Origin: Epidermidibacterium keratini
GTDB lineage: Bacteria; Actinomycetota; Actinomycetes; Mycobacteriales; Antricoccaceae
Assembly (NCBI RefSeq): GCF_009834025.1
Contig: NZ_CP047156.1
Span: 3,680,067 to 3,744,066 of the forward strand
Direction of reading: 5' to 3'
DNA: 64,000 nucleotides
Shown here: in pieces, positions 1 through 64,000 of the stretch
How positions within the stretch are numbered: position 1 is the first letter of the stretch
Layout of the letters: every line of letters begins with the position of its first letter
Translations under genes and position numbers: made by a program
Notes under the pieces: generated by a model
Told to the model about the DNA's origin: nothing
The model's input: the letters and a program-made list of their open reading frames with translations, nothing else
Databases searched by the model: none

Positions 1-1938
1 GCGCTGTGCGGCGACGTAGGTCTGCAGGTTGCTGCGCGCGTAGTCGTCGAGATTGTCAAGCGCCGCAGGGGATTCTCCGGCATCCAGAGCTCGCAGGAAC
101 TCACCAATCGCCCGGCCGAGCGGGAGCGGGCGGCCCTGCTGCTCGCCCTTCCAGAAGGGCATCCGCCCGGGTACGCCGGGCGCCGGAACGACGAGCACGC
201 GGTCGTGGGTGATCTCCACGATCCGCCACGTGGTGGTGCCGAGCAGGAACACGTCACCGACGCGCGACTCGTAGACCATCTCCTCGTCGAGCTCGCCGAC
301 CCGCCGCCCGCCACGCTCGCCATCTGCGCCGGCGAGGTAGACACCGAAGAGTCCGCGGTCGGGGATCGTCCCGCCGCTGATGATCGCGGCGCGTGCCGCT
401 CCCGGGCGGGCGCGCAGTTGCCCCGTCGTACGGTCCCAGACGATGCGCGGTCGCAGCGACGCGAAGTGCTCGCTGGGATAGCGGCCGGCGAGCATGTCGA
501 GTACGCCGTGGAACGCCGACTCCGGAAGCGTGGCGTACGGCGCGGCCCGGCGCACGAGCGCGAACAACTCCTCGACGTCGTACTCGCGCTGGCTCAGCAT
601 CGAGACGAGCTGCTGAGCGAGTACGTCGAGCGGGTTCTGCGGCACCTGCAGCGGTTCCAGATCGCCGTCGTACATGCGGTCGACGACGACGGCGGTTGCG
701 ACAAGATCGCCGCGATGCTTGGGAAAGAAGACGCCGTGGCTAGCCGCGCCGACCTGGTGACCGGCACGCCCGACGCGCTGCAGACCGGAGGCAACCGACG
801 GCGGTGACTCGACCTGCACGACCAGATCGACCGCGCCCATGTCGATGCCAAGCTCCAGGCTGCTCGTCGCGACAACGGCAGGCAGCTGCCCGAGCTTGAG
901 GGCCTCCTCGACGATCCGCCGCTGCTCGTGCGAGACCGACCCGTGGTGCGATCGCGCGATGACGAGGTCATCGTCGACCGGGTTGGCGACGCCACTCTGC
1001 GCGACGATCTGCGACGGGGCCTCGGAGGGATCACCGACCGCATCGGCCGCGAGCTCGTTGAGCCGCGAGGTGAGGCGCTCAGCCGAGCGGCGCGAGTTGG
1101 AGAAGACGATCGTCGAGCGATGCTCGCGCACCAGGTCATAGATGCGGTCTTCGACAGCCGGCCAGATCGAGCGCCGCAGCGTGCCGTCGGCCGCGGACTG
1201 GTCGGAGAGGTCGCTCATGTCCTCGACGGGTACGACGACCTCCAGCTCCCACGACTTCTCGGCCGGCGGGTCGATAACCCGCACCGGGCGCGAGCCGCCG
1301 AGAAAACGGGCAACCTCGTCGATCGGCCGCACGGTCGCCGACAACCCGATTCGCTGGGCCGGCGCCTCAAGCAGGCTGTCGAGATGCTCCAAGCTCAGCA
1401 TCAGGTGCGCGCCGCGCTTCGTGCCGGCGATCGCATGGATCTCGTCGATGATCACCGTGTCGATGCCGCGAAGCGCTTCGCGGGCCTGGCTGGTCAAAAG
1501 CAAGAACAGCGACTCCGGAGTGGTGATCAGGATGTCGCCGGGTGTGCGGGCGAAGGCGCGGCGCTCGGCGGCGGTGGTGTCCGCCGTACGCGTGCTGACC
1601 CGGATGTCGGCCACCTCGGTGCCGAGCCGCGTGGCGGCATTCGCGATACCGACCAGCGGGGCGCGCAGGTTGCGCTCGACATCGCTGGCAAGCGCCTTGA
1701 GCGGGCTGATGTAGAGCACCCGGCACCGGCGCAGCGGCTCGGCCGGTTCGTCGGCGACGCTCAGTCGGTCGATCGCCGACAGGAACGCGGCCAGCGTCTT
1801 GCCCGAGCCGGTGGGCGCAACGACGAGGGCGTGGTCACCGGAGCCAATCGCCTCCCACGCGCCGGCCTGTGCAGGGGTCGGCTCGCGGAACGTGGTGGTA
1901 AACCACGCCCGGGTCGCGGGTGCGAAGTCGGTAAACAC
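1..1938 (-). CDS. lhr: ATP-dependent helicase Lhr, N-terminal part (runs off the left edge)
   Basis: Superfamily II DNA helicase of the Lhr type, a DNA repair translocase of about 1500 residues in actinobacteria; 646 codons are visible and the C-terminal part lies outside the window. Translating the minus strand gives a P-loop APTGSGKT at residues 41-48, a DEIH box near 162, a GLSAT motif III near 197 and QRVGRAGH motif VI near 386, so the whole two-RecA-domain core is present, followed by the start of the Lhr-specific region. The GTG at 1938 is the only in-frame start I found close to the conserved N-terminus; its ribosome site is weak. It lies 47 bp downstream of the RibD-like gene on the same strand, so the two may be co-transcribed. 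Confidence 0.93.
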   Translation of the reverse strand, partial: MFTDFAPATRAWFTTTFREPTPAQAGAWEAIGSGDHALVVAPTGSGKTLAAFLSAIDRLSVADEPAEPLRRCRVLYISPLKALASDVERNLRAPLVGIANAATRLGTEVADIRVSTRTADTTAAERRAFARTPGDILITTPESLFLLLTSQAREALRGIDTVIIDEIHAIAGTKRGAHLMLSLEHLDSLLEAPAQRIGLSATVRPIDEVARFLGGSRPVRVIDPPAEKSWELEVVVPVEDMSDLSDQSAADGTLRRSIWPAVEDRIYDLVREHRSTIVFSNSRRSAERLTSRLNELAADAVGDPSEAPSQIVAQSGVANPVDDDLVIARSHHGSVSHEQRRIVEEALKLGQLPAVVATSSLELGIDMGAVDLVVQVESPPSVASGLQRVGRAGHQVGAASHGVFFPKHRGDLVATAVVVDRMYDGDLEPLQVPQNPLDVLAQQLVSMLSQREYDVEELFALVRRAAPYATLPESAFHGVLDMLAGRYPSEHFASLRPRIVWDRTTGQLRARPGAARAAIISGGTIPDRGLFGVYLAGADGERGGRRVGELDEEMVYESRVGDVFLLGTTTWRIVEITHDRVLVVPAPGVPGRMPFWKGEQQGRPLPLGRAIGEFLRALDAGESPAALDNLDDYARSNLQTYVAAQR

Positions 1939-1985
1939 AGCACCATCATGCCCAGCGGCCCGGACATCGCGGCGGCGGTCCCGCC

Positions 1986-2570
1986 TTAGCGGACGACGTC
2001 GTACACGGCCTTCATGATCCCGTTGCCGTAGGCCTCCGACTCGCGAAGCTGCAGGCGCTGCTCGGTCTGGTTGTTGCGGGTGAAGATGCTCTTGCCCTCA
2101 CCCAGCAGCACCGGGAATACCAGCAGGTTGTAGCGGTCGATCAGCCCAGCGTCGGCGAGGTTGCGGGCCACCTCGCCGCTGCCGTGGATGAAGATGCCGC
2201 CGCCGTCGGTCTCCTTCAGCGCCGCGACGTCCTCGGCCGAGCGCAGGATGGTGGTCTGGCCCCACCCCTCGACGAGATCGGAGTCCTGCAGCGTGCTCGA
2301 GAGCACGTACTTCGGCAGATCCTGGTAGGCGGCGTGGTCCTCGGACTGCGACCAGATCGGCGCAAACGCCTCGTAGCTGCGCCGGCCAAACAGCAGCGCG
2401 CTGGTATCGGCCATCTCCTCGCCCTTCAGCGCGAACGACGCCTCCTCGAACGGCGTACGAAACACCCAGCCGCCCGCGGGATGTCCCTCGACATCGCCGC
2501 CAGGGGAGTCCATAACGCCGTCGACCGTGACGAATCCGGTCCAGACCAGCTCTCGAGTCATCTGCTTCAT
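1986..2570 (-). CDS. RibD/dihydrofolate reductase-fold family protein
   Basis: About 195 residues of the RibD C-terminal domain family (DHFR fold), typically small NADPH-dependent reductases of unknown substrate in actinobacteria. Family signs are the opening WTGFVTVDGVMDSPGG, the central LLFGRRSYEAF, the FIHGSGEVARNL nucleotide-binding loop and the FPVLLGEGKSIF segment near the C-terminus. I place the start at MKQMTREL (2570); the second ATG at 2561 is nearly as good. A longer open frame to 2627 lacks family similarity. No riboflavin or folate genes are nearby, so the substrate is unknown. Expression probably continues into lhr. Confidence 0.82.
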   Translation of the reverse strand: MKQMTRELVWTGFVTVDGVMDSPGGDVEGHPAGGWVFRTPFEEASFALKGEEMADTSALLFGRRSYEAFAPIWSQSEDHAAYQDLPKYVLSSTLQDSDLVEGWGQTTILRSAEDVAALKETDGGGIFIHGSGEVARNLADAGLIDRYNLLVFPVLLGEGKSIFTRNNQTEQRLQLRESEAYGNGIMKAVYDVVR

Positions 2571-2692
2571 CCCATCGGTTGATACTTCGCATCTTGGCGC
2601 TGTGTGGTGCGCCACTGCCAGCAGCATAGGGGGCGGATCCCGGCCGCGGGTTTGGCCGTCGATCTCACGATCGCCGTGGGAGGATGAGGTTT

Positions 2693-3676
2693 ATGGGGCA
2701 CGCGGGTCCGGACACGGCGCGATGTCGACGGGGGCTCGCACTGGTATCGCTGTGGTGCGTAGTCCTGTTTGCGCTGTCTGGATGCCTGCGCTATACCGCC
2801 GATCTCGAGCTGGCCACCGACGACACGGTCACCGGAACCCTCGTCATCGCCAAGAAACCGCCCACTGACGCTGATGGTCAGCCCTCCAGCGGTCCCGCGG
2901 CGTCGCTGGAGGTCCCCAAACCGGAGTCCACTTCCGAGCGCATCGTCGTCGAGCCCTACTCCCACCGCGGGCAGCAGGGCTACAAGATCACCTTCGACAA
3001 GGCGTCGTTCGCCGACATGGGCGCCTTCACGCCCGGTGGCAGCCGCGGCGGGACCCTGGCCTTCTACCGCGACGGCGACCAGGTCAAGATCAACATGACG
3101 ATCGACCTGACGTACGCCGACAACGTCGTCAACGAGCAGATCACCAGCACCTTCGAAGGCACGGTGGCGCTTGAGGTGCCCGGTGACGTGGTCGAGACCA
3201 ACGGGCAGGTGAGCGGCAGCGTGATCACGTGGACGCTCGAGCCGCTCGCCTTGAACTCGATCTCGGCCACCGTCGACTACCAGCAGGGTACGGCGACCGA
3301 GGCGGCCGCCGGCGAGAGCGGCGGCGGGATCGACTGGTGGGTCTGGGCCGCCGCAGCCGCGCTCGTCACGGCCGGTATCGCGGGGTGGCTCACCCGTCGA
3401 CGCTCCACATCCGCCACCACGCGCGACTCGTCGCCGACCTCGTCGCGGCCGGCGACGGGGGAGACGACGCTGCCCGCCGCGGCGAGCACGGCGGCGGTTG
3501 CGGTCGGCACCGCGGCGCTGGCCACTCCCGCCCTGGCACAACGCCGCGACCTGCAAGAACCGTCACGCACCGAGCACACTTCGGGCCCGGCCGACGATGC
3601 GGCGTACTCGCCGGGTGATGATCAAGGGAGCACCGTCGGCGGCTGGCCGCCGCCGCGACCGCACTGGAGGCAGTAG
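2693..3676 (+). CDS. LppM-like lipoprotein with C-terminal membrane anchor
   Basis: Predicted 327-residue exported lipoprotein resembling mycobacterial LppM (Rv2171). The signal peptide ends in a lipobox LSGC with the acylated Cys at about residue 31, followed by RYTADLELATDDTVTGTLVIAKK, a typical LppM opening. A second hydrophobic segment at about 213-236 (WWVWAAAAALVTAGIAGWL) anchors the C-terminus, leaving a roughly 90-residue Ala/Thr/Ser/Pro-rich cytoplasmic tail. ATG 2693 is chosen because GGGAGG at 2678-2683 stands 9 nt away, whereas it abuts the other ATG at 2684. The stop codon touches the next start. The molecular role is unknown; LppM is linked to host interaction in mycobacteria, which need not apply here. 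Confidence 0.8.
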   Translation: MGHAGPDTARCRRGLALVSLWCVVLFALSGCLRYTADLELATDDTVTGTLVIAKKPPTDADGQPSSGPAASLEVPKPESTSERIVVEPYSHRGQQGYKITFDKASFADMGAFTPGGSRGGTLAFYRDGDQVKINMTIDLTYADNVVNEQITSTFEGTVALEVPGDVVETNGQVSGSVITWTLEPLALNSISATVDYQQGTATEAAAGESGGGIDWWVWAAAAALVTAGIAGWLTRRRSTSATTRDSSPTSSRPATGETTLPAAASTAAVAVGTAALATPALAQRRDLQEPSRTEHTSGPADDAAYSPGDDQGSTVGGWPPPRPHWRQ

Positions 3677-4822
3677 ATGCAGACCACGCTGTACGAAGAC
3701 GAGCACGAGGCGTTCGGTGAGACCGTCCGCCGGTTCATCGACAAGGAGATCGAGCCGCACTACGACGCGTGGGAGTCCGCCGGGCAGGTCGACCGTGATG
3801 TCTGGCGCGCGGCCGGCGCGGCCGGGCTGCTCGGCACCGACGTCCCCGAGGAGTACGGCGGCGGCGGGATGGCCGACTACCGCTTCAACGCGGTGATCGC
3901 CGAGGAGCTCGCGCGGCGCAGCTTCACCGGCTTCGGTGCGACACTGCACAACGACGTCGTCGCGCCGTACCTGCTGGAGCTGGCCACCGACGAGCAGAAG
4001 CAGCGCTGGCTGCCCGGCTTCTGCGCGGGCGAGCTGGTGACCGCGATCGCGATGACCGAGCCGGGGACCGGCAGTGACCTGCAGTCGGTGCGGACCACGG
4101 CTCGTCGCGAGGGCGATGAGTTCGTCATCAATGGGTCGAAGATCTTCATCACCAACGGCATTCTGGCCGACCTCGTCATCGTGGTTGCTCGCACCAACGA
4201 CGACGCTCCGGGCTCGAAAGGCCTGAGCCTGATCGTCGTCGAGCGCGACACGCCAGGGTTCGAGCGCGGGCGCAACCTGGACAAGATCGGGATGAAGAGC
4301 CAGGACACCGCCGAGCTGTTCTTCGACAACGTCCGCGTGCCGGCCGAGAACCTGCTCGGCGAGCTCGACCGCGGTTTCTACCACCTGATGGCCAACCTTC
4401 CGCAGGAACGGCTGAGTATCTGCGTCAGTGCGCTCGCCGCGGTCGAGGGAATGCTTGCTGTCACGCTCGACTACGTCAAGGAACGTACGGCGTTCGGGCA
4501 ACCGGTCGGGCAGTTCCAGAACAGTCGCTTCGAGCTGGCCGAGATGACCGTCGAGGCGCAGGTCGGCCGCTCGCACCTCGCCGCGATGATCAACGCCCAC
4601 AACGAGCGCAAGCTCAGCGCCGTCGATGCCGCGGGAGCCAAGTTTTGGCTGACCCGGTTGCAAAACGACGTCGCCGGCCGATGTCTGCAGCTGCACGGCG
4701 GCTACGGCTACATGAACGAGTACCCGATCGCCCGGTTCTTCCGCGACGGCCGCGTGCAAAGCATCTACGGCGGGACCAACGAGATCATGCGCGAGATCGT
4801 CGGCCGCTCACTCGGCCTGTAG
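3677..4822 (+). CDS. Acyl-CoA dehydrogenase, long-chain/isovaleryl-type active site
   Basis: Flavoenzyme of 381 residues that introduces the first double bond in acyl-CoA beta-oxidation. The family blocks are present: PEEYGGGG, the FAD-loop AIAMTEPGTGSDL, RTAFGQPVGQFQ and LQLHGGYGYMNEYPI. The C-terminal motif reads YGGTNEIM rather than YEGT, so the catalytic base used by short and medium-chain enzymes is absent. Instead Glu244 in LPQERL matches the helix-G base of LCAD and isovaleryl-CoA dehydrogenase. It starts one base after the LppM-like gene and is followed 2 bp later by an MFS transporter, suggesting one transcript. The chain-length range cannot be read from sequence. Confidence 0.93.
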   Translation: MQTTLYEDEHEAFGETVRRFIDKEIEPHYDAWESAGQVDRDVWRAAGAAGLLGTDVPEEYGGGGMADYRFNAVIAEELARRSFTGFGATLHNDVVAPYLLELATDEQKQRWLPGFCAGELVTAIAMTEPGTGSDLQSVRTTARREGDEFVINGSKIFITNGILADLVIVVARTNDDAPGSKGLSLIVVERDTPGFERGRNLDKIGMKSQDTAELFFDNVRVPAENLLGELDRGFYHLMANLPQERLSICVSALAAVEGMLAVTLDYVKERTAFGQPVGQFQNSRFELAEMTVEAQVGRSHLAAMINAHNERKLSAVDAAGAKFWLTRLQNDVAGRCLQLHGGYGYMNEYPIARFFRDGRVQSIYGGTNEIMREIVGRSLGL

Positions 4823-4824
4823 CG

Positions 4825-6096
4825 ATGGCCTTTGAACCCGCTGAGCAGACAGCGGCGTACGCCGGCACCGACGTTGTGTCGGTGCAGCGGCGTACTGTGC
4901 GGATCCTGCTGGGCAGCCAGGCTCTAGGCTCGATCGCCGTCACCGCCGGCATCGCGATGGGCGGGCTGGTGATGGAGTACGCCACCGGCTCACAGTCGGC
5001 CGCCGGGTTTGCCCAGGCGGCCTCCACGCTGGGCGGCGCGCTCGTTGCGGTGCCCGCCGCGCGGCTGGCCATGCGCTCGGGGCGGCGAGTCTCGCTGGCC
5101 GCGACCTACCTCGTCGCGGCGCTCGGCGCTGCGCTCGTCGTACTCGGCACCTCGGCATCGATCGCGGCGTTCGTGCTGATCGGAATGTTTGCCTTCGGCG
5201 CCGGGACCGCGGCGAGCATGCAGGTGCGGTTCGCCGGCGTTGACCTCGCGACGCCGCAGCACCGTGGACGCACGTTGTCGCTGTTGCTGTTCGCGGTCAC
5301 GATCGGCGGCGTGATCGGGCCCAACCTCGCCGGCGTCACTGGCGGTTTCGCGCGTTCGCTGAGTCTGCCGGAGTTCGCTGGGCCGTTCTTCGTCTCGATC
5401 GTGCTCTTCCTGGCGTGCGCGGTCGTCGTCAGCATCTGGCTACGGCCGGACCCGCTGGTGCTCGCCCGGTCGCGTTCAACGAGTGCGCCAGCCGGGGGTG
5501 CGATCTCCCTGGGGACGGTGAACGCCGTACGGACGATCTGGTCAAAGCCAGGCGGCCGGCTCGGCCTGCTCGCCGTGATGGGTGGGCACGCGACGATGGT
5601 CGCGGTGATGGTGATGACACCGGTGCAGATCGCCCACGCCGGGCACGGGCTGAGCGTCGTCGGCATCGTGATCTCCGGGCACGTCGTCGGCATGTACGCG
5701 TTTTCGCCGGTGATGGGCTGGCTCGCTGACAAGCGCGGACCGCGAGCGACCGTCGGGCTCGGCGCGGCGATCCTGCTGGTGGCGTGTGCGGTGTCTGGGC
5801 TCGCTGCCGATGACCAGCCCGTGCTGCTCGGCATCGGGCTGTTCCTGCTGGGGCTGGGCTGGTCGGCCTGCATGGTCGGCGGCTCGTTGCTGGTGACCCT
5901 CACCGCCGACGAGCACCAGCGCCCCGCCGTACAAGGCAGCAGCGACATGCTGATGGGCCTGTCGGCGGCGATCTTCGCCAGCGCCTCGGGGCTGATCGTC
6001 GCGCAATGGGGGTACGGCGCGCTGTGCCTGATTGCGGCTATCTTGGTCGTTCCGATGGTGGGCACGCTGCTCACCTCACGATCCGGAGGGGACTGA
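4825..6096 (+). CDS. Major facilitator superfamily transporter
   Basis: Integral membrane protein of 423 residues with about 12 hydrophobic segments and the MFS loop-2/3 style basic motif (RLAMRSGRRVSL), plus a second copy, GWLADKRGPRATVGL, in the C-terminal half. Both halves are consistent with a proton-coupled drug or metabolite exporter. The start at ATG 4825 follows the preceding stop by 2 bp; the open frame extends further upstream but inside the acyl-CoA dehydrogenase gene. Substrate unknown. Confidence 0.87.
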   Translation: MAFEPAEQTAAYAGTDVVSVQRRTVRILLGSQALGSIAVTAGIAMGGLVMEYATGSQSAAGFAQAASTLGGALVAVPAARLAMRSGRRVSLAATYLVAALGAALVVLGTSASIAAFVLIGMFAFGAGTAASMQVRFAGVDLATPQHRGRTLSLLLFAVTIGGVIGPNLAGVTGGFARSLSLPEFAGPFFVSIVLFLACAVVVSIWLRPDPLVLARSRSTSAPAGGAISLGTVNAVRTIWSKPGGRLGLLAVMGGHATMVAVMVMTPVQIAHAGHGLSVVGIVISGHVVGMYAFSPVMGWLADKRGPRATVGLGAAILLVACAVSGLAADDQPVLLGIGLFLLGLGWSACMVGGSLLVTLTADEHQRPAVQGSSDMLMGLSAAIFASASGLIVAQWGYGALCLIAAILVVPMVGTLLTSRSGGD

Positions 6097-6102
6097 GCCG
6101 CT

Positions 6103-6297
6103 GTGCGACTGACCGACTTCTGGGAGCGGATGTATGCCCACTTCGGTGCGGCGTACGCCGAGTCGGTGGCGCACGATCACGTGATGTCGGCGCTGGGGGA
6201 GCGCACCATCTACCAGGCCATCGCCGACGGCATCGAGACCAAGCAGATCTGGCGCGCGGTCTGCCAGAGCTTCGACGTCCCAAAGTCCCTCACCTAA
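6103..6297 (+). CDS. DUF3046 small protein upstream of recA
   Basis: 64-residue protein matching the DUF3046 family: MRLTDFWERMYAHFG at the start and a C-terminal segment with KQIWRAVCQSFDVP. Genes of this family sit immediately upstream of recA in many actinobacteria (Rv2738c in M. tuberculosis), supporting the call despite its small size. GTG start at 6103, 6 bp after the MFS gene. No enzyme motif is visible and the function is unknown. Confidence 0.87.
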   Translation: MRLTDFWERMYAHFGAAYAESVAHDHVMSALGERTIYQAIADGIETKQIWRAVCQSFDVPKSLT

Positions 6298-6302
6298 CCC
6301 CT

Positions 6303-6365
6303 CCCGCCGATCCGAGCGTTAATCCCGCCGATCCGAGCGCTAATTCCGGCGATCCGAGCATTAAT
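6303..6365 (+). repeat. Three tandem 21-bp repeats
   Basis: Three direct copies of a 21-bp unit (6303-6323, 6324-6344, 6345-6365) sharing the core GATCCGAGC and ending in TAAT; copies 1 and 2 differ at one base and copy 3 at a few more. A partial CCCGCCAGTCCCGCC follows. The units lie between the DUF3046 stop and the recA promoter. Confidence 0.85.
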
Positions 6366-6445
6366 CCCGCCAGTCCCGCCAGAGCTGGAGCGCTAATGAC
6401 GTCGCTGGAAAACGCTCGGCGTGTCGCGCGGCGCGTGCACCTACC

Positions 6446-6466
6446 TCGAACAGTTGTTCGTATAGT
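6446..6466 (+). promoter_or_regulatory. LexA (SOS) box overlapping the recA promoter
   Basis: TCGAACAGTTGTTCGT at 6446-6461 matches the actinobacterial SOS box TCGAAC-N4-GTTCGA at 11 of 12 positions. It runs directly into TATAGT (6461-6466), a good -10 element, so bound LexA would cover the -35/spacer region. Induction of recA by DNA damage through the lexA gene at 20.6-21.4 kb is the expected circuit. Confidence 0.85.
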
Positions 6467-6467
6467 G

Positions 6468-6495
6468 GTATCCACAGGGCCGCGAGTTATCCACT
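6468..6495 (+). promoter_or_regulatory. Pair of DnaA-box-like 9-mers downstream of the recA -10
   Basis: GTATCCACA (6468-6476) and TTATCCACT (6487-6495) each differ at one base from the DnaA box TTATCCACA. They lie in the same orientation, starts 19 nt apart, in the likely 5' leader. The same pair with the same spacing recurs upstream of the DUF4192 gene at about 31.35 kb. Confidence 0.5.
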
Positions 6496-6627
6496 TTGGC
6501 TCGACGCAGACCGACAATGTCGCCGCGAGGATTTAGCGTTGTCCGCGGCACCTCACAGACCAACGTCTCGGCGAGTACGACGCACCGAGACGCCAGACAG
6601 AAGAAGCAACCAGTAAAGGCGGACCAC

Positions 6628-7671
<1,044 letters not shown>

Positions 7672-7677
7672 CCGCTC

Positions 7678-8337
7678 GTGAGCGCACCAGACTCACCGGC
7701 ATCCGGCGGGCGACCGTCGGATGCCGGCGACGATCGTCAGCCTCCCGGCGCTGATGAGCTGCGACCGCTTGCCCCCGCAGACCTCGCGGGCCAGCGACCC
7801 AGCGCCGACGAGCAAGAACGGCATGCCGAGCGGGCCTATCGATACTGCCTGCGGCGCCTGACCGGTGCTCCGTGCACCGAACAGCAGTTGCGCGACGCCC
7901 TCACCAAGCGCGGGTACGACGACGCGGTGACCGACGACGTACTGCATCGACTGCGCACCGCGGGTCTGGTCAACGACCGGCTTTTCGCACAACTGTGGGT
8001 CGAGTCACGCGCTCGCTCCAAAGGGCTCACGTCGCCGGTGCTGCGCGCCGAGCTGCGGCGCAAGGGGATCGGCGACGAGCTGAGCGACGAGGCCATCGAA
8101 CAGCTCGATCCGCACGACGAGCGCGAGCGCGCCGCGGAGCTGGTACGCCGCAAGCTGCGGGGCCCAGTGCCGCCGCGCGGTCCCGAGCGCGACCGCCTCA
8201 TCCGCCGCCTCGGCGGGATGCTGGCCCGCAAGGGTCACCCGGCCGGGCGCGCCTTCGCGATCGTCACCGAGGTCCTCGACGAGCAGCATGAAGCGCACGA
8301 CGAGACCGACGAGTACGCCGTTGGCCGCTGGGACTGA
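7678..8337 (+). CDS. recX: Regulatory protein RecX
   Basis: 219-residue inhibitor of RecA filaments. After an unstructured Pro/Asp-rich N-terminus of about 50 residues come the three-helix RecX repeats: RAYRYCLRRLTGAPCTEQQLRDALTKRGY, then LVNDRLFAQLWVESRARSKG, and the RLGGMLARKGHPAGRAF block. GTG 7678 starts 6 bp after recA, so the two are almost certainly one operon under the recA SOS promoter, the usual arrangement. Confidence 0.95.
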   Translation: MSAPDSPASGGRPSDAGDDRQPPGADELRPLAPADLAGQRPSADEQERHAERAYRYCLRRLTGAPCTEQQLRDALTKRGYDDAVTDDVLHRLRTAGLVNDRLFAQLWVESRARSKGLTSPVLRAELRRKGIGDELSDEAIEQLDPHDERERAAELVRRKLRGPVPPRGPERDRLIRRLGGMLARKGHPAGRAFAIVTEVLDEQHEAHDETDEYAVGRWD

Positions 8338-8643
8338 CCGGCAGTCGCGGCGCGCTTGCCGGGGCCCTCAAGGCGACATAACCTTGGTGATTAGTCAGTC
8401 GATCAAGCTGGCTGCGCCATACACCAGATACGCACTGTCCCTTCGGTCACGCTCCACCTGATACCGCACTACCGGCCCGATGACCGCGAACGGCCGGCCG
8501 CACAAAGCCGCGTACTGCGCACTGCACGCGCGACATAGCGATCGCCGCCGGGCCATGCCGCCCGGTGTCCGCCGCGTCCTCTCGGACGGGGCGTGTCTCT
8601 GGTTTTCACTGGCGCCTGCCCGCGCGAGGAAACGGAGGCCCCC
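8338..8643 (+). other. recX-rny intergenic region (306 bp)
   Basis: No gene I can support. It contains a promoter candidate near its left end, so rny probably has a leader of about 250 nt. A small hairpin (GTCCG...CGGAC near 8565-8585) lies within it. I recognised no riboswitch family. Frames opening at 8480 and 8565 overlap rny in other frames and look like chance. Confidence 0.5.
8356..8384 (+). promoter_or_regulatory. Candidate rny promoter
   Basis: TTGCCG (8356-8361) and TAACCT (8379-8384) separated by exactly 17 bp, the optimal spacing for housekeeping sigma factors. Confidence 0.4.
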
Positions 8644-10827
8644 ATGCCGATCGTGCTGCAGGTTGCGCTTATCGCATTGGTGCTGGTGCTCATTGGCTGC
8701 GTCGTCTACTTCGGACGGCGCCTCACCTCGACGCCGGACTCGCAGGCCACCCGAGCTCGCCTTACCGGCGGCGGCGCGCAGCGCCTCGACCCAGCCGTGG
8801 GCGCGCCCGCGACCGCGACGGGCGCCGCTTCACCAGCCACCGGATGGGGACCCGGTCACCCGACGTCCCCAGCAGACTCACCGAGTGCCTCCTGGCCGCG
8901 TGATGAGTCACCCGGACACAGGCAGTCCGATGACCCCGCCGGCCCCCGCGTCGGGCTATCCGGCGACCCGCGTGCCGACGCGTCGGCGAACCCATCCGAA
9001 GACACCAACCCACGCGACAACACCAACCCACCCGATAACGCCAAGCGAGGCGAAGACGCCGTGCCGGCCGCGGATATCTCCGAGGCCGACCGGGAGGACA
9101 TTCTCGCCGAGGGCCGCGCCGCTGGCCTGGAGGAGGGCCACGCGGCCGGCTACGCCCAGGGCCGACGGGCCGGTCGCAACGAGGCCAAGGCCGCTGCGCT
9201 GGTCGAAGCACGACTGACCGCCAAGCGTCAGGTCAGTGCCGAGTTCGACTCGGCGACCCGCGACAAGATCCGCACGGAGCTCGCCGATGAGGTGCGGGCA
9301 CAGGTCCGCGACGAGCTCGATGCCGAGATCGAGGCCGCCCGCGCCGAGGCGATGGCCGATGCCAAGGCCACCCGCGATGCCGCCATGCGGATGCGCGTCC
9401 AAATCGCCGCCGAGGTCGCGTCATCGCGCCGGCAAGCCGAGCTGGACGTGAGCGCGCTGCTGCTGGAGAGCCGCAAGGACGCCGAACGCGAGCACGACCG
9501 GATCGTGCAGCGAGCCAGGGCACTCCAGGACGACACCGAGCGCCGCGAGAGCCGGCTCGCCGAGCGCGAGCAACGCCTCGATGCCGAGCTCGACCGCATC
9601 GAGGCGCGCAGCCGCGACCTCGAAGACGCCGAGTCGGCGGCAAAGGACCGCGATGCCGAGCTCGACGCCCGCGAGCGGTCGATCACCGGCGAGCTCGAAC
9701 GAATCGCCACCCTCACCGCCGATGACGCCAAGGCAGAGCTGCTTGCCGCGCAGGAGTCCACAATCCGCCGCGAGAGCGCGCTGATGGCCCGCCAGATCGA
9801 GCAGACCGCGACCGCCGAAGCCACGACGAAGGCGAAGGCCATCGTCGCCGACGCGATCGCGCGGGTGGCCAGTGAGCAGACCGCGGAAAGCGTGGTCGCG
9901 GTGATGCACCTGCCCAGCGATGACATGAAGGGCCGCATCATCGGCCGCGAAGGCCGCAACATCCGAGCCTTCGAGACGATCACCGGCGTCAACCTGATCA
10001 TCGACGACACGCCCGAGGCCGTGCTGCTGTCGTGCTTTGACCCAGTACGCCGCGAGATCGGCCGGCTCACCCTGTCGCGGCTCGTCGAAGACGGTCGCAT
10101 TCATCCGCACCGCATCGAGGAGGCCTACGAGCGTAGCGTCGGCGAGGTCGATGAGATCTGCCAGCGTGCGGCTGAGGACGCGCTCGTCGAGGTCGGCATC
10201 GACAACCTCCACCCGGAGCTGATGAAGCTGCTCGGGCGACTGCGCTTCCGGACGTCGTACGGACAAAACGTGCTGCTGCACCTGATCGAGACCGCCCACA
10301 TCGCCGCGGCCATGGCCGCCGAGCTCGGCGTGCCTGTCGAGTCGGTCAAGCGCGGCGCCTTCCTGCACGACATCGGCAAGGCGGTCACCCACGAGATGGA
10401 AGGCTCGCACGCGCTGATCGGCGGCGAGCTGGCGCGCAAGTACGGCGAGAGCGAAGAGGTCGCGCACGCGATCGAAGCGCACCACAACGAGGTCATGCCG
10501 CAGACCATCGAGGCGGTGCTGACCCAGGCCTCGGACTCCTGCTCCGGTGGGCGGCCAGGTGCCCGCCGCGAGAGCGTCGAGGCCTACGCGCAGCGTTTGG
10601 AGCGCATCGAGGAGATCGCCGGTGCCAAGGACGGTGTGGAGAAGGTCTTTGCCATGCAGGCCGGCCGCGAGGTGCGCGTCATGGTCAAGCCGGACGAGAT
10701 CGACGATGCCGCGTCCGCCGTACTCGCCAGGGAGGTCGCCGCGCAGATCGAGGACGAGCTGACCTACCCAGGCCAGATCCGCGTCACGGTCGTTCGCGAG
10801 TCACGCGCCACCGAGATCGCCCGCTAA
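8644..10827 (+). CDS. rny: Ribonuclease Y
   Basis: Membrane-anchored endoribonuclease that initiates mRNA decay. The 727-residue product is about 200 longer than B. subtilis RNase Y. Order: N-terminal transmembrane helix (residues about 3-25), an acidic Pro/Asp/Asn-rich linker (about 50-145), a long charged coiled coil (about 150-410), a KH domain with GRIIGREGRNIRAFE near 430, and an HD phosphohydrolase domain with AFLHDIGKA near 573 and AIEAHHNEV. The C-terminal GRPGARRESVEAYAQRL block is diagnostic. ATG 8644 has AGGAAACGGAGG just upstream; an upstream in-frame ATG (8593) would add residues before the membrane helix. The extra length is mainly the linker and longer coiled coil. Confidence 0.95.
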   Translation: MPIVLQVALIALVLVLIGCVVYFGRRLTSTPDSQATRARLTGGGAQRLDPAVGAPATATGAASPATGWGPGHPTSPADSPSASWPRDESPGHRQSDDPAGPRVGLSGDPRADASANPSEDTNPRDNTNPPDNAKRGEDAVPAADISEADREDILAEGRAAGLEEGHAAGYAQGRRAGRNEAKAAALVEARLTAKRQVSAEFDSATRDKIRTELADEVRAQVRDELDAEIEAARAEAMADAKATRDAAMRMRVQIAAEVASSRRQAELDVSALLLESRKDAEREHDRIVQRARALQDDTERRESRLAEREQRLDAELDRIEARSRDLEDAESAAKDRDAELDARERSITGELERIATLTADDAKAELLAAQESTIRRESALMARQIEQTATAEATTKAKAIVADAIARVASEQTAESVVAVMHLPSDDMKGRIIGREGRNIRAFETITGVNLIIDDTPEAVLLSCFDPVRREIGRLTLSRLVEDGRIHPHRIEEAYERSVGEVDEICQRAAEDALVEVGIDNLHPELMKLLGRLRFRTSYGQNVLLHLIETAHIAAAMAAELGVPVESVKRGAFLHDIGKAVTHEMEGSHALIGGELARKYGESEEVAHAIEAHHNEVMPQTIEAVLTQASDSCSGGRPGARRESVEAYAQRLERIEEIAGAKDGVEKVFAMQAGREVRVMVKPDEIDDAASAVLAREVAAQIEDELTYPGQIRVTVVRESRATEIAR

Positions 10828-10885
10828 CTGTGTCGGCCAGGACGGTGTTGGCAGCGACAGGGCTCGGTCACCCTGCCGGCAAGTC

Positions 10886-11680
10886 TCACCGTTCGCCCAA
10901 AAAGTCGAACACTGCATTCGCGAATCCCGTGGGGTCCTCGACATTCGAGAGGTGAGTGACAGGCATGCGCACCCGCTCGGCGGCCGGAATCGAGTCGGCG
11001 ATGAGCGTTCCGTGCTCAGGCAGGCAGACGGTGTCGTGCTCCCCGATGATGACGAGTGTTTCGGCCCGGATAAGAGGAAGGGTGCGGCGCAGGTCGGCGT
11101 CTCGCACGGCTGCCAGGCATCCGGCGAGCCCCGTGACCCGCATGCCCAGGATGTCGTCGCGGAACGGTCCCACAAGCGCTTCGTCCGCTCGGAGCTGATC
11201 GGGGAACCAGTTGCACAGGAACCCGGCAGCGATCTCCGTGAGATCCGGTGCGTTGAGCACGTCAATGATCTTTGCGTCCCACTGCGGTGCCGGCCCGAGG
11301 TAGGCGGAGGTGTTGGCAAGGACGAGCTTGTCGATACGGTCCGGCTCGTGGATGCCGAGCCACTGGCCGATGAAACCGCCAAGCGAGAGCCCGCAGAAGT
11401 GCGCGGTGTCGATGTCCAGTGCGTCCATCAGCTCGACGACGTCTCGACCCAGCCGCTCGATCGAGTATGCGCCCCCGGGAGCATCGGACTCTCCGTGACC
11501 GCGGGTGTCGTATCGGAGGACGCGGAAGTGACCTGCGAAGTCCGTGATGTTGCGATCCCACATGTCCAAGGTGGTCGCGATGGAGTTGGACAGCATCAGC
11601 ACCGGGGCATCGTCGGGGCCGTCCAGGCGATAGCGCGTTCGGGTGCCGTCTCCAAGTGTGACGGTTGATGTGGTTCCCAT
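10886..11680 (-). CDS. Alpha/beta hydrolase, 3-oxoadipate enol-lactonase-like
   Basis: 264-residue alpha/beta hydrolase with the nucleophile elbow GLSLGG, oxyanion-side GHGESD, GEHDTV around the catalytic Asp, and the C-terminal HLSNVEDP whose His completes the triad. This combination is typical of PcaD, which hydrolyses 3-oxoadipate enol-lactone in the beta-ketoadipate pathway. No other pca genes are in the window, so another ester or lactone substrate is possible. ATG 11680 has AAAGGA 6 nt upstream; the frame is open to 11746 but that part overlaps the operator. A near-palindromic site upstream suggests control by a MerR-family activator. It sits with the binding-protein gene as a two-gene insertion between rny and miaB. 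Confidence 0.85.
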   Translation of the reverse strand: MGTTSTVTLGDGTRTRYRLDGPDDAPVLMLSNSIATTLDMWDRNITDFAGHFRVLRYDTRGHGESDAPGGAYSIERLGRDVVELMDALDIDTAHFCGLSLGGFIGQWLGIHEPDRIDKLVLANTSAYLGPAPQWDAKIIDVLNAPDLTEIAAGFLCNWFPDQLRADEALVGPFRDDILGMRVTGLAGCLAAVRDADLRRTLPLIRAETLVIIGEHDTVCLPEHGTLIADSIPAAERVRMPVTHLSNVEDPTGFANAVFDFLGER

Positions 11681-11721
11681 GGTTCGTCCTTTCAGCCGCG
11701 AACGTGACTGAGCCACCGTAA

Positions 11722-11743
11722 AAGCTGACATTGATGTGAGCTT
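11722..11743 (-). promoter_or_regulatory. Palindromic MerR-type operator/promoter for the PcaD-like gene
   Basis: A 22-bp near-palindrome of the form AAGCT-N-ACAT-NN-ATGT-N-AGCTT. On the minus strand TTGAAG precedes it and TTACGG follows, with a 19-bp spacer. Overlong 19-20-bp spacers with a dyad inside are the hallmark of MerR-family activated promoters. It ends about 42 bp before the start codon. No MerR gene is in the window. Confidence 0.55.
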
Positions 11744-11793
11744 CAAGGTGGAGGACGACCCTGGTCAACTAGCCGGGCGGGCAGTCGTCTTAA

Positions 11794-12669
11794 CTATCCG
11801 GTCGGGCAGTCGTCCGGGCGCGGCGCGACCGGCGCGGTGATCCCATCGGCGCCCAGCGTCGACTCGAACGCCTCGGCCCACTGGCCATCGGAGTACGCCG
11901 CAAGCAACGCGTCGGTCAAGAACTGGCACATCGCGACGTCGCCGAGCGGGTAGCCGATGCCGTATCGCTGCGTGGTGAACGGCTCGCCGACGATATGTAC
12001 GTCGTCGGGGTACTCCGAGGCGAAGCCCTGCAGGATCGCCCCGTCGGTGGAGACCGCGTCGAGATCGCCGCTCAGCAGCGCATCAACACACAGCGAATAC
12101 GAGTTGTACGCCGTGGTGATCGCGCCGTACTTGTCGACGAGGTCGTTGGCGCTCTCGGAGCCGGCCACCTGGCACACGGACTTGCCGGCGAGATCCTCTG
12201 GCGCAGCAATGCTGGTGTCGTCCGAGCGCGTCATGATCTGCTGACCGGTCAGGAAGTAGGGCCCGGCCATGCCGACCTGCGCCATCCGCTCGTCGGTCAT
12301 CGAGAACGTGGCGATGACGAGGTCGACCTGTCCGCTGGTCAGCATCGACATCCGGTTGCCGGAGGAGACCGCCACCCACTGGATGTCGGTGGGGGTGATG
12401 TCCATGGCGGCGGCGATGATCTTCGCGATCTCGATGTCGAAGCCCTTGGGCGTGGAAGCATCGGAGGGCTGATACCCCAAGCCGGGCAGGTCGGTCTTCA
12501 CGCCGATCCGGATCGTGCCGGACTGAGCGAGTGCGGCGACGCTCGTGCCGTCCTCGAACTTCGGCGGTGGCGCGGTCGTGGTCTCGGACTCGTCGCCGCC
12601 GGGTGAGGCGCACGCCGTCAAGATCAGTGCGAGCACGGCGCACAGCGCCGCTCTCAGCCCCCGCCTCAT
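11794..12669 (-). CDS. ABC transporter substrate-binding lipoprotein, glutamate (GluB) type
   Basis: 291-residue type 2 periplasmic-binding-fold lipoprotein. A signal peptide ends in LTAC, and the mature part contains [52 protein letters not shown] and [12 protein letters not shown], close to GluB of the glutamate importer GluABCD. In corynebacteria gluABCD lies near recX, so the location fits, but here the ATPase and permease genes are missing on both sides, making this an orphan. ATG 12669 has GGGAGAG upstream. The gene starts about 150 bp from the divergent miaB. It may serve a permease encoded elsewhere or act as a sensor. Confidence 0.88.
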
Positions 12670-12806
12670 CGACACTCTCCCGATCCTGGTGGTCCTGCTC
12701 GCTGGCCATGGTAGCCGCCGCACCGGTGTGTCCTGCGCATCATCGGCGTGTTCAGCCGGCGCGGCGCTCGGTGTGCCCACACCGCGCCCGAGCCTCACTA
12801 GCGCCG

Positions 12807-12812
12807 TACCCT
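12807..12812 (+). promoter_or_regulatory. Candidate -10 element of miaB
   Basis: TACCCT ends 9 nt before the miaB ATG, fitting the TANNNT -10 of actinobacterial promoters. Transcription would begin within a few bases of the start codon, implying a very short leader; AGAAGGG lies in between. Confidence 0.4.
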
Positions 12813-12821
12813 AGAAGGGCT

Positions 12822-14315
12822 ATGAGCACACAATCCACCGCCGATGCGCCCCCGGCCGCCCGGACCTACCAGATCCGCACCTACGGCTGCCAGATGAACG
12901 CCCACGACTCCGAGCGCCTGGCCGGCGTACTTGAGGCCGATGGCTACCGTCCGGCGCCGGAAGGCGCCGACGCCGACGTCGTCGTGTTCAACACGTGCGC
13001 GGTACGCGAGAACGCCGACAACAAGCTCTACGGCAACCTCAGCCACCTCGCGCCGGCGAAGCGGGCCAACCCGAACCTGCAGATCGCGGTCGGTGGCTGC
13101 CTGGCACAGAAGGACCGCGCTGGGATCGTCGAGCGGGCGCCGTACGTCGATGTCGTCTTCGGCACCCACAACGTGGGGTCGCTGCCGGCGCTGCTGCGCC
13201 GCGCCCGCCACAACCAGCGTGCCGAGGTCGAGATCCTCGAGTCGCTCGATCAGTTTCCGTCGACGTTGCCGGCCAAGCGCGAGTCGGCGTACGCCGGCTG
13301 GGTGTCGATCTCGGTGGGGTGCAACAACACGTGCACGTTTTGCATCGTGCCGTCGCTGCGCGGCCGTGAGCGCGACCGTCGCCCCGGCGAGGTGCTCGCC
13401 GAGGTGCAGGCGCTCGTCGACGAAGGGGCCCTCGAGGTCACGCTGCTCGGGCAGAACGTCAACTCCTACGGCGTCGAGTTCGGCGACCGTGGCGCGTTTG
13501 CCAAGCTGCTGCGCGCGTGCGGGCAGATCGACGGGCTGGAGCGGGTGCGCTTCACCTCGCCGCATCCGCGCGACTTCACCGACGACGTGATCGAGGCGAT
13601 GGCCAGTACGCCGAACGTCTGCCCGCAGCTGCACATGCCGCTGCAGTCCGGCTCCGCCGCGGTGCTGAAGGCGATGCGCCGCTCCTACCGGCCCGACCGG
13701 TTCCTCGGCATCCTGGCCAAGGTCCGCGAGGCGATGCCGCACGCGGCGATCACCACCGACATCATCGTGGGCTTCCCCGGCGAGAGCGACGACGACTTCG
13801 AGCAGACGCTGCAGGTGGTGCGCGAGGCGCAGTTCGCCAGCGCCTTCACCTTCCAGTACTCACCGCGCCCGGGTACGCCGGCAGCAAGCCTGCCCGACCA
13901 GCTGCCCAAGGCGGTCGTGCAAGAGCGCTACGAACGGCTGGTAGCGCTGCAAAACGAGATCAGCTGGCAGCAAAACCGCCGGCTGGTCGGCAGCGAGGTC
14001 GAGCTGCTCGTCGCGGCGGGCGAGGGCCGCAAGGACGAGACGACGGCGCGGATGAGCGGGCGCGCCCGAGATGGCCGCCTCGTGCACTTCACCCCGACGG
14101 GTCCCGCGATCGACGGCGAGATTCGGCCCGGCGATGTCATCACGACCACGATCAGCTACGCCGCGCCGCACCATCTCAACGCGGACGGCGACGTGCACAG
14201 CCACCGGCGTACTCGCGCCGGCGACGTTCATCAGGCGCGCACGGCCGACCCTGAGCCGGCCGGCTCCGGCGTACTGCTGGGCATGCCGACGGTACGCCGC
14301 GCTGCTACGAGCTGA
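12822..14315 (+). CDS. miaB: tRNA-2-methylthio-N6-dimethylallyladenosine synthase MiaB
   Basis: Radical-SAM methylthiotransferase that adds the 2-methylthio group to i6A37 in tRNA, acting after MiaA (encoded at 16.4 kb). 497 residues. The N-terminal UPF0004 domain supplies three cluster cysteines (YGCQMN Cys23, [11 protein letters not shown]). The radical-SAM CxxxCxxC is Cys167/171/174 in CNNTCTFC, followed by RGRERDR. A TRAM domain ends near residue 455, followed by a short Ala/Pro-rich tail. ATG 12822 is chosen because the family begins there. Its last 11 bp overlap the convergent DUF349 gene. Confidence 0.97.
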
Positions 14316-15516
14316 CCGACTTCTCGGCCTCGGCTAGCCACTGCTGCTTGGCCTCAAGGTTGGCGCGGGCATCGGCGATCCGCTTTGCATCGCCTGAGGC
14401 CTCGGCCTTCTCGAGTTGCGTCTGTGCCTTCTCGACGTTTTCGCGCATGCTGAGCAGCAGCGGGTTGGACTGCGCCGCCGACCGCTTCCACTGCGCGTCC
14501 TCGGCGTCGCGTACCCGGCGTTCGAGGCCGCGCAGCTTGTCTTCGAGCGGGCGCATCGCATCACGCGGCACGTGCCCGATCGCTTCCCATTTGCCCTGCA
14601 GATCGCGCAGCTGCTCCTTGGCGCGGTCCAGGTCGGCCGCCGGGTCGATCGAGGAGTAGTCCGCGAGCAGCTTCTCCTTGGCCTTCTGGTTTTCGACCTG
14701 CTCAGCGTCGCGCACGTCAAGGACGGCCGAGCGTGCGGCGAAGAACGTGTCCTGCGCCGTACGGAACTCGTTCCACAGCTTGTCCTCGGCATCGCGCGGC
14801 GCCCGACCGGCGGCCTTCCAGTCCGCCATCAGCGCCTTCATCCGCGCCGCGGTTGGGGCCCAGTCGGTCGAGCTCGCGAGCGACTGCGCCTCGGCGACGA
14901 TGCCCTGCTTGGTCTCCTTAGCCGACTCGCGCTGTCGGTCCAGTGCCGCAAAGTGAGCGCCGCGCGCCTTGGCGAACGAGTCGCGGGCCGCGCTGAAGCG
15001 CTTCCACAGCACGTCGTCGGTCTTGCGGTCGACGCCCTTGATCGCCTTCCACTCGTCGATGATCGTCCGCAGCCGGTCGCCGGTTGCCTTCCACTGCGTC
15101 GAGCTGGCGAGCGTCTCGGCCTCGTTGACCAGCCGCTCCTTGGCGGCTACGGCATCGGCACGCGCCTGCACCTTCGCCGCCTGCGCCTCCTGCTTGCGCA
15201 GCGCGGTCTTCTCCAGGACGACCCCGAGACGGGCATCGAGGCCCGCAAGGTCACCGATCGCGTGTGCCTCACCGAGAGACGCGCGCAGGTGCTCGGCGTT
15301 CGTGGCCATCGACTTCGCGTCGCTGCTGGGTGCCTTCAGCCGGTTCTCCAGCAGGCTTACCTCGGTCTCGAGATCGTCGAACCGACGGACGAAATGAGCG
15401 AGGCCTTCCTCGGCGGTGCCGGCCTGCCAGGACCCGATCACCCGCTCGGAGTCGCCCGAGCGCACGTACACGGTGCCGTCGTCATCGACGCGGCCCCATT
15501 CGTTGCTCGCTGCCAT
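14305..15516 (-). CDS. DUF349 repeat protein
   Basis: 403-residue, highly charged, mostly helical protein made of repeated DUF349 units: each has W-K followed by an aromatic/basic pattern, for example [20 protein letters not shown], then [20 protein letters not shown], then [17 protein letters not shown]. Equivalent genes lie next to miaB in mycobacteria (Rv2731). Extended coiled-coil structure is expected. A strong GGAGG precedes the ATG at 15516. The molecular function is not established. Its stop overlaps the miaB stop by 11 bp. Confidence 0.92.
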
Positions 15517-15608
15517 GGGTAAACCTCCGGACCTGCACCAGCACGTTCAACGCATTTTCACAGAAGTTACCCGAGTCACTGGGGGTGGGGCGTCGGCGCA
15601 CTCGATCC

Positions 15609-15659
15609 GCGGTGGGTTATGGAGGTTTGCACGGTCGATAGACCTCGACAATCCACCGC
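15609..15659. repeat. 51-nt GCGGTG/CACCGC hairpin element (copy F)
   Basis: Begins GCGGTGGGTT and ends AATCCACCGC, exactly 51 nt. The arms pair with G-T wobbles, a 3x3 internal loop and an inner GAGGTTT/AGACCTC stem. It lies between the divergent DUF349 gene and the gene at 15695, the only copy of this family not at a gene 3' end. Confidence 0.7.
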
Positions 15660-15694
15660 AGAATCGGATCGGCGTACGCCGTAGCCTTGCTCGC

Positions 15695-16357
15695 GTGAGT
15701 GCACCGCCCATCGACCGTCTTGCCGTGATCCCGTCGGCTCCGCTGCTGTTGCCGGGAGCGACCGGCCGCGACGTCCCCGACGAGGTCGCGAGGCTGCGCG
15801 ACCAGGTCACGACGGCGGTGCGGTGGCTCGCCGAGGGCGCCCAGCCACTCACCGTCGTTATCGCCGGCGAGCCGCGGCGCTGGGAGCCCGCGGTGCTCAG
15901 CGCCCGCGAGCTCGGGATCGCGTGGACCGGACGGTTCGGTACGCCGGCGGCCGAGGCGAAGCCCCGCGCGGACTATCCGACCGCGCTGCTCGTTGCGGCG
16001 GCGTACACCGATGGCCTGCAGGTGGTCTGCGGGCTGAGTACGCCGGGGGAGACGGTCGCGCTCGAGTCGAGCAGCGTTCTGGTGGTCGGGGGAGGCTCCG
16101 CGCGCCGTGGCGAGGGCGCGCCGGGACACATCGACCCCCGCGCGGTGCCGCACGATGACGAGACCGCGCGCCTGCTCAGCGCCGGGGACGGCGGTGGCTT
16201 CGCTGCCCGCGACCTCACGGTCGCCGCCGAGCTGCTCGATGACCTCAGCGCGCCCATGGCCGCGCTGGGTGGGCAGGGCGCGCCGCGGACCGCGCAGCTG
16301 GACTACTACGCCGCGCCGTACGGCGTGGGCTACTTGATCGCGCGGTGGCAGTGGTGA
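15695..16357 (+). CDS. Conserved Ala-rich protein upstream of miaA (Rv2728c-like)
   Basis: 220-residue protein equivalent by position and composition to mycobacterial Rv2728c, sometimes described as related to class III extradiol dioxygenase subunit B folds. It contains LAVIPSAPLLLPGATG at the start, a TVVIAGEPRRWEPAVLSARELGI segment and the C-terminal LDYYAAPYGVGYLIARW. The metal ligands of a true LigB enzyme are not obvious, so catalysis should not be assumed. GTG 15695 is the first plausible start. The stop overlaps the miaA GTG (GTGA), indicating translational coupling. Confidence 0.82.
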   Translation: MSAPPIDRLAVIPSAPLLLPGATGRDVPDEVARLRDQVTTAVRWLAEGAQPLTVVIAGEPRRWEPAVLSARELGIAWTGRFGTPAAEAKPRADYPTALLVAAAYTDGLQVVCGLSTPGETVALESSSVLVVGGGSARRGEGAPGHIDPRAVPHDDETARLLSAGDGGGFAARDLTVAAELLDDLSAPMAALGGQGAPRTAQLDYYAAPYGVGYLIARWQW

Positions 16358-17292
16358 GCGATGGGCAGGGCGGGCCGGAGGTCGCCGTCATTGCCGGTCC
16401 TACCGCGGCCGGCAAGACCGCAGCCGCGTTGGATCTCGTCGAGCGCCTCGGTGGCCCGGAGTACGCCGAGATCCTGAACGCCGACTCCATGCAGGTGTAC
16501 GCCGGGATGGACATCGGCACCGGCAAGATCACGCCCGACCAGATGCGCGGGATCACCCACCACCTGTTTGACCTGTGGCCGGTAACCCATGACGCGACGG
16601 TCGCGGAGTACCAGGCAGTCGCCCGAGACTGCATCGCGGACGTGCGATCGCGAGGCAAGCTGCCGATCCTCGTGGGTGGCTCGGGGCTCTACATCACCGC
16701 TGTCATTGACGATCTGCGCTTCCCGGGCACCGACCCGGCCGTGCGGGCGCGGCTCGAGAGTGAGCTCGCCGAGCGGGGTGCCGCGGCGCTGCACGAGCGG
16801 CTCGCTGATACCGACCCGCAGGCCGCGAGCCGGATCCTGCCGAGCAACGGACGGCGGCTGGTGCGCGCGCTGGAGGTCATTGAGCTGACCGGGGAGCCGT
16901 TCAGCGCGCAGCTGCCGCAGCTGGCAGGGGACCGCCCCGTCTATCGCTCCGCGCAGGTTGCCCTGGACTGGCCCGCGCCGCTGCTGGCCGAACGGATCGC
17001 GGCTCGCGTCCAGCAGATGTGGCGCGACGGGCTTGTCGACGAGGTCGCGCAGCTACGCGAGCAGGGCATCGAGCAAGGCCGCACCGCCAGCCGCGCGCTC
17101 GGCTACGCGCAGGTGCTCGCCTTCCTGCGGGGGGAGATCAGCGAGGACGATGCACGCGAGCAGACGACCGCGGCGACCCGCCGGTTTGCCCGGCGCCAGC
17201 GGTCCTGGCTGCGGCGCGACCCGCGCATCAGCTGGTTCGACGTGGCGAGCGGGGTGCCGGTCGATGAGCTCGCACATACCATTACCGCGTGA
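16354..17292 (+). CDS. miaA: tRNA dimethylallyltransferase MiaA
   Basis: Transfers the dimethylallyl group from DMAPP to A37 of tRNAs reading UNN codons; its product is the substrate of MiaB. 312 residues with P-loop AGPTAAGKT at about 14-22, NADSMQVYAGMDIGTGK, HHLFDLWPV, GGSGLYI and the C-terminal TRRFARRQRSWLRRD. GTG 16354 overlaps the stop of the upstream gene; in-frame GTGs at 16345 and 16351 would add two or three residues. dapF overlaps its end by 4 bp, so the three genes read as one operon. Confidence 0.97.
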   Translation: MSDGQGGPEVAVIAGPTAAGKTAAALDLVERLGGPEYAEILNADSMQVYAGMDIGTGKITPDQMRGITHHLFDLWPVTHDATVAEYQAVARDCIADVRSRGKLPILVGGSGLYITAVIDDLRFPGTDPAVRARLESELAERGAAALHERLADTDPQAASRILPSNGRRLVRALEVIELTGEPFSAQLPQLAGDRPVYRSAQVALDWPAPLLAERIAARVQQMWRDGLVDEVAQLREQGIEQGRTASRALGYAQVLAFLRGEISEDDAREQTTAATRRFARRQRSWLRRDPRISWFDVASGVPVDELAHTITA

Positions 17293-18125
17293 GGACGATC
17301 GCGTTTGCCAAAGGGCACGGCACGGAGAACGACTTTGTCCTCCTTCCCGACCCGGACGGCCTGCTCGAGCTCGACGTACGGATGGTCGCCGAGCTCTGCC
17401 ACCGCCATCGCGGGATCGGCGCGGACGGCGTACTGCGCGTCGTACGCTCCACGCACTTTGACGGCGCACCGGCCGATGCCGAGTGGTTCATGGACTACCG
17501 CAACGCCGACGGCTCGATCGTCGAGATGTGCGGCAACGGCGTGCGCGTCTTCGCGCGGTTCCTGCGTGAGGAAGGGCTCGTGGACGGACGACATGTGCCG
17601 ATCGGCACTCGCGCCGGCACCAAGCTCGCCACGTTCGAGGACGACGGCACGATCACCGTCGACATGGGACCGCCGCAGCTGCTCGGCATCTCCCACACCA
17701 CGGTCGGTGAGACCCCGGTGATGGGGACCGCGATCTCGATGGGCAACCCGCACCTTGCCTGCGACCTGGCCGGGACCGGGCTCAGCGTGGCGGGGCTGTC
17801 GCTGCTTGAGGAGCCGGAGTACGACGCCGACTTCTTCCCCGAGGGCGTCAACCAGGAGTTCTATACCGACAGCGAGCCGCTGCCCGGGTACGACGCCCAC
17901 GTGCACATGCGGGTGCACGAGCGCGGCGTGGGGGAGACGCGCTCCTGCGGCACCGGCATCTGTGCGGTCGCCGTGGCGGCACTGCGGCGCAGCGAACGAG
18001 ACTCCGGCGCGGTGGTCGTCGACGTACCCGGCGGCCGGCTGCACGTCGACGTCTCACCCGAGCGGGTGCTGCTGCGCGGGCCGGCAGTAGTAGTCGCCCG
18101 CGGCACCTGGAACGACCCGCGCTAG
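17289..18125 (+). CDS. dapF: Diaminopimelate epimerase
   Basis: Interconverts LL- and meso-diaminopimelate for lysine and peptidoglycan synthesis. 278 residues with the two catalytic cysteines in EMCGNGVRVFAR (Cys81) and RSCGTGICAVA (Cys220), plus KGHGTENDF at the N-terminus and GIGADGVL. GTG 17289 overlaps the miaA stop (GTGA). A 51-nt hairpin element follows the stop, probably ending the miaA-dapF transcript. Confidence 0.97.
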   Translation: MRTIAFAKGHGTENDFVLLPDPDGLLELDVRMVAELCHRHRGIGADGVLRVVRSTHFDGAPADAEWFMDYRNADGSIVEMCGNGVRVFARFLREEGLVDGRHVPIGTRAGTKLATFEDDGTITVDMGPPQLLGISHTTVGETPVMGTAISMGNPHLACDLAGTGLSVAGLSLLEEPEYDADFFPEGVNQEFYTDSEPLPGYDAHVHMRVHERGVGETRSCGTGICAVAVAALRRSERDSGAVVVDVPGGRLHVDVSPERVLLRGPAVVVARGTWNDPR

Positions 18126-18173
18126 TTTCGCCCGCTCCCAGCTCACTCGAGCGGTCTCTCGCCGTACCCACGC

Positions 18174-18203
18174 GCGGTGGGTTACGCCCCGATAACACCA
18201 CTC
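18174..18203 (+). repeat. Extra GCGGTGG half-copy 30 nt upstream of element A
   Basis: GCGGTGGGTTACGCCCCGAT begins at 18174, exactly 30 nt before element A, and is very similar to the left arm of element D. It has no matching right arm at the 51-nt position. A local ACCCAC/GTGGGT hairpin overlaps it. Confidence 0.6.
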
Positions 18204-18254
18204 GCGGTGCCTTTCACCCCGCTAATCGGCCAAAAGCGGGGCAAAAGGCACCGC
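18204..18254. repeat. 51-nt GCGGTG/CACCGC hairpin element (copy A)
   Basis: Arms 18204-18223 and 18235-18254 pair over 20 bp with two adjacent mismatches; the loop is 11 nt. It begins GCGGTG and ends CACCGC, exactly 51 nt, and is followed by ACGTCG as in copy B. It sits between the dapF stop and the hflX start and may end dapF transcription. Confidence 0.8.
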
Positions 18255-18332
18255 ACGTCGAGGTGTACGGCGGACCGGCGGGTGAAAATGCACGTGCAGC
18301 TTGGCCTGCGGCGTGGGAAAATGGATCACAGA

Positions 18333-19754
18333 ATGACGAATCCACGCACCCCGATCGGGGATACCACCGGCGAGTTCGATCTCGCCGACCGCCAGTCACT
18401 TCGTCGCGTCTCGGGTCTGTCGACCGAGCTCGCCGACGTCACCGAAGTCGAGTACCGCCAGCTGCGCCTGGAGCGCGTCGTGCTCGTCGGCTTGCAGCTC
18501 GACTCCGACCCGCGCGATGCCGAGAACTCGCTGCACGAGCTGGCCGCGCTCGCCGAGACCGCCGGCTCCGTCGTACTCGACGGCATGCTGCAGCGTCGCC
18601 AGAAGCCCGATCCAGCGACGTTCCTCGGCTCGGGTAAGGCCAGCGAGCTAGCCGATGTCGTCCGGGCGACCGGTGCCGACACGGTGATCGCCGACAGCGA
18701 GCTCGCCCCGTCGCAGCGCCGCGCTCTTGAGGACATCGTCAAGGTCAAGGTGATCGACCGTACGGCGCTCATCTTGGACATCTTCGCCCAGCACGCCAAG
18801 AGCAAAGAGGGCAAGGCGCAGGTCGAGCTGGCCCAGCTGCAGTACCTGCTGCCGCGGCTGCGCGGCTGGGGCGACTCGATGTCGCGGCAGGCCGGCGGCC
18901 GCGCCGCGGGCGGTGAGGGCATCGGCTCGCGTGGTCCCGGTGAGACGAAGATCGAGCTTGACCGCCGGCGCATCAACAGCAAGATCGCCAAGCTGCGCCG
19001 CGAGCTCGCGTCGCTGAAGACCGGCCGCGATACGAAGCGCTCGTCGCGACGCCGCTCGGAGATCCCGTCGGTCGTGATCGCCGGCTACACCAACGCTGGG
19101 AAGTCGACGCTGATCAACCGGCTGACCGGGGCCGGCGTACTCGTCGAGAACGCGCTGTTTGCCACCCTCGACCCGACCGTACGGCGCGCGGAGACTGCCG
19201 ACGGCCGGCCGTACACGATCTCGGACACCGTCGGGTTCGTGCGTTCACTGCCGCACCAGCTGGTCGAGGCGTTCCGCTCGACGCTGGAGGAGGTCGAGGA
19301 CGCCGATCTCGTGCTGCATGTCGTCGACGGCTCGCACCCGGACCCTGAGGGCCAGATCAGCGCCGTGCGGGAGGTCTTTGCCGATGTGGGCGCGACCGAG
19401 GTCCCCGAGCTCGTCGTGATCAACAAGGCCGACCAGGCCGACCCCGAGGTCGTTGCCCGGTTACAGCGCGCCATCCCGAGCGCCATTGCGGTCTCGGCCC
19501 GCACCGGCGCGGGCTTCAACGAGCTGCACGCCGCAATCGACACCGCGCTGCCGCGTCCGGACGTCGACTTCTCGGTGGTGATCCCGTACGACCGCGGCGA
19601 CCTGGTCACGCTGTTGCACGAGCGGGCCGACCTGAGCTCGGTCGACTACCACGAGGATGGCACCGCGATTACCGGCCGCGCGTATCCCTCGGTCGCCTCG
19701 ACGGTGGCGCCGTACGCCGTACGCGCCGAAGACGACCAGCAGCGCAGGTCATAG
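18333..19754 (+). CDS. hflX: GTPase HflX
   Basis: Ribosome-associated GTPase that rescues or splits stalled ribosomes under stress. 473 residues: HflX N-terminal domain (LERVVLVGLQ, GSGKASELADVV), the basic coiled linker containing GPGETKIELDRRRI, then the G domain with P-loop GYTNAGKST near 250, DTVGFVRSLPHQLVEAFRSTLEE (switch II/G3) and NKAD (G4). ATG 18333 is followed by the typical family start MTNPRT; ATG 18321 four codons earlier is also possible, and neither has a strong ribosome site. Confidence 0.95.
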   Translation: MTNPRTPIGDTTGEFDLADRQSLRRVSGLSTELADVTEVEYRQLRLERVVLVGLQLDSDPRDAENSLHELAALAETAGSVVLDGMLQRRQKPDPATFLGSGKASELADVVRATGADTVIADSELAPSQRRALEDIVKVKVIDRTALILDIFAQHAKSKEGKAQVELAQLQYLLPRLRGWGDSMSRQAGGRAAGGEGIGSRGPGETKIELDRRRINSKIAKLRRELASLKTGRDTKRSSRRRSEIPSVVIAGYTNAGKSTLINRLTGAGVLVENALFATLDPTVRRAETADGRPYTISDTVGFVRSLPHQLVEAFRSTLEEVEDADLVLHVVDGSHPDPEGQISAVREVFADVGATEVPELVVINKADQADPEVVARLQRAIPSAIAVSARTGAGFNELHAAIDTALPRPDVDFSVVIPYDRGDLVTLLHERADLSSVDYHEDGTAITGRAYPSVASTVAPYAVRAEDDQQRRS

Positions 19755-19780
19755 GCCCGAGGCCGCGTACGCTATCGGGC

Positions 19781-20593
19781 GTGAGCCTCCCGGACCGATC
19801 TATGCCCAACGACCGAGAGGACTCCGTCAACGCGGCGTGGCCAAGCCCGCACGGGGCCTGGTTTCCGCGAATCTGGCAGGTCATCGTGGCCGCCGCGTTG
19901 TTCGTGGCGATGTTCCTCAACGTGCTGTGGGACGGCCCGTTTCGAGGGCTCGACCAGTGGCTCGCGGACGCGGTGCAGTCGTGGGGTATCCGCGAGCTCA
20001 CGCCGACGGGCATCGAGGAGAACGAGCCCTGGAACACGATCGGCTTCCTGCTGAGTCAGACCGGCGGTCGGTGGACCAACGTCACCTGGATCCTGGTGCT
20101 GTGCGTGATGGCATGGGTCACCGATCGCACGCTGGTGCCGTTGCTGCGGGTGGGCGTCGCGGTGTTCATCATGTGGGCGGCGGTCTATCCGTTTAAGGAG
20201 TGGATGGACCGCAGCTTTCCGATGGATCCGGCCGGTGACTACTTCGGTGCTGTCGGGGGGCTCGGCGGCGCATACCCCTCAGGACACCAGACGAACTCGA
20301 TCCTGCTGGGCAGCGTCGGTGCGTGGATTGCGGTGCAGTACATCCGCCAGCGGTGGCTTCGTCACCTCGTGTGCTGGTACGCCGTCCTCGCGCCGATCAT
20401 CTCGGCGGTTGCGGTCATTGGGATGAACTATCACTGGCTCACCGACGTGCTCGGCGGCGCCGGCATGGCGGTCGTCTTGCTGTGGCTGCTGCGCGCCGCC
20501 TCAGCCACCAGCGCCGGACAGCACCTCGAAGCGCGCCTCACCTTCTCCGAAAACCAGCCACCTCCCGGTGATCGAGCAGCGAACGAGCGCTAG
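19781..20593 (+). CDS. PAP2-family membrane phosphatase
   Basis: 270-residue integral membrane protein with about six hydrophobic segments and the PAP2 signature: KEWMDRSF (motif 1 region), YPSGHQTN (motif 2) and NYHWLTDVLGG (motif 3, catalytic His). Such enzymes dephosphorylate lipid phosphates such as undecaprenyl or phosphatidyl phosphates. GTG 19781 is taken as start; ATG 19802 is possible. Convergent with lexA, 42 bp apart. Substrate unknown. Confidence 0.85.
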   Translation: MSLPDRSMPNDREDSVNAAWPSPHGAWFPRIWQVIVAAALFVAMFLNVLWDGPFRGLDQWLADAVQSWGIRELTPTGIEENEPWNTIGFLLSQTGGRWTNVTWILVLCVMAWVTDRTLVPLLRVGVAVFIMWAAVYPFKEWMDRSFPMDPAGDYFGAVGGLGGAYPSGHQTNSILLGSVGAWIAVQYIRQRWLRHLVCWYAVLAPIISAVAVIGMNYHWLTDVLGGAGMAVVLLWLLRAASATSAGQHLEARLTFSENQPPPGDRAANER

Positions 20594-20598
20594 CGAGT

Positions 20599-20637
20599 GA
20601 GCGGTTGTCGAGATCCCGTCGAAACCCGAACCAGCTC
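20599..20637. terminator. Weak hairpin between convergent PAP2 and lexA genes
   Basis: GAGCGGTT pairs with AACC-A-GCTC (one bulge) across a loop of about 22 nt. Its position between two converging stops suggests a bidirectional terminator, but the stem is short. Confidence 0.3.
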
Positions 20638-21373
20638 AGACGCGGCGCAATACCGAGACGACCTTGCCGAGCACGGTGGCCTCGTCGCCGTTGATCGGCT
20701 CGAACGCCGGGTTGTGCGGCAGCAGCCAGACGTGGCCGTCGCTCTTGCGGAACGTCTTGACCGTCGCCTCGCCGTCGATCATCGCCGCGACGATGTCGCC
20801 TTGTTCGGCGACGGGCTGCTGACGTACGACGACCCAGTCGCCATCGCAGATCGCGGCGTCGATCATCGACTCGCCGACCACGCGCAGCAGGAACAGCGTG
20901 CCGTCACCGACGAGCTCCTTAGGCAGCGGGAAGACGTCCTCGATGGCCTCTTCGGCCAGGATCGGTCCACCGGCGGCGATCTGGCCGACGATCGGCACGT
21001 ACGCCGGGCTGGGCCGCGCCGCCGCGGCCGCAGCGTCGTCCTCGGTCGGCTCGGCAGGTCGCGCATCGACGGCGCGCGGACGCTTGGGGTCGCGGCGCAG
21101 GTAGCCCTTCTCCTGCAGCACGCGTAGCTGGTGGGCGACCGACGAGGGCGAGGACAGGCCGACCGCCTCGCCGATCTCGCGCACGCTGGGCGGGTAACCC
21201 TGCTCGCGGACGCGTTCGCGGATGACCTCCATGATGCGGCGCTGACGAACCGTGAGCCCGCTGTTGTCGGCGAGATCGGGGAACTGGTGGACCTCACCCT
21301 CGGACTTTGCCGCGGACTCGTGAGCCGTCTGCGCCGGGTCCTTCTGTGCCGGGCCCTTCTGGGTCTTGCTCAT
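20636..21373 (-). CDS. lexA: SOS repressor LexA
   Basis: 245-residue self-cleaving repressor. An unstructured N-terminal extension of about 35 residues precedes the winged helix ([41 protein letters not shown]). The cleavage site is Ala134-Gly135 in QIAAGGP, the nucleophile Ser169 is in VVGESMID and the general base Lys206 is in EATVKTF. It is divergent from the LysM gene, as lexA is from Rv2719c in M. tuberculosis, and the shared region holds SOS boxes for autoregulation. TATACA at 21399-21404 on the minus strand is a likely -10. Confidence 0.97.
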
Positions 21374-21398
21374 GGAAGTTCTCCAGTCACCTTGACGT

Positions 21399-21404
21399 TG
21401 TATA
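21399..21404 (-). promoter_or_regulatory. Candidate -10 of lexA
   Basis: On the minus strand TATACA lies 25 bp upstream of the lexA ATG. An SOS box lies 35-50 bp further upstream, near the -35 region. Confidence 0.45.
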
Positions 21405-21438
21405 GATGAGCCCATTGTGCCGCGATTTTCATAACAGT

Positions 21439-21454
21439 TCAAACATCTGTTCGA
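21439..21454. promoter_or_regulatory. LexA box 1 in the lexA/LysM region
   Basis: TCAAACATCTGTTCGA matches TCGAAC-N4-GTTCGA at 11 of 12 positions. Nearest to the lexA promoter. Confidence 0.8.
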
Positions 21455-21472
21455 TAGACACGCCGATATGGG

Positions 21473-21503
21473 TTGACTTTCGGCGGTGGTGCGCGCGTAA
21501 TGG
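21473..21503 (+). promoter_or_regulatory. Candidate promoter of the LysM gene
   Basis: TTGACT (21473-21478) and TAATGG (21498-21503) with a 19-bp spacer. Two LexA boxes begin at its -10 and continue downstream, so repressor would block initiation. Confidence 0.4.
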
Positions 21504-21533
21504 GAACAGACGTTCGATCGAACTCCCGTTCGA
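21502..21533. promoter_or_regulatory. Tandem LexA boxes 2 and 3
   Basis: TCGAACTCCCGTTCGA (21518-21533) is a perfect SOS box. GGGAACAGACGTTCGA (21502-21517), immediately adjacent, matches at 10 of 12 positions. The head-to-tail pair suggests cooperative LexA binding over the LysM promoter. Confidence 0.85.
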
Positions 21534-21629
21534 GGCTTTGATCCAAGGCTACTTCCCGCGGACGTCAACTGCCCGCAGGCAGACCGATTGCGCGGCGATC
21601 GGGCAATGTCTGGGCCTAGGAGTACGAAG

Positions 21630-22409
21630 ATGACTATGCAGACCTCATCGAGTTCCACCAGCAAGTCCATCCCGGCTGACCAGTCGGCCAGCCACGCCGC
21701 CAGCCACCGGCCTCGCGCCACCACGCGGCGCCGCGCTCGGCCCGAGCGTCGTACTGACCGCTTCGGCGTCTTTGCTCCCGTACCCGATGCGCCCGCCGCA
21801 CCCGCGACGCCGGCGCCGGGACACTCGCCGCTCACCGACGAGCGGTCGATGGTGCACTCCTTCGTCGCTACCCCCACGGCAGCGCCGTCGCAACCGGAGC
21901 CTCCGCAGCGAACGCCACATCCGGAGCGCCGCGAGCCCGACTTCTCCGGCGAGTACCTCGGTCCGCTGCTCCCGCCGATCATCGAGGTCGGTTCGCGCTC
22001 GAGCTGGCTGGCGCGTCCGGCTACTCTCGCTGCGGCACGCGAATCGCTGCGCTCCGCCGAGCGCGCCACGCAGGCCGCGAAGCCGGCTCGTCAGGGCGCG
22101 GCGCCGGCGACGCGTCGCTCTCGGGTTCGCCTGACGCTGCGCGGGCGGCTCGCGGTCGTCGCGCTGATCGCCGGCGCGATCGCGGGTACGTCGGCGCTGG
22201 CTGGTGCCGACCGGCCGCAGACCATCCCGGTCGCCGAGGTCCAGGTGGCCGCCGGCGACACGGTGAGCTCGATCGCGGCTCAAGCGGCGGGCGGCCGCGA
22301 CGTCGCCGAGGTCGCCGCCGCGATCCAAGCTGCCAACGGCTTGGCCGGCTCGGCCGACGCGCCGCTGGAGCCGGGTCTGGTCATCGTGGTCCCCGGTTCG
22401 ACCGAGTAG
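21630..22409 (+). CDS. LysM-domain membrane protein, SOS-controlled (ChiZ/Rv2719c position)
   Basis: 259 residues: a disordered basic and Pro-rich cytoplasmic N-terminus (about 1-165), one transmembrane helix ([21 protein letters not shown]) and an extracytoplasmic LysM domain ([19 protein letters not shown] ... [11 protein letters not shown]). The same layout, next to and divergent from lexA, is found in M. tuberculosis Rv2719c (ChiZ), a damage-induced cell division inhibitor. A role in slowing septation during SOS is therefore inferred. ATG 21630 has AGGAG 7-8 nt upstream; earlier ATGs lack one. Confidence 0.85.
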
Positions 22410-22571
22410 CTAGCCACGCACGTCGAGGCCGCCAACCATCGCAGGTGCAGCGGTGCCCGCGCCTCAGGCGAGTAGTGGTAGTGACGCCCTCGCGCCACCA
22501 CATCTTGTGTTTTGCGGCGTGTCGTGCGCGCAAGGTGCTTGCGTCGTGTCGTCGGCAAGGGCTAGAGTCAA

Positions 22572-22587
22572 ACACAACATCTGGTAG
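22572..22587 (+). promoter_or_regulatory. NrdR-box-like site
   Basis: ACACAACATCTGGTAG matches the NrdR box ACACWATATMTTGTGT at 12 of 16 positions. NrdR commonly binds its own nrdR-nrdJ operon; a clear second box at the usual 31-32 bp distance was not found. Confidence 0.4.
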
Positions 22588-22602
22588 TTACATCGATGTA
22601 AC
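22587..22602. promoter_or_regulatory. Perfect 16-bp palindrome GTTACATCGATGTAAC
   Basis: Fully self-complementary site directly abutting the NrdR-box-like site and just before the DnaA-like cluster. It has the form of a homodimeric repressor operator; the protein is unknown. Confidence 0.5.
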
Positions 22603-22699
22603 TCATCCACAGGTTGTGGATGCGGCAAAGTCGAGTTATCCACCGGGTTATCCACCGAAATCGACCGCGTAGCGGCGAGTCATCCACCGCTCATCCACA
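22603..22699 (+). promoter_or_regulatory. Cluster of six DnaA-box-like 9-mers upstream of nrdR
   Basis: Sites at 22603 (TCATCCACA), 22615-22623 (inverted), 22636 and 22648 (both TTATCCACC), 22680 (TCATCCACC) and 22691 (TCATCCACA). Each is 7-8 of 9 to TTATCCACA; five point the same way. DnaA control of nrd genes is known in E. coli; here it is inferred. Confidence 0.5.
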
Positions 22700-22757
22700 G
22701 CAGCGGGGCAGTTGCCCCCAGCCGCAGGGGATTGCACGCATCGAAAGGAGCACCGAC

Positions 22758-23282
22758 ATGCGCTGTCCGTACTGCCGTTGCTCCGACTCGCGCGTCGTTG
22801 ACTCGCGCGAGATCGACGAGGGCCAGTCGATCCGCCGCCGGCGCTCGTGCCAGCAGTGCACCCGCCGGTTCACCACCGTCGAGGAGACCGTCCTCGCGGT
22901 GACCAAGCGCAGCGGTGTCAGCGAGCCGTTCAGCCGCGAGAAGGTCATCCGCGGCGTACGCCGCGCCTGCCAGGGACGGCCGGTCGCCGAAGACCAGCTC
23001 GCCCAGCTCGCCCAGGCGGTCGAGGAGACCGTCCGCGCCAGCGGGGTGGCCGAGGTGCCAAGCCACGACGTGGGGCTCGCCATCCTCGGACCGCTGCGCG
23101 AGCTCGACCAGGTCGCCTACCTGCGGTTCGCCAGCGTCTACCGGTCCTTTGACTCGGTCGCCGACTTCGAGCGCGAGATCGCGGCCCTCCGTGACGCCGC
23201 GGACACCGGATCAGGCAAGGCAGCGACCGACGACGGTGCGCCGGCCGACGGCGTACCGCGTGCCGAGAAGGCCGTCACCTAG
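22758..23282 (+). CDS. nrdR: Transcriptional repressor NrdR
   Basis: Nucleotide-sensing repressor of ribonucleotide reductase genes. 174 residues: N-terminal zinc ribbon with Cys3, Cys6, Cys31 and Cys34 (MRCPYC ... SCQQC), [18 protein letters not shown], then the ATP-cone domain ([24 protein letters not shown] ... [11 protein letters not shown]). An Ala/Asp-rich tail of about 25 residues is lineage-specific. AAAGGAG sits 7 nt before the ATG. nrdJ follows after 154 bp, the usual partner and target. Confidence 0.97.
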
Positions 23283-23436
23283 CCGCATACAGCGACCGGC
23301 ATCTGGCATCACAACTTCACACCCACAGACTTCCCAGAAGTAGCGCACCAACGCCCCCACGGGCACCACGAATAGTCAACTGCAGCATCCGTATCAGCGA
23401 GCATCACCACCGACTGAACAAGAGAGGACCGGTTTC

Positions 23437-26325
23437 ATGACCGAGACCACGCACTCCAAGGCAGTGCCGAGTACGCCGAGCAGCCCGCGTTACCCGGCCG
23501 ACGGCCTTCGAGTCGAGCGCGTCTACACCACCGAGGGCACGCATCCCTACGACGAGGTCACCTGGGCCCGGCGCGATGTCGTGATGACGAACTGGCGCGA
23601 CGGCTCGGTGAACTTCGAGCAGCGTGGGGTCGAGTTCCCCGAGTTCTGGAGCATCAACGCCACCAACATCGTCACCACGAAGTACTTCCGCGGTGCGGTC
23701 GGCAGCGACACCCGCGAGAGCAGCCTGCGCCAGCTCATCGACCGCGTCGTGCACAAGTACCAGGAGGCCGGCGAGCTGCACGGCTACTTCGCCAGCGAGT
23801 CCGACGCGCAGGTCTTCGGCGAGGAGCTCACCTGGATGCTGCTGCACCAGGTCTTCAGCTTCAACTCTCCGGTGTGGTTCAACGTCGGCACGGCGGCCCC
23901 GCAGCAGGTCTCGGCGTGCTTCATCCTGTCCGTCGACGACACGATGGACTCGATCCTGAACTGGTACCGCGAAGAGGGCCTGATCTTCAAGGGCGGCTCG
24001 GGTGCCGGGCTCAACCTCTCGCGGATCCGCTCCAGCAAAGAGCTGCTGTCCTCCGGCGGCACCGCCTCGGGTCCGGTCTCGTTCATGCGCGGCGCGGACG
24101 CCAGCGCCGGCACCATCAAGTCCGGTGGCGCCACGCGCCGCGCGGCGAAGATGGTCGTGCTCGATGTCGATCACCCCGACGTCGAGGAGTTCATCGAGAC
24201 CAAGATGCGCGAGGAAGAGAAGATCCGCGCGCTGCGTGACGCCGGGTTCGACATGGACCTCGGCGGCAAGGACATCGTTAGCGTCCAGTACCAGAACGCC
24301 AACAACTCGGTGCGCGTCAACGACGAGTTCATGAAGGCCTACGAGGCTGGCAGCGACTTCGGTCTGCGTGCCCGGCACACCGGCGAGGTCATCGAGAGCA
24401 TCGATGCCAAGTCGCTGTTCCGCAAGATGAGCGAGGCCGCCTGGGCGTGCGCCGATCCGGGCATCCAGTACGACACCACGATCAACGACTGGCACACCAA
24501 CCCCGAGTCCGGGCGCATCACCGCCTCCAACCCGTGCTCGGAGTACATGAGCCTGGACAACTCCAGCTGCAACCTCGCCTCGCTGAACCTGATGAAGTTC
24601 CGCAAGGAAGACGGCACCTTCAACTCCGAGCAGTTCGTCAAGGCCGTCGAGCTCGTCATCACCGCGATGGACATCTCGATCTGCTTCGCCGACTTCCCGA
24701 CCGAGCCGATCGGCGAGACGACCCGCGCGTTCCGCCAGCTCGGCATCGGCTACGCCAACCTCGGCGCGCTGCTGATGGCCGGCGGCCTGGGCTACGACAG
24801 CGACGGCGGCCGTGCCCTCGCCGCGGCGATCACCTCGCTGATGACCGGTACGGCGTACCGCCGCTCGGCTGAGCTGGCTGGCATCGTCGGACCGTACGAC
24901 GGCTACGCCCGCAACGCTGCCGCGCACACCCGCGTGATGCGCAAGCACGCTGCCGCGACCGACGCGGTGCGCCCGATGCACCCGGCCGATGCCGACGTAC
25001 TGCGCCACGCCGAGCAGCAGTGGCAGCAGGGCCTGGAGATCGGCAAGGAAAACGGCTGGCGCAACGCGCAGGCCTCGGTCATCGCGCCGACCGGCACGAT
25101 CGGCTTCATGATGGACTGCGACACGACCGGCATCGAGCCGGACTTCTCGCTGCTGAAGTTCAAGAAGCTGGTCGGCGGCGGGTCGATGCAGATCGTCAAC
25201 CAGGCCGTCGGGCAGGCGCTGCGCACGCTTGGCTACCAGCAGGAGCAGATCGAGGCGATCGTCGAGTACGTCTCCGAGCACGGCCACGTCGTCGACGCGC
25301 CGGGCCTGAAGCCCGAGCACTACGAGGTCTTCGACTGCGCGGTGGGCGAGCGGGCCATCTCGCCGATGGGTCACGTGCGGATGATGGCGGCGACCCAGCC
25401 GTTCATCTCCGGCGCTATCTCCAAGACGGTCAACATGCCCGAGTCGGCGACCGTCGAGGAGATCGAGGAGATCTACTTCCAGGGCTGGAAGCTCGGCCTG
25501 AAGGCGCTGGCGATCTACCGTGACAACTGCAAGGTCGGCCAGCCGCTGTCGACGAAGAAGTCCAACGAGACCACCGCCGAGCCGGAGGCCGCCGCGGTCG
25601 TCGAGCACCGGCCGGTCCGTCGCCGCATGCCCAAGCAGCGTCCGTCGGTGACCACCTCGTTCAGCGTCGCCGGCGCCGAGGGCTACCTCACCGCCGGCTC
25701 CTACCCGGACGACGGCCTCGGTGAGGTGTTCCTGAACCTCGGCAAGCAGGGCTCGACGCTGTCGGGAATCATGGACGCCTTCTCGGTCGCGGTCTCCATC
25801 GCGCTGCAGTACGGCGTACCGCTGGAGACGTTCGTGCGCAAGTTCACCAACATGCGCTTCGAGCCGGCCGGCATGACCGACGACCCGGACATCCGGATCG
25901 CCCAGTCGGTGGTCGACTACGTCTTCCGCCGCCTGGCGCTGGACTACCTGCCGGAGGACAAGCGTGCCGAGCTCGGCATCTACTCGGCCGCTGAGCGCGC
26001 CGCGCAGGTCGAGCAGAGCTATGCTCCGCCGGTCGGACCGCAGGCCAGCGATGCCGAGCAGGCCGAGATCTCCTCGATGGCGTCGTCGGTGCCGGTCGAG
26101 GCTGCGACCGAGGCGGCGCCCGAGCGGCCGAGCGAGGAGCCAGTCTCCGAGCTCAACGCCGCGGTGAGCACGCCGCCGGCTGCCGTGCACTCCTCGGCCG
26201 AGCTGATGGATGCCCTCGGCAAGGGAGCGGACGCGCCGCTGTGCATGTCGTGTGGCACGAAGATGCGCCCGGCCGGCTCGTGCTACGTGTGCGAAGGCTG
26301 CGGCAGCACCTCCGGCTGCAGCTAG
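23437..26325 (+). CDS. nrdJ: Vitamin B12-dependent (class II) ribonucleotide reductase NrdJ
   Basis: Adenosylcobalamin-dependent enzyme making deoxyribonucleotides without oxygen-dependent radicals. 962 residues: substrate-site FNSPVWFNVG, VSACFILSVDD (redox Cys), GLIFKGGSGAGLNLSRIR, the active-site loop NPCSEYMSLDNSSCNLASLNL, PTGTIGFMMDCDTTGIEP, and a C-terminal zinc-ribbon-like CMSCGTKMRPAGSCYVCEGC that also carries redox cysteines. A variable acidic Ala/Glu region (about 850-920) separates the core from the tail. AGAGAGG precedes the ATG. I found no cobalamin riboswitch in the 154-bp gap after nrdR. A strong terminator follows. Confidence 0.97.
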   Translation: MTETTHSKAVPSTPSSPRYPADGLRVERVYTTEGTHPYDEVTWARRDVVMTNWRDGSVNFEQRGVEFPEFWSINATNIVTTKYFRGAVGSDTRESSLRQLIDRVVHKYQEAGELHGYFASESDAQVFGEELTWMLLHQVFSFNSPVWFNVGTAAPQQVSACFILSVDDTMDSILNWYREEGLIFKGGSGAGLNLSRIRSSKELLSSGGTASGPVSFMRGADASAGTIKSGGATRRAAKMVVLDVDHPDVEEFIETKMREEEKIRALRDAGFDMDLGGKDIVSVQYQNANNSVRVNDEFMKAYEAGSDFGLRARHTGEVIESIDAKSLFRKMSEAAWACADPGIQYDTTINDWHTNPESGRITASNPCSEYMSLDNSSCNLASLNLMKFRKEDGTFNSEQFVKAVELVITAMDISICFADFPTEPIGETTRAFRQLGIGYANLGALLMAGGLGYDSDGGRALAAAITSLMTGTAYRRSAELAGIVGPYDGYARNAAAHTRVMRKHAAATDAVRPMHPADADVLRHAEQQWQQGLEIGKENGWRNAQASVIAPTGTIGFMMDCDTTGIEPDFSLLKFKKLVGGGSMQIVNQAVGQALRTLGYQQEQIEAIVEYVSEHGHVVDAPGLKPEHYEVFDCAVGERAISPMGHVRMMAATQPFISGAISKTVNMPESATVEEIEEIYFQGWKLGLKALAIYRDNCKVGQPLSTKKSNETTAEPEAAAVVEHRPVRRRMPKQRPSVTTSFSVAGAEGYLTAGSYPDDGLGEVFLNLGKQGSTLSGIMDAFSVAVSIALQYGVPLETFVRKFTNMRFEPAGMTDDPDIRIAQSVVDYVFRRLALDYLPEDKRAELGIYSAAERAAQVEQSYAPPVGPQASDAEQAEISSMASSVPVEAATEAAPERPSEEPVSELNAAVSTPPAAVHSSAELMDALGKGADAPLCMSCGTKMRPAGSCYVCEGCGSTSGCS

Positions 26326-26335
26326 CCACCCCGAC

Positions 26336-26368
26336 CAGGGCCCGGCGGACACGTTCCGCCGGGCCCTG
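26336..26368 (+). terminator. Strong intrinsic-type hairpin after nrdJ
   Basis: Perfect 14-bp stem (26336-26349 with 26355-26368, CAGGGCCCGGCGGA and its complement) and a 5-nt loop, 11 bp after the nrdJ stop. It lacks a U tract, as is common in actinobacteria. Confidence 0.8.
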
Positions 26369-26466
26369 TCGCATCCGTGCGGGCCGCTGACCTCGCGCGC
26401 TGGTCCGAACCCCTCGGACTAGGGCACGCTAGAGCCAAGCCAGCGGTACGCAGAGAGCGAGACAGC

Positions 26467-28176
26467 ATGAGTTCGAACTACCGGCCGCCGCAGCGGCGTA
26501 CGCCGGCCATCATGGTGATCGCCGACCCCGAGCAGGTCGAGCATGCGACCGACGAGTTCGCGGCGCGCTATGCCCGCGACTACGACATCCGTTCGGCGAC
26601 GAGCGCTGAGCAGGCCGAGCGGCTGACCCGCGAGCTGGTCGCCGACGGCGAGCCGATCGCGATGTTTGCCGTCACGATGGACCTGCCCGACAGCAGCTTC
26701 GATGATCTCGTTCCGGAGCTGCGCCGGATGAGCCCGACCACCCGCGCGGTGTGCATCGTTGCCGGAAAGTGGGCCTCGCCGTATCTGGACCGGCTGCGCG
26801 AGGCGGTCTCCGACGGCGTGATCGATGCCTACCTGGTGATCCCGCGAGGCCCGCGCGACGAGGAGTTCCACACCGCGATCGCCGAGATGCTGTCAGAGTG
26901 GGGCTGGACCTCGGCGGCGCCGGAGGCCGAGGCGCTCCAGCTCGTCGCGCGCGAGGCATCGCCAGAGCTGCTGCGGTTGAAGGACATCGCCTCGCGCATG
27001 GGTGTGCCGTTCGGCAAGTACCCCGCCGACTCCGAGGTCGGCCAGCAGATCATCGCGCAGGCCGGCGACGACGCCCGGCTGCCGCTCGTGCGGACGATGA
27101 CCGGCGAGATCCTGCAGGACCCGAGCCTGGCTGACCTCGGCGAAGCGCTCTCGGCATCGGTGTCGGAGCTGCCAGAGGACTTTGTGGCGGACCTGCTCAT
27201 CGTGGGAGCCGGCCCGGCCGGGCTGGCCAGCGCGGTGTACGGCGCATCGGAGGGCCTGCAGACCGTCGTACTCGAGTCCGAGGCGACCGGCGGGCAGGCT
27301 GGGACGTCGTCGATGATCCGCAACTACCTCGGCTTCCCGCGCGGCATCTCCGGCATGCGTCTCGCGCAGCGCGCGCGGTTTCAGGCCAACCGGTTTGGCG
27401 CGAAGTTCTTCATCGGCCGACCGGCCGAGCGGCTGATTCCCGGCGATCCGCACACTGTCGTGCTGGAGGGTGGCGCGACGGTCCGGGCGCGCGCGGTCGT
27501 GGTGTCGACCGGCGCCGAGTACCGCCGGCTCGGCATCGACTCGGTCGAGCAGTACGTCGGGCGCGGGGTGTTCTATGGCGCCGCGATGAGCCTCGCGCAG
27601 CTCATGCGCGGTCAGCGCGTCTATATCGTCGGCGGCGGCAACTCCGCGGGCCAGGCCGCCGTCCACCTCTCGCGGTTCGCGGCGCAGGTCACCATGCTGG
27701 TGCGCCGCCGGGACCTCAGCGAGACCATGTCGGAGTACCTGATCCGCGAGGTCACCGCCAACTCGCGCATCGAGGTGCGTGGCAACACCGAGGTGGTCGA
27801 TGCCGGGGGAGAGGACCGGCTGTCGTGGCTGCTGCTGCGCGATGCGGCGACCGGCCGCGAGCAGCGGGTCCGGGCCGGGGCGTTGATGCTGCTGCTCGGC
27901 GCCGATGCGTGTACGACGTGGCTCCCGCAGCAGATCGCCTTGGACGAGCGGGACTTCGTGACGACGGGCCGCGACGTACCCCAACCGCTGTGGTCCGGCG
28001 AGCTTCCCCCGCAGTCGCTGGGCACCAGCGTGCCGGGTGTGTTTGCGGTCGGCGACGTGCGCAGCGGCTCGATGAAGCGGGTGGCCTCGGCCAGTGGCGA
28101 GGGGGCGTCCGTCGTACCGCTGGTGCACGCCTACCTCGAGGAGTGCGCGACGCAGCGCAGCGCGGAGCCGGTCTGA
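26467..28176 (+). CDS. Fused pseudo-receiver / thioredoxin reductase-like flavoprotein
   Basis: 569 residues in three parts. Residues 1-130 resemble a response-regulator receiver, but the acidic pair is AD (IMVIADPEQ) and the phospho-acceptor position in AVTMDLP appears to be Thr, so phosphorylation is unlikely. A middle segment (about 150-230) resembles the glutaredoxin-like linker of this family without a CxxC. Residues 240-560 are a TrxB-like FAD/NADPH module (IVGAGPAGLASAVYG, GGQAGTSSMIRNYLGFP, VYIVGGGNSAGQAAVHL, GVFAVGDVRSGSMKRVASASGEG). Where TrxB has CATC this protein reads GAAM, so disulfide exchange is lost. The electron acceptor is unknown. ATG 26467 follows a promoter-sized gap; AGAGAGCGAGA is upstream. 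Confidence 0.85.
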   Translation: MSSNYRPPQRRTPAIMVIADPEQVEHATDEFAARYARDYDIRSATSAEQAERLTRELVADGEPIAMFAVTMDLPDSSFDDLVPELRRMSPTTRAVCIVAGKWASPYLDRLREAVSDGVIDAYLVIPRGPRDEEFHTAIAEMLSEWGWTSAAPEAEALQLVAREASPELLRLKDIASRMGVPFGKYPADSEVGQQIIAQAGDDARLPLVRTMTGEILQDPSLADLGEALSASVSELPEDFVADLLIVGAGPAGLASAVYGASEGLQTVVLESEATGGQAGTSSMIRNYLGFPRGISGMRLAQRARFQANRFGAKFFIGRPAERLIPGDPHTVVLEGGATVRARAVVVSTGAEYRRLGIDSVEQYVGRGVFYGAAMSLAQLMRGQRVYIVGGGNSAGQAAVHLSRFAAQVTMLVRRRDLSETMSEYLIREVTANSRIEVRGNTEVVDAGGEDRLSWLLLRDAATGREQRVRAGALMLLLGADACTTWLPQQIALDERDFVTTGRDVPQPLWSGELPPQSLGTSVPGVFAVGDVRSGSMKRVASASGEGASVVPLVHAYLEECATQRSAEPV

Positions 28177-28177
28177 G

Positions 28178-28639
28178 CTAGGCGAGCTCGGGCGGGAAGC
28201 CGCCGGTCGCGATCGGTCCCCACTGCTCGATCGTGATGCGCAGCAGGCTCTTGTTCTGATCACGCATCGCCTGGCGGTACTCGTCCCAGTCCGAGTGCTC
28301 GCCGGCGATGACGCGGAAATACTCCACCAGCGGCTCGATCGCCTCGGGGACGTCGAGCACCTCGGCGGTCCCATCGACCTGCACGTAGGCGCCGTCGAAG
28401 TCATCGGACAGCACCAGAACGCTGCACCTTGGATCGCGCCGCAGGTGCGTGGTCTTGGCGCGCATCGGATACGTCGAGATCACGATGCGTCCATCAGCGT
28501 CGATTCCACCGGTCACCGGCGAGGAGTGCAGCCGTCCGTCACGGCGGTACGTGCTGAGGATCAGCTTGTGGCGCGGGCGCACGAACTCCAGCAGCTGTTC
28601 GCGCTCGACCTGCTCGCTCGTTGCAATCTTGCGTGCCAT
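28178..28639 (-). CDS. PPOX-class (F420/FMN-binding split barrel) protein
   Basis: 153-residue split-barrel flavin or F420-binding protein of the Rv1155 type. Family signs: LEFVRPRHKLILSTYRRDGRLHSSPVTGGIDADGRIVISTYPMRAKTTHLRRDPRCSVLVL read in sequence blocks, and a C-terminal RITIEQWGP. Members bind F420 or FMN and reduce diverse compounds. The ATG at 28639 begins MARKIATSEQ; the frame is open upstream without similarity. It is convergent with the flavoprotein gene, 1 bp apart. Confidence 0.85.
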   Translation of the reverse strand: MARKIATSEQVEREQLLEFVRPRHKLILSTYRRDGRLHSSPVTGGIDADGRIVISTYPMRAKTTHLRRDPRCSVLVLSDDFDGAYVQVDGTAEVLDVPEAIEPLVEYFRVIAGEHSDWDEYRQAMRDQNKSLLRITIEQWGPIATGGFPPELA

Positions 28640-28661
28640 CTCGCCATTATCGCCTCGGTCC

Positions 28662-29702
28662 TCAGCCGCGCCGCACACCGGGCGCCGGCAGCGCGCGCAG
28701 CAGTCGGTTGCGCACCCGCGCGCCGCGGCGCATCGCCGACACCGCGAGTACGCCGCGCGATGCGGCGCGAATGCCTTGGCTCGGCAGGGCCCGCGAGCGC
28801 TGGTAGTGCCGGAGCGCCTCGGGGACCGGGCGCTCATTCAAAGCGGTGCCAAGCGCGACGGCGTCGATGATCGACTCGCAGGCTCCCCGTCCGAGGTTGG
28901 GGCACATCGCATGCGCCGCGTCGCCGATGAGTACGGCGTTGTCGCGCACCAGCTGCCACCGTGCGGGCACGGTCCAGATGTGCTGGCGCAGCACCCGGTC
29001 TGGCGCAGTCGCCGCCACCGTCTCGACCGCGTCGACACCAAACGGCTCGGCCAGCGCGAGCGCCTCGGTGTGCGCCCGGTCATCGTCCCACCGCGAGATA
29101 TCGGCGTACTGCGAGCCGGTCTTGGCGCACAGATACCAGTTGCTGTCGCCGGACGCGCTCGGTGAACGCCCAGACAGGACGCCCTCATGCCAGGCCTCGA
29201 CCATGTCGGTGCGGGTACGTCGCGCGATCCCCCGAAGCGCGACGTACCCGACCTGGCGAGCGGCCGCGCGGTGACCGAAGAGGTGGGTGCGCACCACACT
29301 GTGCACCCCGTCGGCGCCGACGAGCACGTCGCAGTCGCTCGGATCCGGGGCACTGATGGTCTCGGGATGCCAGATCACCGACCGGGGCACCATTGCGCGT
29401 AGCGCATCGTGCAGATCGGGCCGGTCGATGAGGTAGGCCGTCACGCGCGGTGCGGCGGCGATCGGGTTGCCGCTGGCATCGGTGAGCCGGATCGTGTCCC
29501 ACTCCAACGCGCGGTCGCGGATGTCCTGCGCGTGCCCGAGTCGCTGGAAGGCGGCCATCGCCTCCGGCCACATCGCCAGCGTCGTACCCGCTGCCTCGCG
29601 GCCGGGATCGTGCACGTGCACTTCCCACCGCTCGGGGTCGAGGGCCGCGGCCAGCGTCATGCCGGCGATACCGCCGCCCACAATCGTGACCCGTCGCGCC
29701 AT
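28662..29702 (-). CDS. FAD-dependent monooxygenase (PHBH fold)
   Basis: 346-residue single-component aromatic hydroxylase-type flavoprotein: Rossmann GGGIAGMTLAAAL at the N-terminus, the DG motif LVGADGVHSVVR, and the GD motif VLIGDAAHAMCPNLGRGACESI that contacts FAD ribityl. Substrate unknown. It is divergent from a TetR-family gene 46 bp away with a small palindrome between, so the TetR protein is its probable regulator. Confidence 0.9.
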   Translation of the reverse strand: MARRVTIVGGGIAGMTLAAALDPERWEVHVHDPGREAAGTTLAMWPEAMAAFQRLGHAQDIRDRALEWDTIRLTDASGNPIAAAPRVTAYLIDRPDLHDALRAMVPRSVIWHPETISAPDPSDCDVLVGADGVHSVVRTHLFGHRAAARQVGYVALRGIARRTRTDMVEAWHEGVLSGRSPSASGDSNWYLCAKTGSQYADISRWDDDRAHTEALALAEPFGVDAVETVAATAPDRVLRQHIWTVPARWQLVRDNAVLIGDAAHAMCPNLGRGACESIIDAVALGTALNERPVPEALRHYQRSRALPSQGIRAASRGVLAVSAMRRGARVRNRLLRALPAPGVRRG

Positions 29703-29713
29703 GGGAGCAGATT

Positions 29714-29727
29714 ACTACGAATGTAGT
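29714..29727. promoter_or_regulatory. Candidate TetR operator
   Basis: ACTACGAATGTAGT: perfect 5-bp inverted arms around GAAT, lying in the 46-bp region between the divergent monooxygenase and TetR genes. A typical position for a regulator that controls both. Confidence 0.55.
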
Positions 29728-29748
29728 GGCGGCGGAAGAGTCCCTATG

Positions 29749-30303
29749 ATGGCGAGCGTGTCGAGAAGAGAGCTGTTGGCCGACGCCGCCATTTCCGTGG
29801 TCGCCCAGGGCGGGTTGAAGCGGCTGACACACCGCGCGGTCGATGCCTCCGCCGGCGTTCCGACCGGGACGACGTCGAACTACTGGAACTCTCGACAGGC
29901 CCTCGTCGATGCAATGATCGCCCGGCTTGAGGAGCTGGACTTTGCGGTGTGGCGGGCAACTGTGCCGCCGGAGGACCTCGACGAGCTGCTAGGCGGGCTG
30001 GCCAATGCCATCGCCATGCTCGCCAGCGAGAAACCGGATCTGGTGCGGGTGCGCCTGGCCCTGTTCCTGGACCACGGTGATCGGTTTGCCCGGGCGCACG
30101 GCCGGGTGCGTGGGGTTCTGGCGGGCTTGCTGGAGCGGCACGGCGTACCCGACGCAGCCACCACCGCGGCGCTTATTGCTGACCTGTGTGACGGCGTACT
30201 GCTGCACTCGGTCACCGTCCGCTCCGAACCCATCGACGTCGACGGACTGGCTCGCGCGTTTCGCGCCCTCGTCGGCGCGTCGGCCACGCGCGGTGGCTTA
30301 TGA
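29749..30303 (+). CDS. TetR/AcrR-family transcriptional regulator
   Basis: 184 residues. N-terminal helix-turn-helix: SRRELLADAAISVVAQGGLKRLTHRAVDASAGVPTGTTSNYWNSRQAL in consecutive blocks, which is the TetR DNA-binding pattern. The C-terminal two thirds form the ligand/dimer domain. ATG 29749 is 8 nt from GGAAGAG; ATG 29746 is in frame and also possible. Divergent from the flavin monooxygenase it probably represses. The end of the gene runs into hairpin element B. Confidence 0.87.
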   Translation: MASVSRRELLADAAISVVAQGGLKRLTHRAVDASAGVPTGTTSNYWNSRQALVDAMIARLEELDFAVWRATVPPEDLDELLGGLANAIAMLASEKPDLVRVRLALFLDHGDRFARAHGRVRGVLAGLLERHGVPDAATTAALIADLCDGVLLHSVTVRSEPIDVDGLARAFRALVGASATRGGL

Positions 30304-30319
30304 CCCGATCCCGCCTCTC
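30290..30319 (+). repeat. Extra GCGGTGG half-copy 30 nt upstream of element B
   Basis: GCGGTGGCTTATGACCCGAT starts at 30290, exactly 30 nt before element B, and covers the TetR stop codon. It is very similar to the half-copy upstream of element A, including the spacing. Confidence 0.6.
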
Positions 30320-30370
30320 GCGGTGCGTTACGCCCCGCTCTTGGCCGAAGAGCGGGGCGTAACGCACCGC
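30320..30370. repeat. 51-nt GCGGTG/CACCGC hairpin element (copy B)
   Basis: Perfect 23-bp arms (30320-30342 and 30348-30370) around a 5-nt loop GGCCG. It begins GCGGTG and ends CACCGC, 51 nt in all. It lies between convergent TetR and spermidine-synthase-like genes, so it could terminate both. Confidence 0.88.
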
Positions 30371-30399
30371 ACGTCGGGGGAGGCTCAGGCTCAGGGCGA

Positions 30400-30448
30400 G
30401 GTCTAGAGGTACTGGGTTTGGAGGTACTGCGGTCTAGAGGTACTGGGT
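30400..30448. repeat. 18-bp direct repeat over the 3' end of the synthase-like gene
   Basis: GGTCTAGAGGTACTGGGT at 30400-30417 and 30431-30448, 31 bp apart, with a third partial AGGTACTG between them. The right copy contains the stop codon of the minus-strand gene, so the last codons have been duplicated downstream of the stop. Confidence 0.85.
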
Positions 30449-31300
30449 GAGGCGGTCACCGTGGGTGACCCGCGCTGGCAGCGCCGCACGGCGAGTCGCG
30501 GCAAACCACCCCTCCAACGGCAGTCTGCGGGCGCTGGCCGCGACGACCGCGTTGCCGAGCCGGCGCCCGCGCAGCACCGAGGGTTCACAGATGAAGGCCA
30601 GCCGCCCGTCGCGGGCTCGCTGCTGATCGAGGCCAAACGCCGATGCCGTGTCGGCCAGCAGCTGCCGGGTCAGCGCCAGCCCGGGCCGGTCGCCGATGTT
30701 CGCAAAGTAGATGCCCTCGTCGGCCAGCACACGGCGTACCTCGGCGGCAAAGAGCGGGCCATGAAGGTGCTCGGGAGTCGTCGCGCCGTTGAACGCGTCG
30801 CGGATGATGATGTCGTAGCCGCCGGTCGGTGCCGCCCGCAGCGCGTTGAGAGCGTCGTCATGCACGATCTTCAGGCGTCGCGAGGAGCGTATGCCGAACT
30901 GCTGGCGCATCAGCTCGATCAAGGTCGCGTCGTACTCGACGACGACCTGGCGGGAGTCTGGTCTGCGGGTCTGCAGGTAGACCGGCAGTGTGCAGGCCGC
31001 GCCGCCGAGGTGTAGAACTCGCAGCCCGCCGGCCGGGAGCTCGTCGATGATGTCGGCCATCCAGCGGGTGTACTCGAACTCCAGATGCGTGGGGTCGGCA
31101 AGGTCGACATACGAGGCGAGTACGTCGTCCAGCAGCACCATCCAGCCGCCTGACCGGTCGGCATCCATCGCTACGGTGACGACGGAGAAGTCGGTGCGGT
31201 AGCGGCCTGGTCTTGGGTCGGCCGGGGCAAAGCGCAACGCCCGTGCGGCGCTGGGCGCCAGCCAGGTCTGCTGGCGTGGCGCTCCGGCTCGTTGCGCCAT
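30434..31300 (-). CDS. Spermidine synthase-like methyltransferase-fold protein
   Basis: 288-residue soluble protein with the spermidine synthase/SAM-methyltransferase Rossmann fold: LEFEYTRWMADIIDELP, VLHLGGAACTLPVYL (glycine-rich loop), VVVEYDATLIELMRQQFG (acidic ribose-binding residue) and YDIIIRDAFNG in place of the catalytic Asp loop of polyamine synthases. Actinobacterial members rarely make polyamines, so the donor and acceptor are unknown. ATG 31300. Convergent with the TetR gene across hairpin element B. Confidence 0.82.
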   Translation of the reverse strand: MAQRAGAPRQQTWLAPSAARALRFAPADPRPGRYRTDFSVVTVAMDADRSGGWMVLLDDVLASYVDLADPTHLEFEYTRWMADIIDELPAGGLRVLHLGGAACTLPVYLQTRRPDSRQVVVEYDATLIELMRQQFGIRSSRRLKIVHDDALNALRAAPTGGYDIIIRDAFNGATTPEHLHGPLFAAEVRRVLADEGIYFANIGDRPGLALTRQLLADTASAFGLDQQRARDGRLAFICEPSVLRGRRLGNAVVAASARRLPLEGWFAATRRAALPARVTHGDRLTQYL

Positions 31301-31341
31301 CGGCTCTCCGTTTCCTCAGCCCGCGCTGTTAGCTCTCTCGA

Positions 31342-31369
31342 CTGTCCACAGGCTGATCGATTATCCACT
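31342..31369 (+). promoter_or_regulatory. Pair of DnaA-box-like 9-mers upstream of the DUF4192 gene
   Basis: CTGTCCACA (31342-31350) and TTATCCACT (31361-31369), starts 19 nt apart in the same orientation. Together with flanking GG and TTCGG this matches the pair upstream of recA (6468-6495). Confidence 0.5.
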
Positions 31370-31392
31370 TCGGGCCATTTCGCCGACGCGCG

Positions 31393-31415
31393 ACTGTGCC
31401 GCTCTTAGGCACAGT
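31393..31415 (+). promoter_or_regulatory. Hairpin/operator just upstream of the DUF4192 start
   Basis: ACTGTGCC (31393-31400) and GGCACAGT (31408-31415) are perfectly complementary around a 7-nt loop, ending 8 nt before the ATG where a ribosome site would be. It may be a DNA operator or an RNA hairpin. Confidence 0.45.
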
Positions 31416-31423
31416 TCTCGGGC

Positions 31424-32464
31424 ATGACAACCCACGAGATTTCTCCAGATGACCCACTCGCCGACGTCGCCACACCGCGGCTGAAGCTGCGCGACGGCGA
31501 CGACCTCGCGCACGCAGTGCCGCACCTGCTCGGCTTCCACCCGAGCCGGTCGCTGGTGCTGCTCGCGCTGGATGCCCCAACCGGCCTGCTGCGGCTCACC
31601 CTGCGCGTCGATGCCCCGGCCTCCCGACGCGAGGCCCGGTTGGTCGGACTTCGACTCGGTGAGCTGACGACCCGCGCCGGCGCGGAGGCAGCGATCGTGA
31701 CGTACTACGACGCGCCGCCGATCGATGACAGCGATGACCTCGCGGCGGAGGCGCAGCAGTGCTTCGAACGCGCCCGCTCACGCGAGCGCGACATCGGTGC
31801 GGGCATGCGGTCGGCGGGAATCGAGCCACTGTTCTTGTGGCCGACGTCGCCGTCGGGTGGGGCCGAGGAGGGGGTCGACGTCGCGCAGCTGAGCGCCGTC
31901 ATTGAGGGCCGCCGGACGTTCCGCTCTCGCGAGGAGGTGCGTTCGCTGCTCGCCCCGCTTGGCGGTGCGGCGCGGCGCGAGGTGGCCGAGCAGATCGACG
32001 CGCTCGAGAGCACCAAGCTCGGGGAGTGGGACCTGCTGGATGCCGCCTGCCAGGTTCTCGGCCAGCGCGCCGAGGCGCACGCCCTCGACCATCCGGTGGC
32101 GCGGACGACGCCATCGGATATCGCACTCTGCGCGCTGGCGGCCAGCCGCATCGCCACGCGTGACCGGCTGCTGTCGGTGATCGCCGCCGACCGGGCGCTG
32201 TGCGAGCCGGAGGTGTGGTTGGAAAGCACGCAGCTGGTGCCGACGGCGTACGTCGCGCCGGTCGCCACGCTCGCGGCGGTGTGTGCCTACCTGGGCGGCA
32301 ACGGCGTACTCGCCGGATGCGCCATCGACCGGGCGCTCGAGTCCGATCCGCGGCACCGGCTCGCGGCGCTGATGGACGTCACCCTCGAGCACGGCATCCC
32401 ACCGGATGAGGTGCGCGCGATGCTCGACGGGTGTTGCGACGACGTGCCGCCGTTTGGACCCTGA
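31424..32464 (+). CDS. DUF4192 domain protein
   Basis: 346 residues matching DUF4192, found near ideR/sigB in actinobacteria: DGDDLAHAVPHLLGFHPSRSLVLLAL at the start, GLRLGELTTRAGAEAAIVTYYD, and a C-terminal helical part with AAVCAYLGGNGVLAGCAIDRALESDP. Function unknown. Upstream are the DnaA-like pair and the hairpin described separately. Its stop is 8 bp from the convergent ideR stop. Confidence 0.87.
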   Translation: MTTHEISPDDPLADVATPRLKLRDGDDLAHAVPHLLGFHPSRSLVLLALDAPTGLLRLTLRVDAPASRREARLVGLRLGELTTRAGAEAAIVTYYDAPPIDDSDDLAAEAQQCFERARSRERDIGAGMRSAGIEPLFLWPTSPSGGAEEGVDVAQLSAVIEGRRTFRSREEVRSLLAPLGGAARREVAEQIDALESTKLGEWDLLDAACQVLGQRAEAHALDHPVARTTPSDIALCALAASRIATRDRLLSVIAADRALCEPEVWLESTQLVPTAYVAPVATLAAVCAYLGGNGVLAGCAIDRALESDPRHRLAALMDVTLEHGIPPDEVRAMLDGCCDDVPPFGP

Positions 32465-32472
32465 TGAGGTCG

Positions 32473-33144
32473 CTACGGCGCCGGCACGAAGATGTGGTCG
32501 GCCACCTTGGCATCGAACTCGCGGCCGTTGATCTCGAGCCGGTCGCCATCGAGCGATGCGCTGATGCTCGTGCCCGGGCGGATCCCCGCTTCGGCTAACA
32601 GCGCGATCTGGGTGTCGTCGGCCTGGACCCCCTCGGTCAGGCTGCACACGCGAAACTCGCTCACCTGCTCCTCCAGCAGACGGCTCAGCGCCACCGTGCC
32701 CGGGGCCTTCGTCGGCTGGTCACTCGCGCCAATCTCGGCAAGGCCGGGGATCGGGTTGCCGTACGGCGACTCGCTGGCGTCGGCGACGAGCGAGACGATT
32801 CGCCGCTCCACGTCAGTGCTGATCACGTGCTCCCACCGGCAGGCCTCAGCGTGCACCTTCTCCCACTCCAGGCCGAGCACCTCCACGAGCAGTAACTCGG
32901 CGAGCCGGTGTTTGCGCATTACCGCAACCGCCTGGCGGCGACCCTCATCGGTCAGCTCAAGATGGCGGTCGCCAAGCACGTTCACGAGACCGTCGCGCTG
33001 CATGCGCGCGACCGTCTGGCTGACCGTGGGACCGCTCTGATGCAACCGGTCGACGATCCGCGCTCGAAGCGGGACGGCGCCCTCTTCCTCAAGCTCGAAG
33101 ATCGTCTTGAGATACATCTCCGTGGTATCGACTAACTCGTTCAC
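32473..33144 (-). CDS. ideR: Iron-dependent repressor IdeR/DtxR
   Basis: Ferrous-iron-activated repressor of iron uptake genes. 223 residues: winged helix (TTEMYLKTIFELEEEG ... LHQSGPTVSQTVARMQRDGL), dimerisation domain and C-terminal SH3-like FeoA domain. All core metal ligands fall at the DtxR/IdeR positions: Met10, Cys102, Glu105, His106 (site 2) and His79, Glu83, His98 (site 1), so an iron rather than manganese specificity is expected. GTG 33144 has AGGAG 5 nt upstream. In mycobacteria ideR sits next to sigB as here (5 kb away with insertions). Confidence 0.95.
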   Translation of the reverse strand: MNELVDTTEMYLKTIFELEEEGAVPLRARIVDRLHQSGPTVSQTVARMQRDGLVNVLGDRHLELTDEGRRQAVAVMRKHRLAELLLVEVLGLEWEKVHAEACRWEHVISTDVERRIVSLVADASESPYGNPIPGLAEIGASDQPTKAPGTVALSRLLEEQVSEFRVCSLTEGVQADDTQIALLAEAGIRPGTSISASLDGDRLEINGREFDAKVADHIFVPAP

Positions 33145-33285
33145 CGGACTCCTCGTCGTCCTCGCAATACTATCGGGTCCGGACGGGCCCGGGCCGACAC
33201 CGGCATCACGCGCGAAGCCGACAGATCCGTCCTGGCGAGACCGGCAATCGGCGTCGGAACGTGAAATCGTCGTACGCTGGGATTC

Positions 33286-34158
33286 ATGCCCAGCCACGGT
33301 GTCTTCGACGTTCTCATTGATGTCAACGCGCTCCACGCACAGGTTTCTTCCCCCGGCGCGGTGCCTCCGCAGATCATCGACATCCAGTGGTCGCTCGGCG
33401 ATCCGGCTGCGGGCCTGAGGGCCTATCGGCAGTGTCACCTTCCCGGTGCGGTCTTCTGCGATCTCGACACCGTCCTCGCCGGACCCGCCGTCGGTCCCGG
33501 CGGGCGGCATCCCCTGCCGGAGGCTCGCCAGCTGGAGGAAGACCTTCAGCGGCTGGGGATCACCGGAACCGATCCGATCGTCGTGTACGACGGCGGGCAG
33601 GGCTTCGGTGCTGCCCGGGCGTGGTGGGTGCTGCGCTGGGCCGGGCTCCAGGACGTGCGCATCCTGGACGGCGGGCTCGCGTCGTGGGAGGCTGCCGGCC
33701 TGCCCATCCACTCCGGAAACGGTCGGCCACCCGCGCCTAGCGACATCACGATCCACGTCGGGGCGCTGCCGACGCTCGATGCCGAGCAGGCCCGCCGGCA
33801 TGCCGAGGACGGTGCGCTGCTGCTCGATGCCCGGGCACCCGAGCGCTTCCGCGGTGAGCACGAACCGATCGACCCCGTGGCCGGCCACATCCCCGGTGCG
33901 CGCAACCTTCCGACCTCGGCGCTGGTCGACACCGACGACCGCTACCGCTCGCCGGAGCAGATTATCGCCGCGCTCGATGCGGTGCGCGGTGATGTCCCGG
34001 CCGAGGACATCGTCGTCTACTGCGGCAGCGGAGTGACTGCGACGCACGTGATCGCCGGGCTTCAGATCGCCGGCATCGACGCGCGGCTGTATCCCGGCTC
34101 GTGGAGTGACTGGGTCAGCGACGGCTCACGGCCCGTTGCGACCGGCCCGACCGGGTAG
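33286..34158 (+). CDS. Thiosulfate/3-mercaptopyruvate sulfurtransferase
   Basis: 290 residues with two rhodanese domains. The N-terminal inactive domain has [12 protein letters not shown] and [20 protein letters not shown]. The C-terminal catalytic domain carries the active loop [10 protein letters not shown], whose CGSGVTA form is typical of 3-mercaptopyruvate sulfurtransferases. It probably donates sulfane sulfur or detoxifies cyanide. Divergent from ideR (141 bp between). acuC follows 9 bp after the stop. Confidence 0.92.
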
Positions 34159-34161
34159 CCT
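34156..34161 (+). promoter_or_regulatory. Candidate -10 of acuC (leaderless)
   Basis: TAGCCT ends 6 nt before the acuC ATG and overlaps the upstream stop codon; transcription would start at or next to the ATG. No Shine-Dalgarno sequence is seen. Confidence 0.35.
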
Positions 34162-34167
34162 CCCTGC

Positions 34168-35412
34168 ATGAGCGATCGACGGGTTCGCGAGCAGGGCGAT
34201 AGCGACGAGAGTGTCGCGGTCATCTGGTCCGATGACTACCTGAAGTACGACCTGGGTGGCGACCATCCCATGCACCCGGTCCGCATCGACCTGACGATGC
34301 GGCTGGCGCGCGATCTCGGCGTACTCGACCGTCCGGGCGTCTCGCTGCACACGCCCACTCCGGCAACCGAGCAGCAGCTGCTGCGGGTGCACAACGAGCG
34401 CTATCTGGCCGCGGTCCGCGAGGCGCCGGTCCAGCCGTGGGGGATCGGGCATGGGCTCGGCACCGACGACAACCCGATCTTCTGGGGCATGTACGAGTCG
34501 GCCGCGATGATCGCCGGCGGCACGCGCCTGGCGGCAGAGCTCGTGTGGGACGGCACCGTGAAGCACGCGGTGAACATCGGCGGCGGCATGCACCACGCCA
34601 TGCCCGGCAGCGCGGCCGGCTTCTGCATCTTCAACGATCTCACCGTCGCGATCGCCGATCTGCTCGAGCGCGGCGCGAAGCGGGTGGCGTACGTCGATGT
34701 CGACGTCCATCACGGTGATGGCGTACAGGCCGCGTTCTACAACGACCCCAGGGTGCTGACGATCAGCGTGCATCAGAGCCCGCTGTCACTGTGGCCGCAT
34801 ACCGGCTTTCCGAGTGAGGTCGGGCGCGACGACGCGGTCGGTACGGCGGTCAACGTCGCGCTGCCTGCCGAGACCAGCGACGGGCAGTGGTTAAGCGCGT
34901 TTGAGGCGACCGTGCCGTCGCTGCTGCGGGCCTTCAACCCGGAGATCATCGTGACGCAGTGCGGGTGCGATACCCATCACGAGGATCCGCTGGCCGACCT
35001 CGCGTTGACCGTCGACGGGCAGGACGCGATCTACGGTCGCCTGCACGAGCTCGCCCACGAGCTGTGTGACGGCAAGTGGGTAGCGACCGGTGGTGGCGGC
35101 TACGGGCTCGTGCGGGCGGTGCCACGCTCCTGGACGCACCTGCTGGCGCGCGCGTCGGGATCACCGATCGACCCGGATGCCGAGATCCCGCAGGCCTGGC
35201 TCGACGAGCTCGCGCAGGCCAAGCTTCCGGACTTCATGCCGCGCGGCAGCGGCTACGCCACGCCGCCGCCGCGGATGGGCGAGGGCGCGCGGATCGACCT
35301 ACAGCCGTGGAACGGATCTGCCGACGACAGCCCGCTGCACCGCGCGATCTATGCCGCACGTCACGCGAGCTTTCCGCTTGCCGGGCTCGATCCGGCCGAC
35401 CCTCGTGACTAA
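34168..35412 (+). CDS. acuC: Histone deacetylase-like protein deacetylase AcuC
   Basis: Zinc-dependent amidohydrolase of the class I HDAC fold, 414 residues. Active-site blocks: IGGGMHHAMPGSAAGFC (His pair at about 142-143), YVDVDVHHGDGVQ (zinc Asp and His near 178-182), a second zinc Asp in CGCDTHHEDPL and the GGGGYG loop near 308. In B. subtilis AcuC removes acetyl groups from acetyl-CoA synthetase lysines. The gene lies directly upstream of a GNAT acetyltransferase with an acyl-CoA-synthetase-like domain, so the two probably act on the same substrates in opposite directions. Confidence 0.93.
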   Translation: MSDRRVREQGDSDESVAVIWSDDYLKYDLGGDHPMHPVRIDLTMRLARDLGVLDRPGVSLHTPTPATEQQLLRVHNERYLAAVREAPVQPWGIGHGLGTDDNPIFWGMYESAAMIAGGTRLAAELVWDGTVKHAVNIGGGMHHAMPGSAAGFCIFNDLTVAIADLLERGAKRVAYVDVDVHHGDGVQAAFYNDPRVLTISVHQSPLSLWPHTGFPSEVGRDDAVGTAVNVALPAETSDGQWLSAFEATVPSLLRAFNPEIIVTQCGCDTHHEDPLADLALTVDGQDAIYGRLHELAHELCDGKWVATGGGGYGLVRAVPRSWTHLLARASGSPIDPDAEIPQAWLDELAQAKLPDFMPRGSGYATPPPRMGEGARIDLQPWNGSADDSPLHRAIYAARHASFPLAGLDPADPRD

Positions 35413-35460
35413 GCGGGGGACAATGGAGGGGCCGACGAGACCGAGGACCATCACCGAACC

Positions 35461-38052
35461 ATGACGACCGACCCGAGCACCCGCACGACCACCGCGGCCG
35501 TGACCGCCGACCCCGCGGCCACGGAAGCCGCCGCTGCCGAGCCCGCCTCGAGTACGGCGCCGTCGGGCGACGCGCCGGTCGCGAACGACGACCGGCCGAA
35601 GTCGCCGCAGGACTACGACTACCCCCGCGGCTGGGAGGCCGACGTCATCGCCTCCGACGGAGGCACTGTCCACGTGCGCCCCATCACGCCGGCCGATGCC
35701 GACAAGCTCGTCGCGATGCACGGGCGGACGTCTGAGCGGACCCGCTACCTGCGCTTCTTCGGACCCTATCCGCGGGTGCCGGCGCGCGATCTTGAGCGTT
35801 TCGTCAACGTCGACCACCACGATCGCGTCGCGCTGATCGTGCTGCTCGGCAACGACATCATCGGCGTGGGTCGCTACGACCGCTACCCGGACTCCGACAC
35901 CGCCGAGGTCGCGTTCTTGATCGAGGATGCCCACCAGGGCCGCGGGCTCGGCCCGATGCTGCTGGAACACCTCGCCGCGGCGGCGCGCGAGAGTGGGATC
36001 ACCCGGTTCGCCGCCGACGTACTCGCCGAAAACGGCCGCATGGTCCGCACCTTCCTCGACGCCGGCTACAGCCCCAGCCGTGCCTACGAAGAAGGCGTGG
36101 TGCGCCTGGAGTTCCCAGTCGAGCCGACCGAGACTTCCCAAGCGGTCTCCTACTCGCGCGAGCAGCGTTCTGAAGCGCGCTCGCTCGAGCGGCTGCTCAC
36201 CGCCACGTCCGTCGCGGTGATCGGCGCGTCCAACGACCACACCAAACTCGGGTACGCCGTCGTCAACAACCTGCTCAGCTTTGGGCTGGACGGGCCCATC
36301 TACCCGGTCAACCCCACCGCGGCCCACGTCGCGGGGGTCCCGGCGTACCGCTCGGTGCTGGACATCCCGCACGACCTCGACCTCGCCGTCATCACCGTGC
36401 CGGCCGACCAGGTCGAGGGCGTCGTCGAGGAGTGCGGACAGAAGAACGTGCGCGGACTCGTGGTGATCTCCGGCGGGTTCTCCGAGAAGGACGAGCACGG
36501 GCGCACCGAGCAGCAGAAGCTTGTCGAGACGGCGCGCGCCTACGGCATGCGCGTCGTCGGGCCCAACTGCCTCGGCGTGGTCAACACCCGTGCCGACGTG
36601 CGGCTGAACGCCACCATCTCGCCTAACGTGCCGCCACCGGGCCGTGTCGGGTTCTTCTGCCAGTCCGGTGCGCTGGGGGTGGCGATTCTCGCCGACGCGC
36701 ACCGCCGCGGCCTCGGCATGTCCACGTTCGTCTCGGCTGGCAACCGCGCCGACGTCTCCGGTAACGACCTGCTGCAGTACTGGGCCACCGACGACCGCAC
36801 CGAGGTCATCCTGCTGCACCTGGAGAGCTTCGGTAACCCGCGCAAGTTCGCCCGGCTGACCCGTCAGATCGCGCGCGACAAGCCGATCGTCGCGGTCAAG
36901 AGCGGCCGGCACACCGGTGCCAAGGCCGGCATCGCGGCCGCCGTACCGATTCCGGACGACATCGTCGAGGCGCTGTTCGAGTCCTCGGGTGTCATGCGGG
37001 TCGACACGCTCGAGCAGAGCTTCGATCTGGCCATGCTGCTTGCGCACCAGCCGCTGCCGCGCGGCCAGCGGGTCGGTGTCGTCGGGAACTCCTCGGCGCT
37101 CGGGTTGCTGGTGCAGGACGCATGTCTGAGCAACGGGCTCGAGGTCAGCGAGGGCTATCCGGTCGACATCGGCCCCGAGGGCTCGGTCGAGGCGTTCGAG
37201 TCGGCCCTCGCCGGCGCGCTCGCCGACGACAACGTCGACTCGCTGGTCGCGGTCTTCGTGCCGCCGGTGGTGACCGACGCCCGGCCGTACGCCGAGGCGC
37301 TCGGGCGGCTCAGCATGAACTCTGAAAAACCGATCGTGACGACATTCCAAGGCATCAGCGGGATTCCGGCCGGCCTGCAGGAGGTCGGCGGCGGGGGAGA
37401 GCTGCTGCGCGGATCTGTGCCGAGCTACGTCAGCCCGGAGCGCGGCGTACTCGCGCTCGCCAAGGCGACGTCGTACTACGCCTGGCGCAGCAAGCCCGAG
37501 GGCACACCGGTCGATGCCGAAGATGTCGACAACAAGCAGGCGGCCGCGACGATCTACGGAGTCCTGGAGAAGGAGCCCGAAGGCCGGGTGCTCAGCCCCG
37601 AGGAGACCGAGGAGCTGCTGGGTGCCTACGGCATCGTCAGCGACGCGCGCGATCCGGGCGACGACGGCATTCCGGTCACCATCGGGCTGCGCGATGACTC
37701 GTCGTTCGGTGCGCTGGTGAGCTTCGGTCTCAGTGGCCTGGCGCTGGAGCTGTTCCACGACACGGCGTACCGCGCCCTGCCACTGTCGGACACCGACATC
37801 GACGAACTCATCCGTGAGCCGCGCGCGTTCCCGCTGCTCGATGGCTACCGCGGCCAGCCGAAGGTCGACCTCGATGCGTTGCACGACCTCATCGCGCGGG
37901 TGGTGACCCTCGGCGAGCACAACCCCGAGGTGCGCTCGCTGCAGCTCGACCCGGTCATCGTCACTCCCGACGGTGCGTGCGTCACCCGCGCCAGCGTGCG
38001 CATCGGGCCGCCGGTCAACCTCGGTCCGCGCCGCCTCGCCCCCGCGATCTAG
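35461..38052 (+). CDS. GNAT protein acetyltransferase fused to NDP-forming acyl-CoA synthetase-like domain (Pat type)
   Basis: 863 residues. A disordered Ala/Thr-rich start (1-55), then a GNAT domain (about 65-215, with the acetyl-CoA loop EDAHQGRGLGPMLLEHL), then CoA-binding (TSVAVIGASNDHTKLGYAVV), succinyl-CoA-synthetase-like (VVGPNCLGVVNTRA, FCQSGALGVAIL) and a short remnant of the ATP-grasp part. This GNAT-first order is that of actinobacterial PatA-type lysine acetyltransferases. In KSGRHTGAKAGIAAAVP (from about residue 479) the SHTG phosphohistidine loop of active synthetases is replaced, so the large domain is probably regulatory. acuC lies 48 bp upstream. Confidence 0.9.
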   Translation: MTTDPSTRTTTAAVTADPAATEAAAAEPASSTAPSGDAPVANDDRPKSPQDYDYPRGWEADVIASDGGTVHVRPITPADADKLVAMHGRTSERTRYLRFFGPYPRVPARDLERFVNVDHHDRVALIVLLGNDIIGVGRYDRYPDSDTAEVAFLIEDAHQGRGLGPMLLEHLAAAARESGITRFAADVLAENGRMVRTFLDAGYSPSRAYEEGVVRLEFPVEPTETSQAVSYSREQRSEARSLERLLTATSVAVIGASNDHTKLGYAVVNNLLSFGLDGPIYPVNPTAAHVAGVPAYRSVLDIPHDLDLAVITVPADQVEGVVEECGQKNVRGLVVISGGFSEKDEHGRTEQQKLVETARAYGMRVVGPNCLGVVNTRADVRLNATISPNVPPPGRVGFFCQSGALGVAILADAHRRGLGMSTFVSAGNRADVSGNDLLQYWATDDRTEVILLHLESFGNPRKFARLTRQIARDKPIVAVKSGRHTGAKAGIAAAVPIPDDIVEALFESSGVMRVDTLEQSFDLAMLLAHQPLPRGQRVGVVGNSSALGLLVQDACLSNGLEVSEGYPVDIGPEGSVEAFESALAGALADDNVDSLVAVFVPPVVTDARPYAEALGRLSMNSEKPIVTTFQGISGIPAGLQEVGGGGELLRGSVPSYVSPERGVLALAKATSYYAWRSKPEGTPVDAEDVDNKQAAATIYGVLEKEPEGRVLSPEETEELLGAYGIVSDARDPGDDGIPVTIGLRDDSSFGALVSFGLSGLALELFHDTAYRALPLSDTDIDELIREPRAFPLLDGYRGQPKVDLDALHDLIARVVTLGEHNPEVRSLQLDPVIVTPDGACVTRASVRIGPPVNLGPRRLAPAI

Positions 38053-38085
38053 AACCCGCTGGCCGGCGTACCCCTCCCGATCGCC

Positions 38086-38144
38086 ATCTGCGGTGGAACC
38101 GGACACCCTAGAGCGCCCGTAGGGTGTCCGGTTCCACCGCAGAT
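38086..38144. repeat. 51-nt GCGGTG/CACCGC hairpin element (copy C) with extended stem
   Basis: Core 38090-38140 begins GCGGTG and ends CACCGC, 51 nt; perfect pairing extends outward to ATCT/AGAT, giving 25-bp arms and a 9-nt loop. It lies between the convergent acetyltransferase and sigB genes. Confidence 0.88.
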
Positions 38145-38184
38145 CGTCCGGAGAGTACGGCGCACCGATTGGCAGAAGACAGAA

Positions 38185-38220
38185 GACCGCCCGCACAGCA
38201 TCGCTGCCGTGCGGGCGGTC
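38185..38220 (-). terminator. Hairpin at the sigB 3' end
   Basis: GACCGCCCGCAC (38185-38196) pairs perfectly with 38209-38220 across a 12-nt loop, 22 bp beyond the sigB stop on the minus strand. Probable sigB terminator; element C on its other side may serve the opposing gene. Confidence 0.7.
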
Positions 38221-38242
38221 GGGTGTCACAACCTCAGGCGGT

Positions 38243-39244
38243 CTACCGCAGGTAGGCCTTCAGGGCGCCGGAGCGCTCCGGGGTGCGCAGCTTGGCCATG
38301 GTCTGGCGCTCGATCTGCCGCACCCGCTCGCGCGACATGCCGAACTCCTTGCCGATCTGCTCCAAGGTGTAAGGCTTCTCGCCGTTGAGCCCGAAGCGGC
38401 GGGCAACGAGGCGCTGCTCGCGCTCATCCAGGCCCTCGACGACCTTGCGCACGTCATCGCGCATCATGTCGAAGTCGACCAGGTCCTCGGCCGCCGGAGT
38501 ATCGGTGTCTTCGATGAAGTCGCCGAAAGCAGCGTCCTCGTCGGCACCGACCGTCTGGTCGAGGCTCATGATGTCGCGGCTGTGCTCAAGCAGCTGCGCG
38601 ACCTTGGCCGGCGTGATGTCGAGCTCGGCCGCGATCTCCTCGATCGACGGCTCCTGGGTCAGCTCCTGCTGCAGGCGGCGGCGAGTGCGGACCACGCGGT
38701 TGACCTGCTCGGCGAGGTGCACCGGCAGCCGGATCGAGCGACCCGAGTCGGCCATCGCCCGCGAGATCGCCTGGCGGATCCACCACGTGGCGTACGTCGA
38801 GAACTTGAAGCCCTTGGCGTAGTCGAACTTCTCGACCGCGCGGACGAGACCGAGGTTGCCCTCCTGGATCAGATCCAAGAACGACAGGCCGTGGCCGGTG
38901 TAGCGCTTGGCGACCGATACGACCAGGCGCAGGTTTGCCTCAAGCAGGTGCTTCTTTGCCGCCTGCCCATCCTTGGCGACCGCACGCAGGTCGCGGCGCT
39001 TGGCCTCGCCGAAGCGGCGCTTCGGGTCGGCGAGCAGCTGCTCGGCGTACAGCCCAGCCTCGATCCGGCGGGCCAGATCGACCTCCTGCTCGGCGGTCAA
39101 CAGCTTGACCTTGCCGATCGAGGTCAGGTACACGCGCACCAGGTCGGTCGTCTGGGTGCTCTCGCTCGCGGTCTCGAACCCGGCGTCGTCGCTCTTCGCT
39201 GCCTTGGTATTGGTGGTGTTGTTATCTGCTGTCGTGGTGGACAT
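38243..39244 (-). CDS. sigB: RNA polymerase sigma factor SigB (group 2 sigma-70)
   Basis: 333-residue sigma-70 factor without the long acidic/basic N-terminus of SigA. Regions: 1.2 ([31 protein letters not shown]), 2.1-2.4 ([34 protein letters not shown] ... [17 protein letters not shown]), 3 and 4.2 ([21 protein letters not shown]). Proximity to ideR supports SigB, the general stress sigma in mycobacteria. GAGAGG lies 6 nt before ATG 39244. The frame is open upstream without similarity. Confidence 0.93.
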
Positions 39245-39311
39245 AGCAACCTCTCGTCGGAGAGTCATGTGGCGCGACGGCAATCCCTTTACCCCAGATC
39301 CGGCCGTCGTA

Positions 39312-40745
39312 TTAGTGCAACGTCTCCGAGTTCGATTTGTTCCCGCTGGTGCTCGCGACCTCACACGGAACCAGCAGCCCGGTGCGGACCAGGGCGCGCA
39401 CGAGCGAGAAGATCGCTGAGCGCCCCAACGTCCGCGCCATCGGCACGGCCTCGATCGCATCACCGACCCGCCGCGGCTCGGTGCACTCGGCAAGCAGCGG
39501 CTGGGCAACCTGGGCGATCTGCACCGCGGGTCCATGGACGGCAAGGCCCAGCGGTCCGCCAGCGCGCAGTACGCCGACCCCGGCGTGCTCCGCCTGCTGT
39601 GCGGGGGCGGCCCGCACAACGAGTGAGGCGAGGTCGTCATCGCCCTCGCGGAGTGCGCGGACACGTGCCGCCCACGCGCCGACAGCAGTCCCCACCGGCT
39701 CATCGCTCGCCTGGTGCGCCGCGGCGACGTCGACCTGTCCTGGCTCGTCATCGCCGGCGGCGGCTATCACGATGAACCCCGATCCGACGCCGAGAATTCC
39801 GTCGCCTCGCAACCGCATCGCCCAGGCCTGCTGCTCGTCGGGATCGTCGCGCCAGACCGCGGCGTACTGCTCGGGCGTCGTCACGGCCCGCTCGACCAGC
39901 AGTACGTCGGAGGCATCGTCGGTCACTTCATCCAGCGCTGCGGCGAGGGCGGCGCGCGCATCGGCGCCATCGCGGTAGGGCCAGTTGGCCAGCAGTACGG
40001 CGTACCCGCCGGGTGCGAGGTGCGCGCGAAAGCTCGCGGCGAGCATCGCCGGGTCGAGTCCTGGATGCGCATCGCGAAACACCACCGGCGCGTCGGCACC
40101 CACCACGAACGGGGGATTGCACGCGATCAGTGCCGCATCGCCGGTGAGACCGTCGACGAAGCTCATCTGCACGACATCGATCTGCGAGTCGTTGAGCGCC
40201 GCGGTGAGCTCGGCAAGCGCGAGCGCCCGCGGGTTCACGTCGGTCGCGGTGACCGTTGCGAACCGCGAGCGAAGCCAGACCGCGACCGCGCCGGATCCAG
40301 TGCCGACGTCGACGGCGAGTCCGGGCGGGACATCCAGCGAGGCGACTACGTCGAGGAGGGTGGCGGTGGCATTGCCCGGGCCGCCGACGTACTCGCGGTC
40401 GTCTTCATGCCAGCCGAAGTCGGCTGCGACGAGTACGCCGAGCTCGCCCACCGGCGCAGTGAGCACGCTCACCTCGGCGCGCACCCACACCTCGTCGTCG
40501 ATCTCGAACGCGGCGAGTACGCCGCCTTCCAGCGCCGCCGCGAGCAGCGGCTCACCCAGAGCACGTGAGGCCTTCGCCAGCGGCAGCGGGTCGCCGCGCG
40601 AGAAGAGCGTCCACAGCGGACGTATGCGCGTGGGGTCGTCCGCCGCGGCGACAAACACCTCCCGCAGGCCGCGCCCGATCGTGCGGCGCAGCCCCTCGGC
40701 GTCGCTCTCGTCCGTGCCCCACCGAAGGGCCGCTACCTGCTGCAT
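39312..40745 (-). CDS. Methyltransferase of the PrmC/HemK-like N6/N5 group
   Basis: 477 residues. An N-terminal helical domain (about 1-120, [21 protein letters not shown]) precedes a class I SAM methyltransferase: [15 protein letters not shown] (motif I), [15 protein letters not shown] and the catalytic NPPFVVG, which marks amino-group methylation of glutamine, adenine or guanine. A C-terminal extension of about 150 residues includes a helix-turn-helix-like end. Actinobacterial proteins of this build are common and uncharacterised. ATG 40745; sigB lies 67 bp downstream on the same strand. Confidence 0.85.
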
Positions 40746-40848
40746 GGATTTAGTCTGGCAGCCCGGCGTACAACGTCGGTGTCGAGGACTAGAGTTGGCG
40801 GGGTGGCCAGCCGGCCGCCAGACCCCTGTGACCGTCGAGGTGCTCGCG

Positions 40849-41238
40849 ATGAAGAAGCGTGACTCGGTCCGTCCGCACCTAGTTACCTCTGCTCCGCAGT
40901 CCCGCGAGGAGGAGTTCGCCGCCCGCAAGCGTCGATACGTGCTGACCATGGCCTCGCGCGCCATCCTGCTCGTGGTCGCGCTGCTGTGCGCCACGGTCAG
41001 CATCTGGCTCGCCATCGGCGTCGGCATCATCAGTGCCATCCTGCCGTGGATCGCCGTGGTGATGGCCAACGAGGGCCCACCGAAGTCATCGCCCTACTAC
41101 CGTGCCGGCCGCGACCGCGCCCCCGCCGATCACGCGCGGCAGGAGGAGCCAGATCGCAGGGTCATCGCGGCAGGCCCGGTGATCATCGACGAGAATGGGT
41201 CGACGGTCCGTAGCCCCGAGAAAGGCACCACAGCATGA
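40849..41238 (+). CDS. DUF3099 membrane protein
   Basis: 129 residues with two adjacent transmembrane helices (VLTMASRAILLVVALLCATVSIW and LAIGVGIISAILPWIAVVMAN) preceded by the DUF3099 hallmark LVTSAPQSREEEFAARKRRY and followed by a hydrophilic tail. GAGG lies 8 nt before ATG 40849. Overlaps the next gene by 4 bp (ATGA). Confidence 0.85.
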   Translation: MKKRDSVRPHLVTSAPQSREEEFAARKRRYVLTMASRAILLVVALLCATVSIWLAIGVGIISAILPWIAVVMANEGPPKSSPYYRAGRDRAPADHARQEEPDRRVIAAGPVIIDENGSTVRSPEKGTTA

Positions 41239-41480
41239 GCACCGAGACTCTCGACCGCGTCGATGAGCGCCCCGAGCTCAAAGACACCGACTCCTCGAAG
41301 GACGACGAGGTATTCCACTACGTCCGCAAGTCGAAGATCGCGCAGAGCGCGGTCATGGGCGACTACGTGGTGGCGCTGTGCGGCGAGACCTTCCCGGTGA
41401 CCAAGGCGCCCAAGCCGGGATCGCCGGTGTGCAAGGACTGCAAGGAGATCTACGAGTCCCTTCCCAAGGGCAAAGAGTAG
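41235..41480 (+). CDS. DUF3039 small zinc-ribbon-like protein
   Basis: 81-residue actinobacterial protein matching DUF3039: DDEVFHYVRKSKIAQSAVMGDYVVALCGETFPVTKAPKPGSPVCKDCKEIYESL read in blocks, with Cys in ALCGE and CKDC likely binding zinc. Translationally coupled to DUF3099 and followed by the helicase, the standard neighbourhood. Function unknown. Confidence 0.9.
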   Translation: MSTETLDRVDERPELKDTDSSKDDEVFHYVRKSKIAQSAVMGDYVVALCGETFPVTKAPKPGSPVCKDCKEIYESLPKGKE

Positions 41481-41612
41481 GCAGCCGGCGAGTACGCCGT
41501 CACACCGCTCGACACGCGGCGCTGGATCGCCGGTCGACCGCCACAACCACGCTAGATTTGTTGCTCGCGTCAGCCGTCGGCTGCCGCACTAGCACCACGC
41601 CGGGAAGGGGGC

Positions 41613-43385
41613 ATGACGTCGTTGCGCAGTGAGGCCACCGCCCCGGCGCCGTACCGCCCACCGACCGAGCACACGCCGCTGCGTCCCTGGCAGCGGCGCG
41701 CGCTCAACCGCTACCTGATGCGCCGGCCGACCGACTTCATGCTGGTCGCAACGCCAGGAGCCGGCAAGACGACCTTCGCGCTACGCGTGGCGCGCGAGCT
41801 GATGAGCGGCGGCGACATCAGCCAGGTCATCATCGTCGCGCCCACCGACCACCTCAAGACCCAGTGGGCGCAGGCCGCGGCACGGGTGGGAATCCGCATC
41901 GACCCGAAGTTCTCCGGCGCCGTCGGGCGCACCAGCGGCGACTACGACGGTGTGGCTGCGACGTACGCCGGCATCGCTGGCGCACCTGAGGCGTTCGCGC
42001 GGCGCACGATGATCCGCGACACCCTGGTGATCCTCGACGAGGTGCACCACGCCGGCGATGCGAAGTCCTGGGGTGGCGCGGTCCGCAAGGCGTTCGAGGG
42101 CGCGACCCGCCGCCTGACGCTGACCGGTACGCCGTTTCGCTCCGACGACGACCCCATCCCGTTCGTCAGCTACGAGACGATCGCCGGTGGCATGAAACGT
42201 TCCGTGGCTGACTTCAGCTACGGCTACCGCGAGGCGCTCGGCGACCGCGTCGTACGCCCGGTGATGTTCATGTCCTACAGCGGCGAGGCGAGCTGGCGCA
42301 CCCGTGCTGGCGACGAGGTCACGATGCGGCTCGGCGAGGCCGCGCTGGCTGAGCACACCCAGCGCGCGTGGCGCACCGCGCTCGATGCCGAAGGCGACTG
42401 GATCCCCGCCGTACTCCGCGCCGCCCACACCCGGTTGAGCCAGCTGCGCCGCGGTGGGAGCCCGGATGCCGGCGGCCTGGTGATCGCCAGCGACCAGTCC
42501 GATGCGCGCGCGTACGCCGAGCTGCTGGAGCATCTCACCGGCAACCGGCCCACGCTGGTGCTGTCGGACGAGGTGGGTTCCTCGCGTCAGATCGCCCGGT
42601 TCAGCGACTCGAACGACGAGTGGATCGTGGCCGTGCGCATGGTCTCCGAAGGCGTCGACATCCCGCGGCTCGGCGTACTCGTCTATGCCACGAACGTCAG
42701 CACCCCGATGTTCTTCGCGCAGGCCGTCGGCCGCGTGATCCGCGCGCGGTCGGCGAGCGAGTCGGCCACGGTGTTCCTGCCCTCGATCCCGCGGCTGCGC
42801 GCGCTCGCCCACGAGATGGAGACCGAGCGCGACCACATCCTCGGCGCGCCCAAACAGGCCGACGAGTGGGACGAGTACGCCGAGCTGGAGCCGTCTACCG
42901 CTGACGAGGAGGACGAGCCGAAGGAAGCGTCGTACGAGCGGCTGCATGCCTCGGCCGATTTCGACGACGTCATCTTCGACGGCAACGCGTGGGGTTCGGC
43001 CGCGGGGCCGAGCGCGGAGGAGGAGTTCCTCGGCATCCCCGGGCTGCTGGCCCCGGACCAGGTGCAGATGCTGCTGCGTAACCGCCAGGATGAGCAGGTG
43101 CGCCAGGCCGACGCGCAGGCGCGCGCCGACCAGCGGGCCCGAGGGGTCGCCGCCGGTGGTGGAGATGGCGGGCAGCCGGAGGAGGCGCGCAGTCATCACG
43201 ACGTCCTGACCGCGCTGCGGCGCGAGCTCACCTCCCTGGTCTCACTGCGCTACCAGCGCAGCGGCAAGAAGCACGCGATGATCCACGCCGAGCTGCGCCG
43301 CGCCTGCGGTGGACCGCCGACTCCGCTGGCCAGCGCGGAGCAGCTTCAGGCTCGCATCGAGTACCTGCGCGCACACCGCGACTAG
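41613..43385 (+). CDS. DEAD/DEAH-box superfamily II helicase
   Basis: 590 residues with LRPWQRRALNRYL (Q-like), Walker A ATPGAGKT at about 46-53, VIIVAPTDHLKTQW (Ia), ILDEVHHAGD (DEVH, about 140), LTGTPFRSDD (III), and the second RecA domain with VRMVSEGVDIPRLGVLVYAT (V) and QAVGRVIRARS (VI). The C-terminal 170 residues are acidic then helical and not recognised. Such helicases follow DUF3039 in many actinobacteria; the nucleic-acid target is unknown. TAGATT at about 41552-41557 is a possible -10. Confidence 0.92.
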   Translation: MTSLRSEATAPAPYRPPTEHTPLRPWQRRALNRYLMRRPTDFMLVATPGAGKTTFALRVARELMSGGDISQVIIVAPTDHLKTQWAQAAARVGIRIDPKFSGAVGRTSGDYDGVAATYAGIAGAPEAFARRTMIRDTLVILDEVHHAGDAKSWGGAVRKAFEGATRRLTLTGTPFRSDDDPIPFVSYETIAGGMKRSVADFSYGYREALGDRVVRPVMFMSYSGEASWRTRAGDEVTMRLGEAALAEHTQRAWRTALDAEGDWIPAVLRAAHTRLSQLRRGGSPDAGGLVIASDQSDARAYAELLEHLTGNRPTLVLSDEVGSSRQIARFSDSNDEWIVAVRMVSEGVDIPRLGVLVYATNVSTPMFFAQAVGRVIRARSASESATVFLPSIPRLRALAHEMETERDHILGAPKQADEWDEYAELEPSTADEEDEPKEASYERLHASADFDDVIFDGNAWGSAAGPSAEEEFLGIPGLLAPDQVQMLLRNRQDEQVRQADAQARADQRARGVAAGGGDGGQPEEARSHHDVLTALRRELTSLVSLRYQRSGKKHAMIHAELRRACGGPPTPLASAEQLQARIEYLRAHRD

Positions 43386-43403
43386 CTCACCCCAGACACG
43401 CAT

Positions 43404-43436
43404 CAGCGCGGCGCACCGTTCGGGTGCGCCGCGCTG
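43404..43436. terminator. Strong hairpin between convergent helicase and DUF7455 genes
   Basis: CAGCGCGGCGCACC (43404-43417) pairs perfectly with 43423-43436 around a 5-nt loop. Located 18 bp after the helicase stop and 20 bp from the opposing stop, so it can serve both directions. Confidence 0.8.
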
Positions 43437-43456
43437 AAACGTCTATAGGTGAGCGG

Positions 43457-43645
43457 TTAGCTCAGGGCGAACTCCTGATCCTTCAGGGCCGCTTCGTACT
43501 CCCGGGCGTGGTGTCCGCAGAAGAGAAGCTCAAGACCCGAGGCCATGGTTGCGCGGGTGGTTGCGCGTGCACCGCAGCGGTCGCAGCGGTCCGTGGCCTT
43601 GAGTTCGACTGTGCTATCGGGTGCAACCGGAACCGTGGCGTTCAT
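43457..43645 (-). CDS. DUF7455-type small zinc-binding protein
   Basis: 62 residues: ATDRCDRCGARATTRATMASGLELLFCGHHAREYEAAL, in consecutive blocks, with CxxC and CxHH forming a probable zinc ribbon. Small proteins of this pattern lie near sigA/sigB in actinobacteria. AGAGAGG precedes ATG 43645. The upstream extension of the frame has no similarity. Confidence 0.83.
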   Translation of the reverse strand: MNATVPVAPDSTVELKATDRCDRCGARATTRATMASGLELLFCGHHAREYEAALKDQEFALS

Positions 43646-43850
43646 GGCTGTTCCTCTCTTCTCATCACGACGATCGGGTGGCGATCGCCTTGTGGTGCAT
43701 ACCGTGATACCCACAACGTGCGTGGCGCCCACTCTATGCCCACCGAATGGTCCTCCGACGACGAAACGCCTGGTTCGCGTTTCGCCCACTGAGAACAACC
43801 CGGTAACGCCGGCAAAGATTCCGATGTCCGCTCAGAGCGGACACCCCCGG

Positions 43851-45047
43851 TTACGAGGCGGCCTTGGCCAGCTCGCGCAGGTCAACATTCGGATCGGTGG
43901 CCATCGTGGCGCTCAGCACCTCTGACGTGCCGACCAGCTTGCGGCAGGCCATGTGCTCGCGTGGGGCATTGATGCTCTCGGCACACACCAGCGTGTCGCC
44001 GTCGAAGGTAAAGACGGTCCCCGACCCGAGCGATCCGCGCACCACCTGCTCACCGGGCCGCCAGATGCCCGCGATCCGCAGGCGGGCGTCGTACTGGTCG
44101 GTGTAGAACCACGGCACCGCTGAGTACGGCGCGCTGGCACCGCAGATGCTCCCTGCGACGTGCGTGCCCTGGTCGGTCGCGTTGGCGACCGCCTCAAGGC
44201 GCACCTGCCCGCCGGTGAGCGGATGCACGTACTGCGCGCAGTCGCCTATGGCATAGATCTGCTGGTCGCTCGTGCGCAGCTGCTCATCGACGAGTACGCC
44301 GGCCGCGACCTCGAGCCCGGCCTCGGTCGCCAGGGAGATCTGGGGTACGGCGCCCACTGCGGCGACCACGACGTCGGCAGCGACCTCGTCACCGACGTCG
44401 GTGCGGACCGTGGCGCCCGAGCCGGTGTCGAGTATCTCGCTTGCCCCGGTGCTGGTGCGCAGATCGACTCCGTGCTCGCGATGGAGCTGCTCGAAGTAGC
44501 CCGACACGGTGGGGGAGAGCACCCGGTCCATCGGTCGGTCGCTGAGCTCAAGGACGGTCACCGCAAGCTCATGAGTGCGCGCGTGGGCGGCGAGCTCCAT
44601 GCCGATGAAACCTGCGCCGATGATCGCCAGCGAGCGTGCCGAGGCCAGGCGCGCGCGCAGCGCGGTGGCGTCGGCGAGGCTGTGCAACGAGACCGCGTGT
44701 TCGCCGCCAGAGACCGGCAGCCGACGCGGGCGTGAACCGGTTGCGAGCACGAGGTGCTCGTAGGCGAGCTCGGCGTCGTCGCTGAGCCTGACAACGCGTC
44801 GCTGCCGGTCGATCGCGGCGACCGCGGTGCCCAGGCGAAGGTCGATGTTCTCGTCGGAGAAGAAGGACGGGCCGCGCAGGCTCAGATGTTCCTCGCCACC
44901 GAGGAACCGCTTGCTCAGCGGCGGTCGCTCATACGGGACGGCGTCATCGCCATCGACGACCGTGATCGTGCCGTCGTACCCGAGCCGGCGCAGCGCACCC
45001 GCAGTCTCGACGCCGCCATGCCCGGCGCCGACGATCACGACGGCCAC
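43851..45047 (-). CDS. FAD-dependent ferredoxin reductase-type oxidoreductase
   Basis: 398-residue pyridine-nucleotide-disulfide fold flavoprotein: FAD site IVGAGHGGVETAGALRRLGY, YERPPLSK (typical of rhodocoxin/putidaredoxin reductases), NADH site LAIIGAGFIGMELAAH, and YAIGDCAQ for FAD ribityl. The C-terminal reductase domain has PWFYTDQYDARLRIAG. No ferredoxin or P450 gene is adjacent, so the electron acceptor is unknown. It ends the minus-strand run from sigA, beginning 5 bp after the sigA stop, and may be co-transcribed with it. Confidence 0.9.
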   Translation of the reverse strand: MAVVIVGAGHGGVETAGALRRLGYDGTITVVDGDDAVPYERPPLSKRFLGGEEHLSLRGPSFFSDENIDLRLGTAVAAIDRQRRVVRLSDDAELAYEHLVLATGSRPRRLPVSGGEHAVSLHSLADATALRARLASARSLAIIGAGFIGMELAAHARTHELAVTVLELSDRPMDRVLSPTVSGYFEQLHREHGVDLRTSTGASEILDTGSGATVRTDVGDEVAADVVVAAVGAVPQISLATEAGLEVAAGVLVDEQLRTSDQQIYAIGDCAQYVHPLTGGQVRLEAVANATDQGTHVAGSICGASAPYSAVPWFYTDQYDARLRIAGIWRPGEQVVRGSLGSGTVFTFDGDTLVCAESINAPREHMACRKLVGTSEVLSATMATDPNVDLRELAKAAS

Positions 45048-45052
45048 GCGGA

Positions 45053-46429
45053 TTAGTCGAGGTAGTCGCGCAGCACCTGCGAGCGCGAGGGGTGGCGGAG
45101 CTTGCTCATCGTCTTGGACTCGATCTGGCGGATCCGCTCGCGGGTCACGCCGTACACCTGCCCGATCTCATCGAGCGTGCGCGGCTGGCCGTCGGTGAGA
45201 CCGAAGCGCAGGCGTACGACGCCGGCTTCGCGCTCGGACAGCGTCTGCAGCACCGACTGCAGCTGGTCCTGCAGCAGGGTGAAGGAGACGGCGTCGACGG
45301 CAACGACGGCCTCGGAGTCTTCGATGAAGTCGCCGAGCTGGCTGTCACCCTCGTCGCCGATCGTCTGGTCCAGGCTGATCGGCTCGCGGGCGTACTGCTG
45401 GATCTCCAGGACCTTGTCCGCGGTGATGTCCATTTCTTTGGCGAGCTCTTCAGGAGTGGGCTCGCGGCCAAGGTCCTGCAGCAGCTCACGCTGGATGCGT
45501 CCGAGCTTGTTGATGACCTCGACCATGTGCACCGGGATGCGGATCGTTCGCGCCTGGTCGGCCATGGCGCGCGTGATGGCCTGGCGGATCCACCACGTGG
45601 CGTACGTCGAGAACTTGTAGCCCTTGGTGTAGTCGAACTTCTCGACCGCGCGGATCAGGCCGAGGTTGCCTTCCTGGATCAGGTCGAGGAAGGCCATTCC
45701 GCGGCCGGTGTAGCGCTTGGCCAGCGAGACGACGAGGCGCAGGTTTGCCTCCAGCAGGTGGTTCTTGGCGCGTTCGCCGTCACGCTCGACCCACTTCAGG
45801 TCGCGGCGCATCTGCGTCGAGAGCTTTTCCTTGTTTTCCTCGATCACCCGCATCCGCTCGACGGCGTAGAGGCCGGCCTCGATGCGCTTGGCGAGGTCGA
45901 CCTCCTCCTCGGCGTTCAGCAGCGCGACCTTGCCGATCTGCTTGAGGTAGGCGCGGACCGAGTCCGCCGAGGCGGTGAGCTCTGCGTCCTTGCGCGCCTG
46001 CGCGAGGGCGGTGGACTCGTCTTCCTCGTCCTCTTCTTCGGGAGACTCGTCGGCGGCTTCGTCGCCGCTGTCGGCTTCGACCTGCTCGACGACGACTTCC
46101 TCAAGCTCGGGCTCGCCCGACTCGGCACCCTCGGCGGTCTCCTCGCCGGCAGCTGCCTTCTTGGCTGTCGTCTTCTTCGCTGCGGCCTTCTTAGCCGTGG
46201 TCTTCTTCGCCGGCGCCTTCTTCGCGGGGCCGGCCGCGGCGGCGGCCGTCTGCGAGGTCTTCGTAGCCGTGGTCTTCTTCGCGGGGGCCTTGGCCGCGGG
46301 CTTCTTCGTCGTCTTCTTCGCGACAGTCGCCGAGGCGGCAGTCTTCTTAGCGGCGGCCGCAACGACCTTCTCGCTCGAGCCGGTCACGGTGGTCACGGTG
46401 GCTTCGTTGCCAGCGTTGCGTTGCTGCAC
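45053..46429 (-). CDS. sigA: Principal RNA polymerase sigma factor SigA (RpoD/HrdB)
   Basis: 458-residue housekeeping sigma factor. The N-terminal 150 residues are Lys/Ala/Thr-rich ([12 protein letters not shown]-type repeats) and then strongly acidic, standing in for region 1.1. Then [31 protein letters not shown] (1.2), [43 protein letters not shown] (2.1-2.2), [17 protein letters not shown] (2.4), region 3, and region 4.2 [26 protein letters not shown] 46429 has AAAGGA 5-6 nt upstream. The leader is about 110 nt if the TACAAT at 46540-46545 is the -10. Confidence 0.96.
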
Positions 46430-46539
46430 GCGAGTCCTTTCCAGGGGCGAGCCGATGCCGCCAGGGCGCGGCGTACGGGCACACCAAAAACACGACGTTC
46501 AAGGGTGGGGGTGGCCGGTGCGTTCGATCGGCGCGTTCC

Positions 46540-46545
46540 ATTGTA
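46540..46545 (-). promoter_or_regulatory. Candidate -10 of sigA
   Basis: TACAAT on the minus strand, 111 bp upstream of the sigA GTG. No convincing -35 at 17-18 bp was found. Confidence 0.4.
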
Positions 46546-46588
46546 ACGCCGACCTCTGCCAGTGTGGTCCCGGACATCCCGTCCCAGG

Positions 46589-47353
46589 TTACTGCCCGAC
46601 GTTCTCCTTCGCTGCCAGAGCGGCACCGACAATCCCGGCATTGTTGAGAAGTTTGGCCACCGCGATGGGTGTCCGGTTGGTCAGATGAGGCACCCACTTG
46701 TCGGCTTCCTTGCTGATTCCGCCGCCGACGATGATCAGGTCCGGCCAGAGACCTTTTTCGAGGACGGCGAGGTACTTATCGACCCGCTTCGCCCACTTCT
46801 TGTGGGTCATCCCCTTCTTGTCCTTGACCGACCCCGCGGCGTACTCCTCGCCGTCGGCGCCGTCGAGCTCGATATGACCGAACTCGGTGTTGGGCACGAG
46901 TACGCCGCCGGTGAAGAGCGCGCTTCCGATGCCGGTGCCGAAGGTCAGCAGCAGGACAACTCCATCGACGCCTTTGCCGGCGCCGTACCGCACCTCGGCC
47001 AGCCCAGCGGCGTCGGCGTCGTTGAGTACCTCGACGGGCATGCCGATGGCCTTCTCCATCGCCGCGCCCACGTCCGTGCCGATCCACGACTGGTCGATAT
47101 TTGCCGCCGTACGGGCGATTCCGTGTTGCATGACGGCCGGGAACGTGATGCCCACCTCGCCGGAGAAACCGGCCTTCTTGACGATTTCCGCGACGACGTC
47201 GGCGACGTTCTGGGCGGTCGACTTCTTCGGGGTGGGGATGCGAATCCGGTCGCTGGCCAGGTCGCCCTTCTTCAGGTCGACCAGGGCGCCCTTGATCCCG
47301 GTGCCGCCGATATCGATGCCCATGCCGACGTTGTGACCACTGCGTGCGCTCAT
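46589..47353 (-). CDS. ppgK: Polyphosphate glucokinase
   Basis: ROK-family kinase that phosphorylates glucose with polyphosphate or ATP, 254 residues. Blocks match mycobacterial PpgK: GIDIGGTGIKGALVDL (phosphate 1), GITFPAVMQHGIARTAANIDQSWIGTD, LNDADAAGLAEVRYGAGKG (catalytic Asp), LLTFGTGIGSALF, and the PpgK-specific HKKWAKRVDKYLAVLEKGLWPDLIIVGGGISKEADKWVP read in blocks. ATG 47353 starts MSARSGHNVG; GTG 47386 would add 11 residues. Adjacent to sigA and divergent from suhB, as in mycobacteria. Confidence 0.95.
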   Translation of the reverse strand: MSARSGHNVGMGIDIGGTGIKGALVDLKKGDLASDRIRIPTPKKSTAQNVADVVAEIVKKAGFSGEVGITFPAVMQHGIARTAANIDQSWIGTDVGAAMEKAIGMPVEVLNDADAAGLAEVRYGAGKGVDGVVLLLTFGTGIGSALFTGGVLVPNTEFGHIELDGADGEEYAAGSVKDKKGMTHKKWAKRVDKYLAVLEKGLWPDLIIVGGGISKEADKWVPHLTNRTPIAVAKLLNNAGIVGAALAAKENVGQ

Positions 47354-47414
47354 CGCCACCAGACCTCCCGTTGCTGTGGTGCTCACCGGGCGGTGGGCAC
47401 GTGCGGACTCACAC

Positions 47415-47420
47415 TACGAT
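47415..47420 (+). promoter_or_regulatory. Candidate -10 of suhB (leaderless)
   Basis: TACGAT ends 7 nt before the suhB ATG. Transcription would begin at about the start codon, so the AAAGG between them is unlikely to serve as a ribosome site. Confidence 0.35.
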
Positions 47421-47427
47421 AAAGGCC

Positions 47428-48255
47428 ATGCCAGCCCCGCCCACCAGCACTTTGCCGGATTCTGAGATCGATCAGCTGCACGAGTTGGCACTTCGGCTGG
47501 CGACCGAGGCTGGAACGCTAATCCGCGACGGCCGCGAGCAGGCGACGCGCGAGGTCTCGACGAAGACGACCCGCGCCGACGTGGTGACCACGATGGACCG
47601 GGCCTGTGAGATCTTCTTGCGCACCGAGATCGCGGCGCAGCGTCCCGACGACGGGGTATACGGCGAGGAGCACGACGAGCAGACCGGCACCAGTGGCGTG
47701 CGGTGGGTCATCGACCCGATCGACGGCACGGTCAACTACCTCTACGGGCTAGCGGACTACGCCGTCTCTATCGCGGTCGAGATAGGTGGCGAGATCGTCG
47801 CCGGCGTCGTGCACAAGCCGCAGACCGCTGAGACCTTCTCGGCACGTCGCGGCGCCGGAGCGTTCCTTAACGGCGAGCGCCTGCACTCATCGGCACCGGA
47901 TGCCCTCGACGTCACGCTGCTCGCCACCGGCTTCGGGTACGCCGCCGCGCGCCGCCGTCAGCAAGGTGAGGTGGTCGCCGAGCTGCTTGGCCACGTCCGC
48001 GATATTCGACGCATGGGCTCAGCCGCGCTTGACCTCTGCAATGCTGCAGCCGGACGGGTCGATGGCTACTACGAGTGGGGTGTGCACCTCTGGGATGTGG
48101 CGGCCGGAGCTCTGATCGCCTCCGAGGCCGGGCTCGACGTACGCCTCCCGGAGCACGAGGAGGGCCTCGTCACCGCGGTAGCACCGTCGGTGAGTGACGA
48201 GGTCAATGCGCTGGTGCGCTCGCTCATCCGCCCGCAGTGGCAGGTCCCGTCCTAG
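47428..48255 (+). CDS. suhB: Inositol monophosphatase family protein (SuhB)
   Basis: Mg-dependent phosphatase of 275 residues, likely acting on inositol-1-phosphate for phosphatidylinositol and mycothiol synthesis. Metal and catalytic motifs: VYGEEHDE (Glu), WVIDPIDGTVNYLYG (motif A) and LWDVAAGALIASEAG (motif B). The family has several paralogues with fructose-1,6-bisphosphatase or PAP phosphatase activity, so the substrate is inferred. Followed by hairpin element D. Confidence 0.9.
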   Translation: MPAPPTSTLPDSEIDQLHELALRLATEAGTLIRDGREQATREVSTKTTRADVVTTMDRACEIFLRTEIAAQRPDDGVYGEEHDEQTGTSGVRWVIDPIDGTVNYLYGLADYAVSIAVEIGGEIVAGVVHKPQTAETFSARRGAGAFLNGERLHSSAPDALDVTLLATGFGYAAARRRQQGEVVAELLGHVRDIRRMGSAALDLCNAAAGRVDGYYEWGVHLWDVAAGALIASEAGLDVRLPEHEEGLVTAVAPSVSDEVNALVRSLIRPQWQVPS

Positions 48256-48281
48256 CCGCGCTGAAGCCGGCGAATCACGCC

Positions 48282-48340
48282 ACGCGCGGTGGGTTTAGCA
48301 CCGATCCGCCGGCGATAGCGGTGCTGAACCCACCGCGCGT
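48282..48340. repeat. 51-nt GCGGTG/CACCGC hairpin element (copy D) with extended stem
   Basis: Core 48286-48336 begins GCGGTG and ends CACCGC, 51 nt; pairing extends to 22-bp arms (48282-48303 and 48319-48340) with a single G-T wobble. It fills the gap between convergent suhB and the C39-like gene and touches the latter's stop codon. Confidence 0.85.
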
Positions 48341-48927
48341 CAGTGGCGGATCTCGATCGGGAACATCGCGTACACGCGGCGGCCGCGGCTGTGGGTGAGC
48401 CGGGCGCCGTCGTCGCTGACCTGCAGCGTGACGTCGTCGCGGGCGGGGTAGTTGGGGTCGTAGATCCGCACCTGCGTCTGATCTTGCTCGGCAATGAGGT
48501 CATAGGCGAGTACGACGTGATGCTCGGTCGCCGCCCACGGGGCTCGGCTCAGCACGCACACCAGGCCCAGCAGCACCGGCTCGCCAGCGGACAACTCGGC
48601 GCGCACCGCAGCGAGCGCCGGAGCAGTGGTCTGCTGGCGAGCATCCGTCGCGCGTGGCCGCTGCAGCCGCAGGTAGCGGCCCGGCGAGCGGGGTACGTCG
48701 AAGCTGCGAAGCTGCGCAGCGGCAATCTCGGTTTGCGCTGCCCGGGGATCGGTCGGCAGGGGATCGCCGTCACGCCAGTGGCGCAGCGCCGCCAGGCACA
48801 TTCCGCCGCAGAGCCCACCGATCACCCGGCCGACGCGCACGCGACCGACTCGCAGAGGCGTCCCGACGAGGCTGCCGTTGGAGAATGGCCAGCCGTCACG
48901 GCTTGGGGCGAACGTGCGGGGGCGCAC
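48340..48927 (-). CDS. Unrecognised protein with a C39/papain-like Cys-His-Asp pattern
   Basis: 195 residues with no family I can name. GGLCGGMCLAALRHW near 39 resembles the active-site Cys helix of bacterial C39/papain-like folds, TEHHVVLAYDL near 133 would supply the His, and VRIYDPNYPARDD near 152 the Asp/Asn, followed by a beta segment. No signal peptide is seen, suggesting a cytoplasmic role. It starts with GTG 5 nt after the cei stop, so the two are translationally coupled. A catalytic role is inference from residue pattern only. Confidence 0.6.
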   Translation of the reverse strand: MRPRTFAPSRDGWPFSNGSLVGTPLRVGRVRVGRVIGGLCGGMCLAALRHWRDGDPLPTDPRAAQTEIAAAQLRSFDVPRSPGRYLRLQRPRATDARQQTTAPALAAVRAELSAGEPVLLGLVCVLSRAPWAATEHHVVLAYDLIAEQDQTQVRIYDPNYPARDDVTLQVSDDGARLTHSRGRRVYAMFPIEIRH

Positions 48928-48932
48928 GAGGG

Positions 48933-49505
48933 CTAGCTGCCCTCCGACGGAGCCGGGCAGCCAGCCACGATCTTCGCCTGCTCTTCGATCAGCGACGTGA
49001 CTTCCTGGCTGGACTGGTTCGGGTCGGCAGGCCCGCCGTACGCCTGGCCGGCGATCACCGTCAGGGTGCCGTCGGTGATCGCCGTGGAGCGCTCGATCTC
49101 AAAGTCCACGAAGTTGGCCGCCACCACGTTGGCCTCGAACGCCTTGCCGGAGGGGTAGATGACCTTGCCCGCGGTCGAGACTGCCTGGTCGCTCGGCGCG
49201 TTGCCGATGTCAAGGACGGTGAACCCGCGACTGACCAGCTCGGCCTGGATCGACGCGGCGAGTCCGGACTGGCTGGAGCCGTTGAGCACGTTGATCTGGA
49301 TGTTGCCCATGTTCTGCAGTTGCGCGAGCTGCTCGGGGGAGGCACTGAGGGTGCACGGCGCGCTCTCGGCCTTGGTGCGGTCCTCGTCGGTGCGGATCAC
49401 CTTCCACCACACAAACAAGGCCAAGATTGCCAGAACCAGCAGGAAGATCAGCGGAGGTACGGGTCGCCGGCCGCCGGGGCGGCGCGGGCTCTTCGATTCA
49501 CTCAC
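48933..49505 (-). CDS. cei: Envelope integrity protein Cei (LytR_C domain)
   Basis: 190 residues: short basic cytoplasmic start, one transmembrane helix (PPLIFLLVLAILALFVWWKVI) and an extracytoplasmic LytR C-terminal domain (INVLNGSSQSGLAASIQAELVSRGFTVLDIGNAPSD). It matches mycobacterial Rv2700/Cei, needed for envelope integrity, in both sequence and neighbourhood. GTG 49505 is preferred because AGGAGAGG lies about 8 nt upstream; ATG 49526 would add seven residues encoded by that very ribosome site. Confidence 0.9.
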   Translation of the reverse strand: MSESKSPRRPGGRRPVPPLIFLLVLAILALFVWWKVIRTDEDRTKAESAPCTLSASPEQLAQLQNMGNIQINVLNGSSQSGLAASIQAELVSRGFTVLDIGNAPSDQAVSTAGKVIYPSGKAFEANVVAANFVDFEIERSTAITDGTLTVIAGQAYGGPADPNQSSQEVTSLIEEQAKIVAGCPAPSEGS

Positions 49506-49806
49506 TCCAGGTCCCTCTCCTGACATCTGTTCGCGGCCGATGACGGCACCCAGACATTGTGCCGCTATGCCCTGACAAAGCCTCGGCGGCGCGCCGTACT
49601 CACCAACCCCTTGGCAAACGTCATAGCATGTTGTACCCTCGCGCGGTCGGAGACGGAAATTGCTCCGGAATGAATCCGCAACTCGATGCGTTCACCGCCA
49701 CATATCGGCGTCCGCACCCCGATAGTTCCCGCGTCCCAACCGACCACGTGTGCGCAGCCACAGCGCACTTTAGAGCCTACGAAACTCAAGGAGAAAGCAA
49801 CCGCCA
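49506..49806. other. Divergent region between cei and the DUF4193 gene (301 bp)
   Basis: No gene supported. It holds a good plus-strand promoter (49611-49639), giving the DUF4193 mRNA a leader of about 160 nt. No riboswitch family was recognised. Confidence 0.5.
49611..49639 (+). promoter_or_regulatory. Promoter of the DUF4193 gene
   Basis: TTGGCA (49611-49616) and TACCCT (49634-49639) with an exact 17-bp spacer. The -35 is close to the TTGACA consensus, suggesting strong constitutive expression. Confidence 0.55.
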
Positions 49807-50106
49807 ATGGCTACCGATTACGACGCTCCACGCCGCAACGAGGTCGATGACCTGGGCGAGGACTCGCTCGAGGAGCTCAAGGCACGGCGCGCCGAGACGC
49901 AGTCGTCGACGATCGATGTCGATGACTCCGACCTCGAGCCCGTCGAGCTCCCCGGAGCCGACCTCTCGAGCGAAGAGCTCACGGTCACCGTCGTACCCAA
50001 GCAGTCCGACGAGTTCACCTGCTCGAGCTGCTTCTTGGTCCAGCACCGGTCCAGACTGGCCTCGACGAAGAAGGGCCAGCTGATCTGCCGCGACTGCGCG
50101 GCCTAG
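49807..50106 (+). CDS. DUF4193 protein
   Basis: 99-residue acidic protein conserved in actinobacteria: MATDYDAPRRNEVDDLGEDSLEELKARR, an acidic middle, then a C-terminal zinc ribbon (FTCSSCFLVQHRSRL ... LICRDCAA). AAGGAGAAAG lies 12-18 nt upstream of the ATG. The family is highly expressed in mycobacteria but its role is unknown; the ribbon suggests an RNA-polymerase or ribosome partner, which is inference. Confidence 0.92.
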   Translation: MATDYDAPRRNEVDDLGEDSLEELKARRAETQSSTIDVDDSDLEPVELPGADLSSEELTVTVVPKQSDEFTCSSCFLVQHRSRLASTKKGQLICRDCAA

Positions 50107-50124
50107 ATCAGGCCTCTTAGATAA

Positions 50125-50619
50125 CTACTGCGCGGCCGCCCGACTCGCACACGCGACGAGGGCGGCCGTCAGTTTTTCCGGGTGTCGTGAGCTCACCAGC
50201 AGGTACGGCGGCTCATCGCGCACCGGGATGATCCGCACGGACGTCCGTACCCAGGGCCGGGTGACGACCTCGGCGGCTGGGTCGGCGGCCGGGCCGAGCG
50301 CCGCAAGGGTGTTGCGAGCGTCGAGCTCCTCGACCTGCGCGATCTGCTCGCAGCTCAGACGTACGTCTGCAGCGATGATCTGGCCGTCGGCAACGGTGAC
50401 CGTCGCCCGTCCGGCCAACGCGAGCCCGAGCGCGACGAAACCGACGAGCGCGACCATGGTGATCCAGATCGGGATCGGCAACACCAAGGCAAGCTGCAGG
50501 GCCACCGTCGCGGTGATCACCAACGTCCCGGCCCACACGGCGAGCGAGACATGGAGCCGCTCGCTGTAGGGCAGGTCTGCATCAGGCGAGGTGGACTCGG
50601 GAGGCGTCGCGGCGGTCAT
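50125..50619 (-). CDS. DUF3093 membrane protein
   Basis: 164 residues matching DUF3093 (Rv2698 position): two transmembrane helices (VSLAVWAGTLVITATVALQLAL and PIWITMVALVGFVALGLAL) followed by a PH-like beta domain (ATVTVADGQIIAADVRLSCEQI ... WVRTSVRIIPVRDEPPYLLVSSRHPEKL, in blocks). Divergent from dut with only about 25 bp between starts. Function unknown. Confidence 0.9.
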   Translation of the reverse strand: MTAATPPESTSPDADLPYSERLHVSLAVWAGTLVITATVALQLALVLPIPIWITMVALVGFVALGLALAGRATVTVADGQIIAADVRLSCEQIAQVEELDARNTLAALGPAADPAAEVVTRPWVRTSVRIIPVRDEPPYLLVSSRHPEKLTAALVACASRAAAQ

Positions 50620-50644
50620 GATCTACAAGAGTAGCCTGCATGCC

Positions 50645-51121
50645 GTGACCGACCTCCCGGTGCCGATTCGGCTGCTGCACCCCGATGCCATCATCCCGGC
50701 CTACGTGCATCCCGGTGATGCCGGAGCGGACCTGTGCAGCACCGAGGCGGTGAGCCTGGCGCCAGGGGAGCGTCGGCTCGTCCGGACCGGGATCGCCGTG
50801 CAGATCCCCGACGGGTACGCCGGGTTCGTCACTCCGCGGTCCGGGCTCGCGCACCGGCTCGGCCTGAGCGTCCTCAACACGCCGGGCACGATCGACAGCG
50901 GCTACCGAGGCGAGCTACAGGTGAACTTGCACAACGCCGATCCGGCCGAAGTCGTAACCTTGGACAAGGGTGACCGGATCGCTCAGCTGATCATCGTTCC
51001 GGTCGCTCACGCGAAGTTTTCGGTCGTGGATGCCTTGGCGTCCTCGGACCGGGCCGAGGGTGGTCACGGCTCAACCGGGCTAGGCTCGGTCGCCGGTGCC
51101 GATCCGAAGGAGCAGCAGTAG
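50645..51121 (+). CDS. dut: Deoxyuridine 5'-triphosphate nucleotidohydrolase
   Basis: Trimeric dUTPase of 158 residues removing dUTP and supplying dUMP. Five motifs visible: AGADLCS (1), PRSGLA (2), GTIDSGYRGELQV (3), GDRIAQLII (4) and the C-terminal GGHGSTGLGS (5). GTG 50645 is taken as start by alignment to the family; an ATG at 50618 would add nine residues and overlap the divergent gene. The DUF3710 gene starts on the base after the stop. Confidence 0.95.
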   Translation: MTDLPVPIRLLHPDAIIPAYVHPGDAGADLCSTEAVSLAPGERRLVRTGIAVQIPDGYAGFVTPRSGLAHRLGLSVLNTPGTIDSGYRGELQVNLHNADPAEVVTLDKGDRIAQLIIVPVAHAKFSVVDALASSDRAEGGHGSTGLGSVAGADPKEQQ

Positions 51122-51808
51122 ATGTTTGGTCGTAAACGCAAGTTCGACCGCACGATCCGCGAGCGCGGCGTACCGCCTGAGCACGAGTCTGAGCGCGCCG
51201 CCGCGGACATCAGCACAAGCGGCCCGTTCGACGTCTCCGACGCACCGGAGGAAGAGGGTGACGTACTCGACTTCGGTGCGATGCGCATCCCGGCGAATCC
51301 CGGCTTCGAGGTTCGCCTCGAGATGACCGGGCAGGGCGTGCTGCAGGGCGTCACCCTGCAGCGGGCTGACTCGGTCATGCAGCTCGGCGTGTTCGCCGCC
51401 CCCCGATCAGGCGGGGCCTGGGAGCAGATTCGCGAGGACATCCTCGGTGAGGCAGAGAAGTCCGGTGCCAAGCTGACGCAGCAGGACGGTCGGTTTGGAC
51501 CGGAGCTGCGCGGGCTCCTGGCCGCTCCGGGCGGCGGGACGCAGGCGGCTCGGTTCCTTGGCGTCGACGGCCCTCGCTGGTTCTTGCGTGGGTTGATCGC
51601 CGGCCCGGCCGCCGCCGACGATGACCGCAGCGCAGAGTTTGAAGACGTATTTGCCGGGATCGTCGTCGACCGCGGCAGCGATCCGAAGCCGGTGCGTGAG
51701 CCGATCACGCTGCGGCTTCCCGATGCACTTCAGCAGCAGGTTGACGCCGCTGCCGCGCAGGCCCGCGAGCAGGCCGCGCGCGCTGCGGCAGGAGGAAACC
51801 AACAATGA
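51122..51808 (+). CDS. DUF3710 protein
   Basis: 228 residues matching DUF3710 (Rv2696c position): MFGRKRKFDR, then GPFDVSDAPEEEGDVLDFGAMRIPANPG, VTLQRADSVMQLGVFAAPRSGG, and GPRWFLRGLIAGPAA. Soluble, alpha/beta, function unknown. Overlaps the OB-fold gene by 4 bp (ATGA), indicating one dut operon. Confidence 0.9.
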   Translation: MFGRKRKFDRTIRERGVPPEHESERAAADISTSGPFDVSDAPEEEGDVLDFGAMRIPANPGFEVRLEMTGQGVLQGVTLQRADSVMQLGVFAAPRSGGAWEQIREDILGEAEKSGAKLTQQDGRFGPELRGLLAAPGGGTQAARFLGVDGPRWFLRGLIAGPAAADDDRSAEFEDVFAGIVVDRGSDPKPVREPITLRLPDALQQQVDAAAAQAREQAARAAAGGNQQ

Positions 51809-52182
51809 CCGAAGTTCAAAGCAAAGGGTTCTTGAGCCGGCTGGTGCACCGCATCACCACCGATGCTGACGACCTCGATGCCGAGGAGCTGGAAAACGTC
51901 TCGGCGCAGACCGGCACGTGTAAGTGCTCCAACCTGGCCACCGGCGAGGAGGTCGTCGTCAGCGGCCGGCTGCGCTCGGTGCTCTACACCCCGAGCGAGC
52001 GGGCGCCGGCGCTGACCGCGGAGCTGTTCGATGGCAGCGGCAGCCTGCGGCTCGTGTGGCTGGGCCAGCGCCGCATTCCGGGCATCGAGCCGGGACGCTC
52101 GATTACGGTGCGTGGCCGGATCGCCAAACGCGAGGGCGAGCCCGCGGTCTACAACCCCTGGTACGAGCTCACCTCGGGCTGA
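51805..52182 (+). CDS. OB-fold nucleic acid-binding protein
   Basis: 125-residue protein with a RecG/RPA-like OB fold: GEEVVVSGRLRSVLYTPSERAPALTAELFDGSGSLRLVWLGQRRIPGIEPGRSITVRGRIAKREGEPAVYNPWYEL in blocks. Same position as Rv2694c. Probably binds single-stranded DNA or RNA; no catalytic residues. The DUF3159 membrane gene that follows in mycobacteria is absent here. Confidence 0.88.
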   Translation: MTEVQSKGFLSRLVHRITTDADDLDAEELENVSAQTGTCKCSNLATGEEVVVSGRLRSVLYTPSERAPALTAELFDGSGSLRLVWLGQRRIPGIEPGRSITVRGRIAKREGEPAVYNPWYELTSG

Positions 52183-52214
52183 GCACTTCGTCACCAGCCG
52201 GAGTACGCCGGGGG

Positions 52215-52877
52215 CTACTCGCGGTGCGAGATCAGCTCGCGCAGCTCGGTCTCGGCCTCATCGTTGGCGACGAAGACCAGCTCGTCGTTGGCCTCGAGCG
52301 GCTCGTCCGGGGTCGGCACGATCACCCGCTCGCCGCGCAGGATCGTCACCAGCGCGGTGTCGCGGGGGAGGCTGAGCTCGGCGACCGGCGACCCGACGAG
52401 TCGATGCTGCTCGCCGAGCGTGATCTCGACGAGGTTGGTCTCGCTGCCGCGGAAGCGCATGAGCCGCACCAGATCGCCCACCGCGACGGCTTCCTCGACG
52501 AGGGCCGCGAGCACGCGCGGCGTCGAGACCGCGACGTCCACCCCCCACGCCTCGTTGAAAAGCCACTCGTTGCGGGGGTCGTTGATCCGCGCCACGACCC
52601 GCGCAACACCGAACTCGGTCTTGGCAAGCAGTGCGACGACAAGGTTGACCTTGTCGTCGCCGGTCGCTGCCACGACGACGGGGCAGTCCTGGACCTGGAT
52701 CTCCTCCAGCGAGGCCAGCTCGCAGGCATCGGCATTGACCCACTCGGCCTGCGGCACCTGCGCCGGCTCGACCTTGGTCGGGTCACGCTCGATCAAGATC
52801 ACGTCGTGGCCGTAGTCGACCAGCTCACTTGCGATCGACCGGCCGACCGCTCCTGCTCCGGCAATAGCGACTCGCAT
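52215..52877 (-). CDS. TrkA-type potassium uptake regulatory protein (second of pair)
   Basis: 220-residue RCK protein: Rossmann MRVAIAGAGAVGRSIASELVDYGHDVILIERD binding NAD(H), then a TrkA-C domain (LVEITLGEQHRLVGSPVAELSLP). Equivalent to mycobacterial CeoC. ATG 52877 overlaps the stop of the upstream trkA gene by one base (TGATG), a coupled pair. It gates a K+ channel or transporter; the APC transporter encoded divergently is a likely partner by context. Confidence 0.92.
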   Translation of the reverse strand: MRVAIAGAGAVGRSIASELVDYGHDVILIERDPTKVEPAQVPQAEWVNADACELASLEEIQVQDCPVVVAATGDDKVNLVVALLAKTEFGVARVVARINDPRNEWLFNEAWGVDVAVSTPRVLAALVEEAVAVGDLVRLMRFRGSETNLVEITLGEQHRLVGSPVAELSLPRDTALVTILRGERVIVPTPDEPLEANDELVFVANDEAETELRELISHRE

Positions 52878-53542
52878 CAAGACCTCGAATCCGGGGGACG
52901 GATCGCCGCGTCCATGCACGGCGTGTAACGCTCCTCAGCAACCAGCGCGTAGAGCGCGTCGCCGTGCTGCAGGACGGTCGACTCGGTCGGCAGGACCGCC
53001 TGACCGAACCTGTTGAGAAAGGCCGCACGCAGCCCGGTCTGCTCCTCGAACTCGCGCAGCTTGCGCCCGACCCACGCCTCGTCGAAGGCGATTCGCGCAA
53101 GCGCGATCGCACCGGAGGGATCACGCCAGACCTGCTCGCTCTGGGTGGCCATGAGCTCAGAGAAGAGCCGGTCGGCCGTCCACGGCACGGTCGCCACGGT
53201 GGGGATGCCCAGCCGCTCGTAGACCTCTGCTCGCTTCGGGTCGTAGATGCGCGCGACGACCCGGCGTACGCCGAAGATCTCGCGGGCGACGCGCGCCGAG
53301 ATGATGTTGGAGTTGTCGCCGCTGGAGACCGCCGCGAACGCTTCGGCCTTCTCGATCCCAGCAGCGACAAGGGTTTCTCGGTCGAAGCCGGGACCCTTGA
53401 CCTGATCGCCACGGAAGTCCGAGCCGAGGCGACGGAAGGCCTCGGCGTTCTGGTCGATCACCGCGACGCTGTGCCCGAGCGAGTCGAGGCGCCGAGCCAG
53501 CGACGAGCCGACGCGCCCGCAGCCCATGATGACGATGTGCAC
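52877..53542 (-). CDS. TrkA-type potassium uptake regulatory protein (first of pair)
   Basis: 221-residue RCK protein (CeoB-like): MHIVIMGCGRVGSSLARRLDSLGHSVAVID nucleotide site, AVSSGDNSNIISARVAREIFGVRRVVARIYDPKRAE, and a TrkA-C domain (IALARIAFDEAWVGRKLREFEEQTGLRAAFL). Divergent from the APC-type transporter 166 bp away, an arrangement shared with mycobacteria. Confidence 0.93.
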   Translation of the reverse strand: MHIVIMGCGRVGSSLARRLDSLGHSVAVIDQNAEAFRRLGSDFRGDQVKGPGFDRETLVAAGIEKAEAFAAVSSGDNSNIISARVAREIFGVRRVVARIYDPKRAEVYERLGIPTVATVPWTADRLFSELMATQSEQVWRDPSGAIALARIAFDEAWVGRKLREFEEQTGLRAAFLNRFGQAVLPTESTVLQHGDALYALVAEERYTPCMDAAIRPPDSRS

Positions 53543-53695
53543 GTGAGCCTTCCTACGAACGTCAGCGCCGGCGATGATGCCGACGCCTACCGATCCACGG
53601 TACCGCGCGCCGCGTTACCGGTACCCCGCGCGGGCCGGTACGCCACGCCGATCGGCACATTGCCGATCCGGGCCGGATCGCCGATACGCCAGGAG

Positions 53696-53701
53696 TACCC
53701 T
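53696..53701 (+). promoter_or_regulatory. Candidate -10 of the APC transporter gene (leaderless)
   Basis: TACCCT ends 7 nt before the GTG start; transcription would begin at or beside the GTG. No Shine-Dalgarno sequence is present. Confidence 0.4.
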
Positions 53702-53708
53702 AGCCCGC

Positions 53709-55739
53709 GTGGCTAAAGCCAGTGCTGTTCTTAAGCGCGTCCTCGTAGGGCGCCCGTTTCGCAGTGATTCACTCCACGAGACGCTGCTGCCGAAGAAGCT
53801 AGCCCTTCCGATCTTCGCCAGCGATGCGATGTCCTCGGTCGGATACGCGACCCAGGAGATCATGCTGGTGCTCGCGGTCGGTGGCGTCGCGTTCTACTCG
53901 CTCTCGTGGTACGCCGCGGCGGCGGTCGTCCTCGTGATGGTCGTGGTCGTCGCGTCGTACCGCCAGAACGTGCGGGCGTATCCCAGCGGCGGCGGTGACT
54001 ACGAGGTCGCGACGGTCAATATCGGGCCCAAAGCGGGCCTGACCGTCGCCAGCGCCCTTGCGGTCGACTACGTGCTCACGGTCGCGGTGTCGATCTCCTC
54101 CGGTGCCGACCAGCTGACATCGGCCTTCAACGGGTTGCGGCCATACAAGCTTGAGATCGTCATCGTCCTGATCGTGCTGATCGCGTTGATCAACCTGCGA
54201 GGGGTGCGCGAGTCCGGGCGGGCGTTCGCCGTACCCGTCTACGGCTTCGTCATCGGCATCCTCGGCATGGGCGTATGGGGTCTGGTCCGCTACCTCAAGG
54301 GCGACGAGATGCAGGCGCCCACCCACGACTACACGGTCGAGAGCCACGTCGCGGCGCCCACCGGCATCCTGCTGGTCTTCCTTCTGCTGCGGGCTTTCGC
54401 CTCGGGGTGTACGGCGCTGACCGGCACCGAGGCCATCGCCAACGGCGTGCCGGCGTTCAAGAAGCCCAAGAGCCAGAACGCCGCCGCCACGCTCGCGCTG
54501 ATGGGCGGGTTGGCAATCGCGATGTTCACCACCGTGACGATCCTGGCCAACGTCACCGATGTCCGCGTTGTGAACCCGGCCGAGGGGGTGCTGCTGCGTC
54601 CAGACGGCTCGGTTGTCGACGGACAGGACACCGTCGTCGCGCAGGTCGCGCAGGCGGTGTTCGGCAAGACCGCGCCGTTCTACTTCGTCGCGTTCATGAC
54701 GATGATCATCCTGGTGCTGGCCGCCAACACCGCCTTCAACGGCTTCCCGGTGCTGGGCTCGATCCTGGCGCAGGACCGCTACCTGCCACGCCAGCTGCAT
54801 ACCCGTGGCGACCGGCTCGCCTTCAGCAACGGCATCATCGTGCTGGCCGGCGCGGCTCTCGTGCTGGTGGTCGCGTTCAACGCTGACGTCACCAGACTGA
54901 TCCAGCTCTACATCATTGGCGTGTTCGTCTCCTTCACAGTGAGCCAGTTCGGCATGATCCGGCACTGGAACCGGCACCTGAAGACGACTCGCGATGCGGC
55001 CGAGCGCGCGCGGATGAAGCGGTCGCGGGCGATCAACACGGTCGGCTTCGTGCTGACCGGCACGGTGCTGATCATCGTGATCCTGACGAAGTTCACCCAC
55101 GGCGCCTGGATTGCGGCGCTGGCCATGGGCGCGCTGTTCGTGATGATGAAGGGGATCCGGCGGCACTACGACAACGTCGCCAAGGAGCTGCGTGTCGACC
55201 CGGACGCCGAGCCGCGCACGCTGCCGAGCCGCGCGGTCGGCATCGTGCTGGTGAGCACGCTGCACAAGCCGACGATGCGCACGCTCGCGTTCGCGCGCGC
55301 CATCCGCCCGGACGCGCTGCGCGGGCTGACCGTCAACGTCGACGACGAGGACACTCGCAAGCTGCAGGAGAAGTGGGAGCGCTTCGGCATCCAGATGCCG
55401 CTGGAGGTCATCGAGTCGCCGTACCGCGATGTCACCAAGCCGGTCGTCGACTACATCAAGCGCATCCGCCGCGAGAGCCCGCGTGATCTGGTGATGGTCT
55501 TCATCCCGGAGTACGTCGTCGGCCACTGGTGGGAGCGGCTGCTGCACAACCGCAGCGCGATCCGTCTGAAGAGCCGGCTGCTCTATCTGCCCAACGTCGT
55601 CACGGTCAGCGTGCCGTGGCAGCTGCAGTCGGCGCAGAACCTCAGCGCCGACGAGCCCGAGTGGTCACGACCGGGCGATCTGCGCATGGGCGTCGACTCG
55701 CGTGGCCGCCCGCTGACCGACGCGCAGTCGTCGTCATAG
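53709..55739 (+). CDS. APC-superfamily amino acid/potassium transporter
   Basis: 676 residues: about 12 transmembrane segments beginning ALPIFASDAMSSVGYATQEIMLVLAVGG, with AYPSGGGDYEVATVNIG and GCTALTGTEAIANGVPAFKKPKSQNA typical of the KimA/YdaO-like APC group, then a cytoplasmic C-terminal domain of about 200 residues. In Firmicutes KimA is a K+ importer; the divergent pair of TrkA regulators makes potassium transport plausible here too, but amino-acid transport is not excluded. GTG 53709 begins MAKASAVLKRVLVG. Confidence 0.92.
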   Translation: MAKASAVLKRVLVGRPFRSDSLHETLLPKKLALPIFASDAMSSVGYATQEIMLVLAVGGVAFYSLSWYAAAAVVLVMVVVVASYRQNVRAYPSGGGDYEVATVNIGPKAGLTVASALAVDYVLTVAVSISSGADQLTSAFNGLRPYKLEIVIVLIVLIALINLRGVRESGRAFAVPVYGFVIGILGMGVWGLVRYLKGDEMQAPTHDYTVESHVAAPTGILLVFLLLRAFASGCTALTGTEAIANGVPAFKKPKSQNAAATLALMGGLAIAMFTTVTILANVTDVRVVNPAEGVLLRPDGSVVDGQDTVVAQVAQAVFGKTAPFYFVAFMTMIILVLAANTAFNGFPVLGSILAQDRYLPRQLHTRGDRLAFSNGIIVLAGAALVLVVAFNADVTRLIQLYIIGVFVSFTVSQFGMIRHWNRHLKTTRDAAERARMKRSRAINTVGFVLTGTVLIIVILTKFTHGAWIAALAMGALFVMMKGIRRHYDNVAKELRVDPDAEPRTLPSRAVGIVLVSTLHKPTMRTLAFARAIRPDALRGLTVNVDDEDTRKLQEKWERFGIQMPLEVIESPYRDVTKPVVDYIKRIRRESPRDLVMVFIPEYVVGHWWERLLHNRSAIRLKSRLLYLPNVVTVSVPWQLQSAQNLSADEPEWSRPGDLRMGVDSRGRPLTDAQSSS

Positions 55740-55740
55740 C

Positions 55741-56961
55741 GTGAGCGACTCGCATGCGCAGGAGCCGGCGCAGGACTGGACCGGTCGCACGCTCGAGCTG
55801 GACATCGAGCGGGTCGCCCACGGCGGTCACTGTGTCGCTCGCAGCGACGGCCGCGTGGTGTTTGTGCGGCATACCCTTCCCGGCGAGCGGGTCCGGGCTG
55901 TGGTGACCGAGGACGGCGGCGGGTCGTTCTGCCGCGCGGACGCGGTCGAGGTGATCGAGGCGGCGCCCGGCCGAGTCGCGCCGCCGTGCGAGTACGCCGT
56001 CCCCGGTGGCTGCGGCGGCTGCGACTGGCAGCACGCTGATCCCGCGACGCAGCGCGAGCTCAAGCGAGCGGTGGTCGCCGAGCAGCTGCAGCGGCTGGCC
56101 GGCATCGACTGGGACGGAGCGGTCGAGGACGTGGCGCCCGGGCCGCTGCACTGGCGCACCCGGATGCAGTACGCCGTCGACGGTGACACGGTCGGCCTTC
56201 GTGAGCATCGCAGCGCGAGAGTCATCCCGATCGAACGCTGCTTGATCGCCGAGCCCGACGTTGACGTAACCGTCGCCGCGCCGTACGCCGACCGCCCGGT
56301 GACGTCGGTCGAGCTCGCGGCGGGGGAGCGTCCCGTCGTCGCGCAGACGGTCGACCGCAAGCGCCGGCGGCACACCGTCAGCGGCGGCGACCAGATGCAT
56401 CACGTGCGTGGGCGCGACTTCCAGGTCAGTGCCGGCGGCTTCTGGCAGGTGCACCCCACCGCGACCGACGTGCTGGCCGGCACCGTCAGCGAGTACGCCG
56501 ATGCGCAGCCCGGCGAGCGTGTGCTTGATCTCTACAGCGGCGTCGGGCTGTTTGCCGCGACACTCGGCGAGCAAGTCGGGCAGAGCGGGTCGGTGCTTGC
56601 GCTGGAGGGCCACGCCGGCGCGGTCCGGGACGCGCGCCACAACCTGCACGACCTTCCGCAGGCGCGCAGCGAACGGCTCGACGTGCGAGCCGCCGCGCTT
56701 CAGCGCCGGCTCGGCGATGACGAGTACGACGTCACGGTGCTCGACCCGCCGCGATCGGGGGCGAAGCCCGCGCTGTGCGAGGTGATCGCCCGGCGTACTC
56801 GCCGCGTGATCGTCTATGTCGCCTGCGACCCGGCGGCGCTCGCCCGCGACCTCGCCGCCTTTGCCGATGCCGGCTGGCGGCTGGCCGATCTGCGTGCCTT
56901 CGACCTCTTTCCCATGACCCACCACGTCGAGTGCGTCGCACGTCTCGTGCCGGCAGGTTAA
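55741..56961 (+). CDS. Class I SAM-dependent RNA m5U methyltransferase (TrmA/RlmD family)
   Basis: 406 residues. N-terminal TRAM domain (LELDIERVAHGGHCVARSDGRVVFVRHTLPGE), a four-cysteine 4Fe-4S site (CEYAVPGGCGGCDWQH and a further Cys), the methyltransferase core LDLYSGVGLFAATLGE, the DPPRSGAKPAL loop, the nucleophile-region ACDPAALARDLA and the terminal HHVECVARL. It makes 5-methyluridine in tRNA or 23S rRNA; which one is not decidable. GTG 55741 starts 1 bp after the transporter stop, so the two are coupled. Confidence 0.93.
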   Translation: MSDSHAQEPAQDWTGRTLELDIERVAHGGHCVARSDGRVVFVRHTLPGERVRAVVTEDGGGSFCRADAVEVIEAAPGRVAPPCEYAVPGGCGGCDWQHADPATQRELKRAVVAEQLQRLAGIDWDGAVEDVAPGPLHWRTRMQYAVDGDTVGLREHRSARVIPIERCLIAEPDVDVTVAAPYADRPVTSVELAAGERPVVAQTVDRKRRRHTVSGGDQMHHVRGRDFQVSAGGFWQVHPTATDVLAGTVSEYADAQPGERVLDLYSGVGLFAATLGEQVGQSGSVLALEGHAGAVRDARHNLHDLPQARSERLDVRAAALQRRLGDDEYDVTVLDPPRSGAKPALCEVIARRTRRVIVYVACDPAALARDLAAFADAGWRLADLRAFDLFPMTHHVECVARLVPAG

Positions 56962-56965
56962 AGAA

Positions 56966-56995
56966 GCAGGGCCAATCGCGACTGTGCGGGCCTGC
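56966..56995 (+). terminator. Possible terminator after the RNA methyltransferase gene
   Basis: GCAGGGCC can pair with GGGCCTGC with one internal mismatch, 5 bp after the stop. Moderate stem without a U tract. Confidence 0.35.
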
Positions 56996-57003
56996 TAGTC
57001 GCC

Positions 57004-57009
57004 TAGAAT
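57004..57009 (+). promoter_or_regulatory. Candidate -10 of dxs
   Basis: TAGAAT lies 49 bp upstream of the chosen dxs start; no strong -35 was identified. A GAGGAAG follows nearer the start. Confidence 0.4.
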
Positions 57010-57058
57010 GGGAGATCGACCTAGTCCCCGATGCGAACGTGAGGAAGTGGCACCTCAA

Positions 57059-58981
57059 GTGAGCAAGCTGTCGTCGATTGATGATCCGGACGACCTGCGA
57101 GCGCTTCCGCCAGAGGAGCTCCCCGCACTTGCCGAGGAGATCCGCGAGTTCCTCGTCAGCAAGGTCTCTCGCAGTGGCGGGCATCTCGGGCCCAACCTCG
57201 GCGTCGTCGAGCTCACCCTCGCGCTGCACCGTGTCTTTGACTCCCCGCGTGAGCCGATCGTGTGGGACACCGGTCACCAGGCCTACGTGCACAAGATGCT
57301 GACCGGCCGCCAGGACGGCTTCGACGAGCTCAAGCGCCGCGGCGGACTGTCGGGCTACCCCAGCCGCAGCGAGTCCGAGCACGACTGGTCCGAGAGCTCG
57401 CACGCCTCGGCGTCCCTGTCGTACGTCGACGGCCTCGCGAAGGCCTTCGAGATCACCGGCGACCCGCGCCCGGTCGTCGGCGTCATCGGTGACGGCGCGC
57501 TGACTGGCGGCATGGCCTGGGAGGCGCTGAACAACATCGCCGAGTCCAGCCGCCCCGTCGTGATCGTGGTCAACGACAACGGCTGGTCATACCAGCCGAC
57601 CATCGGGGGAGTCGCGACCCGGCTCGCGGCGCTGCGGTTGACGCCGACATACGAGCGCACCCTCGGGCGCATGAAGGAGACCATCTCCAAGACCCCCGTC
57701 GTCGGCGGCGTGATGTACGACGCCCTGCACGGGATGAAGGTCGGCATCAAGGATGTCCTTGCCCCGCAAGGGATGTTTTCCGAGCTCGGCCTGAAGTACG
57801 TCGGTCCGGTCGACGGTCACGACGTTGCCGCGCTTGAGCGCGCGCTGCGGCTCGCGAAGGACTTCGGGTCGCCGGTGATCGTGCACGCGGTGACCCAGAA
57901 GGGCAAGGGCTACGGCCCGGCCGAGGCCGACAAGGAAGACCGGCTGCATGGGCCGGGGGCCTTCGACGTACTCACCGGCAAGGCGCTGGCGGCCGCCTCG
58001 ACCAGCTGGACCGACGTGTTTGCCGACGAGATGGTCGAGATCGGCACTGAGCGCGCCGACGTCGCCGCGATCACCGCGGCGATGCTGTATCCGACCGGGC
58101 TCGCCGCGTTCAAGGCGAAGTTCCCCGGCCGCACCTTCGATGTCGGGATCGCCGAGCAGCACGCGCTGACCTCGGCGGCGGGCATGGCGATGGCCGGGGT
58201 GCACCCGGTCGTCGCGCTCTACTCGACGTTCTTGAACCGCGCGATCGACCAGCTCATCATGGACATCGCGCTGCACCGTCTCGGCGTCACGATCTGCCTC
58301 GACCGCGCCGGCGTGACCGGCAACGACGGCCCGAGCCACAACGGCGTGTGGGACATGGCGCTGGTCAACGCCGTCCCCGGCATCCACATCGGCGCGCCGC
58401 GCGATGGCGCCCGGCTGCGCGCGCTGCTGCGTGAGGCGGTCGACATCGAGGACGCGCCGACCCTGCTGCGCTGGAACAAGGGATCGCTGCCGCCAGACAC
58501 CGACGCCGTGCGCTCGGCGACGGGGTACGACGTACTGTCGCAGGGCCCGCGCCCGGACCTCGCGCTGGTGAGCATCGGCGGTCTCGCGCCGGTCGCCGTC
58601 GAGGCGGCCGAGCTGCTGGCCGAGCGCGGCATCTCGGTCACGGTGTATGACCCGCGTTGGGTCGTGCCGGTGGCCGGTGAACTAATCGAGGAGCTCGCTC
58701 GTCATTCATGTGTCGTGACCCTGGAAGATGGGCTTCGTCAAGGCGGAATCGGATCAGCGATCACCCAGGCGCTGCGTGACCAGGACACTTTCGTGCCGAC
58801 CCGCGAGGTCGGGCTGCCGTGTGTGTTTCCCGATCACGCCTCGCGCGGTGAGGTGCTGGCCGAGTTCGGTCTCGACGCGCAGAGCCTCAGCGACCAGCTC
58901 GCGACGTGGTATGCCCGCCAGCACGGGCCGCACAGCGCGGCCCCGGTGGCGGTCTCAAAAGCACTGTCTGAAGGAGACTGA
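57059..58981 (+). CDS. dxs: 1-deoxy-D-xylulose-5-phosphate synthase
   Basis: Thiamine-diphosphate enzyme condensing pyruvate and glyceraldehyde-3-phosphate, first step of the MEP isoprenoid pathway, which also supplies DMAPP to MiaA. 640 residues with [31 protein letters not shown] (ThDP binding), [11 protein letters not shown], the transketolase pyrimidine part [16 protein letters not shown], and [20 protein letters not shown] 57059 is taken by alignment; GTG 57047 is also in frame. Confidence 0.96.
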
Positions 58982-58983
58982 AC

Positions 58984-59649
58984 GTGCGAGTTCTGGTAGT
59001 TGAGGATGAGCGGGCGCTGGCCGATGCGGTCGCGCGTGGACTGCGACGCGAGGGCATGGCCGTCGACGTCGCGTACGACGGCACCGATGGGCACGAGAAG
59101 GCGACGGTGACGCCGTACGACGTGATCATCCTTGACCGCGACCTGCCGGGCATGAGCGGCGACGAACTGCTCGGCTCGCTGTCGCACGGTGAGCAGAACT
59201 CACGCGTGCTGATGCTGACCGCCAGCGGTGCGGTCGCCGACCGTGTCGAGGGCCTCTCGCTCGGCGCTGACGACTACATGGGCAAGCCGTTCGCGTTTGC
59301 CGAGCTGATCGCCCGGGTGCGCGCGCTGGGTCGTCGTTCTAACCCGGCCGCGCCTCCGGTGCTGACGGCGGGCGATCTTGAGCTCGACTCGGCGCGGCGC
59401 GTGGTGAAGCGCTCCGGTGCCGAGGTCGACCTGACCCGCAAGGAGTTCGGCGTACTCGAGGTGCTGCTGCAGGCCGACGGCGCAGTGGTCTCCAGCGAAG
59501 GTCTGCTCGATCGCGTCTGGGACGAAAACGCCGACCCGTTCACCACGACGGTGCGCGTCACGATGATGACCCTGCGGCGTAAGCTCGGCGATCCGCCGCT
59601 GATCGAAACGGTCGTGGGCTCTGGCTACCGAATCAAGCCCGACGCGTAA
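58984..59649 (+). CDS. OmpR-family response regulator
   Basis: 221 residues. Receiver domain with the acidic pair Glu7-Asp8 and phospho-acceptor Asp51 (VIILDRDLPGMSG), then the winged-helix domain (LTRKEFGVLEVLLQADGAVVSSEGLLDRVWDENADPFTTTVRVTMMTLRRKL in blocks). GTG 58984 is 2 bp after dxs; AAGGAG lies 8-13 nt upstream inside dxs. It pairs with the histidine kinase that follows. The signal is unknown. Confidence 0.93.
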   Translation: MRVLVVEDERALADAVARGLRREGMAVDVAYDGTDGHEKATVTPYDVIILDRDLPGMSGDELLGSLSHGEQNSRVLMLTASGAVADRVEGLSLGADDYMGKPFAFAELIARVRALGRRSNPAAPPVLTAGDLELDSARRVVKRSGAEVDLTRKEFGVLEVLLQADGAVVSSEGLLDRVWDENADPFTTTVRVTMMTLRRKLGDPPLIETVVGSGYRIKPDA

Positions 59650-59695
59650 CCCTCTCGGGCGGCTGTGGCCGCGCGGTGTCCGCCTTGGGCTGCGG

Positions 59696-60826
59696 TTGCG
59701 CCTGGCCCTGGCGTGCGCATTCTTGTCGGCCGCGGTCAGCGTCATCGGACTACTGCTGTCGCTGATCGTGGTCGACAACGCGATCGCCGACGCGCTGCAG
59801 TTCCCCGAAGGCACACTGATCGAGGCGACGCTCCCAGGCCAGCCGCAGTCGCCGCTAGCCAGCAGTGACGTCATCAACGCGATCCGCGCCAATGCCAACC
59901 AGACGCTGCTGGCGCGCGGCCTGTTGATCGCCGTGTTTGCCGGGTGCCTCGGCGGTGCGGCCGGCTACATCATCGCTGCCCGCGCCCTCGGCCCGATCGC
60001 CGACGTCACCGCGACGGCGCGGCGGATCTCCGGTGGCTCGCTCGATGAGCGCATCGCGCTCGGTGGCGCGCGCGACGAGCTGCGCGATCTCGCCGACACC
60101 TTCGATGCCATGCTCGACCGGCTCGACCGATCCTTCGATGCCCAGCGCCGGTTTGTCTCCAACGCCAGCCATGAGCTGCGTACGCCGTTGTCGGTGATCC
60201 GCACCGAGGTCGACGTGACGCTCTCTGACCCCGACGCGCCGCCGGACGAGCTGCGGCGGATGGGCGAGGTGGTGCGAGATGCGACCGACCGCGCCGGCAG
60301 CCTGGTGGAGTCGCTGCTGGCGCTGGCGCGGATCGAGGCGCAGGTGCAAAACGGGCTGGACAACATCGAGGACGTCGAGCTCGCCGACGCCGTACCCCGA
60401 GCGGTCCATGCGGTGGGTCCCGAGGCCGAAGCCGCTGGCGTGACGTTGCATCCGGACGCCGGCGCGGCTCCGGTCCGCGGTGACGTGCACCTGCTCGAGC
60501 AGCTCGTGGCCAACCTGCTCTCCAACGCCGTCCGACACAACACGGCCGGTGGGCAGGCGTGGGTGAGCACCCGCACCGACGGCCGATGGGTGGTGCTGAG
60601 CGTGTCCAACACCGGCCAGCAGCTCGACGAGTCGTCGGTGACCGAGCTGCTGCGGCCATTCAAGCGTGCTGCGGATCGTACGGCGGCCGAGGGCACCGGA
60701 CTCGGACTATCGATCGTCGACGCGATCGTGCGTGCCCATCAGGGCTCGATCGCGCTCACCGCCCGACCCGAGGGCGGCCTGGAGGTCGTCGTGCGCCTCC
60801 CCGCTCGAACTGCGGACCGAAAGTAG
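59696..60826 (+). CDS. Sensor histidine kinase
   Basis: At least 376 residues: transmembrane helix 1 (LALACAFLSAAVSVIGLLLSLIVV), a short extracytoplasmic loop of about 45 residues, helix 2 (GLLIAVFAGCLGGAAGYIIAA), HAMP, H-box FVSNASHELRTPLSVIRTE with phospho-His about 159, N-box LVANLLSNAVRHN and G-box GTGLGLSIVDAIV. The listed start is TTG 59696. The frame is open upstream to overlap the response regulator and encodes a plausible basic N-terminus (LWPRGVRLGLRLR), so the true start may be earlier. Probably one operon with the regulator. Confidence 0.88.
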   Translation: MRLALACAFLSAAVSVIGLLLSLIVVDNAIADALQFPEGTLIEATLPGQPQSPLASSDVINAIRANANQTLLARGLLIAVFAGCLGGAAGYIIAARALGPIADVTATARRISGGSLDERIALGGARDELRDLADTFDAMLDRLDRSFDAQRRFVSNASHELRTPLSVIRTEVDVTLSDPDAPPDELRRMGEVVRDATDRAGSLVESLLALARIEAQVQNGLDNIEDVELADAVPRAVHAVGPEAEAAGVTLHPDAGAAPVRGDVHLLEQLVANLLSNAVRHNTAGGQAWVSTRTDGRWVVLSVSNTGQQLDESSVTELLRPFKRAADRTAAEGTGLGLSIVDAIVRAHQGSIALTARPEGGLEVVVRLPARTADRK

Positions 60827-60846
60827 CCCCGCGCTGCGTCGGCCGC

Positions 60847-60914
60847 CCAAAATGGACGAGAGCGGGCCCCCACGGCGATATACGACATGGGGTGCTCGCT
60901 CTCGTCCATTTTGG
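60847..60914. terminator. Long imperfect hairpin between convergent kinase and LysR genes
   Basis: CCAAAATGGACGAGAGCG (60847-60864) pairs with the complement ending at 60914, extended inward by a GC-rich part. Total 68 nt with a loop of about 16 nt. It touches the LysR stop. It is longer and lacks the GCGGTG/CACCGC ends of the 51-nt family. Confidence 0.75.
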
Positions 60915-61874
60915 TCAGGTGCTGAGCAGGCGGCGGTCGTTCGCGGGCAGCCACGCGTCATCGAGATGCGGCTCGGCGGTCGCCCGGCGCGCCCGGTCGA
61001 TGACGGCTTCGGCGATCTCGCGCACCCGGCGGTCGCGGCCTCGCCGCCAGATCGCCGACCACGCAAAGACCGGGACTGGGTCGGTGAGCGGTACGACGCG
61101 CAACCCGGGAGGCGGTAAGGGCATCGCTGCTCCCCACAGGCTCAGGACACGGTCGCTGGCGGCGACGCTGGCCGCGAACTGCGCCATACCCATCGTCGAG
61201 CCCGCGCCGTCCATGCCGATCGCGAAGTCTGCGGCGAGCTGGCGCAGCAGTTCACGCCACTCGGCCGGCGCACCGGTGCCGGGAAACCAGACGGGGTAGT
61301 CCCGTAGCGCGGCCGTCGGCAGCTCGGTTTGCGTGGACCACGGGTGATGGTCGCTGACGAGGGCACAGATCGGCTCGAGCAGCGCCGGGCCGCGCACCAG
61401 GTCCTCGGGCCAGTCGGCGCCGATCACGCCCGCTCGTCCGAAGCAGAGGTCCGCCGTACCGGCTCGCAGCCAGTCGAGCATCGTCGCGGCATCACCGCGC
61501 ATCACGACCTCGACCCGCGGTGCGGATCCAGGCGGAGCGGGCGGTGCCTCGGCGATCACGAAGGGCAGCAGTGACAGGTGCTCGTCGAGTACGTCGACGC
61601 GGATCGCGCGCTGCTCGATGCCGGACTGCGCGGCGAGGGCGTCAACGGCCTCGATGACTCGCCGGGCCGAGGGGAGAAGATCCTGACCGGCGCGGGTGAG
61701 GGTGACCCCGCGACCGGAGCGCTCCAGCAGTGGCGTCCCGAGGGTCTTCGAGAGTCGGTCGATTCGCTGCGAAACCGCCTGCTGGCTCACTCCCAGCCGC
61801 TGCGCAGCGCGCCCGATGTGCCCTTCGTCGGCGACTGCAACCATGGTCCGCAGCAGCGCGGTGTCGAGATCCAC
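60915..61874 (-). CDS. LysR-family transcriptional regulator
   Basis: 319 residues. N-terminal winged helix (LDTALLRTMVAVADEGHIGRAAQRLGVSQQAVSQRIDRLSKTLGTPLLERSGRGVTLTRAG in blocks) and a C-terminal periplasmic-binding-like effector domain (LRAGTADLCFGRAG ...). GTG 61874 has GGAGG 4-6 nt upstream. Divergent from a small membrane-protein gene at 61960, its likely target by convention, with 85 bp between. Confidence 0.9.
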   Translation of the reverse strand: MDLDTALLRTMVAVADEGHIGRAAQRLGVSQQAVSQRIDRLSKTLGTPLLERSGRGVTLTRAGQDLLPSARRVIEAVDALAAQSGIEQRAIRVDVLDEHLSLLPFVIAEAPPAPPGSAPRVEVVMRGDAATMLDWLRAGTADLCFGRAGVIGADWPEDLVRGPALLEPICALVSDHHPWSTQTELPTAALRDYPVWFPGTGAPAEWRELLRQLAADFAIGMDGAGSTMGMAQFAASVAASDRVLSLWGAAMPLPPPGLRVVPLTDPVPVFAWSAIWRRGRDRRVREIAEAVIDRARRATAEPHLDDAWLPANDRRLLST

Positions 61875-61959
61875 GGCGCCTCCATTCACCACGACTGCTT
61901 GTGAGTCTAGGGCCGATCGTTGTTGGACCCCTCGACCGGCGTACTCGCAGACTCGTGCC

Positions 61960-62418
61960 ATGAGATCGCATCGCCGAGTCATCCTGTCGCTGACCGCACT
62001 CGCCACGCTGCTCACCATCGGCCATCACGTCGACCACCTGATCCGTGGCAACCACGTCGGGTGGCCGGTCACCGACCAGGTCACCGCCTTCACCATCAGC
62101 CTGCTGATCTATCCGATCCTGATCACCGCCGTAGCGCTGTTTCTTGCCGGGCGGATCGGACCGGGCACCTGGGCCTTCATCTCCGGTGGAGGAGCGGTGT
62201 TCGTGACGGTGCTGCACTTCGGGCCGTTTGCCGTCGATCCGCCGCACGACATCGTCGGGCAGTACGACGGCCTCGCCGGGCCGTTCTGGATGGGCTGGCT
62301 CATCCTGCTGGTCATCACGCTCGTGGTGACCTGCATCGTCGAGACCGCCTTCTGGCTACGGTCGCGCAAAGACACTGCGTCCACCCCGGCAGCCTCGCGC
62401 GTGACGGTCGAGGGCTGA
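61960..62418 (+). CDS. Four-helix membrane protein, unknown
   Basis: 152 residues with four predicted transmembrane segments starting SHRRVILSLTALATLLTIGHHVDHLIRGNHVG; two early His and Asp residues (GHHVDHL) could bind metal. No family recognised. Divergent from the LysR gene and followed 5 bp later by another membrane-protein gene, so the three may form a LysR-controlled unit. Confidence 0.7.
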   Translation: MRSHRRVILSLTALATLLTIGHHVDHLIRGNHVGWPVTDQVTAFTISLLIYPILITAVALFLAGRIGPGTWAFISGGGAVFVTVLHFGPFAVDPPHDIVGQYDGLAGPFWMGWLILLVITLVVTCIVETAFWLRSRKDTASTPAASRVTVEG

Positions 62419-62423
62419 AGACC

Positions 62424-63053
62424 GTGTTTGCCGGTCACTACGCGGTCGCGTTTGGTGCCAGGGCGCTCGCACCGGCGGTGCCGCTCGGCGTGCTGTTTGT
62501 GGCGGCGCAGGCCAGCGACATCGTGTCGTCGGTGCTGCTGTTGCTCACGGTCGAACGGGTCCGCATCGACCCGAGCGTGCCCGGGCAGCAGGCCGTCGTT
62601 ACCGAGTTTGTGCCGTTCTCGCACGGGTTCATCGCGGCCGCTGCACTCGCGCTTGCCGCCGCCTTCGCCACGCGGCGATGGCTACCGCGCGCTGGCCGTC
62701 GCGGCGCGGTGGCGGTGGGCGCCGTGGTCGCGACACATCCACTGCTCGACCTGGTCACTGCCGGCCCACTGGCGCTGTTCGTGATCGAGACCGGTCTGTA
62801 CGTCCTCGGTTGCGTGCTCTATCTGCGCGCAACACCGAAGGCGCCCACCGCGAGTCAGATCGCGATGGGCGCCTTCATGCTGGGGCTGCTCGGCTTCAGC
62901 GTGGTCGTGGCGACGTCGTCGCCACCGAGCTCGGTGACCGCGTTAGCGCTGGCCAACCTCGGCGCGTACGGCGTACTCGCCGCGTTGGCCGCGTGGCTTG
63001 ATCGGTCTAGCTCAGCGAGGCGACACCTGCCGGCAGGAACCGCTCGCCGTTGA
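62424..63053 (+). CDS. Membrane protein, unknown
   Basis: 209 residues with about six hydrophobic segments: FAGHYAVAFGARALAPAVPLGVLFVAAQASDIV, then FVPFSHGFIAAAALALAAAFATRRW and VAVGAVVATHPLLDLVTAGPLALF. The GHYAVAFG, DI and SHG/TH.LLD pattern resembles membrane-bound metal-dependent hydrolase (YdjM-like) proteins, a weak match. GTG 62424 follows the preceding stop by 5 bp. Its last 47 bp overlap the 3' end of the convergent dehydrogenase gene. Confidence 0.7.
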   Translation: MFAGHYAVAFGARALAPAVPLGVLFVAAQASDIVSSVLLLLTVERVRIDPSVPGQQAVVTEFVPFSHGFIAAAALALAAAFATRRWLPRAGRRGAVAVGAVVATHPLLDLVTAGPLALFVIETGLYVLGCVLYLRATPKAPTASQIAMGAFMLGLLGFSVVVATSSPPSSVTALALANLGAYGVLAALAAWLDRSSSARRHLPAGTARR

Positions 63054-64000
63054 CCTTCTCGCTGGTGCCGGTGCGGTCGAGGTACGGCGTGATGCCGCCG
63101 TTCCAGAACGGCCAGCCGGCACCGAGGATCAGGCACAGGTCGATGTCCTGGGGGCCCGCGACGACACCCTCGTCGAGCATCAGCTTGACCTCCTCGGCGA
63201 TGGCCTCGAGCGCCTTGGTGCGCACCTGTTCGCCGGTGAGCGGCGAGTCGCCGCGGGTCCACAGCGCCTCGACCTCGGGATCGACCGACGGACGGCCCTT
63301 CTCATCCCACGTGTAGACGCCGGACTTGCCGACCTCGACGAACTTGCGCATGTTCTCGCTGACGCCGAACCGCTCGGGGAACGCCTCGTGCAGCGTCTCT
63401 GCGGTGTGCAGTGCGACCGCCGGGCCTACCAGCTGCAGCAGCACCAGCGGGCTCATCGGCAGACCGAGCGGCTCTAGGGCCTGGTCGGCGACAGCGAAGT
63501 CGGTGCCGTCGTCGATCGTGCCGATGACGGTGCCGAGGAACCGGGTCAGCAGCCGGTTGACCACGAAGCCCGGCGCGTCCTTGACCAGCACGCACGACTT
63601 GCCGAGCTTCTTGCCGGTGGCGAAGGCGGTGGCGAGGGCCGCGTCGTCGGTCTTCTCGCCGCGGATGATCTCCAGCAGGGGCAGTACGGCGACCGGGTTG
63701 AAGAAGTGGAAGCCCACGACCCGCTCCGGATGTGACAGACCGGCGGCCATGTCGGTGATCGACAGCGACGAAGTGTTGGTCGCGAAGACGCACTCGGCGC
63801 TGGTGTGCTTCTCGATCTCGCCGAAGATCTGCTTCTTCAGCTCGAGCTCCTCGAAGACGGCCTCGATCACGAAGTCGGCATCGGAGAAGGACTCGTAGCC
63901 GACCTCACCGGAGATCAGTGCCTTCAGGCGGTTGTGCTTGTCCGGGCTGATGCGCTTCTTCTGCAGCAGCTTGTCGAGCTCGGCGACGACGTACGCCACG
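63007..64000 (-). CDS. 3-hydroxyacyl-CoA dehydrogenase (FadB type), C-terminal part (runs off the right edge)
   Basis: 331 residues visible. After the NAD-domain segment (DFVIEAVFEELELKKQIFGEIEKHTSAECVFATNTSSLSITDMAAGLSHPERVVGFHFFNPVAVLPLLEIIRGE in blocks), which holds the catalytic His in GFHFFNPV, come VLVKDAPGFVVNRLL and the C-terminal dimerisation repeats. This is the beta-oxidation 3-hydroxyacyl-CoA dehydrogenase; the length and tail (GVVAGPQDIDLCLILGAGWPFWNGG) fit a FadB-like multifunctional enzyme whose crotonase half would lie beyond the window. Confidence 0.93.
   Translation of the reverse strand, partial: VAYVVAELDKLLQKKRISPDKHNRLKALISGEVGYESFSDADFVIEAVFEELELKKQIFGEIEKHTSAECVFATNTSSLSITDMAAGLSHPERVVGFHFFNPVAVLPLLEIIRGEKTDDAALATAFATGKKLGKSCVLVKDAPGFVVNRLLTRFLGTVIGTIDDGTDFAVADQALEPLGLPMSPLVLLQLVGPAVALHTAETLHEAFPERFGVSENMRKFVEVGKSGVYTWDEKGRPSVDPEVEALWTRGDSPLTGEQVRTKALEAIAEEVKLMLDEGVVAGPQDIDLCLILGAGWPFWNGGITPYLDRTGTSEKVNGERFLPAGVASLS

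Follow-up and report, generated by a model that had tools for sequence, protein, structure and literature searches.

A gene in the 64,000-nucleotide stretch of the Epidermidibacterium keratini genome analysed here (the window) encodes a protein that we interpret as a regulated NADPH flavoprotein and not as a disulfide reductase, with a UBP-type zinc-finger (zf-UBP) protein as its likely partner and with its phospho-switch gone. We consider this interpretation about evenly balanced between right and wrong. An initial annotation had described a receiver, a glutaredoxin-like part and a thioredoxin reductase (TrxR)-like part joined in one protein, all without their canonical reactive residues. Matches of fold, profile and sequence support all three modules, and the residues are indeed missing: T70 stands at the receiver Asp, the linker has no Cys, and GAAM stands in place of CATC. 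The features are as follows.

26336..26368, no strand assigned: perfect 14-bp hairpin between nrdJ and the flavoprotein gene, without a T run.
26467..28176, + strand: whole gene, encoding a pseudo-receiver, a Cys-less glutaredoxin-fold linker and a Cys-less TrxR-like FAD-NADPH module, 569 aa.
26503..26916, + strand: degenerate receiver, residues 13–150 (predicted fold and alignment columns).
26674..26676, + strand: T70 codon, at the column of the phospho-acceptor Asp (alignment).
26932..27171, + strand: glutaredoxin/mycoredoxin-fold linker without Cys, residues 156–235 (predicted fold and profile match).
27184..28143, + strand: TrxR-like FAD/NADPH module, residues 240–559 (sequence and fold matches).
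27205..27222, + strand: GAGPAG, residues 247–252, the FAD-binding GxGxxG motif (sequence).
27577..27588, + strand: GAAM, residues 371–374, at the site of CATC in TrxB (alignment).
27631..27660, + strand: GGGNSAGQAA, residues 389–398, the NADPH-binding motif (sequence).
27910..27912, + strand: C482 codon, in a loop with a Cys at 482 or 483 in 31 of 34 orphans (alignment).
28051..28080, + strand: GDVRSGSMKR, residues 529–538, the C-terminal FAD GD motif (sequence).

The reading frame runs on the + strand from an ATG at 26467 to the stop at 28176 (569 aa); an upstream GTG at 26377 is a possible alternative start, giving 599 aa. Sequence libraries match the protein only from about residue 230 onward. 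The full-length predicted model is weak (pLDDT 69.6, and below 50 at 273–294, 477–504 and 512–544). The N-terminal 238 residues were folded together with seven relatives, giving a pLDDT of 83, and the order of elements in this model is (βα)5 followed by β-α-β-α-β-β-α.

Conservation was followed in 75 aligned rows, made up of the window protein, eight related loci, seven plasmid loci and 59 further genome stretches, and falling into 34 orphan, 15 intermediate, 21 receiver-intact and 5 cNMP-type rows. At a threshold of E 1e-75 the family is present in 180 of the 394 genomes of the class, and orphans in 31 of the 394. The orphan rows comprise all 31 of these genomes (30 loci and the window) together with L034–L036. 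The 41 non-orphan rows are a sample of 149 non-orphan family genomes and consist of 19 near relatives, 10 class matches, 7 plasmids and 5 related loci. Two broken or partial sequences (L042, L043) were excluded from the 75 rows, and a third with an apparently broken frame (L028) was used in the first, 33-row alignment only.

The TrxR-like module is the most readily recognised part of the protein. It is matched by Pyr_redox_2 at E 1.8e-31 and by solved thioredoxin reductases at up to 142 bits, and its score with TIGR01292 (TRX_reduct) is 206.9 bits, under the equivalog cut-off of 343.45. The FAD and NADPH sites look intact, as the initial annotation had proposed: the GxGxxG and GD motifs for FAD and the GGGNSAGQ and VRR motifs for NADPH are all kept, and the corresponding columns are invariant or almost so across the family. 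At residues 371–374 the protein has GAAM where the TrxB of the same genome has CATC. No family row has CATC at this site (0/75), compared with 5/5 TrxB outgroup rows, one of them from the genome of the window. The receiver-type rows read Y-G at these columns, mostly followed by A/S-A. CATC is likewise absent from 10/10 plasmid proteins from Cyanobacteriota, Deinococcota, Pseudomonadota and Actinomycetota, three of which are also among the 75 rows; the ten include proteins from Paraburkholderia, Caballeronia, Microvirga and Bosea, two each from Nostoc and Deinococcus, and those of Rhodococcus and Streptomyces. No conserved residue substitutes for the flavin-proximal Cys, and column 374 varies. 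Since the loss recurs in every aligned row, it belongs to the family as a whole and is no defect peculiar to the window gene. A family without CATC cannot use the thioredoxin reductase mechanism, and the names given to its members in the plasmid records, thioredoxin-disulfide reductase or FAD-dependent oxidoreductase, are probably wrong where they are of the thioredoxin reductase type. Two further observations concern this module. One plasmid protein (L143) has a CLNC near column 438, and the PHROG entry phrog_6397, labelled as a ribonucleotide reductase large subunit, matches the module at E 2.9e-58, where the label looks wrong.

The linker has no Cys in the window protein, and none in 59 of the 75 rows. 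Its assignment to the glutaredoxin fold rests on secondary-structure order and a profile match, the VIA-align rows having covered the receiver only. In the model its elements run β-α-β-α-β-β-α, which is the order of the thioredoxin/glutaredoxin fold. With a profile built from 11 family linkers, the top match is the mycobacterial glutaredoxin Rv3198.1 (2lqo; E 0.0019), and a GST (0.17) and a glutaredoxin (0.32) come next. The Pfam Glutaredoxin model matches three of six linkers below threshold (E 0.014–0.24), and that of the window protein is unmatched. The family residues that lie over the CGYC of Rv3198.1 are other than Cys, and none of the 75 rows has a CxxC at the glutaredoxin site. A CxxC occurs somewhere in 5/75 rows: in the linker of L113 and L115, before the start of the domain in L119 and L056, and near column 505 in L137. 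The motif in L113 and L115, both orphans with a UBP gene just upstream, is a CGHC that lies around column 215, in the β-hairpin region of the linker and not at the glutaredoxin site.

The receiver part of the window protein has no match in a Pfam search up to E 0.1. Its fold is seen in the N-terminal model, which aligns with the 2rjn receiver chain in VIA-align with a Z of 16.7 and 3.3 Å over 134 residues, and two relatives are matched by PF00072 at E 2.9e-14 and 2.9e-15. In the columns of the phospho-Asp, Thr and Lys the window protein has T70, V98 and I125; the first residue of the acidic pair is kept as D20 and the second is P21. The set required of a phosphorylatable receiver (acidic pair, Asp, Thr/Ser, Lys) is thus not complete in this protein.

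Across the family, the state of the receiver goes with the presence of a histidine kinase with a cNMP_binding and a HATPase_c domain. The full receiver set is found in 21/21 kinase-paired rows, in 0/34 orphans and in 0/15 intermediates. Counting as in the locus any kinase within the 7–16 kb taken for each, it is there in 21/21 rows with an intact receiver versus 0/49 with a decayed one. Two of these 49 (L131, L138) keep both Asp and Lys, and in them the Thr is gone. In the orphan clade the Lys is lost in all 34 rows, and the Asp column has Glu in 15, Asp in 14, Thr in two (including the window protein), Gly in two and Ser in one. The Glu of those 15 pseudo-receivers is possibly a fixed phospho-mimic.

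The genome of the window has no match to the cognate kinase at 1e-60; the best hit scores 48 bits and is confined to query residues 305–475. Within the class the kinase is found in 139 of 394 genomes, 138 of which carry the flavoprotein family. It is missing from 28 of the 31 orphan genomes, and in the other three (G212, G399, G406) it adjoins a second copy of the family. For the 15 intermediate rows, 11 genomes were searched, of which nine have the kinase elsewhere in the genome, and at least in G027 and G406 this unlinked kinase adjoins a second family copy. The decayed copy in the intermediates may be a paralogue that is no longer tied to the kinase.

In a tree built on the TrxR module only, by a quick search without bootstrap, the absence of a linked kinase and the decay of the receiver coincide as one change, on a single branch that leads to 49 rows with an SH-aLRT of 98; support for the orphan clade is 100. 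The association is therefore a single unreplicated observation, for which a phylogenetic sign test has no power. To judge from the aligned sequences, receiver decay is a trait of the clade and CATC loss a trait of the family. The losses listed in the initial annotation are thus real in the window protein, but do not form one odd event: those of CATC and CxxC are family-wide and that of the receiver is limited to the clade. The family alignment that it proposed gives a divided answer on whether they are conserved, with CATC absent from 75/75 rows and the receiver intact in the 21 that are paired with a kinase. A TrxR loss in all rows and a receiver loss across a clade together make a pattern beyond chance.

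The gene could in principle be a relic, decaying since the kinase was lost. Mean pairwise identity among the orphans is indeed below that of the intact group for the receiver (0.45 vs 0.70) and for the linker (0.35 vs 0.52), as a relic would predict, but for the TrxR module conservation is equal in the two groups (0.68 in orphans, 0.65 in the intact group). For 13 pairs of close relatives chosen by hand (7 orphan, 3 intermediate and 3 intact), dN/dS is below 1 in all domains, at 0.05–0.29 for the TrxR module, 0.05–0.61 for the receiver and 0.07–0.80 for the linker. Furthermore, orphans persist in 31 of 394 genomes, and the DEEFH at residues 131–135 of the receiver is invariant in 8/8 aligned rows (four orphans and four intermediates). 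A relic is therefore rejected on dN/dS and on the conservation of the TrxR module, and we consider it extremely improbable. The orphan receiver looks like a pseudo-receiver that has been retained for its shape.

The N-terminal input domain is exchangeable across the family: it is a receiver with a kinase, a cNMP-binding domain, a pseudo-receiver, or none. The stand-alone versions have 404 and 420 aa and are found in Paraburkholderia and Rhodococcus. It is worth adding some observations on plasmids and phages. Three cyanobacterial plasmids (L067, L068, L146) have GlgX, an AGE epimerase and the receiver-flavoprotein in common, with its kinase either adjacent or, in L067, 2.6 kb downstream; LtrA lies near two of the three and also occurs in Deinococcus L066. 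A faecal record labelled 'Bacteriophage sp.' (MT838110.1, 4270–5182) has a TrxR-like stretch with 69% DNA identity over 36% coverage, and may be a bacterial contig. A mobile or defence gene was considered and rejected: PADLOC has no match for the flavoprotein, the kinase or the UBP protein, and that single record, at 36% coverage, is the only one from a phage.

The window protein has three cysteines, at 96, 482 and 560. A Cys at 482 or 483 is present in 31/34 orphans (the exceptions being L108, L116 and L118) versus 0/41 other rows. A different position, column 380, which is Met in the window protein, has Cys in 18/21 receiver-intact and 5/5 cNMP-type rows, in 4/34 orphans and in 0/15 intermediates. 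Conserved cysteines elsewhere had been named at the outset as what would count against a loss of disulfide chemistry. Single cysteines of this kind do exist, at 482/483 in orphans and at 380 in other groups, but as each of them is single, a CATC-like dithiol is not restored.

Bdr/YpdA are TrxR-like reductases with a single Cys, which forms a mixed disulfide with a partner thiol. The window family might do the same through its one Cys, for which the two group-specific distributions would be the evidence. We regard this as unlikely. The Cys column differs between groups, three orphans have no Cys at 482/483, and the 15 intermediates have neither Cys; moreover, C482 falls in the region of the model (477–504) that is under 50 pLDDT, where its distance from the flavin is unreadable. 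In the reading that we prefer, the lone, clade-specific C482 may be an extra redox element. The Cys at 482/483 and the CGHC in the linker of two orphans could be signs that some thiol chemistry persists.

The gene neighbourhoods point to a partner. In plasmids of Tsukamurella and Streptomyces, receiver-intact relatives are encoded in an operon of flavoprotein, kinase and UBP-type zinc finger, in that order and with 4-base overlaps. A UBP gene also adjoins the stand-alone flavoproteins of Paraburkholderia and Rhodococcus, and in four orphans (L113, L115, L127, L129) one lies just upstream on the same strand, 22–92 bases before the aligned start. Overall, zf-UBP is in the locus in 12/21 intact, 3/5 cNMP-type, 4/34 orphan and 0/15 intermediate rows. 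At the level of genomes it occurs in 169 of 180 with the family versus 62 of 214 without it, as raw counts that ignore relatedness and genome size, and in 28 of the 31 orphan genomes. In the genome of the window, the UBP gene lies far from the flavoprotein gene (L044 6147–6509). In the gene table, which is incomplete, no UBP annotation adjoins the members examined from cyanobacteria, Deinococcus, Caballeronia, Bosea and Microvirga terrae. Apart from UBP, neighbours conserved across the orphan clade are rejected on the first 40 clusters listed, which gave a set close to genes identified by eye as rpoA and those of ribosomal proteins, common to about 10 loci of a single group. On this pattern of gene order and co-occurrence, the zf-UBP protein is a likely partner of the flavoprotein, as substrate, target or adaptor.

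Some UBP-containing loci have additional features. The flavoprotein with a cNMP domain follows ClpB, thioredoxin and UBP in a run seen in L054, L062, L069 (5277–7236) and L145 (147–5275), including Rhodococcus and Streptomyces, in whose records CbpM precedes ClpB. In L054, L062 and L069 a further two CxxC motifs precede the active site of the thioredoxin. In Tsukamurella (L064, 9559–10644) an S-(hydroxymethyl)mycothiol dehydrogenase gene directly follows UBP; none was seen in the other 74 loci of the family.

Within the window itself, the gene upstream is nrdJ, for a class II ribonucleotide reductase (NF005122, 1600 bits against a cut-off of 859), on the same strand and ending 141 bases before the flavoprotein gene. 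Downstream, a convergent gene for a PNPOx-fold protein ends one base beyond it. The position of nrdJ might suggest that the flavoprotein is an electron donor for NrdJ or its cobalamin. This role is rejected, and in our opinion has hardly any chance of being correct: the perfect 14-bp hairpin lies between the genes, an nrdJ-like ORF (E 1e-10) is found in none of the other 74 family loci, and the genome has a CATC-type TrxB of its own. The hairpin is GC-rich with no T run and is possibly an actinobacterial terminator. Its location suggests separate transcription; the flavoprotein gene is likely to be its own transcription unit, and the adjacency of nrdJ looks incidental.

On the basis of these observations, the protein appears to follow the plan of AhpF and TrxR, a glutaredoxin-fold domain and a TrxR-like module, minus both catalytic dithiols. 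NADPH would reduce FAD as in TrxR. With no dithiol present, the flavin would have to hand its electrons elsewhere or else act as the signal through its own state. The sequence leads most naturally to an acceptor that is not a disulfide of the enzyme, or to a sensing role, and in the reading that we prefer the flavin would pass electrons to such an acceptor. The input domain would set the activity of the flavoprotein module or its docking to a partner, for which the zf-UBP protein, as substrate, target or adaptor, is the candidate. In the clade of the window, where the fold of the receiver is kept and phosphorylation would be lost, control may be constitutive or may come through another contact.

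The protein could instead be a non-catalytic sensor, in which the redox state of FAD or the occupancy of NADP(H) shifts the domain orientation, as in TrxR-type proteins, and so signals to a partner, with no electron acceptor. A flavin-proximal Cys without a conserved replacement would fit this, as would the fusion to signalling domains and the linkage to a small zinc finger. On the other hand, the cofactor motifs are under strong constraint, and the signalling domain of the family would be the input and the flavoprotein the output, for which sensing alone is less natural. A sensor is to our minds rather unlikely. As other members have a switchable input domain, the flavoprotein is taken to be the output, which makes an enzyme likelier than a mere sensor.

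A broader picture can be drawn, tentatively and as one that is more probably wrong than right. In this, a Cys-free NADPH flavoprotein and a UBP zinc-finger output would form a redox-signalling module that crosses phyla, with its inputs swapped in evolution; in the clade of the window a pseudo-receiver and a newly fixed Cys would have taken over control from phosphorylation, and the targets of the flavin electrons would be the zinc finger or the client protein of the latter. If a response regulator or a cNMP-gated protein does have a flavoenzyme as its output, signalling would be coupled directly to electron flow. The association with the zinc finger provides a concrete candidate partner, and the clade of the window shows the module persisting after loss of the phospho-switch.

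Of the known systems, TrxB (NTR, TIGR01292) is the closest to the TrxR-like module. It has the same FAD/NADPH fold, with the same motifs in the same order; the nearest PDB entry by sequence is of this type, as are most of the top-ranking matches by fold. The window protein differs in having GAAM for CATC, S375 for the Asp that follows, extra N-terminal domains, and a score of 207 as against 343 bits. AhpF uses CxxC in both of its parts. Like the window protein, it has a thioredoxin-fold domain before the TrxR module, and it takes the top three places in a Foldseek search with the whole model (E 3.4e-25 to 2.6e-24), but the superposition is poor overall (TM about 0.2). The window protein has no CxxC in either part, its first domain is a receiver, and it scores 131 bits with the AhpF model TIGR03140, below the cut-off of 503. 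AhpF has two further N-terminal Cys, according to PMC8945050.

The same architecture, by name, is that of the TrxB-type response regulators, in which a receiver (REC) is joined to a pyridine nucleotide-disulphide oxidoreductase output. REC-TrxB regulators are a listed type, and in PMC9953108 (Table 5) one is counted as response regulator family 'TrxB' in a thermophilic cyanobacterium. The window protein differs from these in its dead receiver and in a genome without the kinase. To judge from the cyanobacterial relatives analysed here, the TrxB-type regulators presumably have no CATC. The plasmid proteins recorded as 'cyclic nucleotide-binding domain-containing thioredoxin-disulfide reductase' have the same linker and the same TrxR-like core without CATC; their input is a cNMP-binding domain, and ClpB, thioredoxin and UBP genes are nearby in the records examined.

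Finally, TrxR-like ferredoxin-NADP reductases (FNRs) and Bdr/YpdA are likewise flavoproteins resembling TrxR. The match to FNR is weaker, with 61 bits for the best FNR chain versus 142 for TrxR, and the YpdA model TIGR04018 gives 57 bits. The C-terminal extension of FNR, with its FAD-stacking residue from the other monomer, was looked for, and only nine residues follow residue 560, the model being poor at 477–544. FNRs of the YumC type have no CxxC, as stated in PMC10294844. No paper that discusses the missing Cys of this family, or links the family to UBP zinc fingers, turned up in a literature search, which is weak evidence of absence, as most subscription papers lay outside the search. REC-TrxB regulators as a type and TrxR-like enzymes without CxxC are already known, and the link to UBP and the loss of Cys throughout the family may be new.
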